A stretch of 64,000 nucleotides of DNA from an uncultured Chitinophagaceae bacterium (GTDB taxonomy: Bacteria > Bacteroidota > Bacteroidia > Chitinophagales > Chitinophagaceae), in contig CAIQDX010000040.1 in NCBI GenBank assembly GCA_903870685.1, positions 1-64,000 of the forward strand, in the 5' to 3' direction. Below are positions 1 to 64,000 of the stretch, piece by piece. Within the stretch, counting starts at the first letter, position 1. Every line of letters begins with the position of its first letter. The notes under the pieces were generated by a model. The model worked only from the letters and a program-made list of their open reading frames with translations, was not told the DNA's origin and did no database searches. The position numbers were made by a program, and so were the translations under genes.

Positions 1-20
1 CATCGAAACAAACATTGCTG

Positions 21-28
21 TATTTTTG
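21..28 (+). promoter_or_regulatory. -7 promoter element of tRNA-Lys
   Basis: TATTTTTG matches the Bacteroidota -7 consensus TAnnTTTG exactly. It ends 15 bases before the first base of the tRNA, a sensible place for a tRNA promoter. The matching -33 TTTG would fall at or beyond the left edge of the window, so it cannot be checked. Confidence 0.5.
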
Positions 29-43
29 CCGTCCGAATTTTTC

Positions 44-117
44 GACTCCTTAGCTCAGCTGGTTAGAGCTACTGACTCTTAATCAGTAGGTCCAGGGTTC
101 GAGTCCCTGAGGGGTCA
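44..117 (+). tRNA. tRNA-Lys (anticodon CTT)
   Basis: The 74-base gene folds as a cloverleaf. The acceptor stem GACTCCT (44-50) pairs with AGGGGTC (110-116) with one G-T pair, and A117 is the discriminator base. The D stem is GCTC/GAGC, the anticodon stem ACTGA/TCAGT (71-75/83-87) holds the loop CTCTTAA with anticodon CTT at 78-80, and the T arm carries GGTTCGAGTCC. It decodes AAG. No CCA is encoded; the genomic bases after the discriminator are CAT. Confidence 0.95.
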
Positions 118-131
118 CATCAGAGTAGATT

Positions 132-170
132 AAAAACCGCTTGAATATTGAATTTGAGCGGTTTTTATTT
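132..170 (+). terminator. Terminator of tRNA-Lys
   Basis: AAAAACCGCT (132-141) pairs with AGCGGTTTTT (157-166) across a 15-base loop and is followed by a T-rich run. It lies 15 bases after the tRNA, as expected for a Rho-independent terminator of a single-gene transcript. Confidence 0.75.
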
Positions 171-269
171 TTTAGTTGCTGTCAAAAAAAATAAAATTAG
201 CTTAAGCACAATCAAATTTTTGAATTGTTATCTTCATTAAAATATAAAACGAAAGAATAAATTATAACC

Positions 270-950
270 ATGGTTCTTGATAATCCTATATGGCATGCGC
301 TTAATAACAGAGATATTGACAAAAATATCGGCTTTGCAGATTTCTCATTTTTTGATATTGAGATCGCACCTTTTATTGGTATGCAGACTTGGAATAAAAA
401 GAATCAAAAAAAATTACTTGCAAATATTTCATCTGATCGTTCATGGTTTTTATTAATTGCAGATGAAGTAAATTTTATTGAAGAATTAGAAATTGTTTTT
501 ACAATTCCTCTTTATCAATTTATTTGTCCTAAACTCGGAGACACGCCAACCAGTAAAAAAAATATTGAGATAGTTGCTTTGACAGAAAAAAATATTGATG
601 AAATGATTGCGCTTACCGATCTTACTAAACCCGGGCCTTTCAGAAAACGAACCATTGAATTTGGTAATTATCATGGAATATTTGAAGATGGTAAACTTGT
701 TGCCATGGGCGGCGAAAGATTACATGTTGATGGTTTTACAGAAGTGAGTGCTATTTGTACACATCCTGATTATCGAGGATTTGGATATGGTGCAATGATC
801 ACACATTTTCTTTCTGAATCTGTAATTAAAAATGGTCAAATACCTTTTCTTCATGCAAGGGTAGATAATGTTAACGCTATCAACGTATATAAAAAACTTG
901 GTTTTGAAATTCGCAAAAAAGTTCAATTCTATATTTTTAAGAAGAAATAA
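270..950 (+). CDS. GNAT family N-acetyltransferase (FR47-like)
   Basis: A cytosolic 226-residue protein. The C-terminal half (about residues 95-226) has the GNAT fold: the strand around EVSAICTHPDYRGFGYG carries the pyrophosphate-binding R-G-x-G-x-G-type loop for acetyl-CoA, and the later NAINVYKKLGFE is the usual GNAT motif B. The N-terminal half is variable and probably forms the acceptor site, so the substrate cannot be named. The ATG at 270 is the first start after the tRNA terminator. It converges with the CAP-domain gene, whose stop codon lies 10 bases away. Confidence 0.8.
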   Translation: MVLDNPIWHALNNRDIDKNIGFADFSFFDIEIAPFIGMQTWNKKNQKKLLANISSDRSWFLLIADEVNFIEELEIVFTIPLYQFICPKLGDTPTSKKNIEIVALTEKNIDEMIALTDLTKPGPFRKRTIEFGNYHGIFEDGKLVAMGGERLHVDGFTEVSAICTHPDYRGFGYGAMITHFLSESVIKNGQIPFLHARVDNVNAINVYKKLGFEIRKKVQFYIFKKK

Positions 951-960
951 AAAATAGAAA

Positions 961-1488
961 TTAATAAGGATACTGACCAATAACATTCCCTGCAGGATAA
1001 TAATTTGCAACAACAATTATTCCTCCGTTAGAACAAATTGCAACACCTACTCCAACTTCTTTTGTATCCTTCCAAACCATTTGAGTGTAATGGCCTGCTC
1101 TATCCCAATTATTTTCATTAAGCTTTGCGTATGAATATTTTTTTATTTCGCTATACCATGAAAGTGAAGCCTCGATTGGTTTGTAATAATCTGATGAGCT
1201 TCCCCAAAAAATATTTTCTCCATAATTTTTTCCATCCTCGCCACATTCAGTTCTGTGTTTTATTTCACAATTATTAGAACGGGCTAAATGATTGGCCCAT
1301 GATTGTGCGTATGCTGATAATTTACTACTCCAAATTAAAGCAGCGGCGCCAACATTTTTTCTTACTTTATTATGATGCGCTAAAATTTCTTTAGCATCAG
1401 TCACACTTATTTTACTACCGGTAAAATTATTTTGTGCAGAAGAAAAATTAATTGCAAACAAAAAAACTAATGTTATTAGCCTAGACAT
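961..1488 (-). CDS. Secreted CAP (SCP/PR-1) domain protein
   Basis: 175 residues from the chosen start. MSRLITLVFLFAINFSSAQ is a clear signal peptide, so the ATG at 1488 is preferred over an upstream ATG at 1548 that would put 20 non-signal residues in front. The mature protein is a single CAP domain: AHHNKVRKNVGA near the start, the HxxE-like HRTECGEDGKNYGENIF segment, and GHYTQMVWKDTKEVGVGVA, the CAP signature 2. Bacterial CAP proteins are exported and of mostly unknown biochemical role; the conserved His and Glu suggest a divalent-metal cavity. It sits alone between the GNAT gene and murA. Confidence 0.85.
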   Translation of the reverse strand: MSRLITLVFLFAINFSSAQNNFTGSKISVTDAKEILAHHNKVRKNVGAAALIWSSKLSAYAQSWANHLARSNNCEIKHRTECGEDGKNYGENIFWGSSSDYYKPIEASLSWYSEIKKYSYAKLNENNWDRAGHYTQMVWKDTKEVGVGVAICSNGGIIVVANYYPAGNVIGQYPY

Positions 1489-1576
1489 ATTTGTATAATT
1501 GATACAAATTACACCCATATTATTTCGTATCAATTTATATAAAGCCAAAGCTTTGCGAAAAAAATAAAAAGAAATT

Positions 1577-2884
1577 TTATTTTACTCTTTTAATATCAGC
1601 ACCAATATTTCTTAAACGCTCATCAATGTATTGATAACCGCGATCTATCTGTTCAATATTTTGAATGATACTTTTTCCATCAGCACTTAATGCGGCAATT
1701 AATAATGCTTGTCCGGCACGGATATCAGGACTGCTCATCGTTATACCACGTAAATTATTTTTTCTTCCCAAACCAATTACGGTGGCACGATGCGGATCGC
1801 ACAAAATAATTTGTGCACCCATATCAATTAATTTATCAACGAAAAATAATCTGCTCTCAAACATTTTTTGATGAATCAACACACTGCCTTTTGCTTGTGT
1901 TGCAATCACTAAAATGATACTTAATAAATCGGGAGTGAAACCCGGCCATGGATGATCGTAAATGGTTAGAATACCACCATCCAAATAATTTTGTACTTCA
2001 TAATATTCTTGTGATGGAATATTAATATCATCACCATTAATTTTAAAATCAATCCCCAGTTGCCGAAATTTTTCAGGTATCAATCCTAAATGTTTAACGC
2101 CTGCATTTTTAATGGTGAGCTCACTTTGTGTCATCGCCGCAAGTCCTATGAAACTGCCCACTTCGATCATATCAGGTAACATATTGTGCGATGTGCCGTG
2201 CAATTTTTCTACACCTTCAATCACCAATAAATTACTTCCAATACCATTAATTTTTGCACCCATGCTATTCAACATTTTGCATAATTGCTGAACATAAGGT
2301 TCGCATGCAGCATTATAAATGGTTGTAGTGCCTTCGGCTAAAACGGCCGCCATTGTTATATTTGCGGTACCTGTTACCGATGGTTCATCGAGTAACATAT
2401 AAGCTCCTTTTAATTGTGGAGAAGATAATTGAAAGTATCCGTGCACTTCATCGTATTCAAATTTTGCACCCAATTTTTCGAAACCAATTATATGTGTATC
2501 TAATCTTCTTCTGCCAATTTTATCACCACCGGGTTTAGGAATGTATGCTTTTTTAAAACGAGCCAACATTGGCCCGGCAAGCATTACAGCACCACGAAGT
2601 TTTCCGCTTTTATTTCTGAATGAATCCGATGCCAAGTAATTTATATTAACATCATCGGCCTGAAAGATGCAAGTGTGTCTATCAATTCTTTCAACCTTCA
2701 CATTCATCTCCTGCAATAATTCAATCAATAAATTCACATCGAGAATATCAGGAATATTATTCACTGTAATTTTTTCTGCAGTTAATAATACAGCAGATAA
2801 AATTTGCAATGCTTCATTCTTTGCACCCTGCGGTATAATTTCTCCCTTCAATTTTTTTCCGCCAATAACTTCAAATGAACTCAT
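1577..2884 (-). CDS. murA: UDP-N-acetylglucosamine 1-carboxyvinyltransferase MurA
   Basis: 435 residues. It transfers enolpyruvate from PEP to UDP-GlcNAc, the first committed step of peptidoglycan synthesis in the cytosol. The EPSP-synthase-type double barrel is complete: GGKKLKGEIIPQGAKNEAL at the N terminus (catalytic KN), GAVMLAGPMLARF, and RAGQALLIAALSADG near the C terminus. The mobile active-site loop reads KPGGDKIG: residue 121 (codon 2522-2524, GAT) is Asp where Escherichia coli has Cys115, the residue alkylated by fosfomycin. Family knowledge says Asp enzymes are active but insensitive to that drug, so resistance at the target is inferred. No obvious partner gene is nearby. Confidence 0.97.
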   Translation of the reverse strand: MSSFEVIGGKKLKGEIIPQGAKNEALQILSAVLLTAEKITVNNIPDILDVNLLIELLQEMNVKVERIDRHTCIFQADDVNINYLASDSFRNKSGKLRGAVMLAGPMLARFKKAYIPKPGGDKIGRRRLDTHIIGFEKLGAKFEYDEVHGYFQLSSPQLKGAYMLLDEPSVTGTANITMAAVLAEGTTTIYNAACEPYVQQLCKMLNSMGAKINGIGSNLLVIEGVEKLHGTSHNMLPDMIEVGSFIGLAAMTQSELTIKNAGVKHLGLIPEKFRQLGIDFKINGDDINIPSQEYYEVQNYLDGGILTIYDHPWPGFTPDLLSIILVIATQAKGSVLIHQKMFESRLFFVDKLIDMGAQIILCDPHRATVIGLGRKNNLRGITMSSPDIRAGQALLIAALSADGKSIIQNIEQIDRGYQYIDERLRNIGADIKRVK

Positions 2885-2960
2885 GAAATATTTGTTGATG
2901 AAGAAATAAAATCAAATCTTCTTTTGTAAAAATAATATTTGAATGTTGAACTGATGCAAT

Positions 2961-2990
2961 AAAAAAAGCATCGAAAATTCCGATGCTTTT
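2961..2990 (-). terminator. Terminator of the DUF4290 gene
   Basis: On the minus strand AAAAGCATCG pairs with CGATGCTTTT (arms 2964-2973 and 2981-2990) and is followed by a run of seven T. It lies 23 bases past the stop codon of the DUF4290 gene and separates it from murA. Confidence 0.8.
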
Positions 2991-3012
2991 AAAATGTTTT
3001 ATACCGATGCGA

Positions 3013-3810
3013 TTAATATCTTTTCTTAAAACCACCGCCGCTTCTGTTATCTCTTCCACCACCTGCTCTGTTATCAAAACCACCACCACTTCTATTATCT
3101 CTTCCACCGCCGGGTCTGTTATCACGTCCACCAGTTCTGTTATCTCTACCACCTGCGCTGCGATTATCACGTCCACCACCTCTGTTATCGCGACTTCCAA
3201 AATTTTGACGGCGACCGGTATTAGTTCTTCCGTAATCATCTCTTTCAAAATTCTGATTACGATGTTTGATATACGGAGTAGTGCTGAATTCTAATTGACC
3301 GCCGGTGATGCTGTTTAATTCGGTTCTTATCGTATCATCATGCACCAATTCTTTATGCCAGTTGCTGTATGCCAACTTCATGTAATAAGCAATAGAATGT
3401 GCGAAACCTGCTTTCTTTTCAGGATCTTCTTCCTTCAATGCTTTTTCAATTACCACTTCTAAATTTTTTCCCAAATGAGAATATTTAGGATAGCGTCGTG
3501 GATATGGCAATGGATCGGGTTTGCCTTTATAAGTTTCTTTTTGAGGAATAGGATACGGACTATCGATATCTAATTTAAAATCGCTGATAAAAAATAAATG
3601 ATCCCATAACATATGTCTGAAATCATCCACATTACGCAAATGCGGATTTAAAAATCCCATTAATTCAATAATGGATTTTGCCTGCAGATTGCGTTTGTCG
3701 CGGTCTTCAATTGTCATCACATACTCCACCATTTTCTGAATGTGGCGGCCATATTCCCGCATACTCAAATAATTTCTGGCTGTATTGTATTCCATGTTTT
3801 CGTACTTCAT
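3013..3810 (-). CDS. DUF4290 family protein with RGG-type C-terminal tail
   Basis: 265 residues. Residues 1 to about 190 match the Bacteroidota-specific DUF4290 family (EYNTARNYLSMREYGRHIQKMVEY near the start, then RNLQAKSIIELMGFLNP and FRHMLWDHLFFISDF). Function is unknown. The tail from about residue 205 is low-complexity, with seven imperfect (G)RDNRxGG units ending in FKKRY, much like RGG motifs that bind RNA. The ATG at 3810 gives the short N terminus usual for the family; the ATG at 3795 is an equally reasonable start, and the one at 3873 would run almost into the pheS promoter region. It is divergent from pheS. Confidence 0.8.
   Translation of the reverse strand: MKYENMEYNTARNYLSMREYGRHIQKMVEYVMTIEDRDKRNLQAKSIIELMGFLNPHLRNVDDFRHMLWDHLFFISDFKLDIDSPYPIPQKETYKGKPDPLPYPRRYPKYSHLGKNLEVVIEKALKEEDPEKKAGFAHSIAYYMKLAYSNWHKELVHDDTIRTELNSITGGQLEFSTTPYIKHRNQNFERDDYGRTNTGRRQNFGSRDNRGGGRDNRSAGGRDNRTGGRDNRPGGGRDNRSGGGFDNRAGGGRDNRSGGGFKKRY
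3034..3200 (-). repeat. Tandem repeats encoding the RDNR/GG tail
   Basis: Seven imperfect units with a period of about 21-27 bases, each containing a form of CTGTTATC on the plus strand, encode the repeated RDNR-glycine tail of the DUF4290 protein. Period and sequence vary in whole codons, as expected from in-frame repeat expansion. Confidence 0.7.
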
Positions 3811-3899
3811 CTGTGGCAAATGTAAGCAATAGCTTGTGTTTGAGGTAATTTTTGTGAAACCAGCAACATTCACTCATTTCTAATTATTATCTTCGCCGC

Positions 3900-4931
3900 A
3901 TGGAACAGTTGTTACAACAAATAGAATCTTACAAACAAGAGATCAGTGCATTTGAAGCATCAACAGCCGATGCAGTAGAAAATTTTCGTATCAAATGGTT
4001 GGGCACAAAAGGTTTGGTAAAAGCCATCATGGGTGAAATGAAAAACGTTCCTAACGATCGCAAAAAAGAATTTGGACAAATATTAAATGAGTTTAAATTA
4101 TTTGTTGAAACGAAATTTATCACACTTTCTGAAAACAGTTCTCAGCTCACGACTAACGACTCTGAACTAATAGACTGGAGTTTACCAGGCGATCCTGTTG
4201 CATTGGGCACAAGACATCCATTAAGTATTGTTCGCAATCAAATTGTTTCCATTTTTAAAAGATTAGGATTTGCAGTTGCCGAAGGTCCGGAAATAGAAGA
4301 TGACTGGCACAATTTCGGCGCAATGAATTTACCTGAAAATCATCCTGCCCGGGATATGCAAGATACTTTTTACATCAATCAAGATCCTGCATGGTTATTA
4401 CGCACACATACCAGCAGCGTGCAGGCACGTGTGATGGAAAAACAAAAACCACCAATACGTGTAATTTGTCCGGGCAGAGTTTATCGTAATGAAACGATCA
4501 GTGCAAGAGCACATTGTTTTTTTCATCAGGTGGAAGGATTATATATTGATGAAAATGTAAGCTTCGCCGACTTAAAACAAACATTGTATTTCTTTGTGCA
4601 GGAAATGTTTGGTAAGGATACTAAAGTTCGTTTTCGTCCATCATATTTTCCATTTACAGAACCAAGTGCAGAAATGGACATCAGTTGTTTGATTTGTGGT
4701 GGTGATGGTTGCAATGTTTGTAAACACACAGGATGGGTAGAAATTTTAGGAAGCGGAATGGTGCATCCAAAAGTGTTGGAAAATTTTGGAATTGATTCTA
4801 ATAAATATACTGGCTTCGCATTTGGTATGGGTGTTGAAAGAATTTGTCAATTGAAATATCGCGTGAACGATTTGCGTTTGTATTCGCAAAACGATGTTCG
4901 CTTTTTAAAACAATTTACTGGAGCTTTATAA
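3900..4931 (+). CDS. pheS: Phenylalanine--tRNA ligase alpha subunit
   Basis: 343 residues, normal length for PheS. It charges tRNA-Phe as the catalytic half of the alpha2-beta2 enzyme. The N-terminal coiled coil (residues 1-90) is followed by the class II core: GTRHPLSIVRNQI, GPEIEDDWHNFGAMNLPENHPARDMQDTFYI (motif 1/2 region), RTHTSSVQARVME, GRVYRNETISARAHCFFHQVEGLYID and, at the end, GMGVERICQLKY (motif 3). CLICGGDGCNVCKHTGW is the Cys-rich insertion found in many PheS. A -7-like box TATCTTCG (3888-3895) ends five bases before the ATG, so the mRNA may have almost no leader. pheT is not in the window. Confidence 0.97.
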   Translation: MEQLLQQIESYKQEISAFEASTADAVENFRIKWLGTKGLVKAIMGEMKNVPNDRKKEFGQILNEFKLFVETKFITLSENSSQLTTNDSELIDWSLPGDPVALGTRHPLSIVRNQIVSIFKRLGFAVAEGPEIEDDWHNFGAMNLPENHPARDMQDTFYINQDPAWLLRTHTSSVQARVMEKQKPPIRVICPGRVYRNETISARAHCFFHQVEGLYIDENVSFADLKQTLYFFVQEMFGKDTKVRFRPSYFPFTEPSAEMDISCLICGGDGCNVCKHTGWVEILGSGMVHPKVLENFGIDSNKYTGFAFGMGVERICQLKYRVNDLRLYSQNDVRFLKQFTGAL

Positions 4932-4995
4932 AATTAACTTCATCAATATTTCGAATTGCATCTTCTACATTTGTATTATTCATTTTAATTATTGA

Positions 4996-5733
4996 ATGGT
5001 ACATAAAACAAAAGGCATTATTCTTCGCACTGTTAAATACGGGGAAACAAGCATCATTACTACTGTTTACACAGAGTTGTTTGGTGTGCAGACTTATATT
5101 GTGAAAGGTGTACGACAATCATCAAAAACATCACAAGGCAAATCAAATTATTTTCAACCATCGATGATGTTGGATATGGAAGTGCATCACAATGAATTAA
5201 AACAAATGCAATTCATTAAAGAATATCAATGCAGTTATTTGTACGAAAAAATTTTGTTTGATGTGGTTAGAAATTCTGTTGCGATGTATGTTATTGAATT
5301 GTTGCAACACAGTTTAAAACAACCCGAAGCCAATCCCGAATTATTTTATTTGATCGAAGACACGTTAAAAGAAATTGATAAAGGCAGCGAAATTTTTGTT
5401 GCCAATCTTCCTTTATATTTTACATTGCATTTAGGAAGCGAATTAGGTTTTCAGATTCGAGGAGAATACTCAGAACACAATCCTGTACTGGATTTGCAAC
5501 AAGGATTTTTTGTTGATGCGGTTCCATCGCATCCATATTTTTTGGATAATGATGATGCAAAAATTACTTCACAAATACTCAATATTAAAAAGTATAAAGA
5601 GTTAGAAAATATTTCATTGAACAGAAATGTACGCAGAAAATTATTGGTAGCTTATCAACAATACATGGCATTTCACATTTCGGATTTTGGTGAAATGAGA
5701 AGCCTTAGTGTGCTGCAGGAAATATTAAGCTAA
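4996..5733 (+). CDS. recO: DNA repair protein RecO
   Basis: 245 residues. RecO helps RecF/RecR load RecA onto SSB-coated single strands and anneals DNA. The N-terminal OB fold is recognised from KTKGIILRTVKYGETSIITTVYTELFG, followed by YIVKGVRQSSKTSQGKSNYFQPS. The C-terminal half is helical with no Cys4 zinc finger, as is common in Bacteroidota. TACATTTG at 4966-4973 could be its -7 promoter box, without a clear -33 partner. The 3' end overlaps the convergent small membrane protein gene by nine bases. Confidence 0.92.
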   Translation: MVHKTKGIILRTVKYGETSIITTVYTELFGVQTYIVKGVRQSSKTSQGKSNYFQPSMMLDMEVHHNELKQMQFIKEYQCSYLYEKILFDVVRNSVAMYVIELLQHSLKQPEANPELFYLIEDTLKEIDKGSEIFVANLPLYFTLHLGSELGFQIRGEYSEHNPVLDLQQGFFVDAVPSHPYFLDNDDAKITSQILNIKKYKELENISLNRNVRRKLLVAYQQYMAFHISDFGEMRSLSVLQEILS

Positions 5734-6000
5734 ATGCCTTTTTTCGCGTTTGCCAAAAGATAAAAGTTGTACTAATAAAAAACCGATCAGTACACAAATT
5801 AAAAAATCGATAGAAAGATTTATAAAAGAAAAATATTTATCAGCCATTACTTTTTTATCTGGTTCGGTTGTAAAAAAAATAAATGGCCAACCGAAATTTG
5901 CACCTACTAAATACGAAGTTTGAAATTTTGAAACTGTAAAAGTTGTAGCAGTAAAAAGAATTACAGAAACAAGCGAGGAGATAGATGCATTCTTAATCAT
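5725..6000 (-). CDS. Small two-helix membrane protein, unknown function
   Basis: 91 residues, not assigned to a known family. Two hydrophobic segments are visible, about residues 5-24 and 67-83 (LSIDFLICVLIGFLLVQLL), with a polar loop between and a basic C terminus (KREKRHLA). Its ATG overlaps the TGA of the upstream amidohydrolase gene (shared ATGA at 5997-6000), so the two are probably co-transcribed and translationally coupled. The start is well fixed by this overlap. Confidence 0.6.
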   Translation of the reverse strand: MIKNASISSLVSVILFTATTFTVSKFQTSYLVGANFGWPFIFFTTEPDKKVMADKYFSFINLSIDFLICVLIGFLLVQLLSFGKREKRHLA

Positions 6001-7190
6001 AAAATTCGTTTTGCCGTTGATTCGTTGGCTAAGTCTCCATTTTTCAATCCTTCTATTAAAACAATTCCGGGTTTTTTATTTCTTTCAAAACTTCCCAAAT
6101 GGTCTTCCATTTGTAAAGCCTTGGCTCCATTGATGGTTGCCCATTGTAGCAACTCGGAAATTGGAATGGATGAAAAATGCCGACTGATTTTTTTTACTTC
6201 ATCTAAAATGCTCAAACTCCAATTGCTTGCTAAACTATCTGTACCGATGGTGATGTTGAATTGATGCTGACGCAATTTTTCAACAGGAGGCAAAGCATTC
6301 TCAATGTAGGTATTAGCATTAACGCATAAACAGCAAAAAAATTGTTGTTGATTTTGTTTTGATAAAAATTTTATGAACTCATTATCATCATCTTTTATAA
6401 AAGTATCATGAACCAATAAAACATTTGATGCGCCATTAAATTTTTGAAGATAAGATTGCAAACTGCTTTTACCGGTGGGTTTAAAAAAGCTGTTATCAAT
6501 TTTCATCATTTCATACATTCTTGTAAAATCGCCGGTGCCATTGATGAAAAGTAAATCTTCAAAATCTGTTTCTTGATTATGAATTGTTGTTGTTTTGTTT
6601 TGAAAGAATGGAGAAATTAATTCCCATAATTCGTTTGAAACAGAATATGGTGCATGTGGAGCTAACGAATTTTGAATTTTGAATTTTGAATTTTGAATTG
6701 AAAAAACATCCAAGATTTCTTTTGATTTTTTAAAACGTTGTTCAGCAATTTGTGGTAACCATCCGCTTACTTCAATGAAATTATAATAATCAATTCTTTG
6801 TTTTAATTTTTGAGGGATTGTGTGTGTGTTGTTACAAATGTCTCCAACAGCAACAATACCATTTGCAATCATTTCATCTTCAGCTTTTGTGATCGAATCT
6901 AAAATTTCTTCTTCTGGGAAATGACGTTGCGTAACAACATTAAAAACAAAATCTACTAATCCGGTTTTTTCTGGAATTAAATTTTTCATGTGACTTAATT
7001 CCAAATGACAATGACAATTAATAAAACCCGGACTTAATAAACCTTGAAAAGTTTGAATATTTTCTCCGGCATTTTTTTCATCAATAATTTCCTGAACAAT
7101 TCCATCCTGATCTGTAATCAATACATGATTGGTGCCAAGAATTTCCGTGCCTGTAAAAAGATAATCAGCTTTAAATTTTTTGTAAGACAA
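5997..7190 (-). CDS. Amidohydrolase superfamily protein (deaminase-like)
   Basis: A metal-dependent hydrolase of the TRZ/ATZ - guanine deaminase type, 397 residues. The small composite beta-sandwich at the N terminus (KADYLFTGTEILGTNHVLITDQDG) leads to the first metal site SPGFINCHCHLELSH; APHAPYSVS and TTTIHNQET follow, and ITIGTDSLASNWSLSIL holds the metal-binding Asp. Aminodeoxyfutalosine deaminases share such a HxHLE-S motif, but the substrate cannot be fixed. I chose TTG at 7190, which starts directly on the conserved domain. A GTG at 7268 is possible, but the 26 extra residues would be read from a copy of a dispersed repeat (7232-7276). Operon with the small membrane protein downstream. 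Confidence 0.8.
   Translation of the reverse strand: MSYKKFKADYLFTGTEILGTNHVLITDQDGIVQEIIDEKNAGENIQTFQGLLSPGFINCHCHLELSHMKNLIPEKTGLVDFVFNVVTQRHFPEEEILDSITKAEDEMIANGIVAVGDICNNTHTIPQKLKQRIDYYNFIEVSGWLPQIAEQRFKKSKEILDVFSIQNSKFKIQNSLAPHAPYSVSNELWELISPFFQNKTTTIHNQETDFEDLLFINGTGDFTRMYEMMKIDNSFFKPTGKSSLQSYLQKFNGASNVLLVHDTFIKDDDNEFIKFLSKQNQQQFFCCLCVNANTYIENALPPVEKLRQHQFNITIGTDSLASNWSLSILDEVKKISRHFSSIPISELLQWATINGAKALQMEDHLGSFERNKKPGIVLIEGLKNGDLANESTAKRIL
6668..6700 (-). repeat. 7-bp tandem repeat inside the amidohydrolase gene
   Basis: Four full copies of AATTTTG (6668-6695) plus a partial fifth, encoding the repetitive IQNSKFKIQNS stretch. The unit length is not a multiple of three, so gain or loss of one copy would shift the reading frame. 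Confidence 0.75.
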
Positions 7191-7231
7191 TTTTATTATT
7201 TGAGTTAACGAAGTTCTGTTTTTTATGATTG

Positions 7232-7276
7232 ATGAAAGTATTGAAAATGCTGAACTGTGCGACGCCACCGAAGCAA
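7232..7276 (-). repeat. Diverged copy of the GCGTCGCAC dispersed repeat (copy A)
   Basis: On the minus strand GGCGTCGCAC (7257-7266) is followed by TTTTCAATACTTTCATCA, resembling the copy at 57445-57488 (GCGTCGCAC then AACAATACTTTCAG). It covers the possible upstream GTG start of the amidohydrolase gene, which suggests that start is not the ancestral one. Confidence 0.5.
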
Positions 7277-7384
7277 AATAGTGGTAAAACTGCCGGGTTC
7301 ATCAAACAAAAAATAAAACACGGCAAATTTTTTATTGAAAATCAATTGATTATAAAGGTTCGATAAAAAATAGTTTATTAAATC

Positions 7385-7416
7385 TTTGGAAAATAACTTT
7401 CACACCAACACCTTTG
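7385..7416 (+). promoter_or_regulatory. Promoter of the rplM-rpsI-rpsB-tsf operon
   Basis: TTTG (7385-7388), 20 bases, then CACCTTTG (7409-7416), seven of eight matches to TAnnTTTG. The predicted transcript starts about 7421 and has a leader of about 65 bases before the rplM ATG. The leader contains a short palindrome (CCCGAAAAAATCGGG, 7421-7435) of unknown role. Confidence 0.5.
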
Positions 7417-7485
7417 CACTCCCGAAAAAATCGGGATATTTTAAAGTTGGAGGGATAGCTTCAACATCACTTAAATAAAATTATC

Positions 7486-7929
7486 ATGAGTAAACTACAT
7501 TTCACAACCAAGCATGCAAATGCGGCTACCGTTAAGCACAACTGGTATGTTGTTGACGGTACTAATCAAACCGTGGGACGCATTGCTTCAAAGATTGCTT
7601 CTGTTCTTCGCGGTAAGAACAAAGCTTATTACACACCTCACGTTGATTGCGGTGATTATGTAATTGTTATTAATGCAGACAAAGTTGTTTTTACCGGCAA
7701 CAAAGGCGAGCAAAAACAATACATTAATTATTCAGGTTATCCTGGTGGAAAGAAAGAAGAAGCTGCACAAGATCTTTTAAAACGCAGACCAGAAGTAATT
7801 ATGGAAAGAGCTGTAAAAGGCATGCTTCCTAAAAATCGTTTGGGTCGCAAAATGGTCAAGAAATTATTTGTGTATGCAACTGCCGAACACCCGCATGGTG
7901 CACAACAACCTAAAGAATTTAAATTTTAA
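7486..7929 (+). CDS. rplM: 50S ribosomal protein L13
   Basis: 147 residues, standard length. An early-assembling protein of the large subunit. The L13 signature is complete: [27 protein letters not shown], then [25 protein letters not shown] and [16 protein letters not shown]. First gene of the operon rplM-rpsI-rpsB-tsf, the order found throughout Bacteroidota. The next gene, rpsI, begins 44 bases downstream. Confidence 0.98.
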
Positions 7930-7973
7930 ATCATTGTTTTCAGCGTTAAGCTAAAAGCATTAAGCATAATAAA

Positions 7974-8363
7974 ATGGAAAAACAAAAAAATGCAGTTGGT
8001 CGCCGTAAAGAAGCTGTAACCCGTGTGTTCTTAAGCAAGGGTGAAGGAAAAATTACCGTGAATGACAAAGATTACAAAGCTTATTTCCCATTAGTGTATT
8101 TACAAAACCAAGTTGAAGCTCCTTTAAAATCTGCTGATGTTGTTGGTAAATTCGACATTGTTATCAATGCACAAGGTGGTGGATTAAAAGGTCAGGCCGA
8201 AGCAATAAAATTAGGCATTGCCCGTGTTTTGTTGGAAGTAAATCCTGAGTTTCGTCCAGCATTAAAAGCTGCCGGTCATTTAACTCGTGATCCACGTGGT
8301 GTTGAACGTAAGAAATTCGGTCATAAGAAAGCAAGAAGAAGCTTCCAGTTCAGCAAACGTTAA
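7974..8363 (+). CDS. rpsI: 30S ribosomal protein S9
   Basis: 129 residues. S9 binds the 3' major domain of 16S rRNA, and its basic tail reaches the P-site tRNA. The family start GRRKEAVTRVFLSKGEGKITVNDKDY, the glycine-rich AQGGGLKGQAEAIKLGIARVL and the C terminus DPRGVERKKFGHKKARRSFQFSKR are all present, including the terminal S-K-R that contacts tRNA. Second gene of the operon; a long inverted repeat fills the gap before rpsB. Confidence 0.98.
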   Translation: MEKQKNAVGRRKEAVTRVFLSKGEGKITVNDKDYKAYFPLVYLQNQVEAPLKSADVVGKFDIVINAQGGGLKGQAEAIKLGIARVLLEVNPEFRPALKAAGHLTRDPRGVERKKFGHKKARRSFQFSKR

Positions 8364-8370
8364 TCAATTG

Positions 8371-8424
8371 GTTCATGGATTATGGTTAATAACCATTTTC
8401 TAAAACGAACCATAATCAATGAAC
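8371..8424 (+). repeat. Long inverted repeat between rpsI and rpsB
   Basis: GTTCATGGATTATGGTT (8371-8387) pairs with AACCATAATCAATGAAC (8408-8424), 16 of 17 positions, across a 20-base loop. It is followed by AAAATTTTG, not a clean T run. It could slow or partly end transcription, or act as an mRNA-processing or stability stem inside the ribosomal operon. Confidence 0.7.
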
Positions 8425-8457
8425 AAAATTTTGAAATAATAATATTAAATAAATACA

Positions 8458-9363
8458 ATGGAAAATAACACTTCATTACAACAGCAACTTTTAGAAGCCG
8501 GTGTTCACTTTGGCCATCTGAAAAAGAAGTGGAATCCAAAGATGTTGCCTTACATCTTTGCTGAGAAAAAAGGTATTCATATCATCGATTTGAATAAAAC
8601 CGTAGATCATTTACAGGAAGCTTCTGCAGCAATGAAACAAATTGCTAAGAATGGTAAGAAGATCATGTTTGTGGCTACAAAAAAACAGGCCAAAGAAATT
8701 GTTAGCGAATGTGCTAAAAGAGTAAATATGCCTTATGCTACAGAACGTTGGTTGGGTGGTATGTTGACCAACTTCAACACTGTTCGTAAAAGTGTAAAGA
8801 AAATGCAGAGCATTGAAAAAATGCTGAACGATGGTAGTGCAGAAAGCTTAACAAAAAAAGAACGTTTAACATTAAGTCGCGATAAAGACAAAATGGAAAA
8901 AGTGTTAGGCGGTATTTCGCAAATGGGCCGTCTTCCAACAGCATTATTTTTAGTTGATATCGGAGTAGAACATATTGCATTGGCTGAAGCAAAACGTTTA
9001 GGCATCACAACATTTGGTATGGTAGATACCAATTGCGATCCTAATAAAGTTGACTTTGCAATTCCTGCAAATGATGATGCAACAAAATCTATTGCTATCA
9101 TCACTAATTATATTGTTGCTGCAATTTCTGAAGGCTTAACTGAACGTCAGGCAAACAAAGAAGAAGAAGAATCACATGAAGATGCAAACGAATTAGAAGC
9201 AAAAGCACGTCGTCTCGAAGCCGAAGCACAAGCTGAAGGTGGTCGTGGTCGAAGAGGTGGTCGTGGTAGTGATGCACCAGCTGCTGGTGGACCCGGTGGA
9301 CAACCAAAACGTCGTGTTCCAAATAACCGCAGACCAACTGGTGGCGGCGGAGGTGGAAGATAA
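8458..9363 (+). CDS. rpsB: 30S ribosomal protein S2 with Arg/Gly-rich extension
   Basis: 301 residues against about 240-260 for most S2. Residues 1 to about 225 are a canonical S2: LLEAGVHFGHLKKKWNPKMLPYIF, TERWLGGMLTNFNTVRKS, and the DTNCDPNKVDFAIPANDDATKSI rRNA-binding segment. The extension first has a charged helix (KEEEESHEDANELEAKARRLEAEAQ) and then a flexible Gly/Arg/Pro tail (GRGRRGGRGSDAPAAGG up to GGGGGGR). Such a tail may bind RNA. Third gene of the operon; a hairpin separates it from tsf. Confidence 0.97.
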   Translation: MENNTSLQQQLLEAGVHFGHLKKKWNPKMLPYIFAEKKGIHIIDLNKTVDHLQEASAAMKQIAKNGKKIMFVATKKQAKEIVSECAKRVNMPYATERWLGGMLTNFNTVRKSVKKMQSIEKMLNDGSAESLTKKERLTLSRDKDKMEKVLGGISQMGRLPTALFLVDIGVEHIALAEAKRLGITTFGMVDTNCDPNKVDFAIPANDDATKSIAIITNYIVAAISEGLTERQANKEEEESHEDANELEAKARRLEAEAQAEGGRGRRGGRGSDAPAAGGPGGQPKRRVPNNRRPTGGGGGGR

Positions 9364-9380
9364 TTATATAAAAAAGTCAT

Positions 9381-9435
9381 TGGGTCAATTAGTCATTCAG
9401 TGAACTGTATGCTAATTGACCCATCTTTTATATTA
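9381..9435 (+). terminator. Hairpin between rpsB and tsf, possible partial terminator
   Basis: TGGGTCAATTAG (9381-9392) pairs perfectly with CTAATTGACCCA (9412-9423) across 19 bases and is followed by TCTTTTATATTA. As tsf follows without a convincing new promoter, it may be an attenuating rather than a full terminator, adjusting the ratio of S2 to EF-Ts. Confidence 0.5.
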
Positions 9436-9564
9436 CTATTAATCATCCTTGCGTAGCGCTTTAGTACTACATCTTATCATTCATCATTTCATAATACCAG
9501 ATGAACAGTGATGTAAATATTTTTGCAACGCAATCATTCAAAAAAAAATTCAATTAATATTTAT

Positions 9565-10401
9565 ATGAGTACAACAATAACAGCAGCCGACATAAATAAA
9601 TTACGTCAGGCTACAGGTGCAGGTATGATGGATTGCCGCAAAGCATTAACAGAAACAAATGGTGATTTTGAAGCAGCTATTGATTGGTTACGTAAACAAG
9701 GACAAAAAGTTGCAGCAAAAAGAAGTGATCGTGATGCGAAAGAAGGCGTGATCATTGCTCAAACAACTGCGGATAATAAAACAGGTTTTATTGTAACGAT
9801 CAGTTGCGAAACTGATTTCGTTTCTAAGAATGCAGACTTTGTTGCATTTGCTCAAAGTATTGCTGATGCTGCAGTTGCTAACAATGTAAAATCTGTTGAA
9901 GAATTAAATGAAGCATCAGTTAACGGTGCTAAAGTTGCTGATTTGATCAATGATAAATTAGCATCTATTGGCGAAAAAATAGGTATCAGTCGTTTCGAAA
10001 GAATTGAAGCTCCATATATTGCTTCTTATATTCATGGTGCACATCGTTTAGGCGTATTGGTTGCATTAAATCAAGATGCAACTGATGCAGGAAAAGATGT
10101 TGCTATGCAAATCGCAGCATTAAATCCTGTTGCAGTTGATGCGTCATCGGTTCCAACTGAAGTTGTAGAAAGAGAAAGAGCAATTGTTACAGAACAAATT
10201 TCTGCTGATCCTAAAATGGCTGGAAAACCTGCTGAAATGATTTCTAAAATCGCTGATGGTAAAATGAATGCTTTCTTTAAAGAACAAACTTTATTGGCTC
10301 AAGCATTTGTAAAAGATGGCAGCAAAACTGTTGCAGATTATTTAAAGAGTGTGAATGCTGATTTGAAAGTTATCGAATTTAAAAGAGTTGCTTTAGGATA
10401 A
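9565..10401 (+). CDS. tsf: Translation elongation factor Ts
   Basis: 278 residues. Exchanges GDP for GTP on EF-Tu. The N-terminal UBA-like domain (ITAADINKLRQATGAGMMDCRKAL) and the TDFVSKNADF EF-Tu contact motif are present; the rest matches the core of the short EF-Ts form. I chose ATG 9565 because MSTTITAADI is the normal family start; the in-frame ATG at 9523 adds 14 unrelated residues. Last gene of the ribosomal operon, closed by a strong terminator. Confidence 0.97.
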   Translation: MSTTITAADINKLRQATGAGMMDCRKALTETNGDFEAAIDWLRKQGQKVAAKRSDRDAKEGVIIAQTTADNKTGFIVTISCETDFVSKNADFVAFAQSIADAAVANNVKSVEELNEASVNGAKVADLINDKLASIGEKIGISRFERIEAPYIASYIHGAHRLGVLVALNQDATDAGKDVAMQIAALNPVAVDASSVPTEVVERERAIVTEQISADPKMAGKPAEMISKIADGKMNAFFKEQTLLAQAFVKDGSKTVADYLKSVNADLKVIEFKRVALG

Positions 10402-10421
10402 TTAAAGCATGATAAATAAAT

Positions 10422-10456
10422 AAAAAAGAGGAATGAAAAATCATTCCTCTTTTTTC
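10422..10456 (+). terminator. Terminator after tsf
   Basis: AAAAAAGAGGAATGA (10422-10436) and TCATTCCTCTTTTTT (10441-10455) form a perfect 15-bp stem with a four-base loop, ending in a T run. It ends the rplM-rpsI-rpsB-tsf operon. Confidence 0.9.
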
Positions 10457-10458
10457 GT

Positions 10459-10490
10459 TTTGGCACATCATCAAAAATTAAGGTTATTTG
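10459..10490 (+). promoter_or_regulatory. Possible pyrH promoter
   Basis: TTTG at 10459-10462 and GTTATTTG at 10483-10490 are 20 bases apart. Only the TTTG half of the -7 box fits the consensus. Position supports it: it lies just after the tsf terminator and 22 bases before the pyrH ATG. Confidence 0.35.
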
Positions 10491-10512
10491 CACTTGAATT
10501 AATTCTACTACT

Positions 10513-11229
10513 ATGCTCCCAAAATTCAAAAGAATCCTACTCAAGTTATCCGGCGAAGCTTTATTAGGTGATCAAAAAAATGGTGATCCATTCAATCCAA
10601 AAATCATTGAACAATATGCACAAGATATTAAGCTCGTTACAGATCTTGGTGTTCAAGTTGCAATTGTTATTGGTGGTGGAAATATTTATCGAGGAATGAA
10701 TGAAGCAGAGAGTGGCATTGAGAGAGCACATGGCGATTATATGGGAATGTTAGCAACAGTTATTAATGCAATGGCCATGCAAGCAATGTTAGAACGTATT
10801 GGAGTTTATACGCGTTTGCAAAGTGCCATCAATATGGAGCAAGTTGCAGAACCATATATTCGTCGTAAAGCCTTACGCCATTTAGAAAAAGGAAGAGTAG
10901 TTATTTTTGGTGCAGGTACAGGAAACCCTTATTTCACAACAGATACAGCGGGTTCTTTAAGAGCCATTGAAATGAAAGCTGATGTTATTTTAAAAGGAAC
11001 AAGAGTTGATGGTGTATACAGTGCCGATCCAGAAAAAAATCCTGATGCAACAAGATTTCAAAAAATAAGTTTTCAGGAATGCATCAGTAAAGGTTTAAAG
11101 GTAATGGACATGACAGCTTTTACTTTGTGTATGGAAAACAAATTGCCTATCATTGTTTTTAATATGAATATCCCTGGAAATTTATTAAAAGTTGTGGAAG
11201 GAATGGACGTGGGCACTTTTGTTAGTTAG
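10513..11229 (+). CDS. pyrH: Uridylate kinase (UMP kinase)
   Basis: 238 residues. Makes UDP from UMP in the cytosol as a hexamer. Amino-acid-kinase fold: [14 protein letters not shown] at the N terminus (phosphate loop), [49 protein letters not shown] and [14 protein letters not shown], all as in bacterial PyrH. It follows tsf as in many bacteria but is cut off from it by a terminator, so it has its own promoter. ATG 10513 gives the usual N terminus. Confidence 0.98.
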
Positions 11230-11287
11230 TTCACCCATTTGTATAATTATATTTTGATAAAACAGAAGTCTCGGTAATTTCAACAAC

Positions 11288-12583
11288 ATGAAAAGATTTA
11301 TTATTATTTTTTTATTAGCGACACAATCATACTGTTATTCTCAAAATAACTTATCACTTTCTGATGCAGTTAATATTGCATTAAAAAACAGTTCAGGAAT
11401 AAAGATCGCAAAAAATAATCTCAACATATCAAATATCAATAACGATTATGGTATTGCCGGCGGATTGCCTTCTATAACTGTAAGTGGAAGTGATAATCAA
11501 CAATCCATCGGCCTTAATCAATCATTAAGTTCCGGAGTTGATATTGTAAAAACCGGTGTCGGCAGTAATACTGCAGCATTAGGATTAGCAGCAACTGTCC
11601 CCGTTTATGCCGGAGGGAAAATTATTGCTGAGAAAAAAAGATTAGAACAAGTTCAACAACTAACCGAACAACAATTAACATCAAGAGGATTAACTATTGC
11701 ATCGAATGTGATGCTTAAATATTACGACATTGTTCGCCAGCAGAATTATGCTAAAACATTAGAACAATCTATTGAAGTATCAAAACAAAAATTAAAAATT
11801 GTTCAAACACAACGCGAAGTTGGTTTATCAAACAATGCCGATTTATTTCAATCACAATTAGATTTAAATGCACAGAATCAATTATTGGAATCGCAACAAT
11901 TAGTGATCGAGCAAGGAAAAACAGATCTACTTACTTTACTTACTTTAAAAACGGATTCTACTATTAATATCAGAGATACTATTATTGTCGATAAAGGCAT
12001 TAAGTTAGACTCTGTTTTAAATAATCTCTACATTAATCCCGATGTTATTGCAGCCGATAAACAAATTCGAATTAACGAATTGCTCGAAACAGAAACTTAT
12101 GCATTGCGTTATCCTGCTGTTAATTTAAATACAGGATATAATTATAATCGATCTCAAAGTGCTGCGGGTAATGTTTTGTTCAATCAAACATTAGGTCCTT
12201 ATGTTGGATTAAGTTTTTCTGTTCCGGTATTTAATGGCAATATTTATAAAAAACAATATCAGGTTTCTTCTATCAATACGAATAATGCGAAATTGGTAAA
12301 AGATACTTTGGTGTTAGGATATACTTCATCGGCAGTTAAAACTTTTCAATCCTATGTTTCTAATTTAAGACAGTTAGAAACACAGCAAAAAAATTACGAC
12401 CTCTCTCGTCAATTATTAGATTTGGTATTGCAGCGTTTTCAAGTACGTCAGGCAACAATAATTGATGTAAAGCAAGCTCAGCAAACGTTTGAGAACGCCG
12501 GATATCAATTAATAAATTTAAGTTATGCTGCTAAAGTTGCAGAAATTCAATTGCGAAAGCTGACTAATAAGTTAGTTTTTTAA
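11288..12583 (+). CDS. TolC family outer membrane protein
   Basis: 431 residues with a signal peptide (MKRFIIIFLLATQSYCYSQ). Two outer-membrane-efflux-protein repeats follow: LSLSDAVNIALKNSSGIKIAKNNL opens the first and a similar coiled-coil block opens the second after about residue 225, giving the alpha-barrel plus beta-barrel fold of TolC. No pump genes are adjacent; pyrH lies upstream and an aminotransferase downstream, so it may serve pumps coded elsewhere. It differs from the operon-bound TolC homologue at 22771-24108. Confidence 0.88.
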   Translation: MKRFIIIFLLATQSYCYSQNNLSLSDAVNIALKNSSGIKIAKNNLNISNINNDYGIAGGLPSITVSGSDNQQSIGLNQSLSSGVDIVKTGVGSNTAALGLAATVPVYAGGKIIAEKKRLEQVQQLTEQQLTSRGLTIASNVMLKYYDIVRQQNYAKTLEQSIEVSKQKLKIVQTQREVGLSNNADLFQSQLDLNAQNQLLESQQLVIEQGKTDLLTLLTLKTDSTINIRDTIIVDKGIKLDSVLNNLYINPDVIAADKQIRINELLETETYALRYPAVNLNTGYNYNRSQSAAGNVLFNQTLGPYVGLSFSVPVFNGNIYKKQYQVSSINTNNAKLVKDTLVLGYTSSAVKTFQSYVSNLRQLETQQKNYDLSRQLLDLVLQRFQVRQATIIDVKQAQQTFENAGYQLINLSYAAKVAEIQLRKLTNKLVF

Positions 12584-12660
12584 AATAATTTTTATTCTAA
12601 ATCAGGACACAAAAAATCTTTCAAATATTTTTTAAGTTGGGATTGCATTAACTTCATTCT

Positions 12661-13806
12661 ATGCAAATTCATTCAAAACTTCCCGAAGTCAGCACTACAA
12701 TTTTTACAGTGATGAGCTCACTTGCTGTTGAACACAATGCGGTTAATTTAGGACAAGGCTTTCCCGATTTTATGATGAGCGAAAAATTAATTGCATTGGT
12801 AAACGATGCAATGAAAAATGGTTTTAATCAATATGCACACATGAATGGTTTGCCTTTGTTGCGTGAAAAATTAGCAGAGAAAGTTGAAAAATTATATCAA
12901 ACAAAAATTAATTCCGATAAACAAATCACTGTTACGCCCGGCGGCACTTATGCAATTTATACAGCGCTTACAACTGTGCTGCAACCGGGTGATGAAGTAA
13001 TCGTTTTTGAACCCGCGTACGATAGTTATATTCCCAACATAGAAATTAATGGAGCCAAACCAATTTTAATTTCGTTACAATATCCTGATTATTCTATTCC
13101 TTGGGATGAAGTAAAAACTAAAGTTACCGAGCGAACAAGAATGATCATGATCAATTCGCCACACAACCCTACCGGCGCAGTTTTGAGCGAAAATGATATT
13201 GAAGAATTAAGAAGCATTGTTACTAACACCAACATTTTAATTTTAAGCGATGAAGTATATGAGCATTTAATTTTTGATGATATCAAACATCAAAGTATTT
13301 TGCTTTATCCTGATTTATTGGAAAGAAGTTTTGTTTGTTTTTCGTTTGGAAAAACATATCACTGCACCGGATGGAAATTAGGCTATTGTATTTCATCATC
13401 ATCTTTAATGAAAGAATACAGAAAAGTGCATCAGTTTAATTGTTTCAGTTGCGATACACCAAAGCAAGTTGCATTGACTGAATATTTAAAGAATGAAGAA
13501 GCTTATTTATCGCTTGGTTCATTCATTCAAACAAAAAGAGATTTTTTTCGAGAGTTGATGAAAGCCACGCCATTCAAGCTTATCCCGTCGCACGGCAGTT
13601 ATTTTGAATGTTATAGTTATGCAGATTTTTCGAATGAAAATGATTTTGATCTGGCCGTTCGTTTAACAAAAGAAAAGGGTATTGCAACTATTCCGCTTTC
13701 ATCATTCTATAAAAATAAAACCGATAATAAAGTATTGCGTTTTTGTTTTGCTAAGAAAGAAGAAACGTTGCAAAAAGCAGTTTTGAAATTGATTAAACTG
13801 AAATAA
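12661..13806 (+). CDS. PLP-dependent aminotransferase, methionine aminotransferase type
   Basis: 381 residues, fold type I aminotransferase. The start (IHSKLPEVSTTIFTVMSSLAVEHNAVNLGQGFPDF) and the SFGKTYHCTGWKLGYC block with PLP-Lys231 resemble YbdL-type methionine or kynurenine aminotransferases. N169 in SPHNPTG and the D-x-x-Y of LILSDEVYEHL complete the cofactor site. The likely reaction is transfer of the amino group from methionine or aromatic amino acids to a 2-oxo acid. Monocistronic by appearance; it converges with the GH3 gene over a shared terminator. Confidence 0.88.
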   Translation: MQIHSKLPEVSTTIFTVMSSLAVEHNAVNLGQGFPDFMMSEKLIALVNDAMKNGFNQYAHMNGLPLLREKLAEKVEKLYQTKINSDKQITVTPGGTYAIYTALTTVLQPGDEVIVFEPAYDSYIPNIEINGAKPILISLQYPDYSIPWDEVKTKVTERTRMIMINSPHNPTGAVLSENDIEELRSIVTNTNILILSDEVYEHLIFDDIKHQSILLYPDLLERSFVCFSFGKTYHCTGWKLGYCISSSSLMKEYRKVHQFNCFSCDTPKQVALTEYLKNEEAYLSLGSFIQTKRDFFRELMKATPFKLIPSHGSYFECYSYADFSNENDFDLAVRLTKEKGIATIPLSSFYKNKTDNKVLRFCFAKKEETLQKAVLKLIKLK

Positions 13807-13819
13807 AAAATTAAAATAA

Positions 13820-13855
13820 ATAAAAAAGGCAACCATTGCGATTGCCCTTTTGTTT
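13820..13855 (+). terminator. Terminator between convergent genes
   Basis: AAAAAAGGCAA and TTGCCCTTTTG form a stem with one mismatch (about 13822-13832 and 13842-13851), A-rich on the left and T-rich on the right. It can serve the aminotransferase gene and, on the other strand, the GH3 gene. Confidence 0.65.
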
Positions 13856-13876
13856 GGGATTGGCTATTACAATATT

Positions 13877-16291
13877 TTATTTTTTCAATTCATTTATTTT
13901 TACTTGCGGCACTAATTGATTTGTTACTTTTTGTACAAGAATATCTTTCGCTACATTAAATGAAGCTGATGATTTTATATCCGATGAAGAAGCACCAACT
14001 TTAATAATATATTTACCGGCTTCTGTAATCCATGATGCAGCTTTGGTATCGTACGATGCAAGATCTGCGGCATTAACCGTAAATGTTATTGTTTGCGATT
14101 CTCCTGCTTTCAACAAATTTGTTTTTGCGAACGATTTTAATTCTTCACTTGGTTTATCAGCAACTTTTCCGGGAGCAGAAATATATAATTGAACAACTTC
14201 TTTACCTGCAACTTTTCCAGTGTTTGTAACGGTTACAGAAGCTGTAAGTTTTCCACTAAAATCAGCACTACTTAATTTTAAATTACTGTATTTAAAATTT
14301 GTGTACGATAAACCATAACCAAATTCGTAAGCAGTTTTTACATTGAAAGTGTTGTAATAACGATAGCCAACATAAATTCCTTCTTCATAAATTACTTCGG
14401 AAGGAACACCACCAAAGAAATTTGATTTTCTTTTTGGATCAGGATTTAATTCTCTACCGGGAAAATTTTTCGCAGAAGGAACATCGTTGTAAACAACAGG
14501 AAATGTTGTTGCTAATTTTCCTGATGGATTTACTTTACCGCTTAATATATCAGCAATTGCATTGCCGGCTTCCATTCCAGGTTGCCATGCTAATAAAATA
14601 GCATCGGGAAAATCTCTCCAACTATTTACTTCAATAACACCACCAATATTTAAAACAACAATTACTTTTTTTCCTTTTGCATGAAACGCATCGCTAACAG
14701 TTTTAATTAAATCTTTTTCAACTGGTGATAAATTAAAATCATTATCAACCTGTCTGTCTGCGCCTTCACCAGCATTTCTTCCAATAGTTATAATAGCAGC
14801 ATCCGAATTGTTTGCTTCTTTATTTAAAAGCTCTGCAGCAAGAGGTTGTTCGGGAATTGGCGGAACTAATTCGAAAAAGAATTTTGGTTTTGGTCTTTTT
14901 GCTTTTGCATCAGCAATATATGTTTCATAAACATTTTTGAGATCTTTTTCAACAATATAATTTGCATTGGCGAATCCTTGTAATAATGAAACAGAATAAG
15001 CTTTATTTACATCGCCGCTTCCGGTACCACCGGCAATAATATCGTAAGAAGTATTACCAAATACAGCAACCGTTTTTGCTGATGTTAAAGGCAATGCTTT
15101 ATTATTATTTTTTAATAAAATCATTCCTTCGCTGGCAGCAGCACGAGATAATTTTGCATGCTGAACTAAATCTGGTTTATCAGAATTTTTATAGCCTTTA
15201 TATGCAGGAGATTCTAGAACAAGTTGTAAAACACGTTCTGAATTTTCGTTTAAAATCTTTTCATCTAATGATCCATTCTTTACAGCATCAACAATTGTTT
15301 TAGTTTGTAAAGTTGTACCGGGCATCAATAAATCATTACCTGCTTTCATTTGTGCAACAGGATCTTTACCACCAAACCAATCGGTCATCACCAAACCTTT
15401 GAAGCCCCATTCTTTTCTTAAAATATTTGTCAATAGATCATGACTTTCTGAAGTATAAGTTCCGTTGATATAATTATAAGAAGACATTACTGTCCAAGGT
15501 TGAGATTTTTTTACAGCGATCTCAAAACCTTTTAAATAAATTTCTCTCAGTGCTCTTTCACTAACAATTGTATTTACAGAATTCCTGTTTGTTTCTTGAT
15601 TATTTCCTGCAAAGTGTTTGATGGAAGTGCCTACGCCATTGGATTCTATGCCATTAACGATAGCAGCAGTTATATATCCTGCAACAACAGGATCTTCAGA
15701 ATAATATTCAAAATTTCTTCCACCCAAAGGATTGCGATGAATGTTTAAGGCAGGTGCCAATAAAACATCAATACCATATTCTTTTACTTCGTTACCAAAT
15801 GCAACACCAACTTTTTTTACTAATGCAGTATCCCAAGTAGATGCCAATAAAGTACCAACAGGCCATGCGGTTGCATAATAAGTTTTTGACGCATCATTAT
15901 TTCTGATTGGTGAAATTCTTACACCTGCAGGACCATCAGAAACAGTGATGATAGGAACGCCAAATTGTTTAAAGCCGTGTGTTCTTCCTGCAGCACCGGG
16001 AACTTTTTCAGGAATATTTTTATCATCAGCATCCGGCGGAGGCAACAAAGAATTTAATGCAGCCAAAGTAGCACTGTCATCTTTTTTATTTTTCTTATCG
16101 TTATTAGCAGTTGGGCCCGGCATGATCATTCCCATACCCGTTACCAATTTTGCTTTTTGCTCAACAGTCATTGCAGCAACAACTTGTTTTACTGTTGACT
16201 TTGTTAATTGAGGAATTGTTTGTTTTGTAGTTTGTGCCAATAAAATTGATGGCATAATAAATACAATAAAAAGAAGAAATACATTTTTCAT
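13877..16291 (-). CDS. Secreted glycoside hydrolase family 3 beta-glucosidase
   Basis: 804 residues. Signal peptide MKNVFLLFIVFIMPSILLAQ fixes the start at 16291. The GH3 N-terminal barrel contains FGVPIITVSDGPAGVR, SIKHFAGNNQETNR and the nucleophile Asp in GLVMTDWFGG (about residue 304). The C-terminal alpha/beta sandwich has GRNAGEGADRQ, whose Glu is a candidate acid/base, and a fibronectin-III-like domain ends the protein. A charged insertion (about residues 60-98) precedes the conserved GRTHGF. It probably releases beta-linked glucose or similar sugars in the periplasm. No SusCD pair or sugar transporter lies next to it. Confidence 0.93.
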   Translation of the reverse strand: MKNVFLLFIVFIMPSILLAQTTKQTIPQLTKSTVKQVVAAMTVEQKAKLVTGMGMIMPGPTANNDKKNKKDDSATLAALNSLLPPPDADDKNIPEKVPGAAGRTHGFKQFGVPIITVSDGPAGVRISPIRNNDASKTYYATAWPVGTLLASTWDTALVKKVGVAFGNEVKEYGIDVLLAPALNIHRNPLGGRNFEYYSEDPVVAGYITAAIVNGIESNGVGTSIKHFAGNNQETNRNSVNTIVSERALREIYLKGFEIAVKKSQPWTVMSSYNYINGTYTSESHDLLTNILRKEWGFKGLVMTDWFGGKDPVAQMKAGNDLLMPGTTLQTKTIVDAVKNGSLDEKILNENSERVLQLVLESPAYKGYKNSDKPDLVQHAKLSRAAASEGMILLKNNNKALPLTSAKTVAVFGNTSYDIIAGGTGSGDVNKAYSVSLLQGFANANYIVEKDLKNVYETYIADAKAKRPKPKFFFELVPPIPEQPLAAELLNKEANNSDAAIITIGRNAGEGADRQVDNDFNLSPVEKDLIKTVSDAFHAKGKKVIVVLNIGGVIEVNSWRDFPDAILLAWQPGMEAGNAIADILSGKVNPSGKLATTFPVVYNDVPSAKNFPGRELNPDPKRKSNFFGGVPSEVIYEEGIYVGYRYYNTFNVKTAYEFGYGLSYTNFKYSNLKLSSADFSGKLTASVTVTNTGKVAGKEVVQLYISAPGKVADKPSEELKSFAKTNLLKAGESQTITFTVNAADLASYDTKAASWITEAGKYIIKVGASSSDIKSSASFNVAKDILVQKVTNQLVPQVKINELKK

Positions 16292-16362
16292 TTGGCAATT
16301 ATTTATCACGCAAAGTTCTGGTTTAACTTATGCGAATGATTTGATTATTGTCAAAAAATAAT

Positions 16363-16926
16363 TTAATACTGAGAGCGGATTCGACTTAATGTTTCTTGTG
16401 TGATGCCGAGAAATGAAGCGATGTATGATAAAGGAACACGTTGTACAATGGTTGGATAATTTGCTAATAATTTTTCATAGCGCTGTTGTGCTGTTTCGAA
16501 TTGAATAGAATCCATGCGGTATTGAGAAAGAATCAGCGAACCTGTAATGGCTTTACGAAACCATCTTTCAATATCATGGTATTGATCGCATAATGCCATT
16601 AATTTATCGTAATGAATTCCCAACACTTCTGAAGCTTCGAGCGTATGTATAATTAAATTACTTGGTTTTTGTTCAAAGAAACTGATGATGGAAAAAAAGA
16701 ATTGATTATCTAATGCGATCCATTCTGTAATTTCTTTTCCGTTCTTAAAATAATAAATACGAGCAATTCCTTTTTTTATATAAAACAGATGATGAGCCAC
16801 CGAATTTTCACGTACTAAAAAATGATCTTTTGGTACAGACCATTCTTCCCATGCATCAAGAAGAGCCGCTTTACTTTCGGCTGAAAGTTCACCAATAGCA
16901 TCGATTCTCTTTATAAAATTTTCCAA
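16363..16926 (-). CDS. Crp/Fnr family transcriptional regulator
   Basis: 187 residues. The N-terminal cyclic-nucleotide-binding beta roll (DHFLVRENSVAHHLFYIKKGIARIYYFKNGKEITEW) is followed by the long dimer helix and a short winged-helix domain with recognition helix in YIASFLGITQETLSRIRSQY. There is no Cys cluster, so it is not an Fnr-type iron-sulfur sensor. In Bacteroidota such short Crp-like proteins often lack a known ligand. It sits 70 bases before the GH3 gene on the same strand, so linked regulation is possible but not shown. Confidence 0.88.
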   Translation of the reverse strand: MENFIKRIDAIGELSAESKAALLDAWEEWSVPKDHFLVRENSVAHHLFYIKKGIARIYYFKNGKEITEWIALDNQFFFSIISFFEQKPSNLIIHTLEASEVLGIHYDKLMALCDQYHDIERWFRKAITGSLILSQYRMDSIQFETAQQRYEKLLANYPTIVQRVPLSYIASFLGITQETLSRIRSQY

Positions 16927-16988
16927 GGAGCAAAAATTAGAAAATCAAGTTAATTATAATTCAAACGAAGAAAAAATTAAATCAACTT

Positions 16989-17786
16989 TTACCACTGATT
17001 ATCGCCGCCAATTAAACTACCCAAACCACCAAGTACACTTCCTTCTTCTCTTTTAGATACAGTTGCATAGCGTAAAATTCTTCCTGCCAAACGACTGATC
17101 GGTAAACTCTGAATCCATACAATGCCCGGTCCTGTTAGTGTTGCAAAGAATACACCTTCGCCACCAAATAAAGTATTTTTAATGCCGCCAACAAATTGGA
17201 TATCGTAATTAACCGTTGAAGTAAAACCAACAATGCAACCCGTATCAATTTTTAATACCTCACCGGCTTGTAATTCTTTTTGTTGCACATAACCACTTGC
17301 ATGCATGAAAGCCATGCCATCGCCTTCTAATTTTTCCATAATAAAACCTTCACCACCAAATAAACCTGTTCCTAATTTTTTTTGAAATTCGATACCAATG
17401 CTAACACCTTTTGCTGCGCAGAGAAATGCATCCTTCTGACAAATGATTCTGTTACCGAGTTGTTGCAAGTTTAACGGAATGATTTTTCCGGGATAAGGCG
17501 ATGCAAAACTTACATGTTTTTTTCCCTGACCAATATTTGTGTAAGCAGTCATAAACATATTTTCGCCAACTAAAACTCTTTTACCTGCGTTCATTAATTT
17601 TCCTAATAATCCTGTGCCTTGATTATTACTTCCATCACCAAACATTGTTTCCATAGAAATACCATCATCCATCATCATAAATGCACCGGGCTCTGCAATG
17701 GCTGTTTCATTTGGATCGAGTTCTATTTCTACATATTGCATTTCTTCGCCGATAATGCGATAATCTATTTCGTGATTCTGTATCAT
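16989..17786 (-). CDS. AIM24 / TIGR00266 family protein
   Basis: 265 residues. Matches the bacterial TIGR00266 family, related to mitochondrial AIM24, made of repeated beta-strand units folded into a trimer-like barrel. Typical stretches are YVEIELDPNETAIAEPGAFMMMDDGISMET, then MTAYTNIGQGKKHVSFASPYPGKIIPL, and the repeated GTGLFGGEGFIMEKLEGDG / NTLFGGEGVFFATLTGPG pair. Biochemical role is unknown. It sits between the RND efflux gene, separated by a terminator, and the Crp-like gene. Confidence 0.9.
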   Translation of the reverse strand: MIQNHEIDYRIIGEEMQYVEIELDPNETAIAEPGAFMMMDDGISMETMFGDGSNNQGTGLLGKLMNAGKRVLVGENMFMTAYTNIGQGKKHVSFASPYPGKIIPLNLQQLGNRIICQKDAFLCAAKGVSIGIEFQKKLGTGLFGGEGFIMEKLEGDGMAFMHASGYVQQKELQAGEVLKIDTGCIVGFTSTVNYDIQFVGGIKNTLFGGEGVFFATLTGPGIVWIQSLPISRLAGRILRYATVSKREEGSVLGGLGSLIGGDNQW

Positions 17787-17814
17787 ATAATTTATTTTAA
17801 ATCAAAAATATTTT

Positions 17815-17860
17815 TCAAAAAATAAACGACCACTCTTTTTAAAGAACGGCCGTTTTTTTT
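17815..17860 (-). terminator. Terminator of the efflux operon
   Basis: On the minus strand AAACGGCC (17848-17855) pairs with GGTCGTTT (17824-17831) with one mismatch, with a further CTTT/AAAG pairing inside, followed by a T-rich run. It lies 29 bases after the stop codon of the RND gene. Confidence 0.7.
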
Positions 17861-17889
17861 ATAACCAAAACCAACTAATCAAATTTACA

Positions 17890-20800
17890 TTAAAACCAAC
17901 TACCAATGAATGCTTCATTCACTTTTTGTCCAATTAATTTCAGCGCTCTTTTCTTTATTTGAATGCGATGGCGAATCAATGCTGCAACCATTAGCGGTAA
18001 GAAAATAAAAGTTAATGGCGGTATACCCAACATGCTGATCCATTTTCCACCAAACATATTGCGCATTGGTCTTCTTAATCTTTCAGCAATTAAATACATA
18101 CTTGGTACAATTACCAACGTCATAAAAAATGCGAAAGATAAACCAAAGATGATGGTCCATGATAAAGGTTTCCAGAATCTTGCACTATCGCCACCAAAAT
18201 AAATATGCGGATTTAATTCGGAGAACATTTTTACAAAATCAATATTAAATCCAACGGCCAAAGGAATCAATGCAAGTATTGCTGCTAATGCAGTTAACAA
18301 CACAGGAATGATACGTGTTTTACCGGCTTGTATAACGGCTTCTCTTGTCTTCATTCCTCTTGCACGTAATTCGTCTGCAAACTCAATTACTAATATTCCA
18401 TTCTTCACAACAATGCCCGCTAATCCAACAATACCAATACCTGTCATTACAACCGATACTTCCATTTTTGTAAATGCAAAACCAAATAATACACCGATGA
18501 TGCTGAAAATAATTTCGGTTAAAATAATTACTGCTTTACTAACAGAATTAAATTGTAAAACAAGAATAAATAAAATTAATACCAACGCAATAACTAAAGC
18601 TTTTAAAAGGAATGCACCAGTTTCTGCTTGTTGTTCACCTTCGCCGGTTTGTTTGATGGTTACATTATCGGGTTTCTTTTTAAAATCTGCAAGATGATTT
18701 TTCAAAACAATATTTACAGATGTTGGTGTAAATCCGGAAAGAACATTTGAACGAAGTGTTATAACGCGTTTTTGGTTTTTACGTTTTACACTTCCTAAAG
18801 TACTGGTGTAATCTACTTTCACCAAATTGACAATTGGAATATGTTTTACCGCACCACCTGCAGCCATATCTCTAAACACAACATTCATGTTTAAGATATC
18901 AACCAAACTTTTTCTTTGTAAACTGTTATTGCGAATTTGAATTTTATATTCATCCTTACCATCTTTTATTTTTCCTGCTTCTTTTCCAAATAAAGCTGTT
19001 CGAATTTGCATGCCGATTTGCGCTGATGAAACACCTTCAATTAATGCACGTTGCCTATCAACAGTTAAAGTAATTTCAGGATTGGTTAAATCAATATCCA
19101 TTTTTAATTCTTCAACGCCGGGCACTTGAATAGAATCTAAATAATTTTTTAAACCAACTGCAGTTTTTATTAATTCATCAAACTCTTCGCTTCCGATTTC
19201 AATATTTACCGGAGGATCTGTAGGCGGTCCATTTCTTTCTTGGTCAACACTGATCTCTGCACCGGGTATGCCTTTCACAGCTTTTCGAATTGAGTCTAAA
19301 TAAATTCCTGTTTGAATACCATGACGTTTTTCAAACTCAACAAAAGAAATTTGTATTCTTCCTAATTCGCTACGAGTACTTCTATCGCCACTCATTGGAT
19401 CGCTTGCACCAACTGCAATATTGGTAATGATACTTTCAACAACAGGATTAGAAATATTTTTATCGTTGTCGATATTTAAAACTTTGTTGACACGATGTTC
19501 TAAAACATGTGTAACTGAATCAGTATAATCAACCGAAGTACCAACGGGTAATTTCAGATATACAAAAATAAAATTAGGATCACCTTTTGGAAAAAATACC
19601 ACCGGAACTTTTCTTGCCCCAAAGAAAATAAAAGAGATAATCAATAAAGCAAAAGTTGCAATCAATAATTGAACCGGCCTCCATCCTTTTAATGCCCAAC
19701 GCAATAAAGTTTCATAATGGTTCATGATCCATGGCAAACCATGATGTTGAAAATAATGAATGGCATCATCTAATAAATATCTGTTTAACAACATCAGCAA
19801 AGCAAACAGAATAAATAAATTTCCAAAGAAGGTAAAGTGCATCACATCAAATAAAATTCCACCAAGTAATAAAATCCAAAACACAGGATTTTTAAATATC
19901 CTTGATTTTTTTTCAATGAATTCATCATCTGCATGATTCATGAAATCAACTGCAAATACCGGGTTCATAATGAATGCAACAATCAATGATGCCGATAAAG
20001 TAAATATCAACATCGTTGGTAAATAGATCATGAATTTACCAATGATGCCCGGCCAAAATAATAATGGAAAGAATGGTGCTAATGTTGTTAATGTTCCTGC
20101 TAATACCGGAATAAAAACTTCGCCGGCAGCCATCATAGCAGATTTTTGCGAATTGATTTTTCCTTTTCCTTCAAAAAATATTCGATGTGTATTTTCAATT
20201 ACAACAATGGCATCATCTACAATAATTCCTAATCCAAATAATAATGCAAACAACACAATGAAGTTGAGTGTAACATGCGAGCCGGTAATTAAATCGGCTG
20301 CAGGTAAAAACATAAATGCAACAAACATACTCAACGGAACGCTTAGTGCCACAAAGAATGCATTGGTTACACCCATGAAGAACATGAGGATAAATAACAC
20401 TAAAATAAAACCAATGACAATTGAATTTACAAGATCATTAAATGATGTTCTTGTCTTTTGACTTGAGTCGCCGGTAATCACCACTTTTAAATCTTTCGGG
20501 AATAAAGTTTTTTGAAGCTCTGCAGTAACACGTTTAACATCATCGCTTGTTTCAATTAAATTTTCTCCTGCACGTTTAATTATGTTTAATGTAATTACAT
20601 CTTTACCATCTAATCGGCCATAACTTTCTGTTTCTTTAATTGTGTCTTTAATATTGGCAATATCTTTTAAATAAATTGGCGCACCTGATGTATTACGAAC
20701 AATAATTTTTTCAATATCAAATGCAGTTTTAAATTGTCCTTTTAATTGGATGTTGCGTTTCATATTTCCAACATCTAATAAACCACCCGAGATATCCATG

Positions 20801-21474
20801 TTCTCTCTAGAAACCGCACCAGCAATATCATCGAACGTAATATTGTTTGCCTGCATTCTGCTATTATCAACATTAATTTGAAACTCTCTTGTTGGGGCAC
20901 CTACTAAATCAACACGATTTATTTGCGATAACTCTTCTAATTTATCTTTCAGATCATCAGCAAATTTTTTCAATCTAACTATATCATAATCGCCACTCAC
21001 ATTTACATACATAATAGGTTGTTCGCTAAAACTAACTTCTAATGCAGTTGGTTCTTGAGTAAGATCGGTTGGTAGATCTTGTTTCGATTTATCAATCGCA
21101 TCTTTTACTTTTTGAATAGCAACATCTGTTTTAACATCAGTTTCAAATTCAACAGTAATGGCCGAATAATCTTGCTGTGATGTACTTGTAACCTTTTTAA
21201 TTTTTGCGCCTGTAATACCTTTGATTTGTTTTTCAATTGGTCGAGTTACCAAATTCTCCATGTCTTTCGGAGAATTACCAACATAAATTGTAGAAACATA
21301 AATTGTTGGAATAACAATATCGGGAAACTGTTCTTTCGGTAAAGTAACAAATTGAAATACGCCTGCCAGTGTAACAAACAACATCATTAAATAGATCGAT
21401 GTTTTGTTTTTTATACTCCAGGTTGTTGGTTTAAATTGTTTAAACTTATCAGTAAAGTTTTCTAATGCACTCAT
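17890..21474 (-). CDS. RND efflux transporter, inner membrane pump subunit
   Basis: 1194 residues, longer than the usual 1020-1060 for AcrB-type pumps. It begins with the first membrane helix (NKTSIYLMMLFVTLAGVFQF). TM4 holds the proton-relay pair in GLGIIVDDAIVVIENTHR, and the second half holds LAGIVVKNGILVIEFADELRARGM. The extra length is partly an insertion at about residues 520-600, between TM6 and TM7, with two or three hydrophobic helices (FWILLLGGILFDVMHFTFF, NLFILFALLMLLNRYLL), and partly a lengthened C terminus. It uses the proton gradient to export drugs, solvents or lipids; substrate unknown. Last gene of the TetR-TolC-MFP-RND operon. Confidence 0.95.
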   Translation of the reverse strand: MSALENFTDKFKQFKPTTWSIKNKTSIYLMMLFVTLAGVFQFVTLPKEQFPDIVIPTIYVSTIYVGNSPKDMENLVTRPIEKQIKGITGAKIKKVTSTSQQDYSAITVEFETDVKTDVAIQKVKDAIDKSKQDLPTDLTQEPTALEVSFSEQPIMYVNVSGDYDIVRLKKFADDLKDKLEELSQINRVDLVGAPTREFQINVDNSRMQANNITFDDIAGAVSRENMDISGGLLDVGNMKRNIQLKGQFKTAFDIEKIIVRNTSGAPIYLKDIANIKDTIKETESYGRLDGKDVITLNIIKRAGENLIETSDDVKRVTAELQKTLFPKDLKVVITGDSSQKTRTSFNDLVNSIVIGFILVLFILMFFMGVTNAFFVALSVPLSMFVAFMFLPAADLITGSHVTLNFIVLFALLFGLGIIVDDAIVVIENTHRIFFEGKGKINSQKSAMMAAGEVFIPVLAGTLTTLAPFFPLLFWPGIIGKFMIYLPTMLIFTLSASLIVAFIMNPVFAVDFMNHADDEFIEKKSRIFKNPVFWILLLGGILFDVMHFTFFGNLFILFALLMLLNRYLLDDAIHYFQHHGLPWIMNHYETLLRWALKGWRPVQLLIATFALLIISFIFFGARKVPVVFFPKGDPNFIFVYLKLPVGTSVDYTDSVTHVLEHRVNKVLNIDNDKNISNPVVESIITNIAVGASDPMSGDRSTRSELGRIQISFVEFEKRHGIQTGIYLDSIRKAVKGIPGAEISVDQERNGPPTDPPVNIEIGSEEFDELIKTAVGLKNYLDSIQVPGVEELKMDIDLTNPEITLTVDRQRALIEGVSSAQIGMQIRTALFGKEAGKIKDGKDEYKIQIRNNSLQRKSLVDILNMNVVFRDMAAGGAVKHIPIVNLVKVDYTSTLGSVKRKNQKRVITLRSNVLSGFTPTSVNIVLKNHLADFKKKPDNVTIKQTGEGEQQAETGAFLLKALVIALVLILFILVLQFNSVSKAVIILTEIIFSIIGVLFGFAFTKMEVSVVMTGIGIVGLAGIVVKNGILVIEFADELRARGMKTREAVIQAGKTRIIPVLLTALAAILALIPLAVGFNIDFVKMFSELNPHIYFGGDSARFWKPLSWTIIFGLSFAFFMTLVIVPSMYLIAERLRRPMRNMFGGKWISMLGIPPLTFIFLPLMVAALIRHRIQIKKRALKLIGQKVNEAFIGSWF

Positions 21475-21499
21475 AATTTTTCTTTTTTGTAATCAGCAT

Positions 21500-21570
21500 T
21501 TGTTCTTTGGTCATCGCCTGTTGCCTTCGCTTCTTCCAGTGGAAGAAGGGCACACTTGTACGTTCGGTAT
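21500..21570 (+). repeat. Hairpin and partial dispersed repeat (copy B) inside the efflux operon
   Basis: CTTCTTCC (21530-21537) and GGAAGAAG (21541-21548) form a perfect 8-bp hairpin with loop AGT. Directly after it GCACACTTGTAC (21550-21561) equals the 3' half of the dispersed core repeat. It lies in the 105-base gap between the MFP and RND genes. Confidence 0.55.
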
Positions 21571-21579
21571 TTTATTCAA

Positions 21580-22743
21580 CTATTTAAAATCGGTTGTAAT
21601 TGTTTGGCCTTCATACAAACTTTGAAATCCATCAATAATTAATTGGTCACCTTTTATTAAACCGGTTTTAATTTCAATTTTATCGCCATATAATTCTCCA
21701 ACTGTAACAGCTTTTTTATGTGCTGTTATTTTGCCGTTTGTGTTTACTGAAACCATCACAAATTTTCCTTTCTCATCTGTTTGTAAAGTATTTACCGGAA
21801 CGGTAATGGCATTGCTTGCAGCATAATCCTGAATTTGTAACAGTGCAATTTGATTTGGCCTCAAATCCTTATCTGCAGACACTTTCGCTTCAACATAAAA
21901 ACTTCTGCTATTGGCATCAATTAATTTTCCAGCAACGCTTACAACAGCATCGATTGATTTATTTAAGTCGGGCAACGTTATTTTTATTTTGCTTCCAACC
22001 TTTACTTTTTCTAAATAACTTTCCGGTACTTGTGCAACCACTTTCATGTTTTGTGTATTCACAATTTTAATTTGTGGACCGGCTGCAGTAACACCTGTAA
22101 ATAATTCGCCCACTCTAATATTTACATCGTCCAATTCGCCTTCGATATCGGCAGTTACATTTGTAAGCGAATGTTGTTCATTAACAAAAGAAATTTGTTT
22201 TTGAATATTGTCAACAGAGTTTTTTGCACTTATTAATTGCACTTCGGTGCCTATATTTTCTTTCCATAAATTTTGCTGACGCTGATACAGATCTTTTGCA
22301 AAATTTAATTGTGTTTGCAGTTGATCCAATTGTTTTTTAATAAGTGCATCATCAAGTTTTAAAAGTATTTGTCCTTTTTTTACATGATCACCCTTCTTCA
22401 CAAATAATTCTTTCACTAAACCGCCAACGCCATTTCGCGGAGCAGCATAAGCTACATTCACAGCATCAATTTTTCCTTGTAAGTCGATGTAATGTGTGAA
22501 TTGCTGCGGAACTATTTCATTAACTGATACTAATTTTGCTTTCTCTTCTTTTTTTGCAGAAGGATCTGCCAGAATTATTTCTGATTCTAGTTTCACAATG
22601 TCATCATTCAATTTTGTTTGCTGCTTTTTTAATTCCTCAAGCTTGGCTTTTTTTTCTTTTAAGTCAGCATCTGAATTTTTTCCAGTACAAGATGCTAATG
22701 AAATGCATGTTGCTATTAATATTATCCTTGCTATGTTTTGCAT
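21580..22743 (-). CDS. RND efflux periplasmic adaptor (membrane fusion protein), lipoprotein
   Basis: 387 residues. The lipobox SLASC at about residues 15-19 predicts a lipid-anchored protein. A coiled coil (DLKEKKAKLEELKKQQTKLNDDIVKLE) precedes the first half of the lipoyl-like domain (GGLVKELFVKKGDHVKKGQILLKLDD), a hairpin of helices, the second half with TADIEGELDDVNIRVGELFTG, and the beta barrel and membrane-proximal domains. It bridges the pump and the TolC protein. Gap to the TolC gene upstream is 27 bases. Confidence 0.93.
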   Translation of the reverse strand: MQNIARIILIATCISLASCTGKNSDADLKEKKAKLEELKKQQTKLNDDIVKLESEIILADPSAKKEEKAKLVSVNEIVPQQFTHYIDLQGKIDAVNVAYAAPRNGVGGLVKELFVKKGDHVKKGQILLKLDDALIKKQLDQLQTQLNFAKDLYQRQQNLWKENIGTEVQLISAKNSVDNIQKQISFVNEQHSLTNVTADIEGELDDVNIRVGELFTGVTAAGPQIKIVNTQNMKVVAQVPESYLEKVKVGSKIKITLPDLNKSIDAVVSVAGKLIDANSRSFYVEAKVSADKDLRPNQIALLQIQDYAASNAITVPVNTLQTDEKGKFVMVSVNTNGKITAHKKAVTVGELYGDKIEIKTGLIKGDQLIIDGFQSLYEGQTITTDFK

Positions 22744-22770
22744 AAAAATTATTTTATTTTTTGTTTTATT

Positions 22771-24108
22771 TTAATCAAGTTTTCCGATGGCTTTGTTATA
22801 ATCAACTTTTGCAATTACTGCGTCGTACAAGGCGCTGATATAATTTGTTTGTGCCGTGATCAGGTCGGTTTGTGCCGCAGTGATCTCGGTATTAGAACCT
22901 GTTCCTGCTTCGTATTTCTTTTTTGTTTGATCGTAAACAGATTCTGCCAAAACCATATTTTTCTTTTGAAAATCCATTGTTTCAATGGCTGACCTGAATT
23001 TTATTTTTGCTTGTTCAACATCACTATCAATCGATAATTTTAAATTATCAATATTGTTAACTGTTTGTTTTAATTCCAATCTCGATTGTTTGATTTTTGA
23101 ATCCTTATAAAAACCATCAAAAATGGGAACAGCGATATTTAATCCTACATACGAAGTAGTAAACCAATCACCATTACCAAAAAAATCAAAAGCGTTTCTT
23201 TGTGCATTTTTACTGTATGAACCGTTTAACGATAAAGTTGGATAATACGAAAGCTGGTATCTTTTAATATTATACTCGTTTAATTTTTTCATCACATTCA
23301 GATATTGAAATTCTTTTCTTTCGTTGTATTGATAACCAGTATCAATTAATCCGGTTTTAATTTGGTCGTCCGAAATTTTATCTGTTAAAACCAATTCTTC
23401 TTTAACCGGCATTCCCATTAAAGTTTTTAATCCGAGATAGCCGATCTCAATACTGTTCAAAGCTTTTCTTTTTTCTGTTTGCAGATTAGATAGCTGAACA
23501 GAAATTTTATCGATATCTAATTTTTCGGCAAAACCATTTTTATATAAAACGTTTGCATCGTGCAACATTTTATTAAGTCTATCGATATTTGCATCTAATA
23601 ATTCAATTTGCGTTTTGCTAACTACTAATTGATAATAGATCTTGTAAATATTTACTTTGATCGCTTCTTCAGTTACTTCAACACTTTTTTGTTGATATTC
23701 CATGGCAGCACTTCTTGCCTTTAAACCCACAAAAACCTGACCATCAAACAACAATTGCTGCAACTGAAAACCCGCATTGGCATTGTATTTTGTGCCAAAT
23801 TGTACGGCGCTGTAGGTGCCGGCAGGTTGACCAAAAAATTGTCCCGGAATCAATGTTGTTGGAATTTTTAAATAATCAGTAACACCGGTATTGGCAGAAA
23901 CAGTTGGTAATGCCGCTGACGTAATTCCACGGTTTGTTTGTTCCTGAATTTGAACATTCAACAAAGCATTTTTTACCTGTACATTATTTTTTTTAGCATA
24001 CTCAATACATTGCTGAATCGAGAATGTGTTTTTTTGTGCATGCAACAATGAAAATGGTGTTACACCGCAAATTAAAAACACAAATTTTGAAAATCGTCTT
24101 AACCTCAT
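22771..24108 (-). CDS. TolC family outer membrane channel of the efflux operon
   Basis: 445 residues with an N-terminal signal (KFVFLICGVTPFSLLHAQ). The mature part starts with the TolC hallmark FSIQQCIEYAKKNNVQVKNALLNVQIQEQ and has two outer-membrane-efflux-protein repeats. Located six bases after the TetR gene and before the adaptor, it is the outer membrane exit of this tripartite pump. Confidence 0.93.
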   Translation of the reverse strand: MRLRRFSKFVFLICGVTPFSLLHAQKNTFSIQQCIEYAKKNNVQVKNALLNVQIQEQTNRGITSAALPTVSANTGVTDYLKIPTTLIPGQFFGQPAGTYSAVQFGTKYNANAGFQLQQLLFDGQVFVGLKARSAAMEYQQKSVEVTEEAIKVNIYKIYYQLVVSKTQIELLDANIDRLNKMLHDANVLYKNGFAEKLDIDKISVQLSNLQTEKRKALNSIEIGYLGLKTLMGMPVKEELVLTDKISDDQIKTGLIDTGYQYNERKEFQYLNVMKKLNEYNIKRYQLSYYPTLSLNGSYSKNAQRNAFDFFGNGDWFTTSYVGLNIAVPIFDGFYKDSKIKQSRLELKQTVNNIDNLKLSIDSDVEQAKIKFRSAIETMDFQKKNMVLAESVYDQTKKKYEAGTGSNTEITAAQTDLITAQTNYISALYDAVIAKVDYNKAIGKLD

Positions 24109-24114
24109 AGTCTA

Positions 24115-24720
24115 TTATTTTTGTCTTTGTAATTTATATTTCTGAATTAATTTATGTCCTTTCGCTGTTGCTAATCCGTATAAAAAATTATCTGTTACTT
24201 CCCCAAGTATTTGTAGCAGATTGTGTTTGTTCAATGGAAATAATTCCGGATTGAAAATCAAAAAAACACTTGCCAATCTGAATCTCGAAAGAATATCAAT
24301 GTTTATTTCTTCTCGGTATAAACCTTCTGCAATGCCTCTTTCTAAATTATTTTTAATGATGCCATACATGAATTTATTCTTATGGTCGTTGAATTTTTTA
24401 AATGCTTTTGGATGATATTTTTCCAAATCAAAAATCAAAGCCGGATTCATGTGCGTAAGCATGTCCTGAACCATATCTACGGCAATAAAAATTTCATGAA
24501 CAGCATTTTCGCAATTATTCTGTTGTAAACTGCATTCTTTCTCGTTTCTATTAATCTCAATTCCAACAACACCTTCTACTAACGCATCTTTATCGGAATA
24601 ATATTGGTAAATAGTTTTTTTCGAAATGCCCAGATGTGCCGCAATTTCATCCATGCTTACACTTCTAACGCCGTAACGCATAAAAAGTTCATGGCTTTTA
24701 ATTAAAATTCTTTCCTGCAT
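24115..24720 (-). CDS. TetR family transcriptional regulator of the efflux operon
   Basis: 201 residues. The N-terminal HTH is typical (ERILIKSHELFMRYGVRSVSMDEIAAHLGISKKTIYQYYSDKDALV); the C-terminal helical ligand domain is family-variable. First gene of the operon, and it probably represses its own promoter: a 7-bp inverted repeat lies over that promoter (24750-24777). The start codon follows the promoter by 20 bases. Confidence 0.93.
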   Translation of the reverse strand: MQERILIKSHELFMRYGVRSVSMDEIAAHLGISKKTIYQYYSDKDALVEGVVGIEINRNEKECSLQQNNCENAVHEIFIAVDMVQDMLTHMNPALIFDLEKYHPKAFKKFNDHKNKFMYGIIKNNLERGIAEGLYREEINIDILSRFRLASVFLIFNPELFPLNKHNLLQILGEVTDNFLYGLATAKGHKLIQKYKLQRQK

Positions 24721-24740
24721 AGTTTTTTATAAAAGAGCTG

Positions 24741-24771
24741 CAAAACTATGGAAACTATTTTCGTGACCAAA
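24741..24771 (-). promoter_or_regulatory. Promoter of the TetR-TolC-MFP-RND operon
   Basis: On the minus strand TTTG (24768-24771), 19 bases, then TAGTTTTG (24741-24748), a full match to TAnnTTTG at ideal spacing. Transcription would start near 24736, about 16 bases before the TetR ATG. Confidence 0.75.
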
Positions 24772-24777
24772 GTTTCC
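24750..24777. promoter_or_regulatory. Probable TetR operator
   Basis: GGAAACT (24750-24756) and AGTTTCC (24771-24777) form a perfect inverted repeat with 14 bases between. It spans the spacer and -33 box of the operon promoter, so a bound repressor would block RNA polymerase. Position next to the TetR gene suggests autoregulation; binding is inferred. Confidence 0.6.
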
Positions 24778-24916
24778 GAAAGATTTATTTATTAAATTAT
24801 TGTTAAGCGGCAATTATTTTGGATGAGTGAACAACAATTTGCAACTTGTAATCAGCAAATCGGCGTTTGGTAAACAAATTATTCTTTCTATCTTACTTTA
24901 TTGTAAACTTTGCAAC

Positions 24917-25573
24917 ATGAATAAAAAGTCGGCGAAACTTGGTTTGCGTGCAATCTTCAAAAAAATATTGCAATATTTCCTGCAAGGCTTGGTAGTATTG
25001 GCTCCCATCGGTATTACTATTTGGGTAGTATTGGCTTTGTTTAATTTTGTTGATGATATTTTGCCCAATATTCTGCATGTTTTTTTGCCCGATTTTATGC
25101 AAAAAGATGGTAATGGTAATTTGAAAAAAATTCCGGGGCTTGGTTTTATTGTTGTTATTGTAATTGTATTGTTGGTGGGAAGAGTTTCTTCTTCATTCAT
25201 CTTTTCTAAACTAGTAAACGCTTTAGATTCTTTTTTAGAAAACACACCTGGCGTTAAATTTATTTATTCATCGGTCAAAGATTTTTTTGAAGCATTTGCA
25301 GGCAATAAAAAGAAATTCGATAAACCTGTTTTGGTAAATGTGGATGCTACAAATGTTTGGCGTGTTGGTTTCATTACACAAAAAAATGCAGATCATTTCG
25401 AGATCATCGATCATGTTGTGGTGTATGTTCCTCATTCGTATGCCATCAGCGGCATCACATATATTGTTCCCCGACAAAATGTTCGCATCCTGAATAATAT
25501 TACAGCATCGGAAGCAATGAAATTCGCTGTAAGTGGCGGTGTTACTGATGTTGGCGATCAATCAGCATCTTAA
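24917..25573 (+). CDS. DUF502 family membrane protein
   Basis: 218 residues. Two transmembrane helices near the N terminus (LQGLVVLAPIGITIWVVLALFNFVDDIL and GLGFIVVIVIVLLVGRVSSSFIF) and the family signature NTPGVKFIYSSVKDFFEAF, followed by a soluble C-terminal part with VYVPHSYAISGITYIVPRQNV. Family function is unknown. I chose ATG 24917 (MNKKSAKLGLRAIFKK); the in-frame ATG at 24827 adds 30 residues unlike the family. AAACTTTG (24905-24912) ends five bases before this ATG, the same layout as for merC and the inositol phosphatase gene. Confidence 0.88.
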   Translation: MNKKSAKLGLRAIFKKILQYFLQGLVVLAPIGITIWVVLALFNFVDDILPNILHVFLPDFMQKDGNGNLKKIPGLGFIVVIVIVLLVGRVSSSFIFSKLVNALDSFLENTPGVKFIYSSVKDFFEAFAGNKKKFDKPVLVNVDATNVWRVGFITQKNADHFEIIDHVVVYVPHSYAISGITYIVPRQNVRILNNITASEAMKFAVSGGVTDVGDQSAS

Positions 25574-25621
25574 CAAAATCATTCTTTTCATTTTATTTAT
25601 CTTGCGGACTTAGATCAAACA

Positions 25622-26692
25622 ATGAAAAAATATAATTTTAATTCAGGCCCGTCAATTCTTCCGGATGAAGTATTAGCTCAGGCAGCTAGGGCAATTCTTG
25701 AGTTCAATGGAATTGGTTTATCAATTTTAGAAATTGGTCATCGCTCAACATGGTTTGTTGATGTAATTGAAGAAGCCAGAAGTTTGGTGAAAGAATTAAT
25801 GCAATTGAATGATGAGTATGAAGTTTTGTTTTTGCATGGGGGTGCTACAACACAGTTCATGCAAGTGCCAATGAATTTATTGGATGATGGAGAAACTGCA
25901 GCATATTGCGACAATGGTATTTGGGGAAGTAAAGCTGTTAAAGAAGCTTCGCTATTTGGGAATGTAGTAGTTGCAGCATCTTCAAAAGACAAGAATCATA
26001 CTTATATCAATAAGGATCTTAAAATTCCTACTGATAGCAAATATGTACACATCACTACAAACAATACTGTTGAAGGAACTCAATGGCATAGTTTTCCAGA
26101 TACAAAAATTCCGTTGGTTGCAGATATGAGTAGTGATATTTTTAGTCGTCCAATTAATTTTAAAAAGTTCTCTCTTATTTATGCCGGGGCACAAAAAAAC
26201 ATGGGAGCAGCGGGAGTAAATCTTTTAGTTGTAAAAAAGGATTTATTGGGAAAAATTAAACGTCCTATTCCTGTGATCATGGATTACCGGAAACATATTG
26301 AAGCAAAATCTTTATTAAATACGCCACCTGTATTTGCAGTGTATGTTGCATTACTAACATTGCGTTGGATAAAAAATGAAGGTGGCTTAAAAGAAATGGA
26401 AAGAAGAAGTATCGAAAAAGCAAACCTTTTGTATTCAACTATTGATTCGCTTCCAATATTTACTTCGCATATTGCAAAAGAAGATCGCAGTAATATGAAC
26501 GCTGTTTTCTTTTTAACCGATCCTAAACATGAAGAACCTTTCTTGGAATTATGTAAAAATGAAGGAATGGTTGGAGTGAAAGGTTATAGAACAGTTGGTG
26601 GCATAAGAGTGAGCATGTACAATGCTTTATCATTAGAAAGTGTTCAGGCATTTTGCGATCTGGCAAAACGCTTTGCTGCAAAGCATAAATAA
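25622..26692 (+). CDS. serC: Phosphoserine aminotransferase
   Basis: 356 residues. Converts 3-phosphohydroxypyruvate and glutamate to phosphoserine (and acts likewise in pyridoxine synthesis where that route exists). Recognised by YNFNSGPSILPDEVLAQA at the start, ILEIGHRS, FLHGGATTQFMQVPMNLL, the ADMSSDIFSRPI block and YAGAQKNMGAAGVNLLVV with the PLP lysine in AQKN. Followed after 39 bases by a DUF1015 gene, a pairing often seen in Bacteroidota. serA is not in the window. Confidence 0.97.
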   Translation: MKKYNFNSGPSILPDEVLAQAARAILEFNGIGLSILEIGHRSTWFVDVIEEARSLVKELMQLNDEYEVLFLHGGATTQFMQVPMNLLDDGETAAYCDNGIWGSKAVKEASLFGNVVVAASSKDKNHTYINKDLKIPTDSKYVHITTNNTVEGTQWHSFPDTKIPLVADMSSDIFSRPINFKKFSLIYAGAQKNMGAAGVNLLVVKKDLLGKIKRPIPVIMDYRKHIEAKSLLNTPPVFAVYVALLTLRWIKNEGGLKEMERRSIEKANLLYSTIDSLPIFTSHIAKEDRSNMNAVFFLTDPKHEEPFLELCKNEGMVGVKGYRTVGGIRVSMYNALSLESVQAFCDLAKRFAAKHK

Positions 26693-26731
26693 TTGTAGGG
26701 TGAATTTTATTTTTAAATCAAACCAAGATTA

Positions 26732-27967
26732 ATGTCCGTTATAAAACCATTTAAAGCATTACGACCACAAGCACAATTCGCAAAAGAAGTAGCAAGCCGA
26801 CCTTATGATGTGTTGAACTGTGCCGAAGCAAAAATTGAAGCAGAAGGCAATGCAAAATCATTTCTTCATATTACCAAAAGTGAAATTGATTTGAATAGTA
26901 GTGTTGATATTCATTCAACAGCTGTTTATGAAAAAGCAAAAGAAAATTTAGTCGCATTTCTTAAACGAGATATTTTATTTAAAGAAAGTAAACCATGCTA
27001 TTATATTTATCAGTTAATCATGAATGGCAGAAGTCAAACTGGATTGGTTTGTGTTAGCAGCGTTGATGATTATGAAAATAATATCATTAAAAAGCACGAG
27101 TTTACACGTCCAGAAAAAGAACAGGACAGAATTAATCATATCAAAACTTCTGGTGCACAAACTGGAAATGTTTTTTTAGCGTATCGAAATAATAAAGATG
27201 TTGATTTGTTGATTGAAAAATGGAAAACAACAAAATCGCCGGCATACGATTTTATTGCCGATGATAAAATTCAGCACAGCGTTTGGGTTGTTACCGACAA
27301 TGAAGTTGTTCAAAAAATTTCCTCACTTTTCGAAACAAAAATTCCATGTACTTATATTGCCGATGGACATCATCGTGCGGCATCGGCGGCCAAAGTGAGA
27401 AAGGCTTTGGGCGACAAAGCAACTGAATCATCTAATTATTTTTTAACCACATTATTTCCATCGAATCAATTATTCATCATGGATTATAATCGTGTGGTGA
27501 AAGATTTGAATGGATTAAGCGATGAAGAATTTTTATTATCACTCAAAGAAAAATTTGAAGTAAAAACTGTTGGTAAAAAAGCATTTCAGCCAACACAATT
27601 ACATCAGTTTGGAATGTATTTGAATGATAGTTGGTATGAATTAATTGCAAAAGAAGGAACATATACAAACGATCCGATTGGCGTATTGGATGTAACTATC
27701 ATACAAAATAATATATTAGATCCGATATTGAATATTAAAGATCAACGCACTGATACGAGAATTGATTTTATTGGTGGCATCAGAGGATTGAGTGAGTTGG
27801 AAAAACGAGTGAATAGTGGTGAGATGAAAGTGGCGTTCAGCTTATATCCTGTTACAATCGATCAGTTGTTTGATATTGCTGATAGTGGCAATGTTATGCC
27901 GCCAAAAAGTACTTGGTTCGAACCAAAATTACGCGACGGTTTATTAACGCATTTGATTTACGAATAA
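26732..27967 (+). CDS. DUF1015 family protein
   Basis: 411 residues, cytosolic. Typical DUF1015 features: IKPFKALRPQAQFAKEVASRPYDVLN at the start, FTRPEKEQDRINHIKTSGAQTGNVFLAY, and the strongly conserved YIADGHHRAASAAKVRKALG. C-terminal half ends with FEPKLRDGLLTHLIYE. The function is not established; repeated linkage to serC and serA suggests a link to serine metabolism, which is inference. The start at 26732 fits the family. It lies 9 bases before the TPR gene. Confidence 0.9.
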   Translation: MSVIKPFKALRPQAQFAKEVASRPYDVLNCAEAKIEAEGNAKSFLHITKSEIDLNSSVDIHSTAVYEKAKENLVAFLKRDILFKESKPCYYIYQLIMNGRSQTGLVCVSSVDDYENNIIKKHEFTRPEKEQDRINHIKTSGAQTGNVFLAYRNNKDVDLLIEKWKTTKSPAYDFIADDKIQHSVWVVTDNEVVQKISSLFETKIPCTYIADGHHRAASAAKVRKALGDKATESSNYFLTTLFPSNQLFIMDYNRVVKDLNGLSDEEFLLSLKEKFEVKTVGKKAFQPTQLHQFGMYLNDSWYELIAKEGTYTNDPIGVLDVTIIQNNILDPILNIKDQRTDTRIDFIGGIRGLSELEKRVNSGEMKVAFSLYPVTIDQLFDIADSGNVMPPKSTWFEPKLRDGLLTHLIYE

Positions 27968-27976
27968 TTGGATTGA

Positions 27977-28993
27977 ATGAAAAAATTTTTAGCCTTTTGT
28001 TTTCTGATTTCTAGCTTCTATACATCCATTGCTCAGGAGCAGGATGCAAAAAAATTGTATGCCACCGCAAAAGATTTTATGCGACAAGGCGATTATGATA
28101 ACGCCACTCTTGTTTTCGAGAATGCAATAAAAGCGGAACCAAATAATTTAGATATGCTGAAAGACTTTGCATTTCTGAATTTTTTAAAAAGAGACTTTGC
28201 AAAATCAATTGAGATATCAAAAACATTGATTGAAAGAGTTGATGCAGATGAACAATGTTTTCAAATGCTGGGAATGACTTACAAAGCAATTGCAGAATAC
28301 AAGGAATGCAATAAATTATATAAAAGAGGATTGAAAAAATTTCCAACAAGCGGTGTATTGTATAATGATTTTGGGGAGTTACTGGCAATTCAAAAAGATA
28401 TGAATGCTGCTATTGAACAGTGGGAAAACGGAATTGAACTATCACCCAATTACAGTAGCAATTATTTCAATGCCGCAAATTATTATGCAAGAACAAATAA
28501 TTTTTTTAAAGTAATTATTTATGGTGAATTATTTATAAATCTTGAAAGTTATACTGCAAGAACTGCTGATACAAAAGCATTGCTTTTAGAATCGTATAAA
28601 AAATTATTTACTGCCGATGTGTTTGATAAATTAAGTAGCGATAAAAATAATTCAGCATTCGAAAAATTATTTTTTGCAACGTTAGATAAGAGTAAAAGCA
28701 TTGCCGCAGCTGGCATTACAGCGGAAAACCTTACGGCAATTCGTACCAGTTTTGTTTTAAATTGGTTTCACGAAAAAAATAATTTAAAATTTCCTTTTCG
28801 TTTATTCGATCATCAGCAATATTTATTAAGAGAAGGATTGTTTGATGCATATAACCAATGGATATTTGGTGCGGCAACAAGTCCGTCGGCATATCAAACC
28901 TGGATTCAAACACACGATAAACAAGCTGCTGATTTTAAATTGTTTCAACAAAGCAGAGTTTTTAAAATTCCATCCGGACAATATTATCGGTAA
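27977..28993 (+). CDS. Exported TPR-repeat protein
   Basis: 338 residues with a signal peptide (MKKFLAFCFLISSFYTSIAQ). Residues 25-200 contain TPR-like helices (AKDFMRQGDYDNATLVFENAIKAEPNN, LYNDFGELLAIQKDMNAAIEQWENGIELSPN); the C-terminal 130 residues have no recognised domain. Probably a periplasmic scaffold protein. It follows the DUF1015 gene by nine bases and is closed by a strong terminator, so serC, DUF1015 and this gene look like one operon. Confidence 0.8.
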   Translation: MKKFLAFCFLISSFYTSIAQEQDAKKLYATAKDFMRQGDYDNATLVFENAIKAEPNNLDMLKDFAFLNFLKRDFAKSIEISKTLIERVDADEQCFQMLGMTYKAIAEYKECNKLYKRGLKKFPTSGVLYNDFGELLAIQKDMNAAIEQWENGIELSPNYSSNYFNAANYYARTNNFFKVIIYGELFINLESYTARTADTKALLLESYKKLFTADVFDKLSSDKNNSAFEKLFFATLDKSKSIAAAGITAENLTAIRTSFVLNWFHEKNNLKFPFRLFDHQQYLLREGLFDAYNQWIFGAATSPSAYQTWIQTHDKQAADFKLFQQSRVFKIPSGQYYR

Positions 28994-29007
28994 TAAAAAA
29001 ATTTTAT

Positions 29008-29041
29008 AAGTCGTTCTGAAATTTCAGAACGACTTTTTTAT
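29008..29041 (+). terminator. Terminator of the serC operon
   Basis: AAGTCGTTCTGAAA (29008-29021) is followed at once by its complement TTTCAGAACGACTT and a run of T. A 10- to 12-bp stem with a small loop. Confidence 0.9.
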
Positions 29042-29074
29042 TTCAAGCTATTTGACTATTTTGTAAAGTCTTTA

Positions 29075-29125
29075 AAAAGATGAATAGAATTGTTGCAGTA
29101 CAAGTGTGCGACGCAACCGGAGTTG
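29075..29125 (-). repeat. Dispersed repeat, copy C
   Basis: On the minus strand it carries GTTGCGTCGCACACTTGTAC (29098-29117), identical over 20 bases to the core of the copy at 53937-53956, followed by TGCAACAATTCTATTCATC. It lies in the 180-base gap between the serC operon terminator and the acyl-CoA ligase gene. Confidence 0.8.
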
Positions 29126-29173
29126 AAAAATATTCTATTGCCGACCTAATAAAATATCTTAACGATTGTAACC

Positions 29174-30961
29174 ATGACAACTACCAAAAGATTGTTTGAT
29201 GCTATTGACCATCAATTAGCAAAATTTCCCAAGCAAGATATGTTTGCCGCAAAAGAAAATGGGCAATGGAAAAAGTATAGCACGCAAGCAGTAAAAGAGA
29301 TCGTAAATAAATTTAGTGCAGGGCTTTTGCAATTAGGTGTCAGCGCTAATGATATGACTGCGGAAGGGTGTGATAAAATTGCTATCATCAGCAACAACAG
29401 ACCAGAATGGTTATTTACTGATTTAGCTGCTCAACAAATTGGTGCTGTATTAGTGCCGGTTTATCCTACAACCAATTCTAGTGAATTAGAATTTATTTTT
29501 AATAATGCTGCGGTAAAATACATTTTTGTAAGTAGTGTTGATCTGTTAGAAAAAGTAAAAGCAATTCAATCCAATATTCCGTCGCTAAAAAATATTTATA
29601 CTTTCAATCAAATAGAAGGTGCAGATCATTGGAGTAAAGTAACAGCATTAGCCGATGATATATCATTACAACAAGTTGAAAAAATTAAAAAAGCAATTCC
29701 TGTTTCGCATCTAGCAACGATTATCTATACATCAGGCACAACAGGTGTTCCAAAAGGTGTAATGCTTAGTCATTCTAATTTGTACACTTGTTTGGAATAT
29801 AGTAGAAAAAGTTTTCCTTTCGAAGATGCTCCAAATAATAAAGCATTAAGCTTTTTACCGCTCAATCATATTTTCGAAAAGATCATCACGTACATTTATT
29901 TATATAGCGGTGTTGGGATTTATTATGCCGAAAGTTTAGAAACTATTGGCGATAATTTAAAAGAGATCAAGCCTAATGGTTTTTCAACTGTGCCAAGATT
30001 ATTAGAAAAAGTGTACGAAAGAATTATGCTAGCAGGCACACATTTAAAAGGGTTCAAGAAAAGTTTATTTTATTGGGCCGTTGCATTAGGTGAAAGATAT
30101 GATAATCAAATTAGCGGTGGTTGGTGGTATAATTTTCAATTGGCATTGGCTAATAAATTAATTTTTCAAAGATGGAGGGAAGCTTTAGGTGGTAACATAG
30201 AATATATGGTAACGGGCGGCGCTGCTTGTCCTGTAAAATTGTTGCGCATTTTCAACGCAGCGCAAATTAAAGTGTACGAAGGCTATGGCCCAACAGAAAA
30301 CAGTCCGGTAATAAGTATAAACAGAAAAGGAAAAGACGGAACTAAATTTGGAACTGTTGGTCCTGCATTAGATGGCATCGAAGTAAAATTGGCTGAAGAT
30401 GGTGAAATACTTGTAAAAGGAACAACAGTGATGGAAGGATATTATAAACGTCCTGATCTTACTGCCGAAACAATTATTGATGGTTGGTTACACACAGGAG
30501 ATATTGGTGTTTGGATAGATCAAAAATTTTTAAAAATAACCGATCGCAAAAAAGAACTCTTTAAAACAAGCGGCGGCAAATATGTTGCGCCTGCGCCTAT
30601 CGAAAATAAATTCAGAGAAAGCGGTTTCGTAGAACAGATATTATTAATTGGTGATGATAAAAAATTTGTAAGTGCATTAATTGTTCCATCATTCAGCAAT
30701 CTTGCTATTTGGATGAAAGAGAATAATATCCCATACAATACAAATGAAGAAGCCATTAAAAACCCGCAAGTGTTGCAGATGTTTGAAACGTTGGTAGAAA
30801 GTATTAATCCTTCATTCAATCATGTGGAGCAAGTAAAGAAATTTGAATTGTTATCTCATGAGTGGACAGTTGATACGGGAGAAATGACTCCAACATTTAA
30901 ATTAAAAAGAAAAGTGATCATGGAAAAATATAAAGAAGCGTTGGATAGAATTTATAATTAG
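29174..30961 (+). CDS. Long-chain acyl-CoA synthetase (AMP-forming)
   Basis: 595 residues. Activates fatty acids to acyl-CoA through an acyl-adenylate. The AMP-binding P loop YTSGTTGVPKGVMLSH is clear, followed by FLPLNHIFEK, VYEGYGPTENSPVIS, WLHTGDIG and ITDRKKELFKTSGGKYVAP, the signatures of the FAA1/FadD15-like branch. The C-terminal lysine lies in TPTFKLKRK. It may feed beta-oxidation or phospholipid remodelling. Apparently monocistronic; a copy of the dispersed repeat lies on each side. Confidence 0.92.
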   Translation: MTTTKRLFDAIDHQLAKFPKQDMFAAKENGQWKKYSTQAVKEIVNKFSAGLLQLGVSANDMTAEGCDKIAIISNNRPEWLFTDLAAQQIGAVLVPVYPTTNSSELEFIFNNAAVKYIFVSSVDLLEKVKAIQSNIPSLKNIYTFNQIEGADHWSKVTALADDISLQQVEKIKKAIPVSHLATIIYTSGTTGVPKGVMLSHSNLYTCLEYSRKSFPFEDAPNNKALSFLPLNHIFEKIITYIYLYSGVGIYYAESLETIGDNLKEIKPNGFSTVPRLLEKVYERIMLAGTHLKGFKKSLFYWAVALGERYDNQISGGWWYNFQLALANKLIFQRWREALGGNIEYMVTGGAACPVKLLRIFNAAQIKVYEGYGPTENSPVISINRKGKDGTKFGTVGPALDGIEVKLAEDGEILVKGTTVMEGYYKRPDLTAETIIDGWLHTGDIGVWIDQKFLKITDRKKELFKTSGGKYVAPAPIENKFRESGFVEQILLIGDDKKFVSALIVPSFSNLAIWMKENNIPYNTNEEAIKNPQVLQMFETLVESINPSFNHVEQVKKFELLSHEWTVDTGEMTPTFKLKRKVIMEKYKEALDRIYN

Positions 30962-30974
30962 GTTTTTTTGTTAC

Positions 30975-31040
30975 GAGCTTTTGTTTTTCATGGCAACATC
31001 GTTGCGTCGCACTCTTGTACACTTAGTACATTACTCAACT
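30975..31040 (+). repeat. Dispersed repeat, copy D
   Basis: Begins with GAGCTTTTGTTTTTCATGG and carries the core GTTGCGTCGCACTCTTGTAC at 31001-31020. It fills the space between the convergent acyl-CoA ligase and GNAT genes, where a terminator would be expected, and reaches the GNAT stop codon. Confidence 0.8.
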
Positions 31041-31492
31041 TTTTTATAAACATCCGGATTAAACCGCGTCATAAATCTATTTGATAGTTCTTCGGTAACT
31101 CTTGTCCAGCCAAATTGTTCATATAAACCGTGTGCATCTTTTGTACCTAACAACCATCTTCTTAAGTTTAATAATTCGGGATGCGATATAATAGTTGCCA
31201 TTAAAAATTTTGATAAACCTTTTCCTCTGTATTCTTTCAAAACAAAAACATCAGCCAAATAAGCAAATGTTGTTTTATCGGTTATTAATCTTGCGAAACC
31301 AATTTGTTCTTGCAAATGATATAGACCAAAACATAAAGAATGTTCGATAGAATTCTTAACTGTTTCGAAAGGAATATCTTTAGCCCAATAACTTTCTTGC
31401 GATAAATACTTGTGTATAACTTCAATATTTAATTTTGAAGTATCGGTACTAATCAGGTAATCGTCCTTACTATTTTCATAAAAACTATTCAT
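31031..31492 (-). CDS. GNAT family N-acetyltransferase
   Basis: 153 residues, a minimal GNAT domain. LADVFVLKEYRGKGLSKFLMATIISHPEL contains the acetyl-CoA loop (R-G-K-G-L), and GLYEQFGWTRV is motif B. The N terminus begins a little before the fold, and the C terminus ends after FMTRFNPDVYKKVE. Closest resemblance is to small arylamine- or antibiotic-type acetyltransferases; substrate unknown. Its first eight bases overlap the end of the pseudouridine synthase gene, so the two are co-transcribed. Confidence 0.85.
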   Translation of the reverse strand: MNSFYENSKDDYLISTDTSKLNIEVIHKYLSQESYWAKDIPFETVKNSIEHSLCFGLYHLQEQIGFARLITDKTTFAYLADVFVLKEYRGKGLSKFLMATIISHPELLNLRRWLLGTKDAHGLYEQFGWTRVTEELSNRFMTRFNPDVYKKVE

Positions 31493-32072
31493 GAAATAAT
31501 TTTTTGTAAATAATTTTTTTTGAAAGTTCTATCATTTCTCCGGGTTTCAAATCATTCAATTCAATTTTTTCAATGCGATAACGAATCAATCTTAAAGTTG
31601 GAAAACCAATCGATGCTGACATCTTTCTTACTTGTCTATTCTTACCTTCTGTTAAAATAATTTTTATCCAAGCTGCAGGAATTTCTTTTCTGAAACGAAT
31701 CGGTGGAATACGTTCAACAACATTTGGTTCTGTTTCAAATAATGATGCAATACATTTTTTTGTATGATATTTTTTTCCATCAACGGTAATATCAACGCCT
31801 TGTTGTATTTGCTGTAATGCTTTCTGTGTGGGCATTCCGTCAACCTGAACCCAGTATTCTCTTTCGTGTAAAAAATTGGGATGTAATAAACGATGATTCA
31901 AATTTGTATCGTTCGTTAATAATAATAATCCTTCACTATCGTAATCTAATCTTCCAACCGGATAAACATCTTTTGCAACAGCAAAATAATTTTTCAATGT
32001 TTGTTTATCATGTTGCGAAGTGAATTGCGATAATACTTGGTATGGTTTATATGTTATAAAATAGTGCAACAT
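31485..32072 (-). CDS. rluE: 23S rRNA pseudouridine synthase, RluE/RsuA family
   Basis: 195 residues. Isomerises uridine to pseudouridine in rRNA. The catalytic Asp lies in YPVGRLDYDSEGLLLLTND; the second family block is ILTEGKNRQVRKMSASIGFPTLRLIR. There is no N-terminal S4 domain, which fits RluE (E. coli target U2457) better than RsuA or RluB, so the symbol is a best guess. A strong intrinsic terminator ends nine bases before the ATG; transcription must either read through it or start very close to the gene. Confidence 0.85.
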   Translation of the reverse strand: MLHYFITYKPYQVLSQFTSQHDKQTLKNYFAVAKDVYPVGRLDYDSEGLLLLTNDTNLNHRLLHPNFLHEREYWVQVDGMPTQKALQQIQQGVDITVDGKKYHTKKCIASLFETEPNVVERIPPIRFRKEIPAAWIKIILTEGKNRQVRKMSASIGFPTLRLIRYRIEKIELNDLKPGEMIELSKKIIYKKLFHE

Positions 32073-32080
32073 CGTTCAAT

Positions 32081-32148
32081 AAAAAAATCCCGCAGATGCG
32101 GGACTTTGTATATGGATGGGTTAGTAAGTACTGGGAAATAAATTTCCC
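32081..32148 (-). ncRNA. Candidate 68-nt structured RNA or attenuated leader upstream of rluE
   Basis: A complete small transcription unit on the minus strand: a promoter (32153-32183), predicted start at 32148, a first hairpin GGGAAAT-TT-ATTTCCC (32133-32148) at the very 5' end, a single-stranded stretch, then a second hairpin TCCCGCA-TC-TGCGGGA (32088-32103) followed by seven T. No open reading frame of note lies inside. It may be a free small RNA, or an attenuator that controls rluE nine bases downstream. No known family was recognised. Confidence 0.5.
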
Positions 32149-32152
32149 TACA

Positions 32153-32183
32153 CAATATTATAAATAGTTTTCGCCAATACAAA
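32153..32183 (-). promoter_or_regulatory. Promoter of the candidate small RNA
   Basis: On the minus strand TTTG (32180-32183), 19 bases, then TAATATTG (32153-32160), seven of eight matches to TAnnTTTG. Counting five bases past the final G gives a start at 32148, exactly the first G of the 5' hairpin. Confidence 0.5.
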
Positions 32184-32423
32184 AAAAATAGCAAACAATT
32201 TTATTAACATTTTTGTTTGATATGTGAATTGCAAGAAACGTTTTTAATGAAATGATTGGAATATTGTTTGCAATTTTTTTAATAAAACGAGATGAAATTT
32301 TTTTTCGATGATAATTAAAACCTGTCTGTTGTTAATGAAAGAAGTAAATATTTTTTGAGTAAAACATATTTTAAAAGGCAAAATAATTTTTTGAAACTGT
32401 GATAATGAAGATGCAATATTCTT
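32161..32423. other. Non-coding AT-rich gap
   Basis: Apart from the -33 box of the small RNA promoter at its left edge, this stretch between the candidate small RNA and the lpxD promoter holds no gene, hairpin or repeat that I can support. It is very AT-rich and has homopolymer runs. Confidence 0.6.
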
Positions 32424-32450
32424 TTTGCTGCGACATGCTTATTACCTTTG
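32424..32450 (+). promoter_or_regulatory. lpxD promoter
   Basis: TTTG (32424-32427) and TACCTTTG (32443-32450), a full match to TAnnTTTG, with a 15-base spacer, slightly shorter than ideal. The start of transcription would be near 32455, which favours ATG 32469 as the start codon over the in-frame TTG at 32448 inside the promoter. Confidence 0.55.
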
Positions 32451-32468
32451 CCACACAAAATTTATAGT

Positions 32469-33416
32469 ATGAAATTTCCTTCACCTGTTTCTTTGCAATG
32501 GATCGCAACATTAATTGATGCTGAATTAATTGGCAACATCAATGCCGAAGCTACTGGCATCAACGAATTACATAAAGTTTTACAAGGTGATCTTGCTTTT
32601 GTAGATCATCCAAAATATTACAATACTTGTTTAAACAGTGATGCAAGTTTTATTATCATCAACAATAAAGATGTTACAATACCAACCGGAAAAGCGTTGC
32701 TTGTTACTGCAGAACCTTTTGAGGCATATTTAAAAATTGTAAATCATTTTCGTCCTTTCACTCCTTCCAATAAATCAATAAGCGATTCGGCTATCATTGG
32801 CGATGCAACTGTTATTATGCCCAATGCTTTCATTGGTAATCATGTTAGCATCGGCAATAATTGTATCATTCATCCAAACGTTGTAATTAATGATTACACC
32901 GTTATTGGAAATAACGTAATTATACAAGCAGGAACTGTAATTGGTGGCGATGCATTTTATTATAATGGAAAAAAGAACAGAGAAGTTATGTATAAACGAA
33001 TGCAGAGTTGTGGTAATGTTGTGATTGAAGATAATGTTGAGATTGGCTGCAACTGCACAATTGATCGTGGTGTTACTTCTGAAACAAGAATTGGCAAAGG
33101 AACAATGATTGATAATTTAGTTCATTTAGGTCACGAAGTTGTTGTTGGAAAAAATTGTTTGATCGCAACACAAGTTGGAATTGCCGGCGCAACAACTTTA
33201 GAAGATGGTGTTATTTTGTGGGGACAGGTTGGCGTGAACAAAACTATTACAATTGGTGCCGGTGCAGTTGTTATGGGACAAGCTGGTGTTACCAATACAA
33301 TAAAAGGAAATAAAGTTTATATGGGCACGCCGGCAATTGATGCCGGAGAAAAAAGAAGAGAATTTGTTTGGGCTAAACGTATTCCTGAATTATGGAAGAA
33401 AGTAATGGAATCATAA
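32469..33416 (+). CDS. lpxD: UDP-3-O-acylglucosamine N-acyltransferase LpxD
   Basis: 315 residues. Adds the N-linked 3-hydroxyacyl chain to UDP-acylglucosamine in lipid A synthesis. The N-terminal uridine-binding domain (residues 1-90, with GINELHKVLQGDLAFVDHPKYY) is followed by the left-handed beta-helix of hexapeptide repeats (about 100-280), including IDNLVHLGHEVVVGKNCLIATQVGIAGAT with the catalytic His, and a C-terminal helix. The gene stands alone, not with lpxC/fabZ, so it could be the second LpxD-like copy many Bacteroidota have. Its stop overlaps the convergent SDR gene. Confidence 0.87.
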   Translation: MKFPSPVSLQWIATLIDAELIGNINAEATGINELHKVLQGDLAFVDHPKYYNTCLNSDASFIIINNKDVTIPTGKALLVTAEPFEAYLKIVNHFRPFTPSNKSISDSAIIGDATVIMPNAFIGNHVSIGNNCIIHPNVVINDYTVIGNNVIIQAGTVIGGDAFYYNGKKNREVMYKRMQSCGNVVIEDNVEIGCNCTIDRGVTSETRIGKGTMIDNLVHLGHEVVVGKNCLIATQVGIAGATTLEDGVILWGQVGVNKTITIGAGAVVMGQAGVTNTIKGNKVYMGTPAIDAGEKRREFVWAKRIPELWKKVMES

Positions 33417-34382
33417 ATGATGTTTCATTTTTAATTCTTCGCAAATTCTTTTAATTGAAATATTGATAGGTGTGTAATTGAAGTTGGGTAGGTAGGTTAA
33501 TAATTTTTCATTATTAAAATTCACTTTTGACAAAGCAGCTTTTGCAGTTTCTTTTGTAAGCAATGGTTCATTTCCTGTAATATTTGCTTTCAATGCTTCT
33601 AAGCGCCAAACAATACTCGCTAAAAATGGTGTTACTTTTAAAAACGGTTGACGTTTGCCAAAATTTTTTGCGATCTCAGAAAATACTTCTTTGAAAGATA
33701 TATTTTCAGCACAAATAATATAACGTTCATTATTTGAAGTGCTTTGCATTAACATCATCATTGCCATAACAACATCTTTAACATCAACGAATCCGGTTAC
33801 TCCGGTTGAATACCATGGAAATTGGTAGTATGCAGATTTAAAAATTTCGGATGAGCCTTTTTCCCAATCGCCAGCACCTAAAATAATAACCGGATTTATG
33901 ATAGCAGCATTTAATCCTTCGGCAATGCCACGCCAAACTTCTTTCTCGGCTAAGTATTTACTTTTACCATATTCACTGTTATCACCATCTTCGGTCCAAT
34001 TCATTTTTTCATCAACAACAATTCCTTGTTTTGTTTTTCCTAAAGCAGCAACAGAACTTACAAACAATAATTTTTTGATGTTGTTATTTAAACAAGCATT
34101 TACAACGTTGGCGGTTCCTTCAACATTTGTTTTATGAAGAATTTCTTTTTTCTTTGGATTGAATGAAACCATTGCGGCGCAATGAAAAACCTCATCAATA
34201 TCTTTCATGGCTTCTTCCAAAGAAATGATATCAAGAATATCTGCCCTAACCCAATCAATACCATCAGGCATTTCGGAAGGAATAGAGTTTCGATAAATTG
34301 CCCTGACTTTTTTATCGCCTTTAACTAATTCCTGAACAAGATGCGAACCCAACAAACCACTTGCACCGGTAACTAATATCAT
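33411..34382 (-). CDS. Extended SDR family NAD(P)-dependent epimerase/reductase
   Basis: 323 residues. The Rossmann motif TGASGLLGSHLVQEL opens the protein; DIDEVFHCAAMVSFNP, LLFVSSVAALG and the catalytic YGKSK (Tyr-x-x-x-Lys) follow. Overall it looks most like dihydroflavonol-4-reductase-type enzymes, with NPVIILGAGDWEKGSS forming the substrate side. The substrate in bacteria is unknown. The 3' end overlaps lpxD by six bases on the other strand. TACTTTCG about 20 bases upstream of its ATG may be its -7 box. Confidence 0.88.
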   Translation of the reverse strand: MILVTGASGLLGSHLVQELVKGDKKVRAIYRNSIPSEMPDGIDWVRADILDIISLEEAMKDIDEVFHCAAMVSFNPKKKEILHKTNVEGTANVVNACLNNNIKKLLFVSSVAALGKTKQGIVVDEKMNWTEDGDNSEYGKSKYLAEKEVWRGIAEGLNAAIINPVIILGAGDWEKGSSEIFKSAYYQFPWYSTGVTGFVDVKDVVMAMMMLMQSTSNNERYIICAENISFKEVFSEIAKNFGKRQPFLKVTPFLASIVWRLEALKANITGNEPLLTKETAKAALSKVNFNNEKLLTYLPNFNYTPINISIKRICEELKMKHHL

Positions 34383-34445
34383 AAAATAGTTTTATCGAAA
34401 GTAAATGAAAAGAATTGTTGAATGAATATTTTTTTAGAGATAATT

Positions 34446-34862
34446 CTACTTACAATTTTTGCAAATGCCACTTGCAACAACATCGGTACAATGTGGTGTA
34501 AATCCTTTTGGTAAATTAATTTCCGGAACAGTGATATGATCTAAGCAATAAGTTGTGCCGCATATGTCACAAATAAAATGAACATGATTATCGTTGTGTT
34601 TGCCTTGTGTGCATTCATCTTTACACAAAGCATACAGCACCGAATTATCGGCAGTTGGAATGGTATGGATGATTCCTTTTTCTACAAAAGTTTGTAATGT
34701 GCGATAAATGGTAACACGATCGTAGCTTTCATCGGTCTTGTTTTCAATATCGGCATGCGCCAACGCAGATCTTGATTCGTGAAACAATTCAAGAATTTTT
34801 GCACGACTTTCCGTTACGCTTAATTGATTTCGTTTTAATATTTCTGCAATATCATTTTTCAT
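34446..34862 (-). CDS. Fur family metal-responsive transcriptional regulator
   Basis: 138 residues. Winged helix at residues 5-75 (LSVTESRAKILELFHESRSALAHADIENKTDESYDRVTIYRTLQTFVEKGIIH), then the dimerisation and metal domain with HFICDICGTTYCLDH and a terminal CKNC giving a Cys4 structural zinc site. Could be Fur, Zur or PerR; the neighbours (SCO copper chaperone, merC) favour a metal-handling role. It follows the SCO gene by 17 bases and is in one operon with it. Confidence 0.9.
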   Translation of the reverse strand: MKNDIAEILKRNQLSVTESRAKILELFHESRSALAHADIENKTDESYDRVTIYRTLQTFVEKGIIHTIPTADNSVLYALCKDECTQGKHNDNHVHFICDICGTTYCLDHITVPEINLPKGFTPHCTDVVASGICKNCK

Positions 34863-34879
34863 CTGGAAGAGTAATTGAT

Positions 34880-35530
34880 TTAATTAAAAATACCGTTTGC
34901 AAAATTTCCCTTCATCGCTTTTTCTTTCAGTAAACTTTTGATATCGATTTTTAATTTTTCTATTTCATTGTCTTTTAAACCATCATAAACACCGCCTCGA
35001 ACCTTTCCGTTTTTATCTATCAAAGCAAAAAATTGTGTGTGAATGAAATCATCTTTAATATCTGCCACAACATTTTTCGGATCATCAATGCCGTAACTGA
35101 ACCTTGCCATTTTATATAAACTATCTTTTCGGCCGGTTAAGAAAACCCATTTCTTATTATCAACTTTTAAAGAATCGGAATAATGTTTCATTTTAGGAAC
35201 TGAATCGTTGTCAGGATCGCAGGAATGAGATACAATTATAAAATCCGGATTGTCTTTAAACTCGTCGTATATTTTTTTCATGTTGAAGTTCATCTTTGGA
35301 CAAATGCCTTTGCACGATGTAAAAAAATAATTCACCACACAAACTTTGCCTTGCATATCTGCATTGGTAAAAGCAATGCCATCCTGATTTGGGAAAGAAA
35401 ATGGCTGCACGAAACCTCTTTTATCTAAACTGCTTTTTGAAAGTATATCGGTTCCATTGAATGCAAAAAAATAAAATCCTATTATCAATACAATGAAGAA
35501 CCCGAGATAAAATAATAATTTTTTGTTCAT
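34880..35530 (-). CDS. SCO1/SenC family copper chaperone
   Basis: 216 residues with an N-terminal membrane anchor (LLFYLGFFIVLIIGFYFFAF). The thioredoxin-like fold has Cys73-x-x-x-Cys77 in FFTSCKGICPKM and the distal His in DDFIHTQFFALID, the usual copper ligands. SCO proteins deliver copper to the CuA site of cytochrome oxidase or act as thiol reductases. Divergent from merC across a 96-base region holding a palindrome; upstream of the Fur-like gene in one operon. Confidence 0.93.
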   Translation of the reverse strand: MNKKLLFYLGFFIVLIIGFYFFAFNGTDILSKSSLDKRGFVQPFSFPNQDGIAFTNADMQGKVCVVNYFFTSCKGICPKMNFNMKKIYDEFKDNPDFIIVSHSCDPDNDSVPKMKHYSDSLKVDNKKWVFLTGRKDSLYKMARFSYGIDDPKNVVADIKDDFIHTQFFALIDKNGKVRGGVYDGLKDNEIEKLKIDIKSLLKEKAMKGNFANGIFN

Positions 35531-35591
35531 AAAATATGTTGTGGCGTAAAGTTAAATCTTTTGAAGACAGTTTTTTTCATTCAATAAAATA

Positions 35592-35622
35592 TTTGCAACA
35601 AAGTTGCATACTGTTATCTTTG
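35592..35622 (+). promoter_or_regulatory. merC promoter
   Basis: TTTG (35592-35595), 19 bases, then TATCTTTG (35615-35622): a full consensus promoter. The ATG of merC begins five bases after the last G, so the predicted transcription start falls on or within a base or two of the start codon. Confidence 0.8.
35594..35608. promoter_or_regulatory. Palindromic operator candidate in the SCO-merC intergenic region
   Basis: TGCAACAAAGTTGCA: a 6-bp perfect inverted repeat around AAA, directly downstream of and overlapping the -33 box of the merC promoter. In a region shared by divergent metal-related genes, one of which is co-transcribed with a Fur-family regulator, it is a good candidate for that regulator's binding site. 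Confidence 0.5.
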
Positions 35623-35626
35623 CAAA

Positions 35627-36022
35627 ATGTCGCGTTTAAAAATTAATTGGGATGCATTGGGAATTACAACTTCTTTGGCTTGTGCTATTCATTGTGCTTT
35701 GTTGCCATTGTTTTTATCAACGCTTCCATTATTTGGTATTAATATCATTCACAATTTTGCTTTCGAATCGGGAATGATTGCATTGGCTTTTTGCATTGGT
35801 TCTTATTCTTTGTACCATGGATTTAAAAAGCATCACCACAGCTATAAGCCATTAATTATTTTTTCGGTTGGTATTAGTTTTCTTTTTGCCAAACAGATTT
35901 GGCATCAAAGGGAAATTTGGTTTTTAATTCCTGCTGTTATATTAATTGTATCTGGACATGTTTTAAATTTTCGTGCCTGCAGAGTGCATAATCATGCACA
36001 TGAAGAAGATTGCGATCATTAA
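35627..36022 (+). CDS. MerC domain membrane protein
   Basis: 131 residues with four transmembrane helices. The MerC hallmark LACAIHCALLPL carries Cys19 and Cys23 in the first helix. The C terminus RACRVHNHAHEEDCDH is rich in His, Cys and acidic residues and could bind metal. MerC proteins transport mercury in mer operons; the short Bacteroidota versions are not tied to mer genes and may handle zinc or copper. It is divergent from SCO-Fur. Its stop codon abuts the stop of the convergent gene without a gap. Confidence 0.87.
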   Translation: MSRLKINWDALGITTSLACAIHCALLPLFLSTLPLFGINIIHNFAFESGMIALAFCIGSYSLYHGFKKHHHSYKPLIIFSVGISFLFAKQIWHQREIWFLIPAVILIVSGHVLNFRACRVHNHAHEEDCDH

Positions 36023-36778
36023 TTATTTACCCGCTTTATCTAATTTGTATTGATCGTAACATTTCTCGATGTAATAACCTAATTCAAGATCATTAAACAT
36101 TCTGGTGAGATCGTATGTTGGACGATAAATAATCATGAAGTTTTCTAATTCGGGCGATTGCAATTTGGTAATCCTTCTAACAAATTGTTTACTGAAACGA
36201 TGATCGATATATTTATCCTGCTCCTGTTGAATTAATCTTTTCTGCAAAGCCTCTAAACTTTTGTTGCGTTTAAAACGAAACATGTTGATCAGTTCATCCA
36301 AATCTAATCCTGCAGTTACACCGCCTGGATTATAGCCTGGCGTTGTGCTTAAACGAATACCCGGTTTTCTGAACTCAAAATATTTGCCGTAATCTTTTCT
36401 GTTTTGAATAGAATCTAATCGGTAATTGTTATTGCGAACTTTTACATCAGGCAAACTTTGTGCATAAACATGAATCATTATGTCGAATGCACTTGTATTT
36501 TTAATTGTATCTACCGGATACTTTACAGTTTCTTTATTTAATAATTTAAAATAAATGGAATCGTCGGAGCGAATGGTTAAACTATATCTTCCTGCAGAAT
36601 CAGTTAATGCTCCTCGTCCGGATGTGCTGAGTACTGCAACGGCTTCTAAAGGTCTTCTTGCAGAAATATCATAGACGGTTCCTGAAATAGTTACAAATGG
36701 AGAAGTTCTTTTTTGCTGGGCAATAATGAATTCGCTCAATAATAATAATATCCATAAAAAATGTAGCCGTTTTGCCAA
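36023..36778 (-). CDS. Exported protein with carboxypeptidase-regulatory-like domain
   Basis: 251 residues with a signal peptide (LHFLWILLLLSEFIIAQ). Residues 25-105 form the beta-sandwich typical of CarboxypepD_reg-like domains (VTISGTVYDISARRPLEAVAVLSTSGRGALTDSAGRYSL). The remainder is charged and helical (EALQKRLIQQEQDKYIDHRFSKQFVRRITKL) with no recognised domain. Such proteins are periplasmic or surface-exposed in Bacteroidota. No TonB plug follows, so it is not a SusC-like receptor. Confidence 0.82.
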   Translation of the reverse strand: MAKRLHFLWILLLLSEFIIAQQKRTSPFVTISGTVYDISARRPLEAVAVLSTSGRGALTDSAGRYSLTIRSDDSIYFKLLNKETVKYPVDTIKNTSAFDIMIHVYAQSLPDVKVRNNNYRLDSIQNRKDYGKYFEFRKPGIRLSTTPGYNPGGVTAGLDLDELINMFRFKRNKSLEALQKRLIQQEQDKYIDHRFSKQFVRRITKLQSPELENFMIIYRPTYDLTRMFNDLELGYYIEKCYDQYKLDKAGK

Positions 36779-36877
36779 GCTTTAAAATTGAACTGTAATA
36801 TTAATCTCTTAGAGCCACATCACAAATCTTACAAACTTTATTAACCTTTTTTTGGAGAAATGAAATAAATATCGAAT

Positions 36878-37609
36878 CTAAAATTTATTGTGAATTATAT
36901 AAGGCAACATTGCCCGCCATGTAGGCCAATCATGTTTTATATCTGTTCCCCAAATATCCAGATCGTGCCAAATGCCTTTATCCCAAAGCACTTGCGAGAA
37001 AGTACGGTTTGCATCGGGAGCTTCATGATCGCCACTGCCACTGTAAATATGTATATGATGACTTGCTTTTATTTTATCTAAATACCATTGATCGGTTAAA
37101 TTAGGAATGTAATGCATAGGACTGTTGTAATAAACTTGTTCGTCCCAAAAACCTTTTGTGTATTCTGTTAGATCATAAACGCCGCTCATGCTGATGGTGC
37201 CATTAATAATATCAGGACGTTTTAAAAATAAATTCATCGCATGAAATGCGCCTAAACTTGCACCGCAGGTATAAACCATTGTTTCGGCGCTTGAAGTATT
37301 TCTGATAAATGGAATTACCTCTTCAAAAACATATTGATTGAATTGATTATGGCGAATAGCTTTATGTTCTCCCAACATTTCATTATTCATCCAACTTTCT
37401 TTATTAATACTATCAATACTGTACACTTTTATTTTTCCTTCGTTAATAAAAGGCTGCAATTCATTCATCAATTCAAAACGTTCATATTCTAAATAATCGG
37501 CGCCGGCGGTTGGAATCATCAATAATGCAAATCCATAATTTCCATAAGTTGCGATAGGCATTTCTTTATTCAATGCGAGACTGAACCACGATGTGATTTG
37601 TTTTTCCAT
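36878..37609 (-). CDS. Esterase family alpha/beta hydrolase
   Basis: 243 residues, no signal peptide. Belongs to the putative esterase (esterase D / antigen 85-like) family: the nucleophile elbow is TCGASLGAFHAMN, and SGSGDHEAPDANRTFSQVLW and GTDIKHDWPTW supply the likely acid and His. It probably hydrolyses an ester of a small acyl or sugar compound. It lies 20 bases downstream of the ParA gene on the same strand. Confidence 0.82.
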   Translation of the reverse strand: MEKQITSWFSLALNKEMPIATYGNYGFALLMIPTAGADYLEYERFELMNELQPFINEGKIKVYSIDSINKESWMNNEMLGEHKAIRHNQFNQYVFEEVIPFIRNTSSAETMVYTCGASLGAFHAMNLFLKRPDIINGTISMSGVYDLTEYTKGFWDEQVYYNSPMHYIPNLTDQWYLDKIKASHHIHIYSGSGDHEAPDANRTFSQVLWDKGIWHDLDIWGTDIKHDWPTWRAMLPYIIHNKF

Positions 37610-37629
37610 AAATATTTTTCATTCCAATT

Positions 37630-38370
37630 TTAAAAACAATTCTTTTTTATTTCTTTCCACAGATCGCGGTAGCATTGAGCCGCATAACTGCTGGCAGCAT
37701 AGGTTTCAAGCGGAGCCTGATGTGTGCCCATTTTTTCTACATCGCTCAAATAAGGTATATAATTTTTGAAGAAAATTGTATCCCGATAAAATTGATGCAT
37801 GGTTTCGTGATGTAAATTTTTACGATGATCTACCATGCTGAAAAAACATTTAATAGTACTAACATCCAAACCATTTTCTTTAAAATAATTTGAAACAGTT
37901 TCGTAAGAACGAATGGATAATGTTGTTGGAATATTTGGCATCAATATCCAATCGGCAGCATTCACAATATTTTCATGCAATAAAGAAATACCGGGAGGGC
38001 AATCTAATATCACCACATCAAAATTTTTTTTCAGTGGCGTAAGTAATGATGCTAATTTCTTTTTCGATTGTTTCATCTCACTCAATAAAAGATCGGCATT
38101 TCTTGCAGAGATATCTGCAGGAATGATTGATAAGTTTTGATAGGGTGATGATTGAACAGCATCCAACAAATCCATTTCGTTGCTTAATATTTTTTTAGCT
38201 TCGTTTTTTACAGATGCTTCAACACCCAAATAAAAAGATGAAGACCCTTGCGGATCTAAATCCCATAACAATGTTCTGTTGCCTTCTTTCGCCGAAAGAT
38301 AAGCCAGATTGATAGCGGCTGCAGTTTTGCCAACACCGCCCTTCAGGTTATAAAATGCAAGTGTTATCAT
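37630..38370 (-). CDS. ParA family ATPase
   Basis: 246 residues. Deviant Walker A NLKGGVGKTAAAINLAYLS at residues 8-26, LLWDLDPQGSSSFYL as Walker A', and FDVVILDCPPGISLL as Walker B. ParA/Soj ATPases segregate DNA or position protein complexes. No parB gene is next to it, so it is an orphan member and could place other cargo. Upstream there is a T-rich 110-base gap with no clear promoter. Confidence 0.9.
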   Translation of the reverse strand: MITLAFYNLKGGVGKTAAAINLAYLSAKEGNRTLLWDLDPQGSSSFYLGVEASVKNEAKKILSNEMDLLDAVQSSPYQNLSIIPADISARNADLLLSEMKQSKKKLASLLTPLKKNFDVVILDCPPGISLLHENIVNAADWILMPNIPTTLSIRSYETVSNYFKENGLDVSTIKCFFSMVDHRKNLHHETMHQFYRDTIFFKNYIPYLSDVEKMGTHQAPLETYAASSYAAQCYRDLWKEIKKNCF

Positions 38371-38480
38371 ATATTAAATATACAAAACAAAGTGAGTTAT
38401 AAAAGCAGATTGAAATACATTATTTGAAGTGCCTAACCTATTAAGCATTGCCAATGGAAAGTTATTTGTATAATCTTCTA

Positions 38481-39092
38481 TCAGAGAATTAAGCGCTTTA
38501 CTTTTTTTATTTGTATCCAACCTTTGTTTTTTTGGTTTTGATAAATGAGTAAGATTGTTCCAAAATAACTCTGGTTTAAGTCCTCGGTGTCTTTATCCTT
38601 ATTGTGCACAACAATATCAATGAATGCAAATTGTTTGTCTGTAGAAAAGATGGGCTGACTTATTGAAAAGAAAAAACCATTCTTAGCAGTTTTAAAAGAA
38701 CTAATTAAAGAAAACTCTTTAAAATTATTAGGTAAAATTTTTGATTTAATTGATTGAGTCTCTAAATATAAATGTGTCTTTTCGGTGTTATTAAAAAGTA
38801 TATCGATAGATGAATCCTTAAAAATAAAACTATTATTGTAAGGTGAATGTTCATCATCTTCAAGAGCCTTTCTGATACTATCATTTTTAATATCTTCATC
38901 CAAATAAAACCGATATTTATACCACTTATCAGTGGCTTTTAAAACAAAATATTTTGTTGGTTTTTTATTGTCTAAAAAAGTTGTTAAGTCAAAATTAGAT
39001 TTGTCTTTAAAAGCGAGTTCGATTATTTCATGTTCTTGAGAATATGAATAAAAGCCAGTCAATAAAAATGTAATAAATAGAAGAAACTTCAT
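38481..39092 (-). CDS. Exported protein of unknown function
   Basis: 203 residues with a signal peptide (MKFLLFITFLLTGFYSYSQ). The mature part is rich in Lys, Asp, Phe and Ser with alternating hydrophobic strands, suggesting a beta-rich fold; no family was recognised. It follows uvrB by seven bases, so it probably shares its transcript, though a functional link to DNA repair is not suggested by an exported protein. Confidence 0.65.
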   Translation of the reverse strand: MKFLLFITFLLTGFYSYSQEHEIIELAFKDKSNFDLTTFLDNKKPTKYFVLKATDKWYKYRFYLDEDIKNDSIRKALEDDEHSPYNNSFIFKDSSIDILFNNTEKTHLYLETQSIKSKILPNNFKEFSLISSFKTAKNGFFFSISQPIFSTDKQFAFIDIVVHNKDKDTEDLNQSYFGTILLIYQNQKNKGWIQIKKVKRLIL

Positions 39093-39099
39093 TTGTTTA

Positions 39100-41145
39100 T
39101 TATTTTGAAATTTTCATGTTTCCTAATTCTATTTGTAATCGAAACATTTCATCTCTTAATCTTGCAGCCTCAATAAAATCTAAATCCTTTGCTGCTTTAT
39201 CCATTTGTTTTTTTACTTGTTTGATGGCTTTTTCTAATTGAGGAATCGTTTTATATTCCACTTGTTCATCAGCTGCCAATGTAACTAAACTTTGTTCTGA
39301 TTGAATGGCATAAGGATTCATCGGATCATAACCTTTAATATCCAACACCGATGTTTGCTGCATTATTTGCTGAATACTTTTTTGAATAGTTGTTGGAGTG
39401 ATGTTATGTTCAATATTATATGCAATTTGTTTTTCTCTTCTTCTTGCAGTTTCATCAATGGTGCGTTGCATGCTCATCGTCATTTTATCTGCATAAAAAA
39501 TAACAAGACCATCAACGTTTCTTGCAGCACGACCTGCAGTTTGTGTAAGCGATTTTTCGTTGCGTAAAAAACCTTCTTTATCAGCATCTAAAATAGCAAC
39601 AAGAGAAACCTCGGGTAAGTCTAATCCTTCGCGCAATAAATTAACACCCACCAAAACATCGATCTCGCCTAATCTAAGCTGTCGAAGAATTTCAACGCGC
39701 TCTAAAGTATCAACATCACTATGAATGTATTTTGATTTGATGTTGATTCTGCCTAAATATTTATCCATTTCCTCAGCCATACGTTTGGTTAATGTTGTAA
39801 CCAAAACACGATCACCTTTTGTAACACGTTTATCAATCTCATCTAATAAGTCATCAATTTGATTTACACTCGGACGAATTTCAATCGGCGGATCTAATAA
39901 ACCTGTTGGCCTTACTACTTGTTCAACTACAACACCACCAGTTTTTTCTAATTCATAATCGCCTGGAGTTGCACTAACAAAAATTGTTTGACCAATTAAA
40001 CTTTCAAATTCATGAAAATTTTGCGGACGATTATCTAATGCACTCGGCAAACGAAAACCATAATCAACCAACACTAATTTTCTACTTCTGTCGCCGCCAT
40101 ACATTCCTGCAACTTGTGGAATGGTTTGATGACTTTCATCAATCACACATAAAAAATCTTTCGGAAAATAATCTAATAAACAAAAAGGTCTAGTGCCTGC
40201 TTTTCTTCTGTCAAAAAATCTCGAATAGTTTTCAATGCCGCTGCAATAACCTAATTCACGAATCATTTCCAGATCATATTCTACACGTTCTTTTAATCGT
40301 TGTGCTTCAACAGATTTATTTGAATTTTTAAAATATTCAACTTGCAACATCATCTCATCTTGTATCTCATGCATCACTTCCACCAACATATCTTTTGGTG
40401 CTAAATATAAATTTGCAGGGAAGATGGCGGCATTTTGCATCGTGTCAATTCGCTTGCCTGTGCTGAGTTCCAGCGTTTCTATTTCTTCAATTTCATCACC
40501 AAAAAAAGTGATGCGATAACCATAATCAACATAAGGAAGATTAATATCAACGGTATCACCTTTCACACGAAAAGTTCCTCTTCCAAAATCTCCTTGCGAA
40601 CGATTGTATAAACTATTTATCAGCGAATGCAAAAATCCCTGACGAGAAATAATTTGTCCTTTTTCAATTCTAATAATTCCATTTTCAAATTCGGTAGGAT
40701 TGCCCATTCCATAAATACAACTCACACTTGCCACAATAATAATATCTCTTCTTCCGCTTAATAATTGTGCCGTTGCCTGCAAACGAAGTTTATCTAATTC
40801 TTCATTAATGCTCAGATCTTTTTCGATGTAAACATTACTCACCGGCATGTATGCTTCGGGCTGATAATAATCGTAATAACTTACAAAATATCCAACTGCG
40901 TTATCAGGAAAAAATTGTTTGAACTCGCCATACAATTGCGCCACTAATGTTTTGTTATGTGTTAAAACTAATGTTGGTCTTTGTATTTTCTGAATAACAT
41001 TTGCAATGGTAAAAGTCTTACCACTGCCGGTTACTCCAAGAAGTGATTGAAATTTTTCGCCTTCTTCAATTCCTTTAATAAGTTCATAAATGGCCGAAGG
41101 CTGATCTCCGCTGGGTTGATATGTTGATTGTAAATTAAATGGCAT
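39100..41145 (-). CDS. uvrB: Excinuclease ABC subunit B
   Basis: 681 residues. Damage-verifying helicase of nucleotide excision repair. Complete domain order: SLLGVTGSGKTFTIANVI (Walker A), the beta-hairpin SYYDYYQPEAYMP, VDYGFRLPSALDNRP, helicase motifs IDVLVGVNLLREGLDLPEVSLVAILDADKEG and QTAGRAARN, and the C-terminal UVR motif KDLDFIEAARLRDEMFRLQ that binds UvrC. I chose ATG 41145 (MPFNLQSTYQPSGDQP), the family start; the ATG at 41193 adds 16 unrelated residues. A weak -7-like box ends five bases before it. Confidence 0.97.
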   Translation of the reverse strand: MPFNLQSTYQPSGDQPSAIYELIKGIEEGEKFQSLLGVTGSGKTFTIANVIQKIQRPTLVLTHNKTLVAQLYGEFKQFFPDNAVGYFVSYYDYYQPEAYMPVSNVYIEKDLSINEELDKLRLQATAQLLSGRRDIIIVASVSCIYGMGNPTEFENGIIRIEKGQIISRQGFLHSLINSLYNRSQGDFGRGTFRVKGDTVDINLPYVDYGYRITFFGDEIEEIETLELSTGKRIDTMQNAAIFPANLYLAPKDMLVEVMHEIQDEMMLQVEYFKNSNKSVEAQRLKERVEYDLEMIRELGYCSGIENYSRFFDRRKAGTRPFCLLDYFPKDFLCVIDESHQTIPQVAGMYGGDRSRKLVLVDYGFRLPSALDNRPQNFHEFESLIGQTIFVSATPGDYELEKTGGVVVEQVVRPTGLLDPPIEIRPSVNQIDDLLDEIDKRVTKGDRVLVTTLTKRMAEEMDKYLGRINIKSKYIHSDVDTLERVEILRQLRLGEIDVLVGVNLLREGLDLPEVSLVAILDADKEGFLRNEKSLTQTAGRAARNVDGLVIFYADKMTMSMQRTIDETARRREKQIAYNIEHNITPTTIQKSIQQIMQQTSVLDIKGYDPMNPYAIQSEQSLVTLAADEQVEYKTIPQLEKAIKQVKKQMDKAAKDLDFIEAARLRDEMFRLQIELGNMKISK

Positions 41146-41292
41146 TTTGCGAACCTGCAAATTAGCGAATGTGCGCATAAAAAATAAGATCAAATAATTT
41201 GAAATTAATTAGTAGTGATTACCTTTATATTATTGAAAAGAAACATTAGATAATAAAAGGGAACAATAAATAAATTTTATTTAAATCCTTTT

Positions 41293-42111
41293 ATGATGAA
41301 AAATATCTTTTTCATAAAACTATTTTTAATTTCTATTTTCTTTTCTTGTAAGAAAATAAGCGATCAACCGGCCTTACCAGTACCTGCACCAATACTAATA
41401 CCAGTGCCAGTTAATGATGGAATAGATTTTCCAGTAACAAAAGGGTCTTTTTACAACTATTTGCGTTATGACACTACTGCCGTAACAAATGCTGTTACAA
41501 CATACTACACTGATAGCTCTCATGAAACAATAACAAATATGGGCAAAGTGGTTATGCCGGATCTTGGTATAACAGACTCGGTACTTTTTTTGCAAATTAA
41601 CAACAATACTAAGCATATATTGGACACAATTTATTTTTTATACAACGATACGACTTTTGCAATTTTTGGGAGACAAGAATATAGATACAACAGGGCCTTT
41701 TATATGACACCATCTGACACCATCGGAAATGTAAACACAATTTATTCTTACAAAACTTGGTATAAGTATTTAAAAATTACATTGCCAGTAAAAGGCAGCT
41801 CTTTTAATTTAAGTACTTTAGAATATATGAATGCTTACATAGATACTGCCTTTATTAAAATTGATACAACCGTGAATATATTAAACACTAAATATCCGGG
41901 GTCTGTTTATATTTTAAGAGATTCCTATTATTATTCATTTGCTCCTTCTGGTGTTGGCGGTTATAAAACAAGTTTCAATATTATTGTAAATCCAAATATC
42001 GGGATGATATACCTTAAACAACAACCATATTTTTATCAAGGTTCATCCTTTGATAATATACTTTTATCAAAATGGTTCACAAGAAAACTAATTGATTTTA
42101 AAATTCAATGA
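41293..42111 (+). CDS. Lipoprotein of unknown function
   Basis: 272 residues. Hydrophobic N terminus followed by a lipobox-like ISIFFSC at about residues 13-19 and KK, typical of Bacteroidota lipoproteins. A proline- and valine-rich linker (PALPVPAPILIPVPVND) leads to a Thr/Tyr-rich, beta-strand-like body with no recognised family. Monocistronic, closed by a bidirectional terminator. Confidence 0.65.
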   Translation: MMKNIFFIKLFLISIFFSCKKISDQPALPVPAPILIPVPVNDGIDFPVTKGSFYNYLRYDTTAVTNAVTTYYTDSSHETITNMGKVVMPDLGITDSVLFLQINNNTKHILDTIYFLYNDTTFAIFGRQEYRYNRAFYMTPSDTIGNVNTIYSYKTWYKYLKITLPVKGSSFNLSTLEYMNAYIDTAFIKIDTTVNILNTKYPGSVYILRDSYYYSFAPSGVGGYKTSFNIIVNPNIGMIYLKQQPYFYQGSSFDNILLSKWFTRKLIDFKIQ

Positions 42112-42122
42112 GTTGGTTGCAT

Positions 42123-42155
42123 AAAAAAACCGAAGCAATTGCTTCGGTTTTAATT
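42123..42155 (+). terminator. Bidirectional terminator
   Basis: AAAACCGAAGCAA directly followed by its complement TTGCTTCGGTTTT (42126-42151), A-rich on the left and T-rich on the right. It serves the lipoprotein gene and, on the other strand, kdnB. Confidence 0.9.
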
Positions 42156-42159
42156 TAGT

Positions 42160-43236
42160 TTATAATTTTTCGTAGAGTGCTCTTAATTTTTCTCTTGTTA
42201 TTATTTTTTCCCAATCTGCGCCCAAAGCATTTTCCCATAAAGGTTTCATACCAAGCGAAACATTAATCATTATATCAAACTGTTCATCAGTTAATCCTTT
42301 GCAAATGCCAACAGGAATTTCAATTTTATTTTTATCAACCATGCGTTTAAATTCATCAACACCTTCAGGATAATATTCGTGCAAATGATTCATCACAATG
42401 CAATTGCCGATACCATGTTTGGTTCCCAACAAATAACTTAAACCATAACTTACTGCATGTGCCACACCAACTTGACTGTATGCAATGCTCATTCCACCTG
42501 CATAAGAAGCCATCATTAATTTATTATCGCACTCATCATCCCAAACATCTTTTTCTAAAAATATATGTTGACAAATTTGTAATGCTTTCTCACCGTAACT
42601 TTTACTGAACTCATTTAAATAAGTTCCCTGTAAACTTTCGATGCAATGAATATAACAATCCATACCTGTATAAAAACGTTGATTAACAGGAGCATTTTTT
42701 GTTAATTCGGGATCCAAAACAATTTGATCGAAAGGAGTAAAATCAGAATTCATTCCTAATTTTCTTGTTGGTCCGGTTAATACAGTTGTTCTCGAAACTT
42801 CGGCACCGGTACCACTTAATGTTGGAATACCTGCTTTATAAACACCGCGATTTTTTACCAGATCCCATCCCTGATAATCTGCAGAAGAACCGGGATTTGT
42901 CATCATCAACGAAACAGCTTTTGCCAGATCCATGGCGCTGCCGCCGCCAATACCAATTACGCCGCTGATCATCCCAAATTCATCTTTTAATTCTTGCGCT
43001 AAAGCATCAACCTGCTTAGTTTTCGGCTCGAATGTTACATCGGCAAAAATAATTTTATCTTTTCCACGAAGCGGCACTTTGTTTATTAAAGGCTTGCCTT
43101 CAAAAAAATGATCTATCAAAAAAATCATTGGAGCTTCACTCTTACGATGTGGTGCTAATATTTCATCGAGTTGATTAAAACTTCCTCTTCCATAAACTAC
43201 ATAATCAACCATTTTAAAATTCCGGAACTGTGCCAT
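42160..43236 (-). CDS. kdnB: 3-deoxy-alpha-D-manno-octulosonate 8-oxidase KdnB (iron-containing alcohol dehydrogenase)
   Basis: 358 residues. The sequence closely follows the Shewanella KdnB as I recall it: FKNFK-like start, FYTGMDCYIHCIESLQGTYLNEFSKSYGEKAL, GIGGGSAMDLAKAVSLMMTNPGSSADYQGWDLVKN, and GIPTLSGTGAEVSRT. The enzyme oxidises C8 of Kdo so that KdnA can aminate it to 8-amino-Kdo (Kdo8N). Metal ligands are provided by the TGMDCYIHC and GTKHGIGNC regions. The partner aminotransferase KdnA is not beside it; kdsB lies 1.5 kb upstream with a GH32 gene between. It has its own promoter at 43265. Confidence 0.87.
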   Translation of the reverse strand: MAQFRNFKMVDYVVYGRGSFNQLDEILAPHRKSEAPMIFLIDHFFEGKPLINKVPLRGKDKIIFADVTFEPKTKQVDALAQELKDEFGMISGVIGIGGGSAMDLAKAVSLMMTNPGSSADYQGWDLVKNRGVYKAGIPTLSGTGAEVSRTTVLTGPTRKLGMNSDFTPFDQIVLDPELTKNAPVNQRFYTGMDCYIHCIESLQGTYLNEFSKSYGEKALQICQHIFLEKDVWDDECDNKLMMASYAGGMSIAYSQVGVAHAVSYGLSYLLGTKHGIGNCIVMNHLHEYYPEGVDEFKRMVDKNKIEIPVGICKGLTDEQFDIMINVSLGMKPLWENALGADWEKIITREKLRALYEKL

Positions 43237-43264
43237 AAATTAATTTTTATTTCGAATGATTTAA

Positions 43265-43272
43265 CAAAGATA
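43265..43272 (-). promoter_or_regulatory. -7 promoter element of kdnB
   Basis: On the minus strand TATCTTTG, a perfect TAnnTTTG box ending 28 bases before the kdnB ATG. The nearest TTTG is 25 bases upstream, longer than ideal, so the -33 box is uncertain. Confidence 0.45.
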
Positions 43273-43293
43273 AGTAAAAGCGTTACTGCGTTT

Positions 43294-44754
43294 TTACCAA
43301 ATGCTTTTCAAATTCCAAAAGGTTATGTGATCAAATTTTGTATTGCCATTGTTGCTGAAAAGTTGAATATTATTTTCGTTTTCTTCAGGGAAAATTTGTG
43401 TGGTAAAAACAGCTTCACCATCATTCACGAAAATTTCGACAATACTTTTATCAAAATAAATATGCCATTTTAATTTGCCGTTATGCAATGGAATTTTTGC
43501 TGAAGAAGTATTGATGGAAGCAAATATTTTATTGAAAGATGAATTGGTTTGAGAACGATCAATAATCATTTGCTGATTTGCGGCATCATAACTTATTTTT
43601 AAAAAATGATTATTGCCAACGGCTAATTTAATTCCGCTTTCTCCTGTTGTTGATGGGATAAATAAAATTTCAGCTTCAAAAACATTTCCGTGAAAATCAA
43701 TATCAGCTTGTTTTGAAACTATTTTAGTGGTGAAAGATTTTGAACTGACTCTTAATGATTTTAAATTTTGCAAACTGTTTTGAATTAAGATCCATTCGCC
43801 ATTTATTTTTTTGAGTGATAATTTTCTTGGTAAAGACATGGCACTCTTCCAAGGACTTGTTGGGATTGAGTTTGCATAGTTCCAATTATTCAACCAACCT
43901 ATGGAAATTGGATTTTTATCGGGTGTGTTATGATAAGCAATGGCAGCATAATAATCTGTTCCAAAATCTTGTTTAAAAATCTTCGAACGATTTTCATTGA
44001 TGAATTTTGTTCCGTCAAATTCACCAACAAAATATTGCATGGTGCTATTTTGAGAAGTAAATAAAACCCATTTCTTTTCTTTTGTTCCTTCAATAGAAAC
44101 CTGCATCAGATCTGGACATTCCCAAACAGCACTTGTATCTCCGGCTGGACCAAACAAACTTAAAGATTTCCAATTTTTTAAATCGCCTGATTGATAAAAT
44201 TCTATTTGATGTTCGTTAGGATGTGATACACTCATTATCCAGCAATTATTTTTTTGGTACCAAAAAACATTTGGATCACGAAAATCTTTTTGATGCAAAT
44301 TCAAAACAGGATTATTATTGAATTTTGTAAATGTTCTTCCTGCATCATTGCTGAATGCAATGTTTTGAGTTTGTAAAGTATCGGTATGTCCGGTATAAAT
44401 TGCAACCATAGCATCCTTTCCAAAACCACTTGTATTTTTTTCATCGATCACAGCAGAGCCGGAAAACATCATAATGCCGTTTTCTTCTTTCAATGCAACC
44501 GGCAAATGTTGCCAATGCAATAAATCTTTACTTACGGAATGACTCCAAGACATATGCCCCCATTGGTTTCCAAAAGGATTACTTTGATAGAATAAATGAT
44601 ATTCGCGATTAAAATAAACCAATCCATTTGGATCATTACACCAATTTGTTTGCGGCGTAAAATGAAATTGCGGACGATATTTTTCTTTATATAATTCTTG
44701 AGAAAAAATTTGATTAACTATCAATAATGATATAACAACAAATATTTTTTTCAT
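43294..44754 (-). CDS. Glycoside hydrolase family 32 (levanase/fructanase)
   Basis: 486 residues with a signal peptide (MKKIFVVISLLIVNQIFSQ), which fixes the start at 44754. The GH32 five-bladed propeller shows the nucleophile in NWCNDPNGLVYF, the stabilising Asp in FRDPNVFWY and the acid/base Glu in WECPDL; the C-terminal beta sandwich ends with FVNDGEAVFTTQIFPEE. It hydrolyses fructose polymers or sucrose-type bonds outside the cytosol. It lies 25 bases after kdsB and 57 bases before kdnB, an odd place for a fructanase, with no fructose transporter nearby. Confidence 0.93.
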   Translation of the reverse strand: MKKIFVVISLLIVNQIFSQELYKEKYRPQFHFTPQTNWCNDPNGLVYFNREYHLFYQSNPFGNQWGHMSWSHSVSKDLLHWQHLPVALKEENGIMMFSGSAVIDEKNTSGFGKDAMVAIYTGHTDTLQTQNIAFSNDAGRTFTKFNNNPVLNLHQKDFRDPNVFWYQKNNCWIMSVSHPNEHQIEFYQSGDLKNWKSLSLFGPAGDTSAVWECPDLMQVSIEGTKEKKWVLFTSQNSTMQYFVGEFDGTKFINENRSKIFKQDFGTDYYAAIAYHNTPDKNPISIGWLNNWNYANSIPTSPWKSAMSLPRKLSLKKINGEWILIQNSLQNLKSLRVSSKSFTTKIVSKQADIDFHGNVFEAEILFIPSTTGESGIKLAVGNNHFLKISYDAANQQMIIDRSQTNSSFNKIFASINTSSAKIPLHNGKLKWHIYFDKSIVEIFVNDGEAVFTTQIFPEENENNIQLFSNNGNTKFDHITFWNLKSIW

Positions 44755-44779
44755 GAAGAGATGTTTGTTAAATGAAAAA

Positions 44780-45496
44780 TTATAAAAGTCTAGACGCTTT
44801 TTCCAAATCTTCTGGCGTATCAATTTCTACGCCCATATAATCCGTTACTACCATTTTTAATAAAATACCATTTTCTAAATAGCGAAGACATTCAATTTTT
44901 TCTGCGGCTTCTAAAGGTGTTATTTCCCAATTTGTGAAATTGATGAGCGCCTGTTTGCGAAATGCATACACACCAATATGTTCATAATAAACTGAAGAAA
45001 TATTTTTATCGCGTTGATATGGAATTACACTTCTTGAAAACATCAATGAATTCATATTTTTATCAACAGCCACTTTCACATAATTCGGATCATCAATTAA
45101 TTTTTGATCTTTTAAAATTTGCATTAACGAAGCCACTTCTACTTTATCATCTTCAAATACTTTCAATAATTTTTCCAATGGTTCTCGTTTTACAAATGGT
45201 TCATCACCTTGTACATTCACAATAACATCAACATTTAAATCTGCAGCCGCTTCTGCAATTCTATCACTTCCACTTTGATGTTCTTTCTTGCTCATCACAG
45301 CTTTGCCGCCATGTTGTGTTATTTCATTAAAAATAATTTCGCTATCGGTTACCACATACACATCATCAAATAATTTAGTGGCAACAGTATTATTGTACGT
45401 AGTTCTTATCACTGTTTTATTTCCGAGTAACTGCATCAGCTTAGCTGGAAAACGTGTGGCTGCATAACGAGCAGGAATCATAGCGACTATCTTCAT
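44780..45496 (-). CDS. kdsB: 3-deoxy-manno-octulosonate cytidylyltransferase (CMP-Kdo synthetase)
   Basis: 238 residues. Activates Kdo, or Kdo8N, with CTP for lipopolysaccharide core synthesis. KdsB signatures: [65 protein letters not shown] and [16 protein letters not shown]. First gene of the group kdsB - GH32 - kdnB; proximity to kdnB suggests that the substrate used in the cell may be the 8-amino sugar. CATCTTTG (45513-45520) may be its -7 box. Confidence 0.96.
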
Positions 45497-45528
45497 TCAA
45501 AAATTATTTATACAAAGATGAAGAAAAT

Positions 45529-46353
45529 TTACTCGTGGTTCTTCTTGAATGGATGAATAAGTAATTCAGCGACATCTTCATCTTTTTTTTCATCATAAAA
45601 TTTATCCAAACCATATTTTAATTCTTTCACATCCAAATGAGAAAAAGTTCCTAGTATTCTATCCCAAATAGAAAAAACTGCACCATAATTACTATCGGTA
45701 TAAGGTTGTTTCCAGTGATGATGCACTTTATGCATGTTGGGTGAGATCAAAAAATAGCTTAATACTTTATCTAAGGCTTGAGGCAATCTAATGTTTGCAT
45801 GAGTGAATGCTGTTGCAATTACCACCAATGTTTGATACATCATAACACTATACATTGACGCTCCTGAAATAAAAATTAATAACATAAAGAATATTCCACG
45901 CAATAAACTATCTCCTGGATGATGACGAAGACCTGTTGTTACGTCAACATTTGTATCGCTATGATGAATGAGATGAAAACGCCACAAAAATTTATTTTTA
46001 TGCATCACCAAATGCACTAACCAACTGCTGAGATCGAGCGATAAAACGCCAATGATAATTGTTTCAAGAATGTTTGCATTCGTCCAATACACTATTCCAA
46101 ATTGAGTTGCAGCACACCAATCGGAAAGTTTGATAATAAAAATTGCCAAAAAAGTATGAATGATCAAATGAATAACAGTAAAAATAAAATTCACTGATGC
46201 ATGTTTCAGTTTTGTTTTTTTATAATTCATTTGAATCAAAGGAATCGCACCTTCCAATATCCAAAAGAATAATAAACCGCCCACCAAAAAAGTCATTCGC
46301 TCTAATGGTCGATGATCTAATGTTTGAAAATGATCTATAATGTTTTGAAACAT
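45529..46353 (-). CDS. Sterol desaturase / fatty acid hydroxylase family membrane protein
   Basis: 274 residues with four or five hydrophobic helices. The histidine clusters of the non-haem di-iron family are complete: HLVMHKNKFLWRFHLIHHSDTNVD and later HANIRL and NMHKVHHHWKQPYTD. It probably hydroxylates a lipid or carotenoid in the membrane with oxygen as co-substrate; in Bacteroidota such proteins may act on sphingolipids or hydroxy fatty acids. Monocistronic between kdsB and a DUF2007 gene. Confidence 0.87.
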   Translation of the reverse strand: MFQNIIDHFQTLDHRPLERMTFLVGGLLFFWILEGAIPLIQMNYKKTKLKHASVNFIFTVIHLIIHTFLAIFIIKLSDWCAATQFGIVYWTNANILETIIIGVLSLDLSSWLVHLVMHKNKFLWRFHLIHHSDTNVDVTTGLRHHPGDSLLRGIFFMLLIFISGASMYSVMMYQTLVVIATAFTHANIRLPQALDKVLSYFLISPNMHKVHHHWKQPYTDSNYGAVFSIWDRILGTFSHLDVKELKYGLDKFYDEKKDEDVAELLIHPFKKNHE

Positions 46354-46382
46354 GGGTTATATCCTTTTACAATAAAAATTAT

Positions 46383-46802
46383 TTATTCTTTTTCAGCATC
46401 CTCATTATTTATTTCATCAAATTCAAACCCACAATCAAAGCAATGATATACTTGTTTTCCAGTAAGTGCATAATGCCCAAAAACCCACGAAACAATTGCC
46501 AGCAGCCAGTTTGAAGACTTCCCGGGTTGTGAAATGTATTGTACGTTTAATGAACCACAGTTTGGACATTTTTGCGCTTGCCGATTTTCTTCTTCGAATT
46601 GTTTAATTAAATTTTTTGCACGGTCTAACTGGCCATCATTTACACACAATTTAATTCCGCCTATCGCATTTGAAAGTATTGGATCAATTGTAACAGTGTA
46701 TTGATCTTTTAAATAACAATCAATTCCTTCTTCAAGCAATCTACCAAGCCACATGTTTGCAGTTATATAAGAATCAAAAGTCTTAAGCGGAATGTATTGC
46801 AT
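46383..46802 (-). CDS. DUF2007 domain protein with zinc ribbon
   Basis: 139 residues. Residues 1-70 match the DUF2007 signal-transducing fold (PLKTFDSYITANMWLGRLLEEGIDCYLKDQYTVTIDPILSNAIGGIKLCVNDGQLDRAKNLI). The C-terminal part has a Cys4 zinc ribbon split by a hydrophobic stretch (CPNCGSLNVQY at one end, CFDCGFEF at the other). Biological role unknown. The hydrophobic stretch between the two Cys pairs could be a membrane hairpin. Confidence 0.82.
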   Translation of the reverse strand: MQYIPLKTFDSYITANMWLGRLLEEGIDCYLKDQYTVTIDPILSNAIGGIKLCVNDGQLDRAKNLIKQFEEENRQAQKCPNCGSLNVQYISQPGKSSNWLLAIVSWVFGHYALTGKQVYHCFDCGFEFDEINNEDAEKE

Positions 46803-46813
46803 CTTCTAAAAGT

Positions 46814-46847
46814 AAAAAATCCTTTTGCAAAAACGCAAAAGGATTTT
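46814..46847 (-). terminator. Terminator of dnaN
   Basis: AAAATCCTTTTGC (46816-46828) and GCAAAAGGATTTT (46835-46847) form a perfect 13-bp stem around AAAAAC, with a run of T on the minus strand. It lies about 30 bases after the dnaN stop codon. Confidence 0.9.
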
Positions 46848-46876
46848 AAATTATATTTTATTTCCCTTGAAGGGCA

Positions 46877-47992
46877 TTAATTATTCAACATCAATGGCAT
46901 CACCAACATCAACAATTCTTCATTTTCGGCTTGTTCTGTTGGTTTTAAAATACCGGCTTTTGTTGGTGTTGATAATTCAATTTTTACTTCGGCAGTATCG
47001 GCAGCACTTAACATTTCAATCAAGAATTTTGCATTGAATGCAATTTGTAAATCACCACCATCGTATAAACAACTCATTCTTTCATTTCCTTCAAAACTAA
47101 AGTCAACATCTTGTGCAGCCATTTGTAATTCACTTCCTGTAATGCTTAGTGCTACTTGGTTTGTGCTCTTGTTAGAGAAAACACTCACACGACGCAAAGC
47201 ATTTTGAAAATCATTTTTATTTACAACAAGTTTATATGGATTGTCTGTTGGAATAACAACTTTATAATCAGGAAAACGTGCATCGATCAAACGACAAATC
47301 ATTTGCACTTCGCCATGACTAACAAATAAATGATTGCTGTTATAGCTGATACTTAATTCATCTTCATTATCAGGCAATGCATTCTTTAATAAGTTCAATG
47401 GTTTTTTTGGAACGATGAATGAATCTGCCTTTGTTGCTTTAGCATCGGTTCTTTTATAACGAACCAAACGATGTGCATCTGTTGCAACAAACTGAACACC
47501 ATCTTTTGCTAATTCAAAAAATACACCGGTCATTGCAGGACGCAAATCATCATTGCTTACTGCAAACAAAGTTTTATTAATTGCAGTAACCAAACCAGTG
47601 CTGCTCATAGTGAAAGCAGTGGTATCATCTGCTGATGGTTCTTTTGGAAAATTATCTGGATTTTCACCCATCACTTTATACTTACCGTTATCGCTGGTAA
47701 TTTCAACAGCAAAATTTTTATCGATATTAAATGTGAGTGGTTGATCAGAAATATTTTTTAACGAGTCCAACAAAATTTTTGCAGGAATACAAACTTTTCC
47801 GTTGGTCTTACTTTCAACATCCATTTTAATTCGCATGACCGTTTCGAGATCGGTAGCAACAATGTTTAATTTTTTATCTTCAATCTCGAATAAAAAATCC
47901 TCTAAAATCGGCAACACGGTATTGGCATTAATTACGCCGCTGATTTGTTGCAGATGTTTTAATAATGATGATGATGAAACAATAAACTTCAT
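46877..47992 (-). CDS. dnaN: DNA polymerase III subunit beta (sliding clamp)
   Basis: 371 residues, the normal length for the clamp. Three similar domains, seen from MKFIVSSSSLLKHLQQISGVI through NTVLPILEDFLFEIEDKKLNIVATDLE, the second VQFVATDAHRLVRYKR, and the end YLVMPL-like stretch LLMLVMPLMLNN. It forms the dimeric ring that tethers replicative and repair polymerases to DNA. dnaA and gyrB are not next to it, so the origin is not evident here; recX lies divergently at 48150. A promoter is seen at 48018-48048. Confidence 0.97.
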   Translation of the reverse strand: MKFIVSSSSLLKHLQQISGVINANTVLPILEDFLFEIEDKKLNIVATDLETVMRIKMDVESKTNGKVCIPAKILLDSLKNISDQPLTFNIDKNFAVEITSDNGKYKVMGENPDNFPKEPSADDTTAFTMSSTGLVTAINKTLFAVSNDDLRPAMTGVFFELAKDGVQFVATDAHRLVRYKRTDAKATKADSFIVPKKPLNLLKNALPDNEDELSISYNSNHLFVSHGEVQMICRLIDARFPDYKVVIPTDNPYKLVVNKNDFQNALRRVSVFSNKSTNQVALSITGSELQMAAQDVDFSFEGNERMSCLYDGGDLQIAFNAKFLIEMLSAADTAEVKIELSTPTKAGILKPTEQAENEELLMLVMPLMLNN

Positions 47993-48017
47993 GGTTTTTT
48001 TCTTTTTATAACAGCAA

Positions 48018-48048
48018 CAAACCTACTGTAAAATGTTAATATTCCATA
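48018..48048 (-). promoter_or_regulatory. dnaN promoter
   Basis: On the minus strand TATG (48045-48048), 19 bases, then TAGGTTTG (48018-48025), a full match of the -7 box at ideal spacing with three of four bases of the -33 TTTG. The leader before the dnaN ATG would be about 20 bases. Confidence 0.5.
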
Positions 48049-48149
48049 CAGATATTTGTCCATTCTTGCTATAAATAAAACTATGTGAATGAGATGTGGA
48101 TTGAGAAAAGAAGAAGTAGAGAGTTATTTGTGCGTTGTCAGTAGTTTTG

Positions 48150-48662
48150 ATGACTAATCAAATTTCAATTTTGTTCAAACAAAAACTTACACCACAACAA
48201 GCGTTTCAAAAGGCAAAACATTTCTGTTCTTATCAGGAAAGAAGTCATTATGAAGCTGCTGAAAAGCTTTACAGTTTTGGATTGCGCAAGATTGAGGTTG
48301 AAACTCTTTTATCACAATTGATTGAAGAAGGTTATTTGAATGAAGAAAGATTTGCTGCAGCATTTACCGGTGGAAAGTTCCGTATAAAAAAATGGGGAAG
48401 AGTAAAAATTCAATATGAATTAAAACAAAAACGTGTAAGCAGTTTCAGTATTAAAAAAGCAATGAAAGAAATTGATGAGGATGAATATCTTGTAGTGCTG
48501 AAAAAATTAGTTGATCAAAAATGGAAAGCCTTAAAAGGCGAACAATATTTAAACCGCATGGCAAAAACAACTCATTTTTTATTGCAACGTGGATTTGAAT
48601 CAGAATTAATTAGCAAAGCCATTTCTGTAATTCGTCAAAAAGAAAATGAACTTAAAAAATAG
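48150..48662 (+). CDS. recX: Regulatory protein RecX
   Basis: 170 residues. Modulates RecA filaments. The RecX three-helix repeats are recognised from SYQERSHYEAAEKLYSFGLRKIEVETLLSQLIEEGYLNEERFAAAFTGGKFRIKKWGRVKIQYELKQKRVSSFSIKKAM. ATG 48150 is preferred to an in-frame TTG at 48135. recA is not in the window; recX stands alone here, facing dnaN divergently. Confidence 0.93.
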   Translation: MTNQISILFKQKLTPQQAFQKAKHFCSYQERSHYEAAEKLYSFGLRKIEVETLLSQLIEEGYLNEERFAAAFTGGKFRIKKWGRVKIQYELKQKRVSSFSIKKAMKEIDEDEYLVVLKKLVDQKWKALKGEQYLNRMAKTTHFLLQRGFESELISKAISVIRQKENELKK

Positions 48663-48700
48663 AAATTTAATTCCATCAATAATCGTAGTACATTAGTATC

Positions 48701-49501
48701 ATGTCGCTAACATTTACACTCATACAAACAAAATTATTTTGGGAAAATAAAGTTGCCAATTTAAAGACATTGGAAGAAAAAATAAATTCTATTCAGCAAA
48801 AAACAGAAGTGGTTATTTTGCCCGAAATGTTCAGCACCGGCTTTAGTATGCGACCAGAAGAATTCGCTGAAACAATGGATGGGGCTACGATTGCATGGAT
48901 GAAGAAGATTGCTGCTCAGCATAAAATTATCCTTACAGGAAGTTTAATAATCGAAGAAGATAAAAAATATTTTAATCGATTGATTTGGATGTTGCCAAAT
49001 GGAACTTGCGGTTATTATGATAAGCGACATTGTTTTGCATTTGCGGGCGAACATGAACATTACTCAGCAGGAAATAAACGATTAATTGCTCAAGTAAAAG
49101 GATGGAAAATTAATTTGCAGATTTGTTACGATTTGCGTTTTCCCGTTTGGGCAAGACAAAATATTCATGCTGAAAATAAAGAACCCGAATACGATGCTCT
49201 TTTAAATGTGGCCAATTGGCCGGAACGCCGTAATCATGCATGGAAAACTTTATTAACTGCAAGAGCTATCGAAAACCAATGTTATGTGATTGGAGTGAAC
49301 AGAGTTGGGAATGATGGCAATGAAATTTATCATAGCGGCGATAGCATGGTGGTTGATCCGTTGGGAGAAATATTATATCACAAACAACATGATGAAGATG
49401 TTTTCACCATTACCTTAGAAAAAGAAAAATTAAATGATGTTCGTAATAAATTACCATTTCTAAAAGATGCTGATGAGTTTAAAATTTTGAATGATGAGTG
49501 A
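48701..49501 (+). CDS. Omega-amidase / nitrilase family hydrolase (YafV-like)
   Basis: 266 residues. Carbon-nitrogen hydrolase with Glu-Lys-Cys triad: Glu in VVILPEMFSTGFSM, Lys in YYDKRHCFAFAGEHEHYSAGNKRL and Cys in LQICYDLRFPVWARQ. YafV-type enzymes deamidate 2-oxoglutaramate or 2-oxosuccinamate, repairing by-products of transamination. The last bases overlap the start of nagA by 11, so the two are co-translated. Confidence 0.88.
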   Translation: MSLTFTLIQTKLFWENKVANLKTLEEKINSIQQKTEVVILPEMFSTGFSMRPEEFAETMDGATIAWMKKIAAQHKIILTGSLIIEEDKKYFNRLIWMLPNGTCGYYDKRHCFAFAGEHEHYSAGNKRLIAQVKGWKINLQICYDLRFPVWARQNIHAENKEPEYDALLNVANWPERRNHAWKTLLTARAIENQCYVIGVNRVGNDGNEIYHSGDSMVVDPLGEILYHKQHDEDVFTITLEKEKLNDVRNKLPFLKDADEFKILNDE

Positions 49502-50564
49502 TAAAATAATTTATTCTGCAAATAAAATTTTTACAGGAACAGAATGGCTAACCGATTATTCCATCATTGTTGAAGATGAAATAATTATTGATATTGTTCC
49601 AACTTCTTCAATTAGTACATCTGCAGATCAACAAATTTGCACATCGTTAGTTCCATCATTTATTGATATTCAGATTTATGGCGCAAATGGGAAGTTATTA
49701 GCCGTGCATCCCAATGCTGATGCGCTTTTCAGCTTATACGATTATTGCAGTAAAGGTGGTGCTTTGCATTTTATGCCAACGGTTGCTACCAACAGTTATG
49801 ATGTATTTTATAAATGCATCGATGCTGTAAAAGATTATTGGCAGCAAGGCGGTAAAGGTTGTTTGGGTTTGCATGTCGAAGGTCCGTGGATAAGTAAAAT
49901 AAAACGAGGTGCACATATCGAATCATTCATTCATTCTCCAAATATTGATGAAGTAAAAAAATTATTGGATTACGGAAAAGATGTAATTAAAATCATTACG
50001 CTTGCACCGGAAGTTTGCAGCGATGAAGTGATTAAATTAATTCAATCAAACAACATCATTATTTCTGCGGGGCATAGCAATGCAACTTACGAAGAAGCAA
50101 TGCAGAGTTTTAATAATGGAATTAATGCAGCGACACATTTATATAATGCAATGAGTGCTTTGCAACATCGTGAACCCGGAATGGTGGGTGCTATTTTTAA
50201 TCATCCAACAGTAATGTCAAGTATTGTTCCCGATGGTTATCATGTTGATTTTGCTGCAATAAAAATCGCAAAAAAAATAATGAAAGAAAGATTGTTTGTA
50301 ATTACTGATGCCGTTACGGAAACTATCGAAGGTTTTTATCCGCATCATTTGGTTGATGATAGATACGAAAGCAATGGCATACTCAGCGGCTCAGCATTAA
50401 CGATGATGAAAGCAGTTAAAAATTTAGTGCAGCATTGCGATATTGAATTAGATGAAGCTTTGCGTATGTGCAGCCTGTATCCTGCGCAGGCATTGAATTT
50501 GAATGACCTTGGTAAAATTGAAAAAGGATATAAAGCAAGTTTTGTTGAACCGAAAAAATTTTGA
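49491..50564 (+). CDS. nagA: N-acetylglucosamine-6-phosphate deacetylase
   Basis: 357 residues. Removes acetate from GlcNAc-6-phosphate during amino-sugar recycling or use. Metal site and substrate loops: GLHVEGPWISKIKRGAH, ISAGHSNATYEEAMQSFNNGINAATHLYNAMSALQHREPG, and FVITDAVTET with the catalytic Asp. The protein stops soon after LNDLGKIEKGYKASFVEP, about 15-25 residues earlier than most NagA, which lack nothing at this point but continue with another small-domain strand. Starts with ATG-ATG inside the end of the YafV gene; the VOC gene begins eight bases downstream. nagB is not seen. Confidence 0.92.
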   Translation: MMSDKIIYSANKIFTGTEWLTDYSIIVEDEIIIDIVPTSSISTSADQQICTSLVPSFIDIQIYGANGKLLAVHPNADALFSLYDYCSKGGALHFMPTVATNSYDVFYKCIDAVKDYWQQGGKGCLGLHVEGPWISKIKRGAHIESFIHSPNIDEVKKLLDYGKDVIKIITLAPEVCSDEVIKLIQSNNIIISAGHSNATYEEAMQSFNNGINAATHLYNAMSALQHREPGMVGAIFNHPTVMSSIVPDGYHVDFAAIKIAKKIMKERLFVITDAVTETIEGFYPHHLVDDRYESNGILSGSALTMMKAVKNLVQHCDIELDEALRMCSLYPAQALNLNDLGKIEKGYKASFVEPKKF

Positions 50565-50572
50565 CTTAATAA

Positions 50573-50965
50573 ATGAAACAATACATCGCACATATTTCAT
50601 TGGTCATAAAAGATTACGATGAGGCAATTCAATTTTACACAAAAAAATTAAACTTCAATTTAATTGAAGACACGATTTTAAGTGAAACAAAACGCTGGGT
50701 TTTGGTTGCACCGGAAGGTTCGTCAGAATGTTGTTTATTATTAGCAAAAGCTGCAAACGAAGAACAGGAATCAAGAATTGGCAATCAAACAGGTGGACGC
50801 GTTTTTTTATTTTTATACACTGATGATTTCTGGAGAGATTATAAAAACATGCTCGACAAAAAAATTAATTTCACTATAGAACCGCATGAAGAAGATTACG
50901 GAACTGTTGCAGTTTTCGAAGATCTTTATGGAAACTTGTGGGACTTGATTGAACGCAAAAAATAA
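50573..50965 (+). CDS. VOC (glyoxalase/bleomycin resistance) family protein
   Basis: 130 residues with two beta-alpha-beta-beta-beta modules: AHISLVIKDYDEAIQFYTKKLNFNLIEDTIL in the first and the closing TVAVFEDLYGNLWDLIERKK in the second, including the usual metal-binding His/Glu positions. VOC proteins handle lyase, dioxygenase or resistance reactions; the substrate here is unknown. Third gene of the YafV-nagA-VOC run; only two bases separate its stop from that of the convergent thiL. Confidence 0.85.
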   Translation: MKQYIAHISLVIKDYDEAIQFYTKKLNFNLIEDTILSETKRWVLVAPEGSSECCLLLAKAANEEQESRIGNQTGGRVFLFLYTDDFWRDYKNMLDKKINFTIEPHEEDYGTVAVFEDLYGNLWDLIERKK

Positions 50966-50967
50966 TT

Positions 50968-52002
50968 TTATTTATTAAACGCATTCCATCCTTGTGCTGT
51001 AATATCAAATGTGTTTCCGCCCTTGGTTAATAATTTTGTTCCTTCTTCAAACTCAGTCATATAGCCAACAACAGCAATTTCTTCATTCAAAGTAATCTTA
51101 TCGTAATCTTCCTGTTTCAAGGTAAAAATCAATTCATAATCTTCACCGCCATTCAATGCGCAAACGGTTGGATCTAACCCAAATTTAAATGCCGCTTTTC
51201 TTGCCAGGTCATGAACGGGAATTTTTTCTTCATAAATTCTGCAACCCAAATTACTTTGTTTGCAGAGATGTAAAACTTCACTGCTTAATCCATCGCTGAT
51301 ATCCATCATCGATGTTGGCATGATTTCATTCTTCTCAAAAAATTCAATGATATCTTTTCTTGCTTCTGGTTTTAATAATCTTCCAACAATATAATCTTCG
51401 CCTTCAAGATCGGGCTGCACTTTTGGATTTTCTAAAAATATTTTTTTCTCACGTTCCATCAAAGTCAAGCCCAGAAAGGCGCCACCGAGATCACCACTCA
51501 CACAAATCAAATCACCATTTTGTGCAGTGCTGCGTTTTACAAATTTATCAGGCGTTACTTCACCAATACAAGTAACAGAAATAATAAATCCTTTATCAGA
51601 GGACGAAGTATCACCACCAACTAAATCAACACCATATTTTTCGCATGCAATAAAAACACCTTCATAAAATTCATCCAATGCTTCTACACTAAAACGATTA
51701 CTGAATGCAATACTGATAGTTATTTGTGTTGGTGTTGCATTCATTGCATACACATCACTCACATTAACAACCACTGCTTTATAACCCAAATGTTTTAAAG
51801 GTGTGTACATCAGATCGAAATGAATCCCTTCAATCAACAAATCAGTAGTAACTACGGTTTGTTTACCGAAGTGATCAATCACTGCAGCATCATCGCCAAC
51901 GCTTAAAACAGTTGATACATTTTGTATCTCAAAATTTTTTGTAAGATGATTGATCAAACCAAATTCACCAAGGGTTGATATTTCAGTTCTGTTATTTTCC
52001 AT
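50968..52002 (-). CDS. thiL: Thiamine-monophosphate kinase
   Basis: 344 residues. Phosphorylates thiamine monophosphate to the active cofactor TPP. The PurM/ThiL fold shows LSVGDDAAVIDHFGKQTVVTTDLLIEGIHFDL, the second metal block VDLVGGDTSSSDKGFIISVTCIGEV, and MDISDGLSSEVLHL with GGEDYELIFT near the C terminus. Single gene here; the rest of the thiamine pathway is not in the window. Confidence 0.96.
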   Translation of the reverse strand: MENNRTEISTLGEFGLINHLTKNFEIQNVSTVLSVGDDAAVIDHFGKQTVVTTDLLIEGIHFDLMYTPLKHLGYKAVVVNVSDVYAMNATPTQITISIAFSNRFSVEALDEFYEGVFIACEKYGVDLVGGDTSSSDKGFIISVTCIGEVTPDKFVKRSTAQNGDLICVSGDLGGAFLGLTLMEREKKIFLENPKVQPDLEGEDYIVGRLLKPEARKDIIEFFEKNEIMPTSMMDISDGLSSEVLHLCKQSNLGCRIYEEKIPVHDLARKAAFKFGLDPTVCALNGGEDYELIFTLKQEDYDKITLNEEIAVVGYMTEFEEGTKLLTKGGNTFDITAQGWNAFNK

Positions 52003-52051
52003 TTATGATATGCGAATTAAGTTTTACGATTTTGTTTGTGATGTAAATATT

Positions 52052-52828
52052 TTAAACATCTCCTCCATTAACTATTTTCAACAATTCATCATGAATTTTT
52101 CCATTGCTTGCAATAATTCCTGGTTGATATGGATTATAATAATTTCCTGCAAGGTCAGTTACTTTTCCACCTGCTTCTTCCACCATTAAAAACCCTGCAG
52201 CACTATCCCATGCTTGTAATTTATGTTCGTAGAAAGCATCGAATCTTCCTGCTGCAACCCAGCACAAATCAATGGCAGCGCTGCCTAAACGACGAACAGG
52301 TATTCCTTTTCTTATCAATTTATCAAACACATCTAATGGCCCGTTCGGTGCATCTAAATAAGTGTAAGGGAAACCGGTAACCATACAACTATGTATTACT
52401 TCGGTTTTATTACTTACATGAATTGTTTTATTATTTAGTGTGGCGCCATTTCCTCTTTCTGCTAAAAAGAATTCATTGATGAAAGGATTTAATACTGCAC
52501 CCATTATCATTTTACCATCTTTTTCAATTCCAATACTTACACAACAAATCGGAATGCCGTTGGCATAATTTACAGTGCCATCAATTGGATCGATGATCCA
52601 TTTATAATTACTATCCTGAACAATTTCTCCGGCTTCTTCACTTAATAAATAATGTTCAGGGAATTGTTCTTTAATTACTTTAAAGATGGCTGCTTCACTT
52701 TTGTGATCAACTTCAGTCACTAAATTATTGATACCTTCTTTATTGGAGATGACGAAAGATTTATCGAAATATTCTTTCATGATGGCAGCTCCTGTTTCGG
52801 CCGCCTTGATTAATGTTTGTTTTAGCAT
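52052..52828 (-). CDS. Inositol monophosphatase family protein
   Basis: 258 residues. Mg-dependent phosphatase of the SuhB/IMPase fold: EEAG, then the DPIDGTVNYANGIP motif and WDSAAGFLMVEEAGGKVTDL. It may act on inositol phosphate, 3'-phosphoadenosine phosphate or sugar phosphates; Asp and Glu ligands are complete. The ATG at 52828 (MLKQTLIKAA) is chosen: the in-frame ATG at 52858 lies in the promoter region. A full consensus promoter ends five bases before this ATG, and a 10-bp palindrome spans both. Confidence 0.92.
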   Translation of the reverse strand: MLKQTLIKAAETGAAIMKEYFDKSFVISNKEGINNLVTEVDHKSEAAIFKVIKEQFPEHYLLSEEAGEIVQDSNYKWIIDPIDGTVNYANGIPICCVSIGIEKDGKMIMGAVLNPFINEFFLAERGNGATLNNKTIHVSNKTEVIHSCMVTGFPYTYLDAPNGPLDVFDKLIRKGIPVRRLGSAAIDLCWVAAGRFDAFYEHKLQAWDSAAGFLMVEEAGGKVTDLAGNYYNPYQPGIIASNGKIHDELLKIVNGGDV

Positions 52829-52855
52829 GGCGCAAAGATAACCGCTGCGCCATGC
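52825..52855. promoter_or_regulatory. Perfect 10-bp inverted repeat over the promoter and start codon
   Basis: GCATGGCGCA (52825-52834) and TGCGCCATGC (52846-52855) are exact complements 11 bases apart. One arm covers the start codon, the other the spacer upstream of the -7 box. A dimeric repressor bound here would shut off the inositol phosphatase gene; alternatively the RNA hairpin could hide the start codon if transcription began upstream. Confidence 0.6.
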
Positions 52856-52864
52856 CATACCAAA
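52833..52864 (-). promoter_or_regulatory. Promoter of the inositol monophosphatase gene
   Basis: On the minus strand TTTG (52861-52864), 20 bases, then TATCTTTG (52833-52840): a full consensus match. Five bases after the last G comes the ATG at 52828, which implies a transcript with almost no 5' leader. Confidence 0.8.
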
Positions 52865-52875
52865 GAAGAAATTTT

Positions 52876-53865
52876 TTATTGATTGATCAAACCCATTACC
52901 GCTTCTTGATAACGTAATCCTGCTGCTGCACCTTTTGGTGCAATGGAATTAATCTCTTTCAAATCATCTGTTGATAAATGCACATTCAATGCGCCGGCAT
53001 TTTCTTCTAAATATTTAATGTGCTTTGTACCCGGAATTGGAAAAATAAAATCACCCTGTGCCATCACCCAGGCTAATGCCAATTGCGATGTTGTACAATT
53101 TTTCTTTTTTGCTAACTCTTCAATTTTTAAAACGAGTTGTAAATTTTTTTCAAAATTATCTCCTTGAAAACGTGGTGCAAATCTGCGCCAATCATCAGCT
53201 GCAAAGTCTTCAAACTTTTTTATTTGTCCGGTTAAAAAACCTCTACCTAACGGACTGTACGCCACAAATGCAATTCCTAATTCTTTGCATGTTTGTAATA
53301 TTTCATCTTCAGGATCTCTTGTCCAGAGCGAATATTCTGTTTGCAATGCGCTGATGGGATGAACCGCATGTGCTTTTCTTAATGTTGATGCCGATACTTC
53401 ACTTAAACCAATGCCTTTAATTTTTCCTTGCGAAATTAATTTACTCATCGCATCAACTGTTTCTTCGATTGGTGTTGCAGGATCCTGACGGTGTAAATAA
53501 TATAGATCTATCTCATCAACATCCAATCTTCTCAAACTCGCTTCACAGGCGGATTGTACGTATTCTGGTTTTCCACTAATGCCACGCACTTGTGGATTTG
53601 AAGGATCTCTTAATATTCCAAATTTTGTTGCCAATGTTATTTTTTCTCTTCGGCCTTTTAATGCTTTGCCAATTAATTCTTCATTCAAAAAAGGGCCATA
53701 CATATCTGCAGTATCCCAAAATGTAACACCCAATTGAATAGCATGATGCAACACATTTATACTTTCGTGATCGTTACGGTGACCATAAAATTCACTCATT
53801 CCCATGCAACCCAATCCCAAAGCAGAAGCTGTTAATCCCTGCGATCCTAAATTTTTCTTTTGCAT
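52876..53865 (-). CDS. Aldo/keto reductase
   Basis: 329 residues. (beta/alpha)8 NADPH-dependent reductase of the YajO/AKR11-13 type. Catalytic Asp-Tyr in [11 protein letters not shown], Lys in TLATKFG and His in [24 protein letters not shown] is the cofactor pocket loop. It reduces aldehydes or ketones; natural substrate unknown. ATG 53865 ([19 protein letters not shown]) is the family start; an ATG at 53895 adds 10 unrelated residues. A copy of the dispersed repeat lies directly upstream. Confidence 0.92.
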
Positions 53866-53910
53866 ATTTCTAATGTTTCTATAAAAATAGAACAATTATT
53901 TTTTGTACTT

Positions 53911-53980
53911 AGCTTTTGTAAGGTTGCTCAACTGCGGTTGCGTCGCACACTTGTACTGAAGAAATTTTATTGAGCAGGAT
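53911..53980 (+). repeat. Dispersed repeat, copy E
   Basis: Starts with AGCTTTTGTAAGG and carries the core GTTGCGTCGCACACTTGTAC at 53937-53956, identical to copy C. Its ends form an inverted repeat: TGCTCAA (53925-53931) and TTGAGCA (53970-53976). It sits between the aldo/keto reductase start and the 3' end of the next gene. Confidence 0.8.
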
Positions 53981-54024
53981 TTAGAATTGTATTTCTTCTA
54001 ATCCAATTGAAGATTGCGTCATAA

Positions 54025-54933
54025 TTATTTGGTAATGATTTTATCTAAAGATTTAAAATTTAGTTCGCCAAGTTCATCAGGGGTTGCTTGAGTAAATGGT
54101 ATAAACCAAATATCATTAAGGTTATTAGGAATTCTATTGATTTCATAAAGTATAACTAAGTCACAAAAAATATTTTTTTGATCAACATAGTCTTTAGTTA
54201 AAACAATGTTCATGCCTTCCCCTTTAGTATTTGCACTCGGATAAATTAATGCATCATAGAATCTATCAAAAGGTTTAAATAGAGTCATTATTTTATTATA
54301 ATATGTGGCAGTGATTTTATATGCCGCTTCGCGATTAGAGTTTTTACAAAATAACTCACTCAAGTATTTCAATTTTTCAATAAAATTTAGATACACTTCA
54401 TTTGATTGACTACTCTCTTTTAATTGAGCATCAAAATGGTTATATAAAAAGTTGAAATTTTCATTAGTAATAATTGAATTAGAATAATAAGGTAAAAACC
54501 AAAACACAGGTTGCTTTATAATCTGCCATCTTGATACCGCAGCAATTCTTCCATCGAAAGAAGGGTCATCAATTATTTTTTGCACTGTAGTCTCCATTAG
54601 TGAAGGTTGAGCTCCATCACCAAAGTTTAACATACCTCCAGGAATACTTGCATAAAAAACTTGTTGAGCTTCAAAATTGCATCGCTGTAATGGAATATTA
54701 TTTTTTTTTAAATCAGGCACATAAGAACACCTAGAAATGTTTGAACAAGTTTCATTTTTATCAAGCAAAGAAGTTCTAATTAAAAAAGGAATTTTTTCTA
54801 ATTGTAAAGCCCCTAATGGAACTTGAAATATCAAGTCTTCAATCAAAGAATCAAATTCAATTTCTGAAATAGATTTATCGTTAAGCAATTTTTCAAATCT
54901 TTCTTTATAAGAATCGATAGGAATTATAGCCAT
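54025..54933 (-). CDS. Protein of unknown function
   Basis: 302 residues, no signal peptide, no transmembrane helix. The middle part (RCSYVPDLKKNNIPLQRCNFEAQQVFYASIPGG ... LMETTVQ) has a faint resemblance to RES-type NAD-degrading domains, with Arg, Tyr and Glu in roughly the right order, but the match is too weak to name it. The C-terminal part includes a conserved-looking LVILYEINRIPNNLNDIWFIPFTQ. Its AT content and rare codons look higher than those of its neighbours, so a transferred gene is possible. No partner gene beside it. Confidence 0.55.
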   Translation of the reverse strand: MAIIPIDSYKERFEKLLNDKSISEIEFDSLIEDLIFQVPLGALQLEKIPFLIRTSLLDKNETCSNISRCSYVPDLKKNNIPLQRCNFEAQQVFYASIPGGMLNFGDGAQPSLMETTVQKIIDDPSFDGRIAAVSRWQIIKQPVFWFLPYYSNSIITNENFNFLYNHFDAQLKESSQSNEVYLNFIEKLKYLSELFCKNSNREAAYKITATYYNKIMTLFKPFDRFYDALIYPSANTKGEGMNIVLTKDYVDQKNIFCDLVILYEINRIPNNLNDIWFIPFTQATPDELGELNFKSLDKIITK

Positions 54934-54991
54934 ACTTTTATAAATTAATTTGAATTAAAATTACTATTGTAACAAAGAATATCAAAACAAC

Positions 54992-55582
54992 TCATTCCCC
55001 CAATCCAAAAATACTTATCTGTTTGCAAGTGTCAAATTCATGTTTCCTTTTCAACAAGATCAATTGCTTTACTTCAAAAGAAGCATAAAAAGATTTGGGT
55101 GCATATTCTACAATTGCTTTCTCATAAATAGTTGCAGGTAATTTTCTTGCAATGCTGAGATGCGGATGGGTAATGAGTTTCATGGGGGGACAATCATTTC
55201 CTCTTACATATTGATCCACTACTTTTAATGATGTTGCCAATTGTTTAAACGGTTGATGATCCTGCACACGCAGATAAACGGTATGCGGCGGAAAACCACT
55301 GTAATTATTTAATGAAACAGAAAATTTATTTTGTGTACTGATGATGCGTTGCATCCACCGGATAATGGTTTCTTCCATTGTTTCTTTTGCCAGAAATTTA
55401 CTTACTGTAATATGCGGCTTAGTTTTAATGGCAACTTTTTCTTTAAACAAATCGAAGAATAAATTTTTTTCTTCCATCACTTGATGATACACTTTTTCGT
55501 CGGGATGCGCTACTAATAAGTATTCGTACAAATTGCTGAGCAGTGGCAATCGTGTTGCAGGTTCGTAAACAAAAATTTTCAT
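54992..55582 (-). CDS. 2'-5' RNA ligase family protein (2H phosphoesterase)
   Basis: 196 residues. The paired H-x-T/S-x motifs that define the 2H fold are in KPHITVSKFL (about residue 57) and THPHLSIARKL (about residue 139), giving two catalytic His-Ser/Thr pairs. Such proteins act on 2',3'-cyclic or 2'-5' phosphodiesters in RNA or nucleotides. Divergent from umuD over a 71-base region with two palindromes, so it may share SOS-type control. Confidence 0.82.
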   Translation of the reverse strand: MKIFVYEPATRLPLLSNLYEYLLVAHPDEKVYHQVMEEKNLFFDLFKEKVAIKTKPHITVSKFLAKETMEETIIRWMQRIISTQNKFSVSLNNYSGFPPHTVYLRVQDHQPFKQLATSLKVVDQYVRGNDCPPMKLITHPHLSIARKLPATIYEKAIVEYAPKSFYASFEVKQLILLKRKHEFDTCKQISIFGLGE

Positions 55583-55597
55583 AATAAAATTTTATTC

Positions 55598-55635
55598 GTT
55601 AAATAATTTAGCATAAATTTACTAAATAATTTAGT
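55598..55635. promoter_or_regulatory. Two tandem palindromes upstream of umuD
   Basis: GTTAAATAATTTAGC (55598-55612) and ACTAAATAATTTAGT (55621-55635) share the core TAAATAATTTAG and lie 23 bases apart centre to centre, about two helical turns. The second is a perfect palindrome. They lie between the divergent 2H and umuD genes. Position suggests binding sites for an SOS-type repressor; no known box was matched. Confidence 0.55.
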
Positions 55636-55653
55636 ACAAAAAATTTAATTATA

Positions 55654-56118
55654 ATGGATAATGAAACTTTTTATCGGTCGGCTTATGATGGTTCTAAAAA
55701 ATTTCATCAACACGATATTCAAACTGCCAATGCTACCGGCTTTGGAGCAGCAGCAGATGATTATATGGAACGCGGTATTGATTTAAACGAACAGCTTGTT
55801 ATAAACAAACCGGCTACTTATTTTTTCAGAATGAACAGCAATGCAATGGAAACTGCTAATATTTTTACGGGTGATATATTAATCGTTGATAGAAGTATTA
55901 AAGCCGCTAATGGGAAAATCATTGTGGCTTCTGTTAACGGTGATTTATTAGTACGTCGTTTCTGTCAAAATTTTAATAAGGCCATGCTTTGTGCTGATAA
56001 TAAAAAATTTAAAGACATTCAGTTGGATGAATTTACGCAGTTTCAATCATGGGGTGTAGTTACTTGCTGCATTCATTTAATCGACCCCTCACTGCTTGCC
56101 TTTAATAATAAAGATTAG
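55654..56118 (+). CDS. umuD: UmuD-like (S24/LexA family) subunit of DNA polymerase V, catalytic dyad apparently lost
   Basis: 154 residues. Aligned by eye with E. coli UmuD: TGFGAAADDYMERGIDLNEQLVINKPATYF fits CGFPSPAADYVEQRIDLNQLL, and NIFTGDILIVDRSIKAANGKIIVASVNGDLLV fits the peptidase core. The catalytic Ser position reads NSNAM: residue 64 is Ala. The catalytic Lys position reads LVRRF: residue 101 is Arg. Self-cleavage is therefore doubtful, and the cleavage-site Cys is Thr. Gene order umuD-umuC is normal, with 13 bases between. The family may contain a non-cleaving branch in Bacteroidota. Confidence 0.9.
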   Translation: MDNETFYRSAYDGSKKFHQHDIQTANATGFGAAADDYMERGIDLNEQLVINKPATYFFRMNSNAMETANIFTGDILIVDRSIKAANGKIIVASVNGDLLVRRFCQNFNKAMLCADNKKFKDIQLDEFTQFQSWGVVTCCIHLIDPSLLAFNNKD

Positions 56119-56131
56119 CTAAAAAAATACC

Positions 56132-57412
56132 TTGAAAGCAATTGTAGATTGTAATAGTTTTTATTGTTCGTGCGAAAGATTATTTCGCCCCGATTTGGAG
56201 AACAAACCCGTTATTGTTTTAAGTAATAATGATGGTTGTATCATTTCAAGAAGTGATGAAGCAAAAAAACTTGGCGTGCAAATGGCGGGTCCATATTTTA
56301 AAGCAAAACCAATGATCGAAAAATATGGCGTAACAACTTTTTCTTCAAATTATCATTTGTATGGCGATCTAAGTTGGCGTGTAATGGAAACATTGCGCAT
56401 GTTGGTGGACAAAGAAAATGTAGAAGTTTATTCGGTAGATGAAGCGTTTGTAAATATGGAACATATCCCTGCTGAAACATTGCATTTCACAACAAAAGAA
56501 ATAAAAGAAACAATTGAAATGTGGACCGGCATTAAAGTTTCTATCGGTGTAGCGCCAACAAAAGTGTTGAGCAAAGTTGCCAATCGTTTATCTAAAAAAA
56601 ATAAAATCGAAACAGAATGTGTAATGGTTTTAGATAGCGAAGAAAAAATAAACGATGCTTTGCAACGCACATCTGTTGAAGCAATTTGGGGCGTGGGTTA
56701 TCAATATGCAATAAAACTGCGTCAGCTAAGAATTAATACAGCATTGGATTTGAAACGAATGAGTACATCGTGGGCGCATCGTCATCTCGGTGGTGTTGTT
56801 GGTGTTCGTTTAATAAAAGAATTAAATGGCGAGCCTGCCATTGAAATGGAAGATGAACTCATCAATAAAAAAATGATCGCTACAACAAGAATGTTTGGTG
56901 AGCCTGTTAAAAATATTAAAGACATTAAAGAAGCCGTTGCAACTTATACATCGCGTGCTGCAGAAAAATTGCGAAGACAAAATAGTGCAGCAAAAACAAT
57001 CAGTGTTTTTATCGTTCCAAAAGAAGAGTCGCATACAAAACATTTTCATCATGGCCCATCGGTTGGCACATATATTCATTTGCCCGTTGCCACTTCTATC
57101 ACTAACGAATTAATTAAACCCGCAGTGCAATTGGTCGATCGTTTATTTGAAGAAGGAAATATTTATAAAAAAGCCGGAGTGATGTTAAGCAATATTGTTC
57201 CCGATACTTCCATTCAGGGAAATTTGTTTTTACCCGAAATAAAAAATAATCAACGGTTGTTGATGAACATGATCGATAATGTAAACTTCAGTATGCGTGA
57301 TGATGTATTAAAGTTTGCTGCAAGCGGCACCACAAGAGATTGGAAAATGCGGCAAGAACTTCGTTCTGAAAGATATACCACGCGATGGAATGAACTATTC
57401 GAAATAAAATAA
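56132..57412 (+). CDS. umuC: DNA polymerase V catalytic subunit UmuC (Y family)
   Basis: 426 residues. Error-prone lesion-bypass polymerase. Starts with TTG (MKAIVDCNSFYCSCERLFRPDL) and has the Y-family acidic residues in VDCNSFY and EVYSVDEAFVNME, the GIKVSIGVAPTKVLSKVANRLSKK fingers/palm block, the HhH-like IWGVGYQYAIKLRQLRI and a complete little-finger domain; the C-terminal end fits UmuC rather than DinB. Translationally close to umuD; regulated with it. A dispersed repeat copy follows its stop codon. Confidence 0.95.
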   Translation: MKAIVDCNSFYCSCERLFRPDLENKPVIVLSNNDGCIISRSDEAKKLGVQMAGPYFKAKPMIEKYGVTTFSSNYHLYGDLSWRVMETLRMLVDKENVEVYSVDEAFVNMEHIPAETLHFTTKEIKETIEMWTGIKVSIGVAPTKVLSKVANRLSKKNKIETECVMVLDSEEKINDALQRTSVEAIWGVGYQYAIKLRQLRINTALDLKRMSTSWAHRHLGGVVGVRLIKELNGEPAIEMEDELINKKMIATTRMFGEPVKNIKDIKEAVATYTSRAAEKLRRQNSAAKTISVFIVPKEESHTKHFHHGPSVGTYIHLPVATSITNELIKPAVQLVDRLFEEGNIYKKAGVMLSNIVPDTSIQGNLFLPEIKNNQRLLMNMIDNVNFSMRDDVLKFAASGTTRDWKMRQELRSERYTTRWNELFEIK

Positions 57413-57427
57413 ATTATTTTTTTTACC

Positions 57428-57490
57428 GGCTTTTGTATTTCAATGAAAGCATTGTTGCGTCGCACTCCTGTGCTGCAACAATACTTTCAG
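57428..57490 (+). repeat. Dispersed repeat, copy F (best palindrome)
   Basis: GGCTTTTGTATTTCAATG then GAAAGCATTGTTGC (57445-57458) and its complement GCAACAATACTTTC (57475-57488) around GCGTCGCACTCCTGTGC, which itself contains GCAC-TCCT-GTGC. The whole element folds into one long hairpin and lies between the convergent umuC and DUF4136 genes. Confidence 0.85.
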
Positions 57491-57494
57491 AAAA

Positions 57495-58031
57495 TTATTT
57501 TTTTATCTCAACAGGATATTTTTTAAATAATTTTTTTATTCCACTCTCAGTTAATTTTTGCAATGATGTTTTATTTCTTGGAACAATTCCTTCCATCGAA
57601 CCTCTCCACACTAATTTATTTTGTGAAGCATCAACAATATCCAATGTTAAGGCACCTTCTTTAAAAAGTCCAGCAATAATATTGTCGCTTTTTAAACTAT
57701 AATCTTGCTGACCTAAATATTTCGTAGCATCTGTTCGAGAATCTGATTGTCGTGTTTCTTCTCTAACAACAATTCCAATATTAATTAAAAGATCGGGATT
57801 AGTGCTTGCTTGCAAATATCCGCGACTATTCATTTCTTTAATGATTGCACTTTTTAAAATATTGGTTCGCTGTGTAAAATTTTTGGTAGTGGTATCGCCC
57901 GATGCTTTTAATTCATAAAAATTAAAAGTCTTGTATTTGTTAAGATCAATGTTATCGGCAGTTTTGGTATAAGCAATTTTTATTGGAGAACACGATGCAA
58001 ACAACAGCAATAAGCAAATAAGGTTTTTCAT
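57495..58031 (-). CDS. DUF4136 family lipoprotein
   Basis: 178 residues. Lipobox LFASC after a short signal, then the DUF4136 beta/alpha body: YTKTADNIDLNKYKTFNFYELKASGD, RTNILKSAIIKEMNSRGYLQASTNPDLLINIGIVVRE and LTLDIVDASQNKLVWRGSMEGIVP. Family members are periplasmic outer-membrane-associated lipoproteins of unknown role. ATG 58031 gives the proper lipoprotein N terminus, three residues after an in-frame ATG at 58040. Confidence 0.88.
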   Translation of the reverse strand: MKNLICLLLLFASCSPIKIAYTKTADNIDLNKYKTFNFYELKASGDTTTKNFTQRTNILKSAIIKEMNSRGYLQASTNPDLLINIGIVVREETRQSDSRTDATKYLGQQDYSLKSDNIIAGLFKEGALTLDIVDASQNKLVWRGSMEGIVPRNKTSLQKLTESGIKKLFKKYPVEIKK

Positions 58032-58050
58032 ATCGAACATTTTAATTGTT

Positions 58051-58953
58051 CTAAAAAAGCGTAGGCTGAATAAAAACAGGCTTTTGCAAAGTTAAGCCGC
58101 ATATTGCATTTAATTTATCAACTAAATAAACAGTTAATTCAGGCGAATAACTTTCATCGTGCATGTGCATGAAAAAATATAATTCTTCTAACCCATTATC
58201 TAACCAATATTTTATTCGATTAACCCAATCATCAATTCTTGTATAATCTGTTGCATGCAAACTGTTACCTACATAACGGATAAAAGCTTTTGGAACAGTA
58301 AGATGCATGTGTGCACAATCTCGTCTGCCACTGGTATCGGTAATAATGGCACCCACGTTTATTTGTTTTAACGTTTCAAATAATTCGTTGCGGATATTTT
58401 CTTTACCAAACCAATCAGGATGGCGAACTTCTAAAAAGAATTGCAGATCGGTTGGAAGTGATCTTAAAAAATCAAACAATTCATTTTTTCTTTTTGTAGT
58501 AAACGCATCGCTTACCTGAACAAACACCGGACCTAAATGTTTTTCGAATGCAATAATACCGCGCAAAAATTCAGAGGTAATAAAATCCTTCCTTTTTAAA
58601 CTTCTGCGATGAGTTATGCCTTGATACATTTTTGGGCAAAACATAAAATCTTTACCATCAGCTTTTGCTGCCCACTTTGCAATACCTTCAGCTGTATAAA
58701 CATTGTAATGCGTAGCATTCAATTCTATGCTGTTATAATGTTTTACATAATGTTCTAAAAAATCTTTTTCTTTTGTTTTGAGAGGATAAATTTTACCAAG
58801 CCATTCCGTCCTTCCCCATTTGGCACAACCAATATAAATTTTAGGATGATCTATTTTCCCCCCTTTCATTATTTGTTGATTGAATAAAGGTTCTTTATGT
58901 AAAGAAAAATTAATGGCAGATAATTCTGTTTCAGTAACGCGACCGAATTCCAT
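58051..58953 (-). CDS. DUF72 family protein
   Basis: 300 residues. The TIM-barrel-like DUF72 fold is recognised by IYIGCAKWGRTEWLGKIYP, FLEHYVKHYNSIELNATHYNVYT, FLEVRHPDWFGKENIRNELFE and IITDTSGRRDCAHMHLT. The late HMHDESYSPELTVYLVDKLN replaces the usual NN-H motif. Function unknown. ATG 58953 gives about 35 residues before the fold; a later ATG near 58869 is possible. It precedes the DUF4136 gene by 19 bases, so both may be in one transcript. Confidence 0.88.
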   Translation of the reverse strand: MEFGRVTETELSAINFSLHKEPLFNQQIMKGGKIDHPKIYIGCAKWGRTEWLGKIYPLKTKEKDFLEHYVKHYNSIELNATHYNVYTAEGIAKWAAKADGKDFMFCPKMYQGITHRRSLKRKDFITSEFLRGIIAFEKHLGPVFVQVSDAFTTKRKNELFDFLRSLPTDLQFFLEVRHPDWFGKENIRNELFETLKQINVGAIITDTSGRRDCAHMHLTVPKAFIRYVGNSLHATDYTRIDDWVNRIKYWLDNGLEELYFFMHMHDESYSPELTVYLVDKLNAICGLTLQKPVFIQPTLF

Positions 58954-59133
58954 TGTACATGTTTATACACCAAATCTAATAACTTAGAATTGATTTGAAT
59001 AATCGAAAGAAAACTTAAATTTTGTATTTAACTATCAATTGTTAGCATTTCCTTAAATCTGGCATAGTTTTGATGATAATATATTTGACATTAAACTCTT
59101 CTACATAATGGTCATCTATTAATTGTATAATTT

Positions 59134-61377
59134 ATGATTATGAAAACTTTACAAATTATTTTATCATTCATCTTTACTACTTCTCTGTTTGCCAGTAAAA
59201 TTGATGCACAGGAAGATTGGCCAAAAGTCATTGCTGCAAGCGATGGTTCTGTAATTAAAATTTATCATCCACAGCCGGAATCTTTTACGGGTGATGTTTT
59301 AAAATTACGGTTTGCAGTTTCTGTAACCGAACAAGGAAAAACAGATCCTGTGTTTGGAACTTTTTGGTCGATAAATAATGTTGAAACAGATCGCGATAAT
59401 CGCAATATCAGTATTGTTTCTGTTCAGGTTCCCAATTTGAAATTTGGATCGGATATGGATGACAACAGGATAACTTTTTTGCGATCAGCTTTAGAAACTG
59501 AAATTCCAAATTTGCATATCATTTTGCCAATGGATGAATTGGAAAGTATGTTGCAATCAAATACTGAAGAAAGAAAATTATCGAAAAATTTAAATACAAC
59601 GCCACCAAAAATTATATCATCAAACAAACCATCAACTTTAGTTTTAGTTGATGGCATGCCAAAATTAAAATTCAATAATGATTGGGGTGTTGATGTTGTT
59701 GTTAATTCACCATTCACGATTATTAAAAATAATAATGGGGCGTTTTATTTATACGGTGGTAAACATTGGTATAGCGCACCATCTGCAACCGGACCTTATA
59801 CTTATGTAAATGATGTTCCGAACAATTTGAATAAAATTCAAACTGCAGTTGATAATGCAAATACCAGTGATCCAGGCTTTACAAAAAATGATGCAACAGC
59901 AAATACCAATGATGTTACAAATATTATTGTAAGTACCGAACCAGCCGAATTAATTCAAACCAACGGAGAAGCAAATTTAACGTCCATTGAAGGAACAAAT
60001 TTGTTGTATGTAACCAATACCGAAAATGATATTTTTATTGATCAATCATCTCAAAAATATTATGTTTTGTTATCGGGTCGTTGGTATCAAGCATCAAACT
60101 TAAATGGGCCATGGCAATACACTGCATCAAATAATTTACCTGCCGATTTTGCAAAAATTCCCGAAGGCTCACCAAAGGATAATGTGTTGGCAAGTGTTGC
60201 CGGAACACAAGCTGCAAAAGAAGCGATCATGGATGCACAAATTCCGCAAACTGCAAAAGTTGATCGTAATAAAGCCGCTGCAAATGTTACGTATGATCGT
60301 GCTCCTCGATTCGAAAATATACAAGGTACCAATATGCAGTATGGAGTTAATACACAAAGCTCGGTTATACGCTATGGAAATAAATATTATGTTGTAGAAA
60401 ATGGTGTTTGGTTTGAATCATATAATGCAAATGGTCCATGGACTGTTGCAACAGAAAGACCTGAAGAAGTTGATATTATTCCACCAACTAGTCCGGTGTA
60501 CAATATGAAATATGTTTATATCTACGATGTAACCCCTAATTGGGTTTATATGGGATATACTCCCGGATATTTAAACACCTATATTTTTGGACCAACAGTA
60601 GTTTACGGAACAGGATTTTATTATTCTCCATGGTATGGAAATTATTATTATCCTCGTCCATATACTTGGGGTTTTAGAATGCATTATAATCCTTGGATGG
60701 GATGGAGTATGGGCTATGGTTATAGTTTTGGTTGGTTCAACTTTGGTTTTGGAATGAATTTATGGCCGGGTTGGGGTGGCGGTTGGTGGGGTCCATACGC
60801 ATATCATCCACCATACAGAAATTATACAGCAGGTTACAAAAATTATGGATATTATGGTAACAGAGGATTTGCGATGGGAAACTCTATTCGAAATAATAAT
60901 GTTCGAATCAACAATTATTCAAACAATATTTATAACAGAAGAAATGATGTAGTTACAAGAAATAATATTATTGTCAACAACAGAAGTAATTCTGTAAATA
61001 ATAATGGTAATACAAATAGACAAGGTAATTATTCACCGGCAGTAATTCCAAGAACACCAAACGGATCTTTAAATACAAATCAAAATCGTAATCAAGGTTC
61101 TATTATTACAACCGACAGACAAGGCAATGTTTTCCAGAGAAATCAAAATGGCGCAATACAGCAACGTCAGGGTTCTTCATGGCAACCGGTAAATAATAAT
61201 AGTAACGCGGCACAAAATTTTAATCAACAACAACAGCAACATGATCGCGGTCAACAGAGAGCTCAAAATTTTCAATCGCAAAGAACGACTGCGCCAACAC
61301 CGCAAGTAAACAGACCAAGTGGTGGTGGAAACAGACCTAGTGGTAATAACGGCGGTCGCGGAGGTAGAAGAGATTAA
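59134..61377 (+). CDS. Large exported protein with three W/G sheet repeats and Asn/Gly-rich tail
   Basis: 747 residues with a signal peptide (LQIILSFIFTTSLFASKIDAQ). The middle holds three similar modules of the form YY-x(3)-G-x-W-Y-x-A-x(5)-GPW: FYLYGGKHWYSAPSATGPYTYV, YYVLLSGRWYQASNLNGPWQY and YYVVENGVWFESYNANGPWTV. Next comes a Tyr/Trp/Gly-rich region (about 490-580; SPWYGNYYYPRPYTWGF, MNLWPGWGGGWWGPY), then an Asn- and Gln-rich tail ending in GGRGGRRD. Surface or matrix role is inferred; no enzyme motif seen. An ATG two codons downstream would also serve. Confidence 0.78.
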   Translation: MIMKTLQIILSFIFTTSLFASKIDAQEDWPKVIAASDGSVIKIYHPQPESFTGDVLKLRFAVSVTEQGKTDPVFGTFWSINNVETDRDNRNISIVSVQVPNLKFGSDMDDNRITFLRSALETEIPNLHIILPMDELESMLQSNTEERKLSKNLNTTPPKIISSNKPSTLVLVDGMPKLKFNNDWGVDVVVNSPFTIIKNNNGAFYLYGGKHWYSAPSATGPYTYVNDVPNNLNKIQTAVDNANTSDPGFTKNDATANTNDVTNIIVSTEPAELIQTNGEANLTSIEGTNLLYVTNTENDIFIDQSSQKYYVLLSGRWYQASNLNGPWQYTASNNLPADFAKIPEGSPKDNVLASVAGTQAAKEAIMDAQIPQTAKVDRNKAAANVTYDRAPRFENIQGTNMQYGVNTQSSVIRYGNKYYVVENGVWFESYNANGPWTVATERPEEVDIIPPTSPVYNMKYVYIYDVTPNWVYMGYTPGYLNTYIFGPTVVYGTGFYYSPWYGNYYYPRPYTWGFRMHYNPWMGWSMGYGYSFGWFNFGFGMNLWPGWGGGWWGPYAYHPPYRNYTAGYKNYGYYGNRGFAMGNSIRNNNVRINNYSNNIYNRRNDVVTRNNIIVNNRSNSVNNNGNTNRQGNYSPAVIPRTPNGSLNTNQNRNQGSIITTDRQGNVFQRNQNGAIQQRQGSSWQPVNNNSNAAQNFNQQQQQHDRGQQRAQNFQSQRTTAPTPQVNRPSGGGNRPSGNNGGRGGRRD

Positions 61378-61398
61378 ATATCAATTTTCCTTATAAAA

Positions 61399-61433
61399 TA
61401 AAATGCCCGTTAATTTTTAACGGGCATTTTATT
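61399..61433 (+). terminator. Bidirectional terminator
   Basis: AAAATGCCCGTTAA and TTAACGGGCATTTT pair around a three-base loop (about 61400-61413 and 61417-61430), followed by a T-rich run. It serves the large exported protein gene and the convergent gene at 61452. Confidence 0.9.
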
Positions 61434-61451
61434 TATTGAATGAATAAAAAA

Positions 61452-62030
61452 TTATTGTTTTAATTCATAATTTCTGAACGCTTTAAATTTAAATACTCTT
61501 TCTTCAGAAACCATTCTATATTGAATGACACGCTTGCCACCAGTGGGTTTATCGGGATTGTCGTCTGCTTTAAATACAGGAAAACTTCTTAATACTGTTC
61601 CTTCCATTAAAGAAAACTCATCATGACCTCTATATCCATCTCTCAACTTTGAATCGTCACGTATATCTGGAAAATAAATTGGCGCATAAGATTTATTTTC
61701 AACCGATGTTATCGCAAAGATATTTACATATTCATTTGGATTGCCACTACCATCCGAAATAATAAATAAGTCGGGGAAACCATCATTATTAAAATCATCG
61801 ATCTGAACACTTTTTATTCTGCCTCTCACATAAAATTCCATATCTCTTGCTTCACTTTCAAAACCAATTGGTTTTAGAGAGACTTGATTTTTATCTACAC
61901 TTTTATTCGGACAAATAATTTTGTATCCAGACTTACCAATTTTTAAAGTGGTATCAATTTTTCTGAATTGACTTTGTACATTATTGAAACTGATCAATGA
62001 AACCAGCAGCACAAATATTTTATAATTCAT
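61452..62030 (-). CDS. Exported protein with FG-GAP-like repeat
   Basis: 192 residues with a signal peptide (MNYKIFVLLVSLISFNNVQSQ). The VQIDDFNNDGFPDLFIISDGSGNPNEYVNIF stretch is an FG-GAP/VCBS-like Ca-binding repeat (DxNxDGxxD). The rest has no recognised domain. Probably periplasmic or surface-bound. It is 60 bases downstream of the TonB-like gene on the same strand. Confidence 0.68.
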   Translation of the reverse strand: MNYKIFVLLVSLISFNNVQSQFRKIDTTLKIGKSGYKIICPNKSVDKNQVSLKPIGFESEARDMEFYVRGRIKSVQIDDFNNDGFPDLFIISDGSGNPNEYVNIFAITSVENKSYAPIYFPDIRDDSKLRDGYRGHDEFSLMEGTVLRSFPVFKADDNPDKPTGGKRVIQYRMVSEERVFKFKAFRNYELKQ

Positions 62031-62090
62031 TTCTAAAAATTCTTTTGAGGCTTTGAAATTAGTGATTTATCTCTTTTGCAACATAATGAT

Positions 62091-63041
62091 TTATTCTTCA
62101 ATTTGGGTAAATGCCACGGACTGCCTGTGATAATATTTCACATTTCTGTTATGAAGAAAAGCTGGCTTCCATTTAGGAGATTTTTTTATTACATCAACTG
62201 CTATTGAATTAAATGCTTCATAAAATGGAGTAGTTACATTAACATTTTCAATAGATCCATCTTCATTAACTGCAAATTCAATCACAACAACAGCTTTATC
62301 TGAATTTGATATTTTATACTGACTAGGGAAATAAAGTTTGTTTTCTAAATATTTTTGCCATGCTTTTAATCCCCCTGGAAATTCTGCAACTCTATCATGA
62401 TTTGTTGTGTCCATTGAATTTCCATTTACATCGAAATATTTTTTATCTAATATTATTCCATTTTCATCATAAGTTTCTAAAGAAGAAAGTTTACCAGAAC
62501 GATAAAAATATTGCCATTTTCCAATCTCCTTATTCTCGCTGTTATATCTACCGGCCGAAGAAATATATCCATCATCAAACCAACTTAACTCAGTTCTTAT
62601 TCCATTGGTTACATTGTTAGAATCAGAAAGAAAACCATTCGGATGCCAACTTAATGAAATTCCAACTTGTTTTCCAGATTCATAATAAGTAGAGTCTCTC
62701 ATCAATCTGTTGTTATGATAACTCAACCAGAGGCCTTGTTTTTTACCATTCACATATCTGCCTGTATATTTTATAATTTTATTAGGATGGAAAAAATAAA
62801 AAACCCCATTTGCAACTTTGCAACTACTGTCAGTATAAGTACCGTCCATTTGAATGGTATTTTGTTCATGCAAAAAATAATCTGAACGATGCCAACCCGA
62901 ATCGGTTTTTTTAATTTCAGCATAAAATCGTGCATTAGCTGGTAACGTCTCAATCCAATTATAATCATAAAACTTTTGTATTGTTTGGGACTGAATTGTA
63001 GTAACGAAAAGGGTAAAAAATAACCCGAAGATTAAACGCAT
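62091..63041 (-). CDS. Exported protein with MORN-type repeats and TonB C-terminal domain
   Basis: 316 residues with a signal peptide (MRLIFGLFFTLFVTTIQSQ). Residues 85-190 have MORN-2-like repeats (KYTGRYVNGKKQGLWLSYHNNRL, SAGRYNSENKEIGKWQYFYRSGKLSSLETYDENG). Residues 220-316 are a TonB C-terminal fold (KAVVVIEFAVNEDGSIENVNVTTPFYEAFNSIAVDVIKKSPKWKPA). There is no N-terminal membrane helix besides the signal, so it is not an energy-transducing TonB; such fusions in Bacteroidota are of unknown role. Confidence 0.82.
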   Translation of the reverse strand: MRLIFGLFFTLFVTTIQSQTIQKFYDYNWIETLPANARFYAEIKKTDSGWHRSDYFLHEQNTIQMDGTYTDSSCKVANGVFYFFHPNKIIKYTGRYVNGKKQGLWLSYHNNRLMRDSTYYESGKQVGISLSWHPNGFLSDSNNVTNGIRTELSWFDDGYISSAGRYNSENKEIGKWQYFYRSGKLSSLETYDENGIILDKKYFDVNGNSMDTTNHDRVAEFPGGLKAWQKYLENKLYFPSQYKISNSDKAVVVIEFAVNEDGSIENVNVTTPFYEAFNSIAVDVIKKSPKWKPAFLHNRNVKYYHRQSVAFTQIEE

Positions 63042-63179
63042 AATAAACTTAATTTAATATTTAACTAAGTTAATATGATTTTAAAAGATACTGAATTGTT
63101 TTAACAACAAAAGTTCCACATTGTTACTGTTGATTGCTAACAAATAAAATATATCTTTAAAAACAATAAAAATCTTTCA

Positions 63180-64000
63180 ATGACAGGATTCAAACGCACA
63201 CTTTCTTTAAGCACAACTATTGCAATTGTTGTTGGTGGTGTAATTGGGTCGGGTATTTTTATGAAGCCTGCATTGATGGCATCGCAATTAGGTTCGCCAT
63301 TATTATTATTAAGTGTTTGGGTTGTTGCCGGTTGCATTACTTTATTTGGTGCATTAAGCAATGCAGAAGTCGCAGCGATGTTTCCAGAAACCGGCGGGCA
63401 ATATGTTTTCTTTAAAAAAATGTACGGAGAAGCATTTGCATTTTTATACGGATGGGCATCATTTGCAGTTTTTAATACTGGTGGCAACGCATCCATCGCA
63501 TATGTATGTTCGCAATACACCAATTATTTTATTGAACTGCCAAGATTTTCCATTACCACAGAACATGCATGGTTACTGCATATTCCGGGTGTTGGTAATA
63601 TTTTTCCTTTAGAAAATTTTGGAGTAAAACTGTTAACCATTTTTATTATTTTAATACTGAGTGGTGTAAATTATTATAGTGTAAATTATGGTGGAACATT
63701 GCAACGCATTCTTACTTTATTAAAAGCAGTTGCCATTGTTTTATTGATCTGCGGTATTTTATTTTCTGGAAAAGGTTCATCACATAATATCATTACATCA
63801 ATGCCAAACATGCCGCATGGTATGGCTTTGATAAGTGCGTACATGGCAGCAATTGCAGGAGCGTTCTGGGCATATGATGGTTGGAACAATATTACTTTCG
63901 TTGCAGGGGAAGTAAAAAATCCGCAAAAAAATATTCCAACGAGTTTATTTTTTGGATTATTTTTTTGCATCATTATTTATGCATTAATCAATCTGGCATA
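63180..64000 (+). CDS. APC family amino acid permease (partial, runs off the window)
   Basis: 273 complete codons are visible before the window edge, with no stop. MTGFKRTLSLSTTIAIVVGGVIGSGIFMKPALM is the typical first helix with the substrate-binding GSGIF of APC/LAT transporters; AEVAAMFPETGGQYVFFKKMYGEAFAFLYGW and AIAGAFWAYDGWNNITFVAGEVKNPQKNIPTSLFFGL follow, the latter being the helix 6 and loop signature of serine/threonine or L-type exchangers. The family usually has about 440-480 residues and 12 helices, so the last part is missing here. It may import amino acids. Confidence 0.92.
   Translation, partial: MTGFKRTLSLSTTIAIVVGGVIGSGIFMKPALMASQLGSPLLLLSVWVVAGCITLFGALSNAEVAAMFPETGGQYVFFKKMYGEAFAFLYGWASFAVFNTGGNASIAYVCSQYTNYFIELPRFSITTEHAWLLHIPGVGNIFPLENFGVKLLTIFIILILSGVNYYSVNYGGTLQRILTLLKAVAIVLLICGILFSGKGSSHNIITSMPNMPHGMALISAYMAAIAGAFWAYDGWNNITFVAGEVKNPQKNIPTSLFFGLFFCIIIYALINLA

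Follow-up and report, generated by a model that had tools for sequence, protein, structure and literature searches.

On the minus strand of the window (the whole stretch of DNA analysed, 64,000 nt in length), a promoter, a 5′ hairpin, a linker and a terminator can be read in the sequence from 32183 to 32081, immediately before a gene for an rluE-like pseudouridine synthase. Does this compact unit serve as a switch on the neighbouring gene, or is it a small RNA gene in its own right? The reading favoured here, at a probability of about 0.6, is based upon comparison of sequences. The unit would encode a trans-acting base-pairing RNA, termed sRNA-A, with a second RNA, sRNA-B, as its partner or antagonist, and with sites in mRNAs that abut their terminators. 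The features of the sRNA-A locus are as follows.

32081–32148, minus strand: sRNA-A, predicted 68-nt transcript (covariance model R1 matching 261/294 genomes, fold z −5.9, covariation)
32180–32183, minus strand: −33 promoter element TTTG, read from the sequence; relatives are T-rich here and the G is not always kept
32153–32160, minus strand: −7 promoter element TAATATTG, the same in all 17 sequences first aligned, which were themselves picked with AATATTG
32133–32148, minus strand: 5′ hairpin GGGAAA-UUUA-UUUCCC, 6 bp with loop UUUA (covariation, double-sided changes in 6/6 pairs, 94.8% of cells paired)
32116–32130, minus strand: 15-nt single-stranded core UACUUACUAACCCAU, defined by its conservation boundaries; mean unpaired probability 0.92; exact complement of an sRNA-B stretch
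32081–32107, minus strand: intrinsic terminator, the stem sequence varying with compensatory changes

Starting at the upstream end, TTTG is followed by 19 nt, then by TAATATTG, and after a further 4 nt by the G at 32148. The Bacteroidetes promoter is described as TTTG/TANNTTTG with 4–5 nt to the start (PMC6847099), a spacing that suits the predicted start at 32148. The promoter and start had been proposed in the sequence-only reading, and both are borne out, with a single mismatch to the consensus in the −7 element. The RNA then folds directly into the 5′ hairpin. This had been drawn with the 7 bp GGGAAAT/ATTTCCC; the hairpin itself stands, with 6 bp and the loop UUUA. Following the linker the strand forms the GC-rich terminator hairpin that had also been recognized, with a stem of 10 bp when AAAG/UUUU is counted and a T-run at 32087–32081. 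The predicted folding energy of the 68-nt RNA is −21.6 kcal/mol, compared with −8.4 (sd 2.2) for 200 shuffles (z −5.9), and holds no long open reading frame, in keeping with its earlier description as an RNA of this length without coding content. Both the promoter and the intrinsic terminator are predicted elements, and from them we infer that the unit is transcribed, as is sRNA-B below.

Close rluE loci with sufficient flank number 22, and 17 of them, the window's among them, carry the element upstream of the gene; these 17 motif-chosen sequences were used to build covariance model R1. It matches 261 of 294 Chitinophagaceae genomes, mostly in single copy; for 13 of the genomes without sRNA-A the absence is deduced from the sRNA-B match rows. 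By covariance models sRNA-A occurs in 93 and sRNA-B in 96 of the 101 genera sampled. R1 has matches in 63 of 248 genomes drawn across the order, 60 of these in Chitinophagaceae, and the three matches outside the family score 29.0–31.8 bits and lack the combination of promoter and core. All 14 matches in a phylum-wide draw of 395 genomes fall inside Chitinophagaceae (in both draws family membership is given for the matching genomes, not for unlisted non-matching ones). A pattern scan of named genomes found at least 119 stretches with the sRNA-A pattern; R1 was run on 100 of these and matched 100. Named isolates among the matches listed include Chitinophaga, Niastella, Niabella, Sediminibacterium and Flavitalea, and a few MAG titles among them name other groups.

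The secondary structure is general. In 93 distinct sequences, whose alignment was fitted to the model, all 12 modelled pairs of both stems exhibit double-sided changes, and the 94.8% of cells that are paired compare with a mean of 72.6% in shuffles. Without model alignment, a local hairpin of at least 4 bp is found in 101 of 114 distinct 5′ segments. Among 184 distinct sequences chosen by a motif regular expression, 163 have a hairpin before the core; in 19, which form a variant clade, it is replaced by a hairpin enclosing the core in its loop, and in two neither form is seen. A covariance search in related genomes had been suggested in the sequence-only reading as a check, and such a search finds the element in 261/294 family genomes, with both stems covarying. 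On comparative grounds sRNA-A is very probably a free-standing small RNA gene that has been kept across Chitinophagaceae.

The most conserved part of sRNA-A is the unpaired core of the linker, more so than the arms of the hairpins. Four core bases that played no part in picking the sequences, T, A, A and T, are conserved in 182, 172, 183 and 183 of the 184, compared with 164 and 151 for the bases flanking the core; the conserved block thus ends where the complement to sRNA-B ends. The core is predicted to be accessible, with a mean unpaired probability of 0.66–1.00 in 34 genomes.

The two genes that flank sRNA-A are located as follows.

31485–32072, minus strand: rluE-like pseudouridine synthase gene (Pfam PseudoU_synth_2), downstream of sRNA-A in 50/107 loci
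32469–33416, plus strand: lpxD, divergent neighbour (Pfam LpxD and Hexapep, given as 32475–33416), in 83/94 loci

The ATG of rluE is located at 32072, 8 nt past the T-run of sRNA-A. There is no room for a further promoter within these 8 nt, so in the window's genome read-through of sRNA-A may feed rluE. An rluE leader, in which the two hairpins would pair alternatively and so let the terminator gate read-through, gains from this tight junction and from the presence of rluE downstream. However, by tblastn in loci with enough flank, the gene follows in just 50 of 107, compared with 83 of 94 for the divergent lpxD upstream. The 82 loci with flank on either side divide into 35 with both genes, 37 with lpxD only, 6 with rluE only and 4 with neither, and sRNA-A is kept in several genomes (such as G007, G008, G023, G025, G026 and G030) in which the rluE relatives are only distant. 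The TCCC/GGGA pairing between hairpin arms, which the sequence-only reading had thought possible, can form in only 67 of the 184 sequences and so is not general; moreover it is the linker that is conserved, not the arms. An attenuator was rejected on the grounds that rluE is not always downstream and that mutually exclusive hairpins are not conserved, and a leader function of this kind is highly improbable. Of the two possibilities offered from the sequence, a free small RNA or an rluE attenuator, the former is supported and the latter falls, given the 37/82 loci in which the RNA lies by lpxD and rluE does not follow.

The complement of the core leads to the second RNA. Among 59 genomes the 13-mer complement ATGGGTTAGTAAG is found 72 times, in 36 of the genomes, compared with 10 matches for the reversed control. 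It is present in 34 of 36 family genomes, in 28 of these at two or more places, and once in 2 of 23 other members of the order. Besides the antisense of sRNA-A, these sites belong mostly to a single unit, sRNA-B, which is laid out as TTTTG, ∼18 nt, TAATTTAG, ∼12 nt and AUGGGUUAGUAAGUA, followed by a terminator with a covarying stem. The unit thus has a predicted promoter and terminator of its own. The predicted RNA is ∼55 nt in length, with AUGGGUUAGUAAGUA a few nucleotides before the terminator stem. In the window's genome it lies outside the window.

G000:C21:5444–5533 (in L303): sRNA-B, with the core complement site at G000:C21:5490

Covariance model R2 of sRNA-B, built like R1 from motif-chosen sequences, matches 274 of 294 family genomes; of 24 matches inspected, 21 exhibit the core at the match, the weak matches L424 and L425 lack it, and L414 was read at another place. 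The gene following sRNA-B clusters with the genome's own radA in 30 of 31 cases, and begins 0–398 nt after the terminator (29 loci measured of 36 tried). We take its product to be RadA from its features, the domains having been found in the own copy. Both RNAs are present in 253 of the 294 genomes, neither in 12, sRNA-A only in 8 and sRNA-B only in 21, in a table compiled by hand from the two match lists. The association has Fisher p = 3.6e-8, or 3.4e-8 in the 249 more complete genomes, uncorrected for kinship, and the genomes that miss one or other RNA cluster in a few genera. In 59 genomes, a subset of those with both RNAs, the two are located on one contig in 47 and within 45 kb in 24 of these; the strand is shared in 22, and in 21 sRNA-B precedes sRNA-A on it by 4–45 kb.

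Most of the sRNA-B sequences inspected contain AUG GGU UAG, and from that AUG there is no frame beyond the UAG. A minimal open reading frame of this form was rejected, the AUG being changed in G021, G141 and G249. A type I toxin–antitoxin pair was also rejected, as this requires a small toxic peptide encoded by the RNA and sRNA-B offers AUG GGU UAG only.

In the window's genome sRNA-B contains a stretch that UACUUACUAACCCAU of sRNA-A complements exactly. Across 34 genomes all 15 of 15 Watson–Crick pairs can form in 19, 13–14 in 14 and 12 in one, and the conserved stretch of each RNA is the stretch complementary to the other. The duplex energy is better than the mean of shuffled sRNA-A in 34/34 genomes, but in 17 of them at least one of 50 shuffles bound sRNA-B more strongly. 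Duplex energy alone is therefore no proof, and the argument is the exact and conserved complementarity. Compensatory substitution between sRNA-A and sRNA-B, which would lend support to a trans-acting RNA, was looked for in the two RNAs and not found, the changes being G–U wobbles and mismatches only. Genus g19 has changed on both sides at the same position, with an A.A mismatch replacing C.G: sRNA-B reads AUGAGUUAGUAAGUA in 5/5 genomes (L403, L408–L411) and sRNA-A reads CUUACUAACACAU in the two genomes inspected (L096, L493), with the 11-nt core GUUAGUAAGUA intact on the sRNA-B side. Further uncompensated mismatches are internal or several in G031 and G005, and are at the end in G012, G180, G862 and G869.

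An abundant antisense RNA is expected to cause avoidance of its site elsewhere. With a reversed-pattern control the complement of sRNA-A appears to be avoided, with 2 sites (sRNA-A and sRNA-B themselves) against 32 in 1.6 Mb; genome-wide avoidance is gone under a Markov expectation, in which the k-mer background is modelled, and was rejected. What is expected of a trans-acting base-pairing RNA is nevertheless found in a conserved seed of predicted accessibility and in a conserved complementary partner encoded elsewhere, and from these we infer that a duplex forms; sRNA-A probably pairs with sRNA-B.

Some related sites are located at the 3′ ends of mRNAs. In 18 genomes GKGTTAGTAAG shows no excess overall, at 75 matches compared with 88 when the pattern is reversed. 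Removing one sRNA-A and one sRNA-B per genome leaves 39 further sites, of which 12 are followed by a terminator, compared with 100 of 6000 random positions (40 sites were judged in this test, the extra one, L331 in G027, coming from outside the 18 genomes). Eleven of the 12 terminator-linked sites lie 4–50 nt past a stop codon on the sense strand and the twelfth lies 238 nt after recA; the remaining 27 look like background. The terminator-linked sites are these.

recA, 3′ site: G007, G023 and G096
HTH and S24 peptidase repressor gene, 3′ site: the window's genome, G002 and G012
Disulph_isomer gene, 3′ site: the window's genome and G020
TonB receptor gene, 3′ site: the window's genome and G002
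OmpA gene, 3′ site: G007
small unnamed gene, 3′ site: G030

One member each of the recA, S24, Disulph_isomer, TonB and OmpA groups was checked against Pfam. Outside the 18 genomes, G027 also has a recA site, which was missed by the terminator filter. In the window's genome the three 3′UTR sites each differ from the complement of the 15-nt core by a single mismatch.

Three further observations concern related sequences. The sRNA-A form of G259 would pair fully with ATGTGTTAGTAAGTA, a 3′UTR form of the window's genome. An A-type core, CTTACTAACCCAT, is located 64–65 nt past a 477-aa frame (cut) and before a terminator (L321 and L324 at 1501; also L100, L101), and is possibly an mRNA-borne copy of the sRNA-A core. 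In three genomes a unit with CTTACGATGGGTTAGTAAGTA and a terminator lies beside a divergent gene that, judged by eye, resembles hsp20 (L308 at 1501, L325 at 1501, L343 at 1001).

Two elements lie upstream of the sRNA-A promoter.

32201–32209, minus strand: upstream element TGTTAATAA, commonest form TGTGAATAA, 49 nt before TAATATTG
32223–32231, minus strand: upstream element CAATTCACA, 13 nt from its inverted partner; degenerate, CACA-type, in relatives

Among the 45 loci where a match was obtained, 36 have the commonest form or one close to it exactly 49 nt before the −7 element. Nine of 54 loci are without a match, including one that has no upstream sequence and three that are weak second copies. 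CAATTCACA and its partner resemble DnaA boxes, as does a similar half-site at sRNA-B. There T[AT]TNNACA stands close to a single offset, to within 3 nt, at 24 of 44 promoters; of the 20 without it, 11 belong to the variant clade or G005. The element is absent at both RNAs in G015, G024 and G029, and is present at sRNA-A and not at sRNA-B in G005. The agreement between the two units on a common upstream element is partial. The inverted arrangement TTWTNCACA-N13-TGTGNAWAA (32231–32201 in the window) occurs at six places in 17 genomes, four of them at sRNA-A; the other two (L293 and L294 at 1501–1531) lie upstream of a small open reading frame near a response-regulator-like gene. A replication origin, suggested by the inverted TTWTNCACA sites, was rejected, as sRNA-A is located ∼0.56 to 3.6 Mb from dnaA in the complete genomes compared. 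The GC skew changes sign several times in the window, and the paired inverted form was not found in the dnaA upstream regions inspected.

The sequence-only reading had not recognized a known RNA family, and this agrees with Rfam 15 (Flavo-1 and 6S-Flavo included), in which neither the RNA of the window nor six related loci have a match at gathering score. For the sRNA-A and sRNA-B stretches of the window's genome, the matches at E up to 10 lie far below gathering scores. Flavo-1 (RF01705) and 6S-Flavo (RF01685) are described as lineage-restricted noncoding RNAs of Bacteroidetes (PMC2864571) and are alike in this respect, but neither is listed at E up to 10 for these two stretches. No published title on sRNA-A or sRNA-B was found among the top-ranked literature results. 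GibS of Bacteroides thetaiotaomicron is comparable as an intergenic small RNA of Bacteroidota with an unstructured conserved seed that pairs with targets, in a genus described as being without an obvious Hfq or ProQ homologue. However, GibS is described as conserved within Bacteroides, with its seed in the 5′ part and pairing around start codons (PMC7366714 for both statements), whereas in sRNA-A the seed is central and follows a 5′ hairpin, a complementary partner RNA exists, and sites lie in 3′UTRs. The Caulobacter RNA sponge (PMC12559287) and the PinT antagonist (PMC12721325) are each described as a small RNA that pairs with and antagonizes another. For sRNA-A and sRNA-B the antagonism is deduced only, and they are two separate genes kept through the family.

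These features suggest how the system might work. sRNA-A would be a stand-alone, trans-acting RNA of ∼68 nt made from its own promoter and terminator. The likely role of the 5′ hairpin is to protect the 5′ end and to hold the linker open, so presenting a core, UACUUACUAAC (extended, UACUUACUAACCCAU), that would pair with RNAs bearing GUUAGUAAGUA. sRNA-B, transcribed from upstream of radA, would be the main partner of sRNA-A and its dedicated antagonist or sponge. Judged by sequence it is a separate RNA with a target-like stretch that could pair with sRNA-A; the role of sponge, and with it the direction of control, is a tentative assignment. sRNA-A might also act on the 3′ ends of a few mRNAs that have a site between stop codon and terminator, where pairing at the terminator foot would most likely alter the stability of the mRNA; an effect at these mRNA ends is possible, but short of probable.

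Other explanations of the conserved block dispense with pairing, or put it to another use. It could be a 15-bp site read by a protein, either as a DNA operator after each promoter or in the RNA, and placed in opposite orientations in sRNA-A and sRNA-B. The near-invariance of the block in both RNAs (in part a result of how the sequences were picked) would fit this, as would the double change in genus g19, which is not complementary. However, the 12 terminator-linked sites share the orientation of sRNA-B and its order of site then terminator, which is unexpected for a DNA operator, and the block is predicted to be single stranded in sRNA-A; a protein site is distinctly unlikely. Alternatively the terminator of sRNA-B could be an attenuator in a radA leader, with sRNA-A binding upstream of the stem to change read-through into radA in trans. 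The pairing site does lie a few nucleotides before the stem, and in 30 of 31 cases it is radA that follows, 0–398 nt past the terminator in the loci measured. Yet many radA genes have a −7 element like TTACCTTTA or TTATCTTTA a few nucleotides before the ATG, as judged by eye, and the same site layout is found in 3′UTRs, so that control through a radA leader is unlikely too. The pairing of two separate RNAs remains the preferred reading.

To our knowledge the foot of a terminator is an unusual target position for bacterial small RNAs, and we know of little study of small-RNA control in Bacteroidota. Neither RNA is present in Rfam 15, so annotation that relies on Rfam misses both. A broader function may be imagined, in which a two-RNA switch across the family sets a group of DNA-repair genes (radA, recA and the S24-type repressor) by pairing at the terminator foot. 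Similar DnaA-box-like elements stand upstream of both promoters in many genomes, and such a switch is a conjecture, more likely wrong than right. The evidence on the two hairpins before rluE favours a regulatory pair of RNAs over control of the gene next to them, and sRNA-A and sRNA-B provide a directly testable RNA–RNA system in Bacteroidota, with candidate targets in DNA repair.
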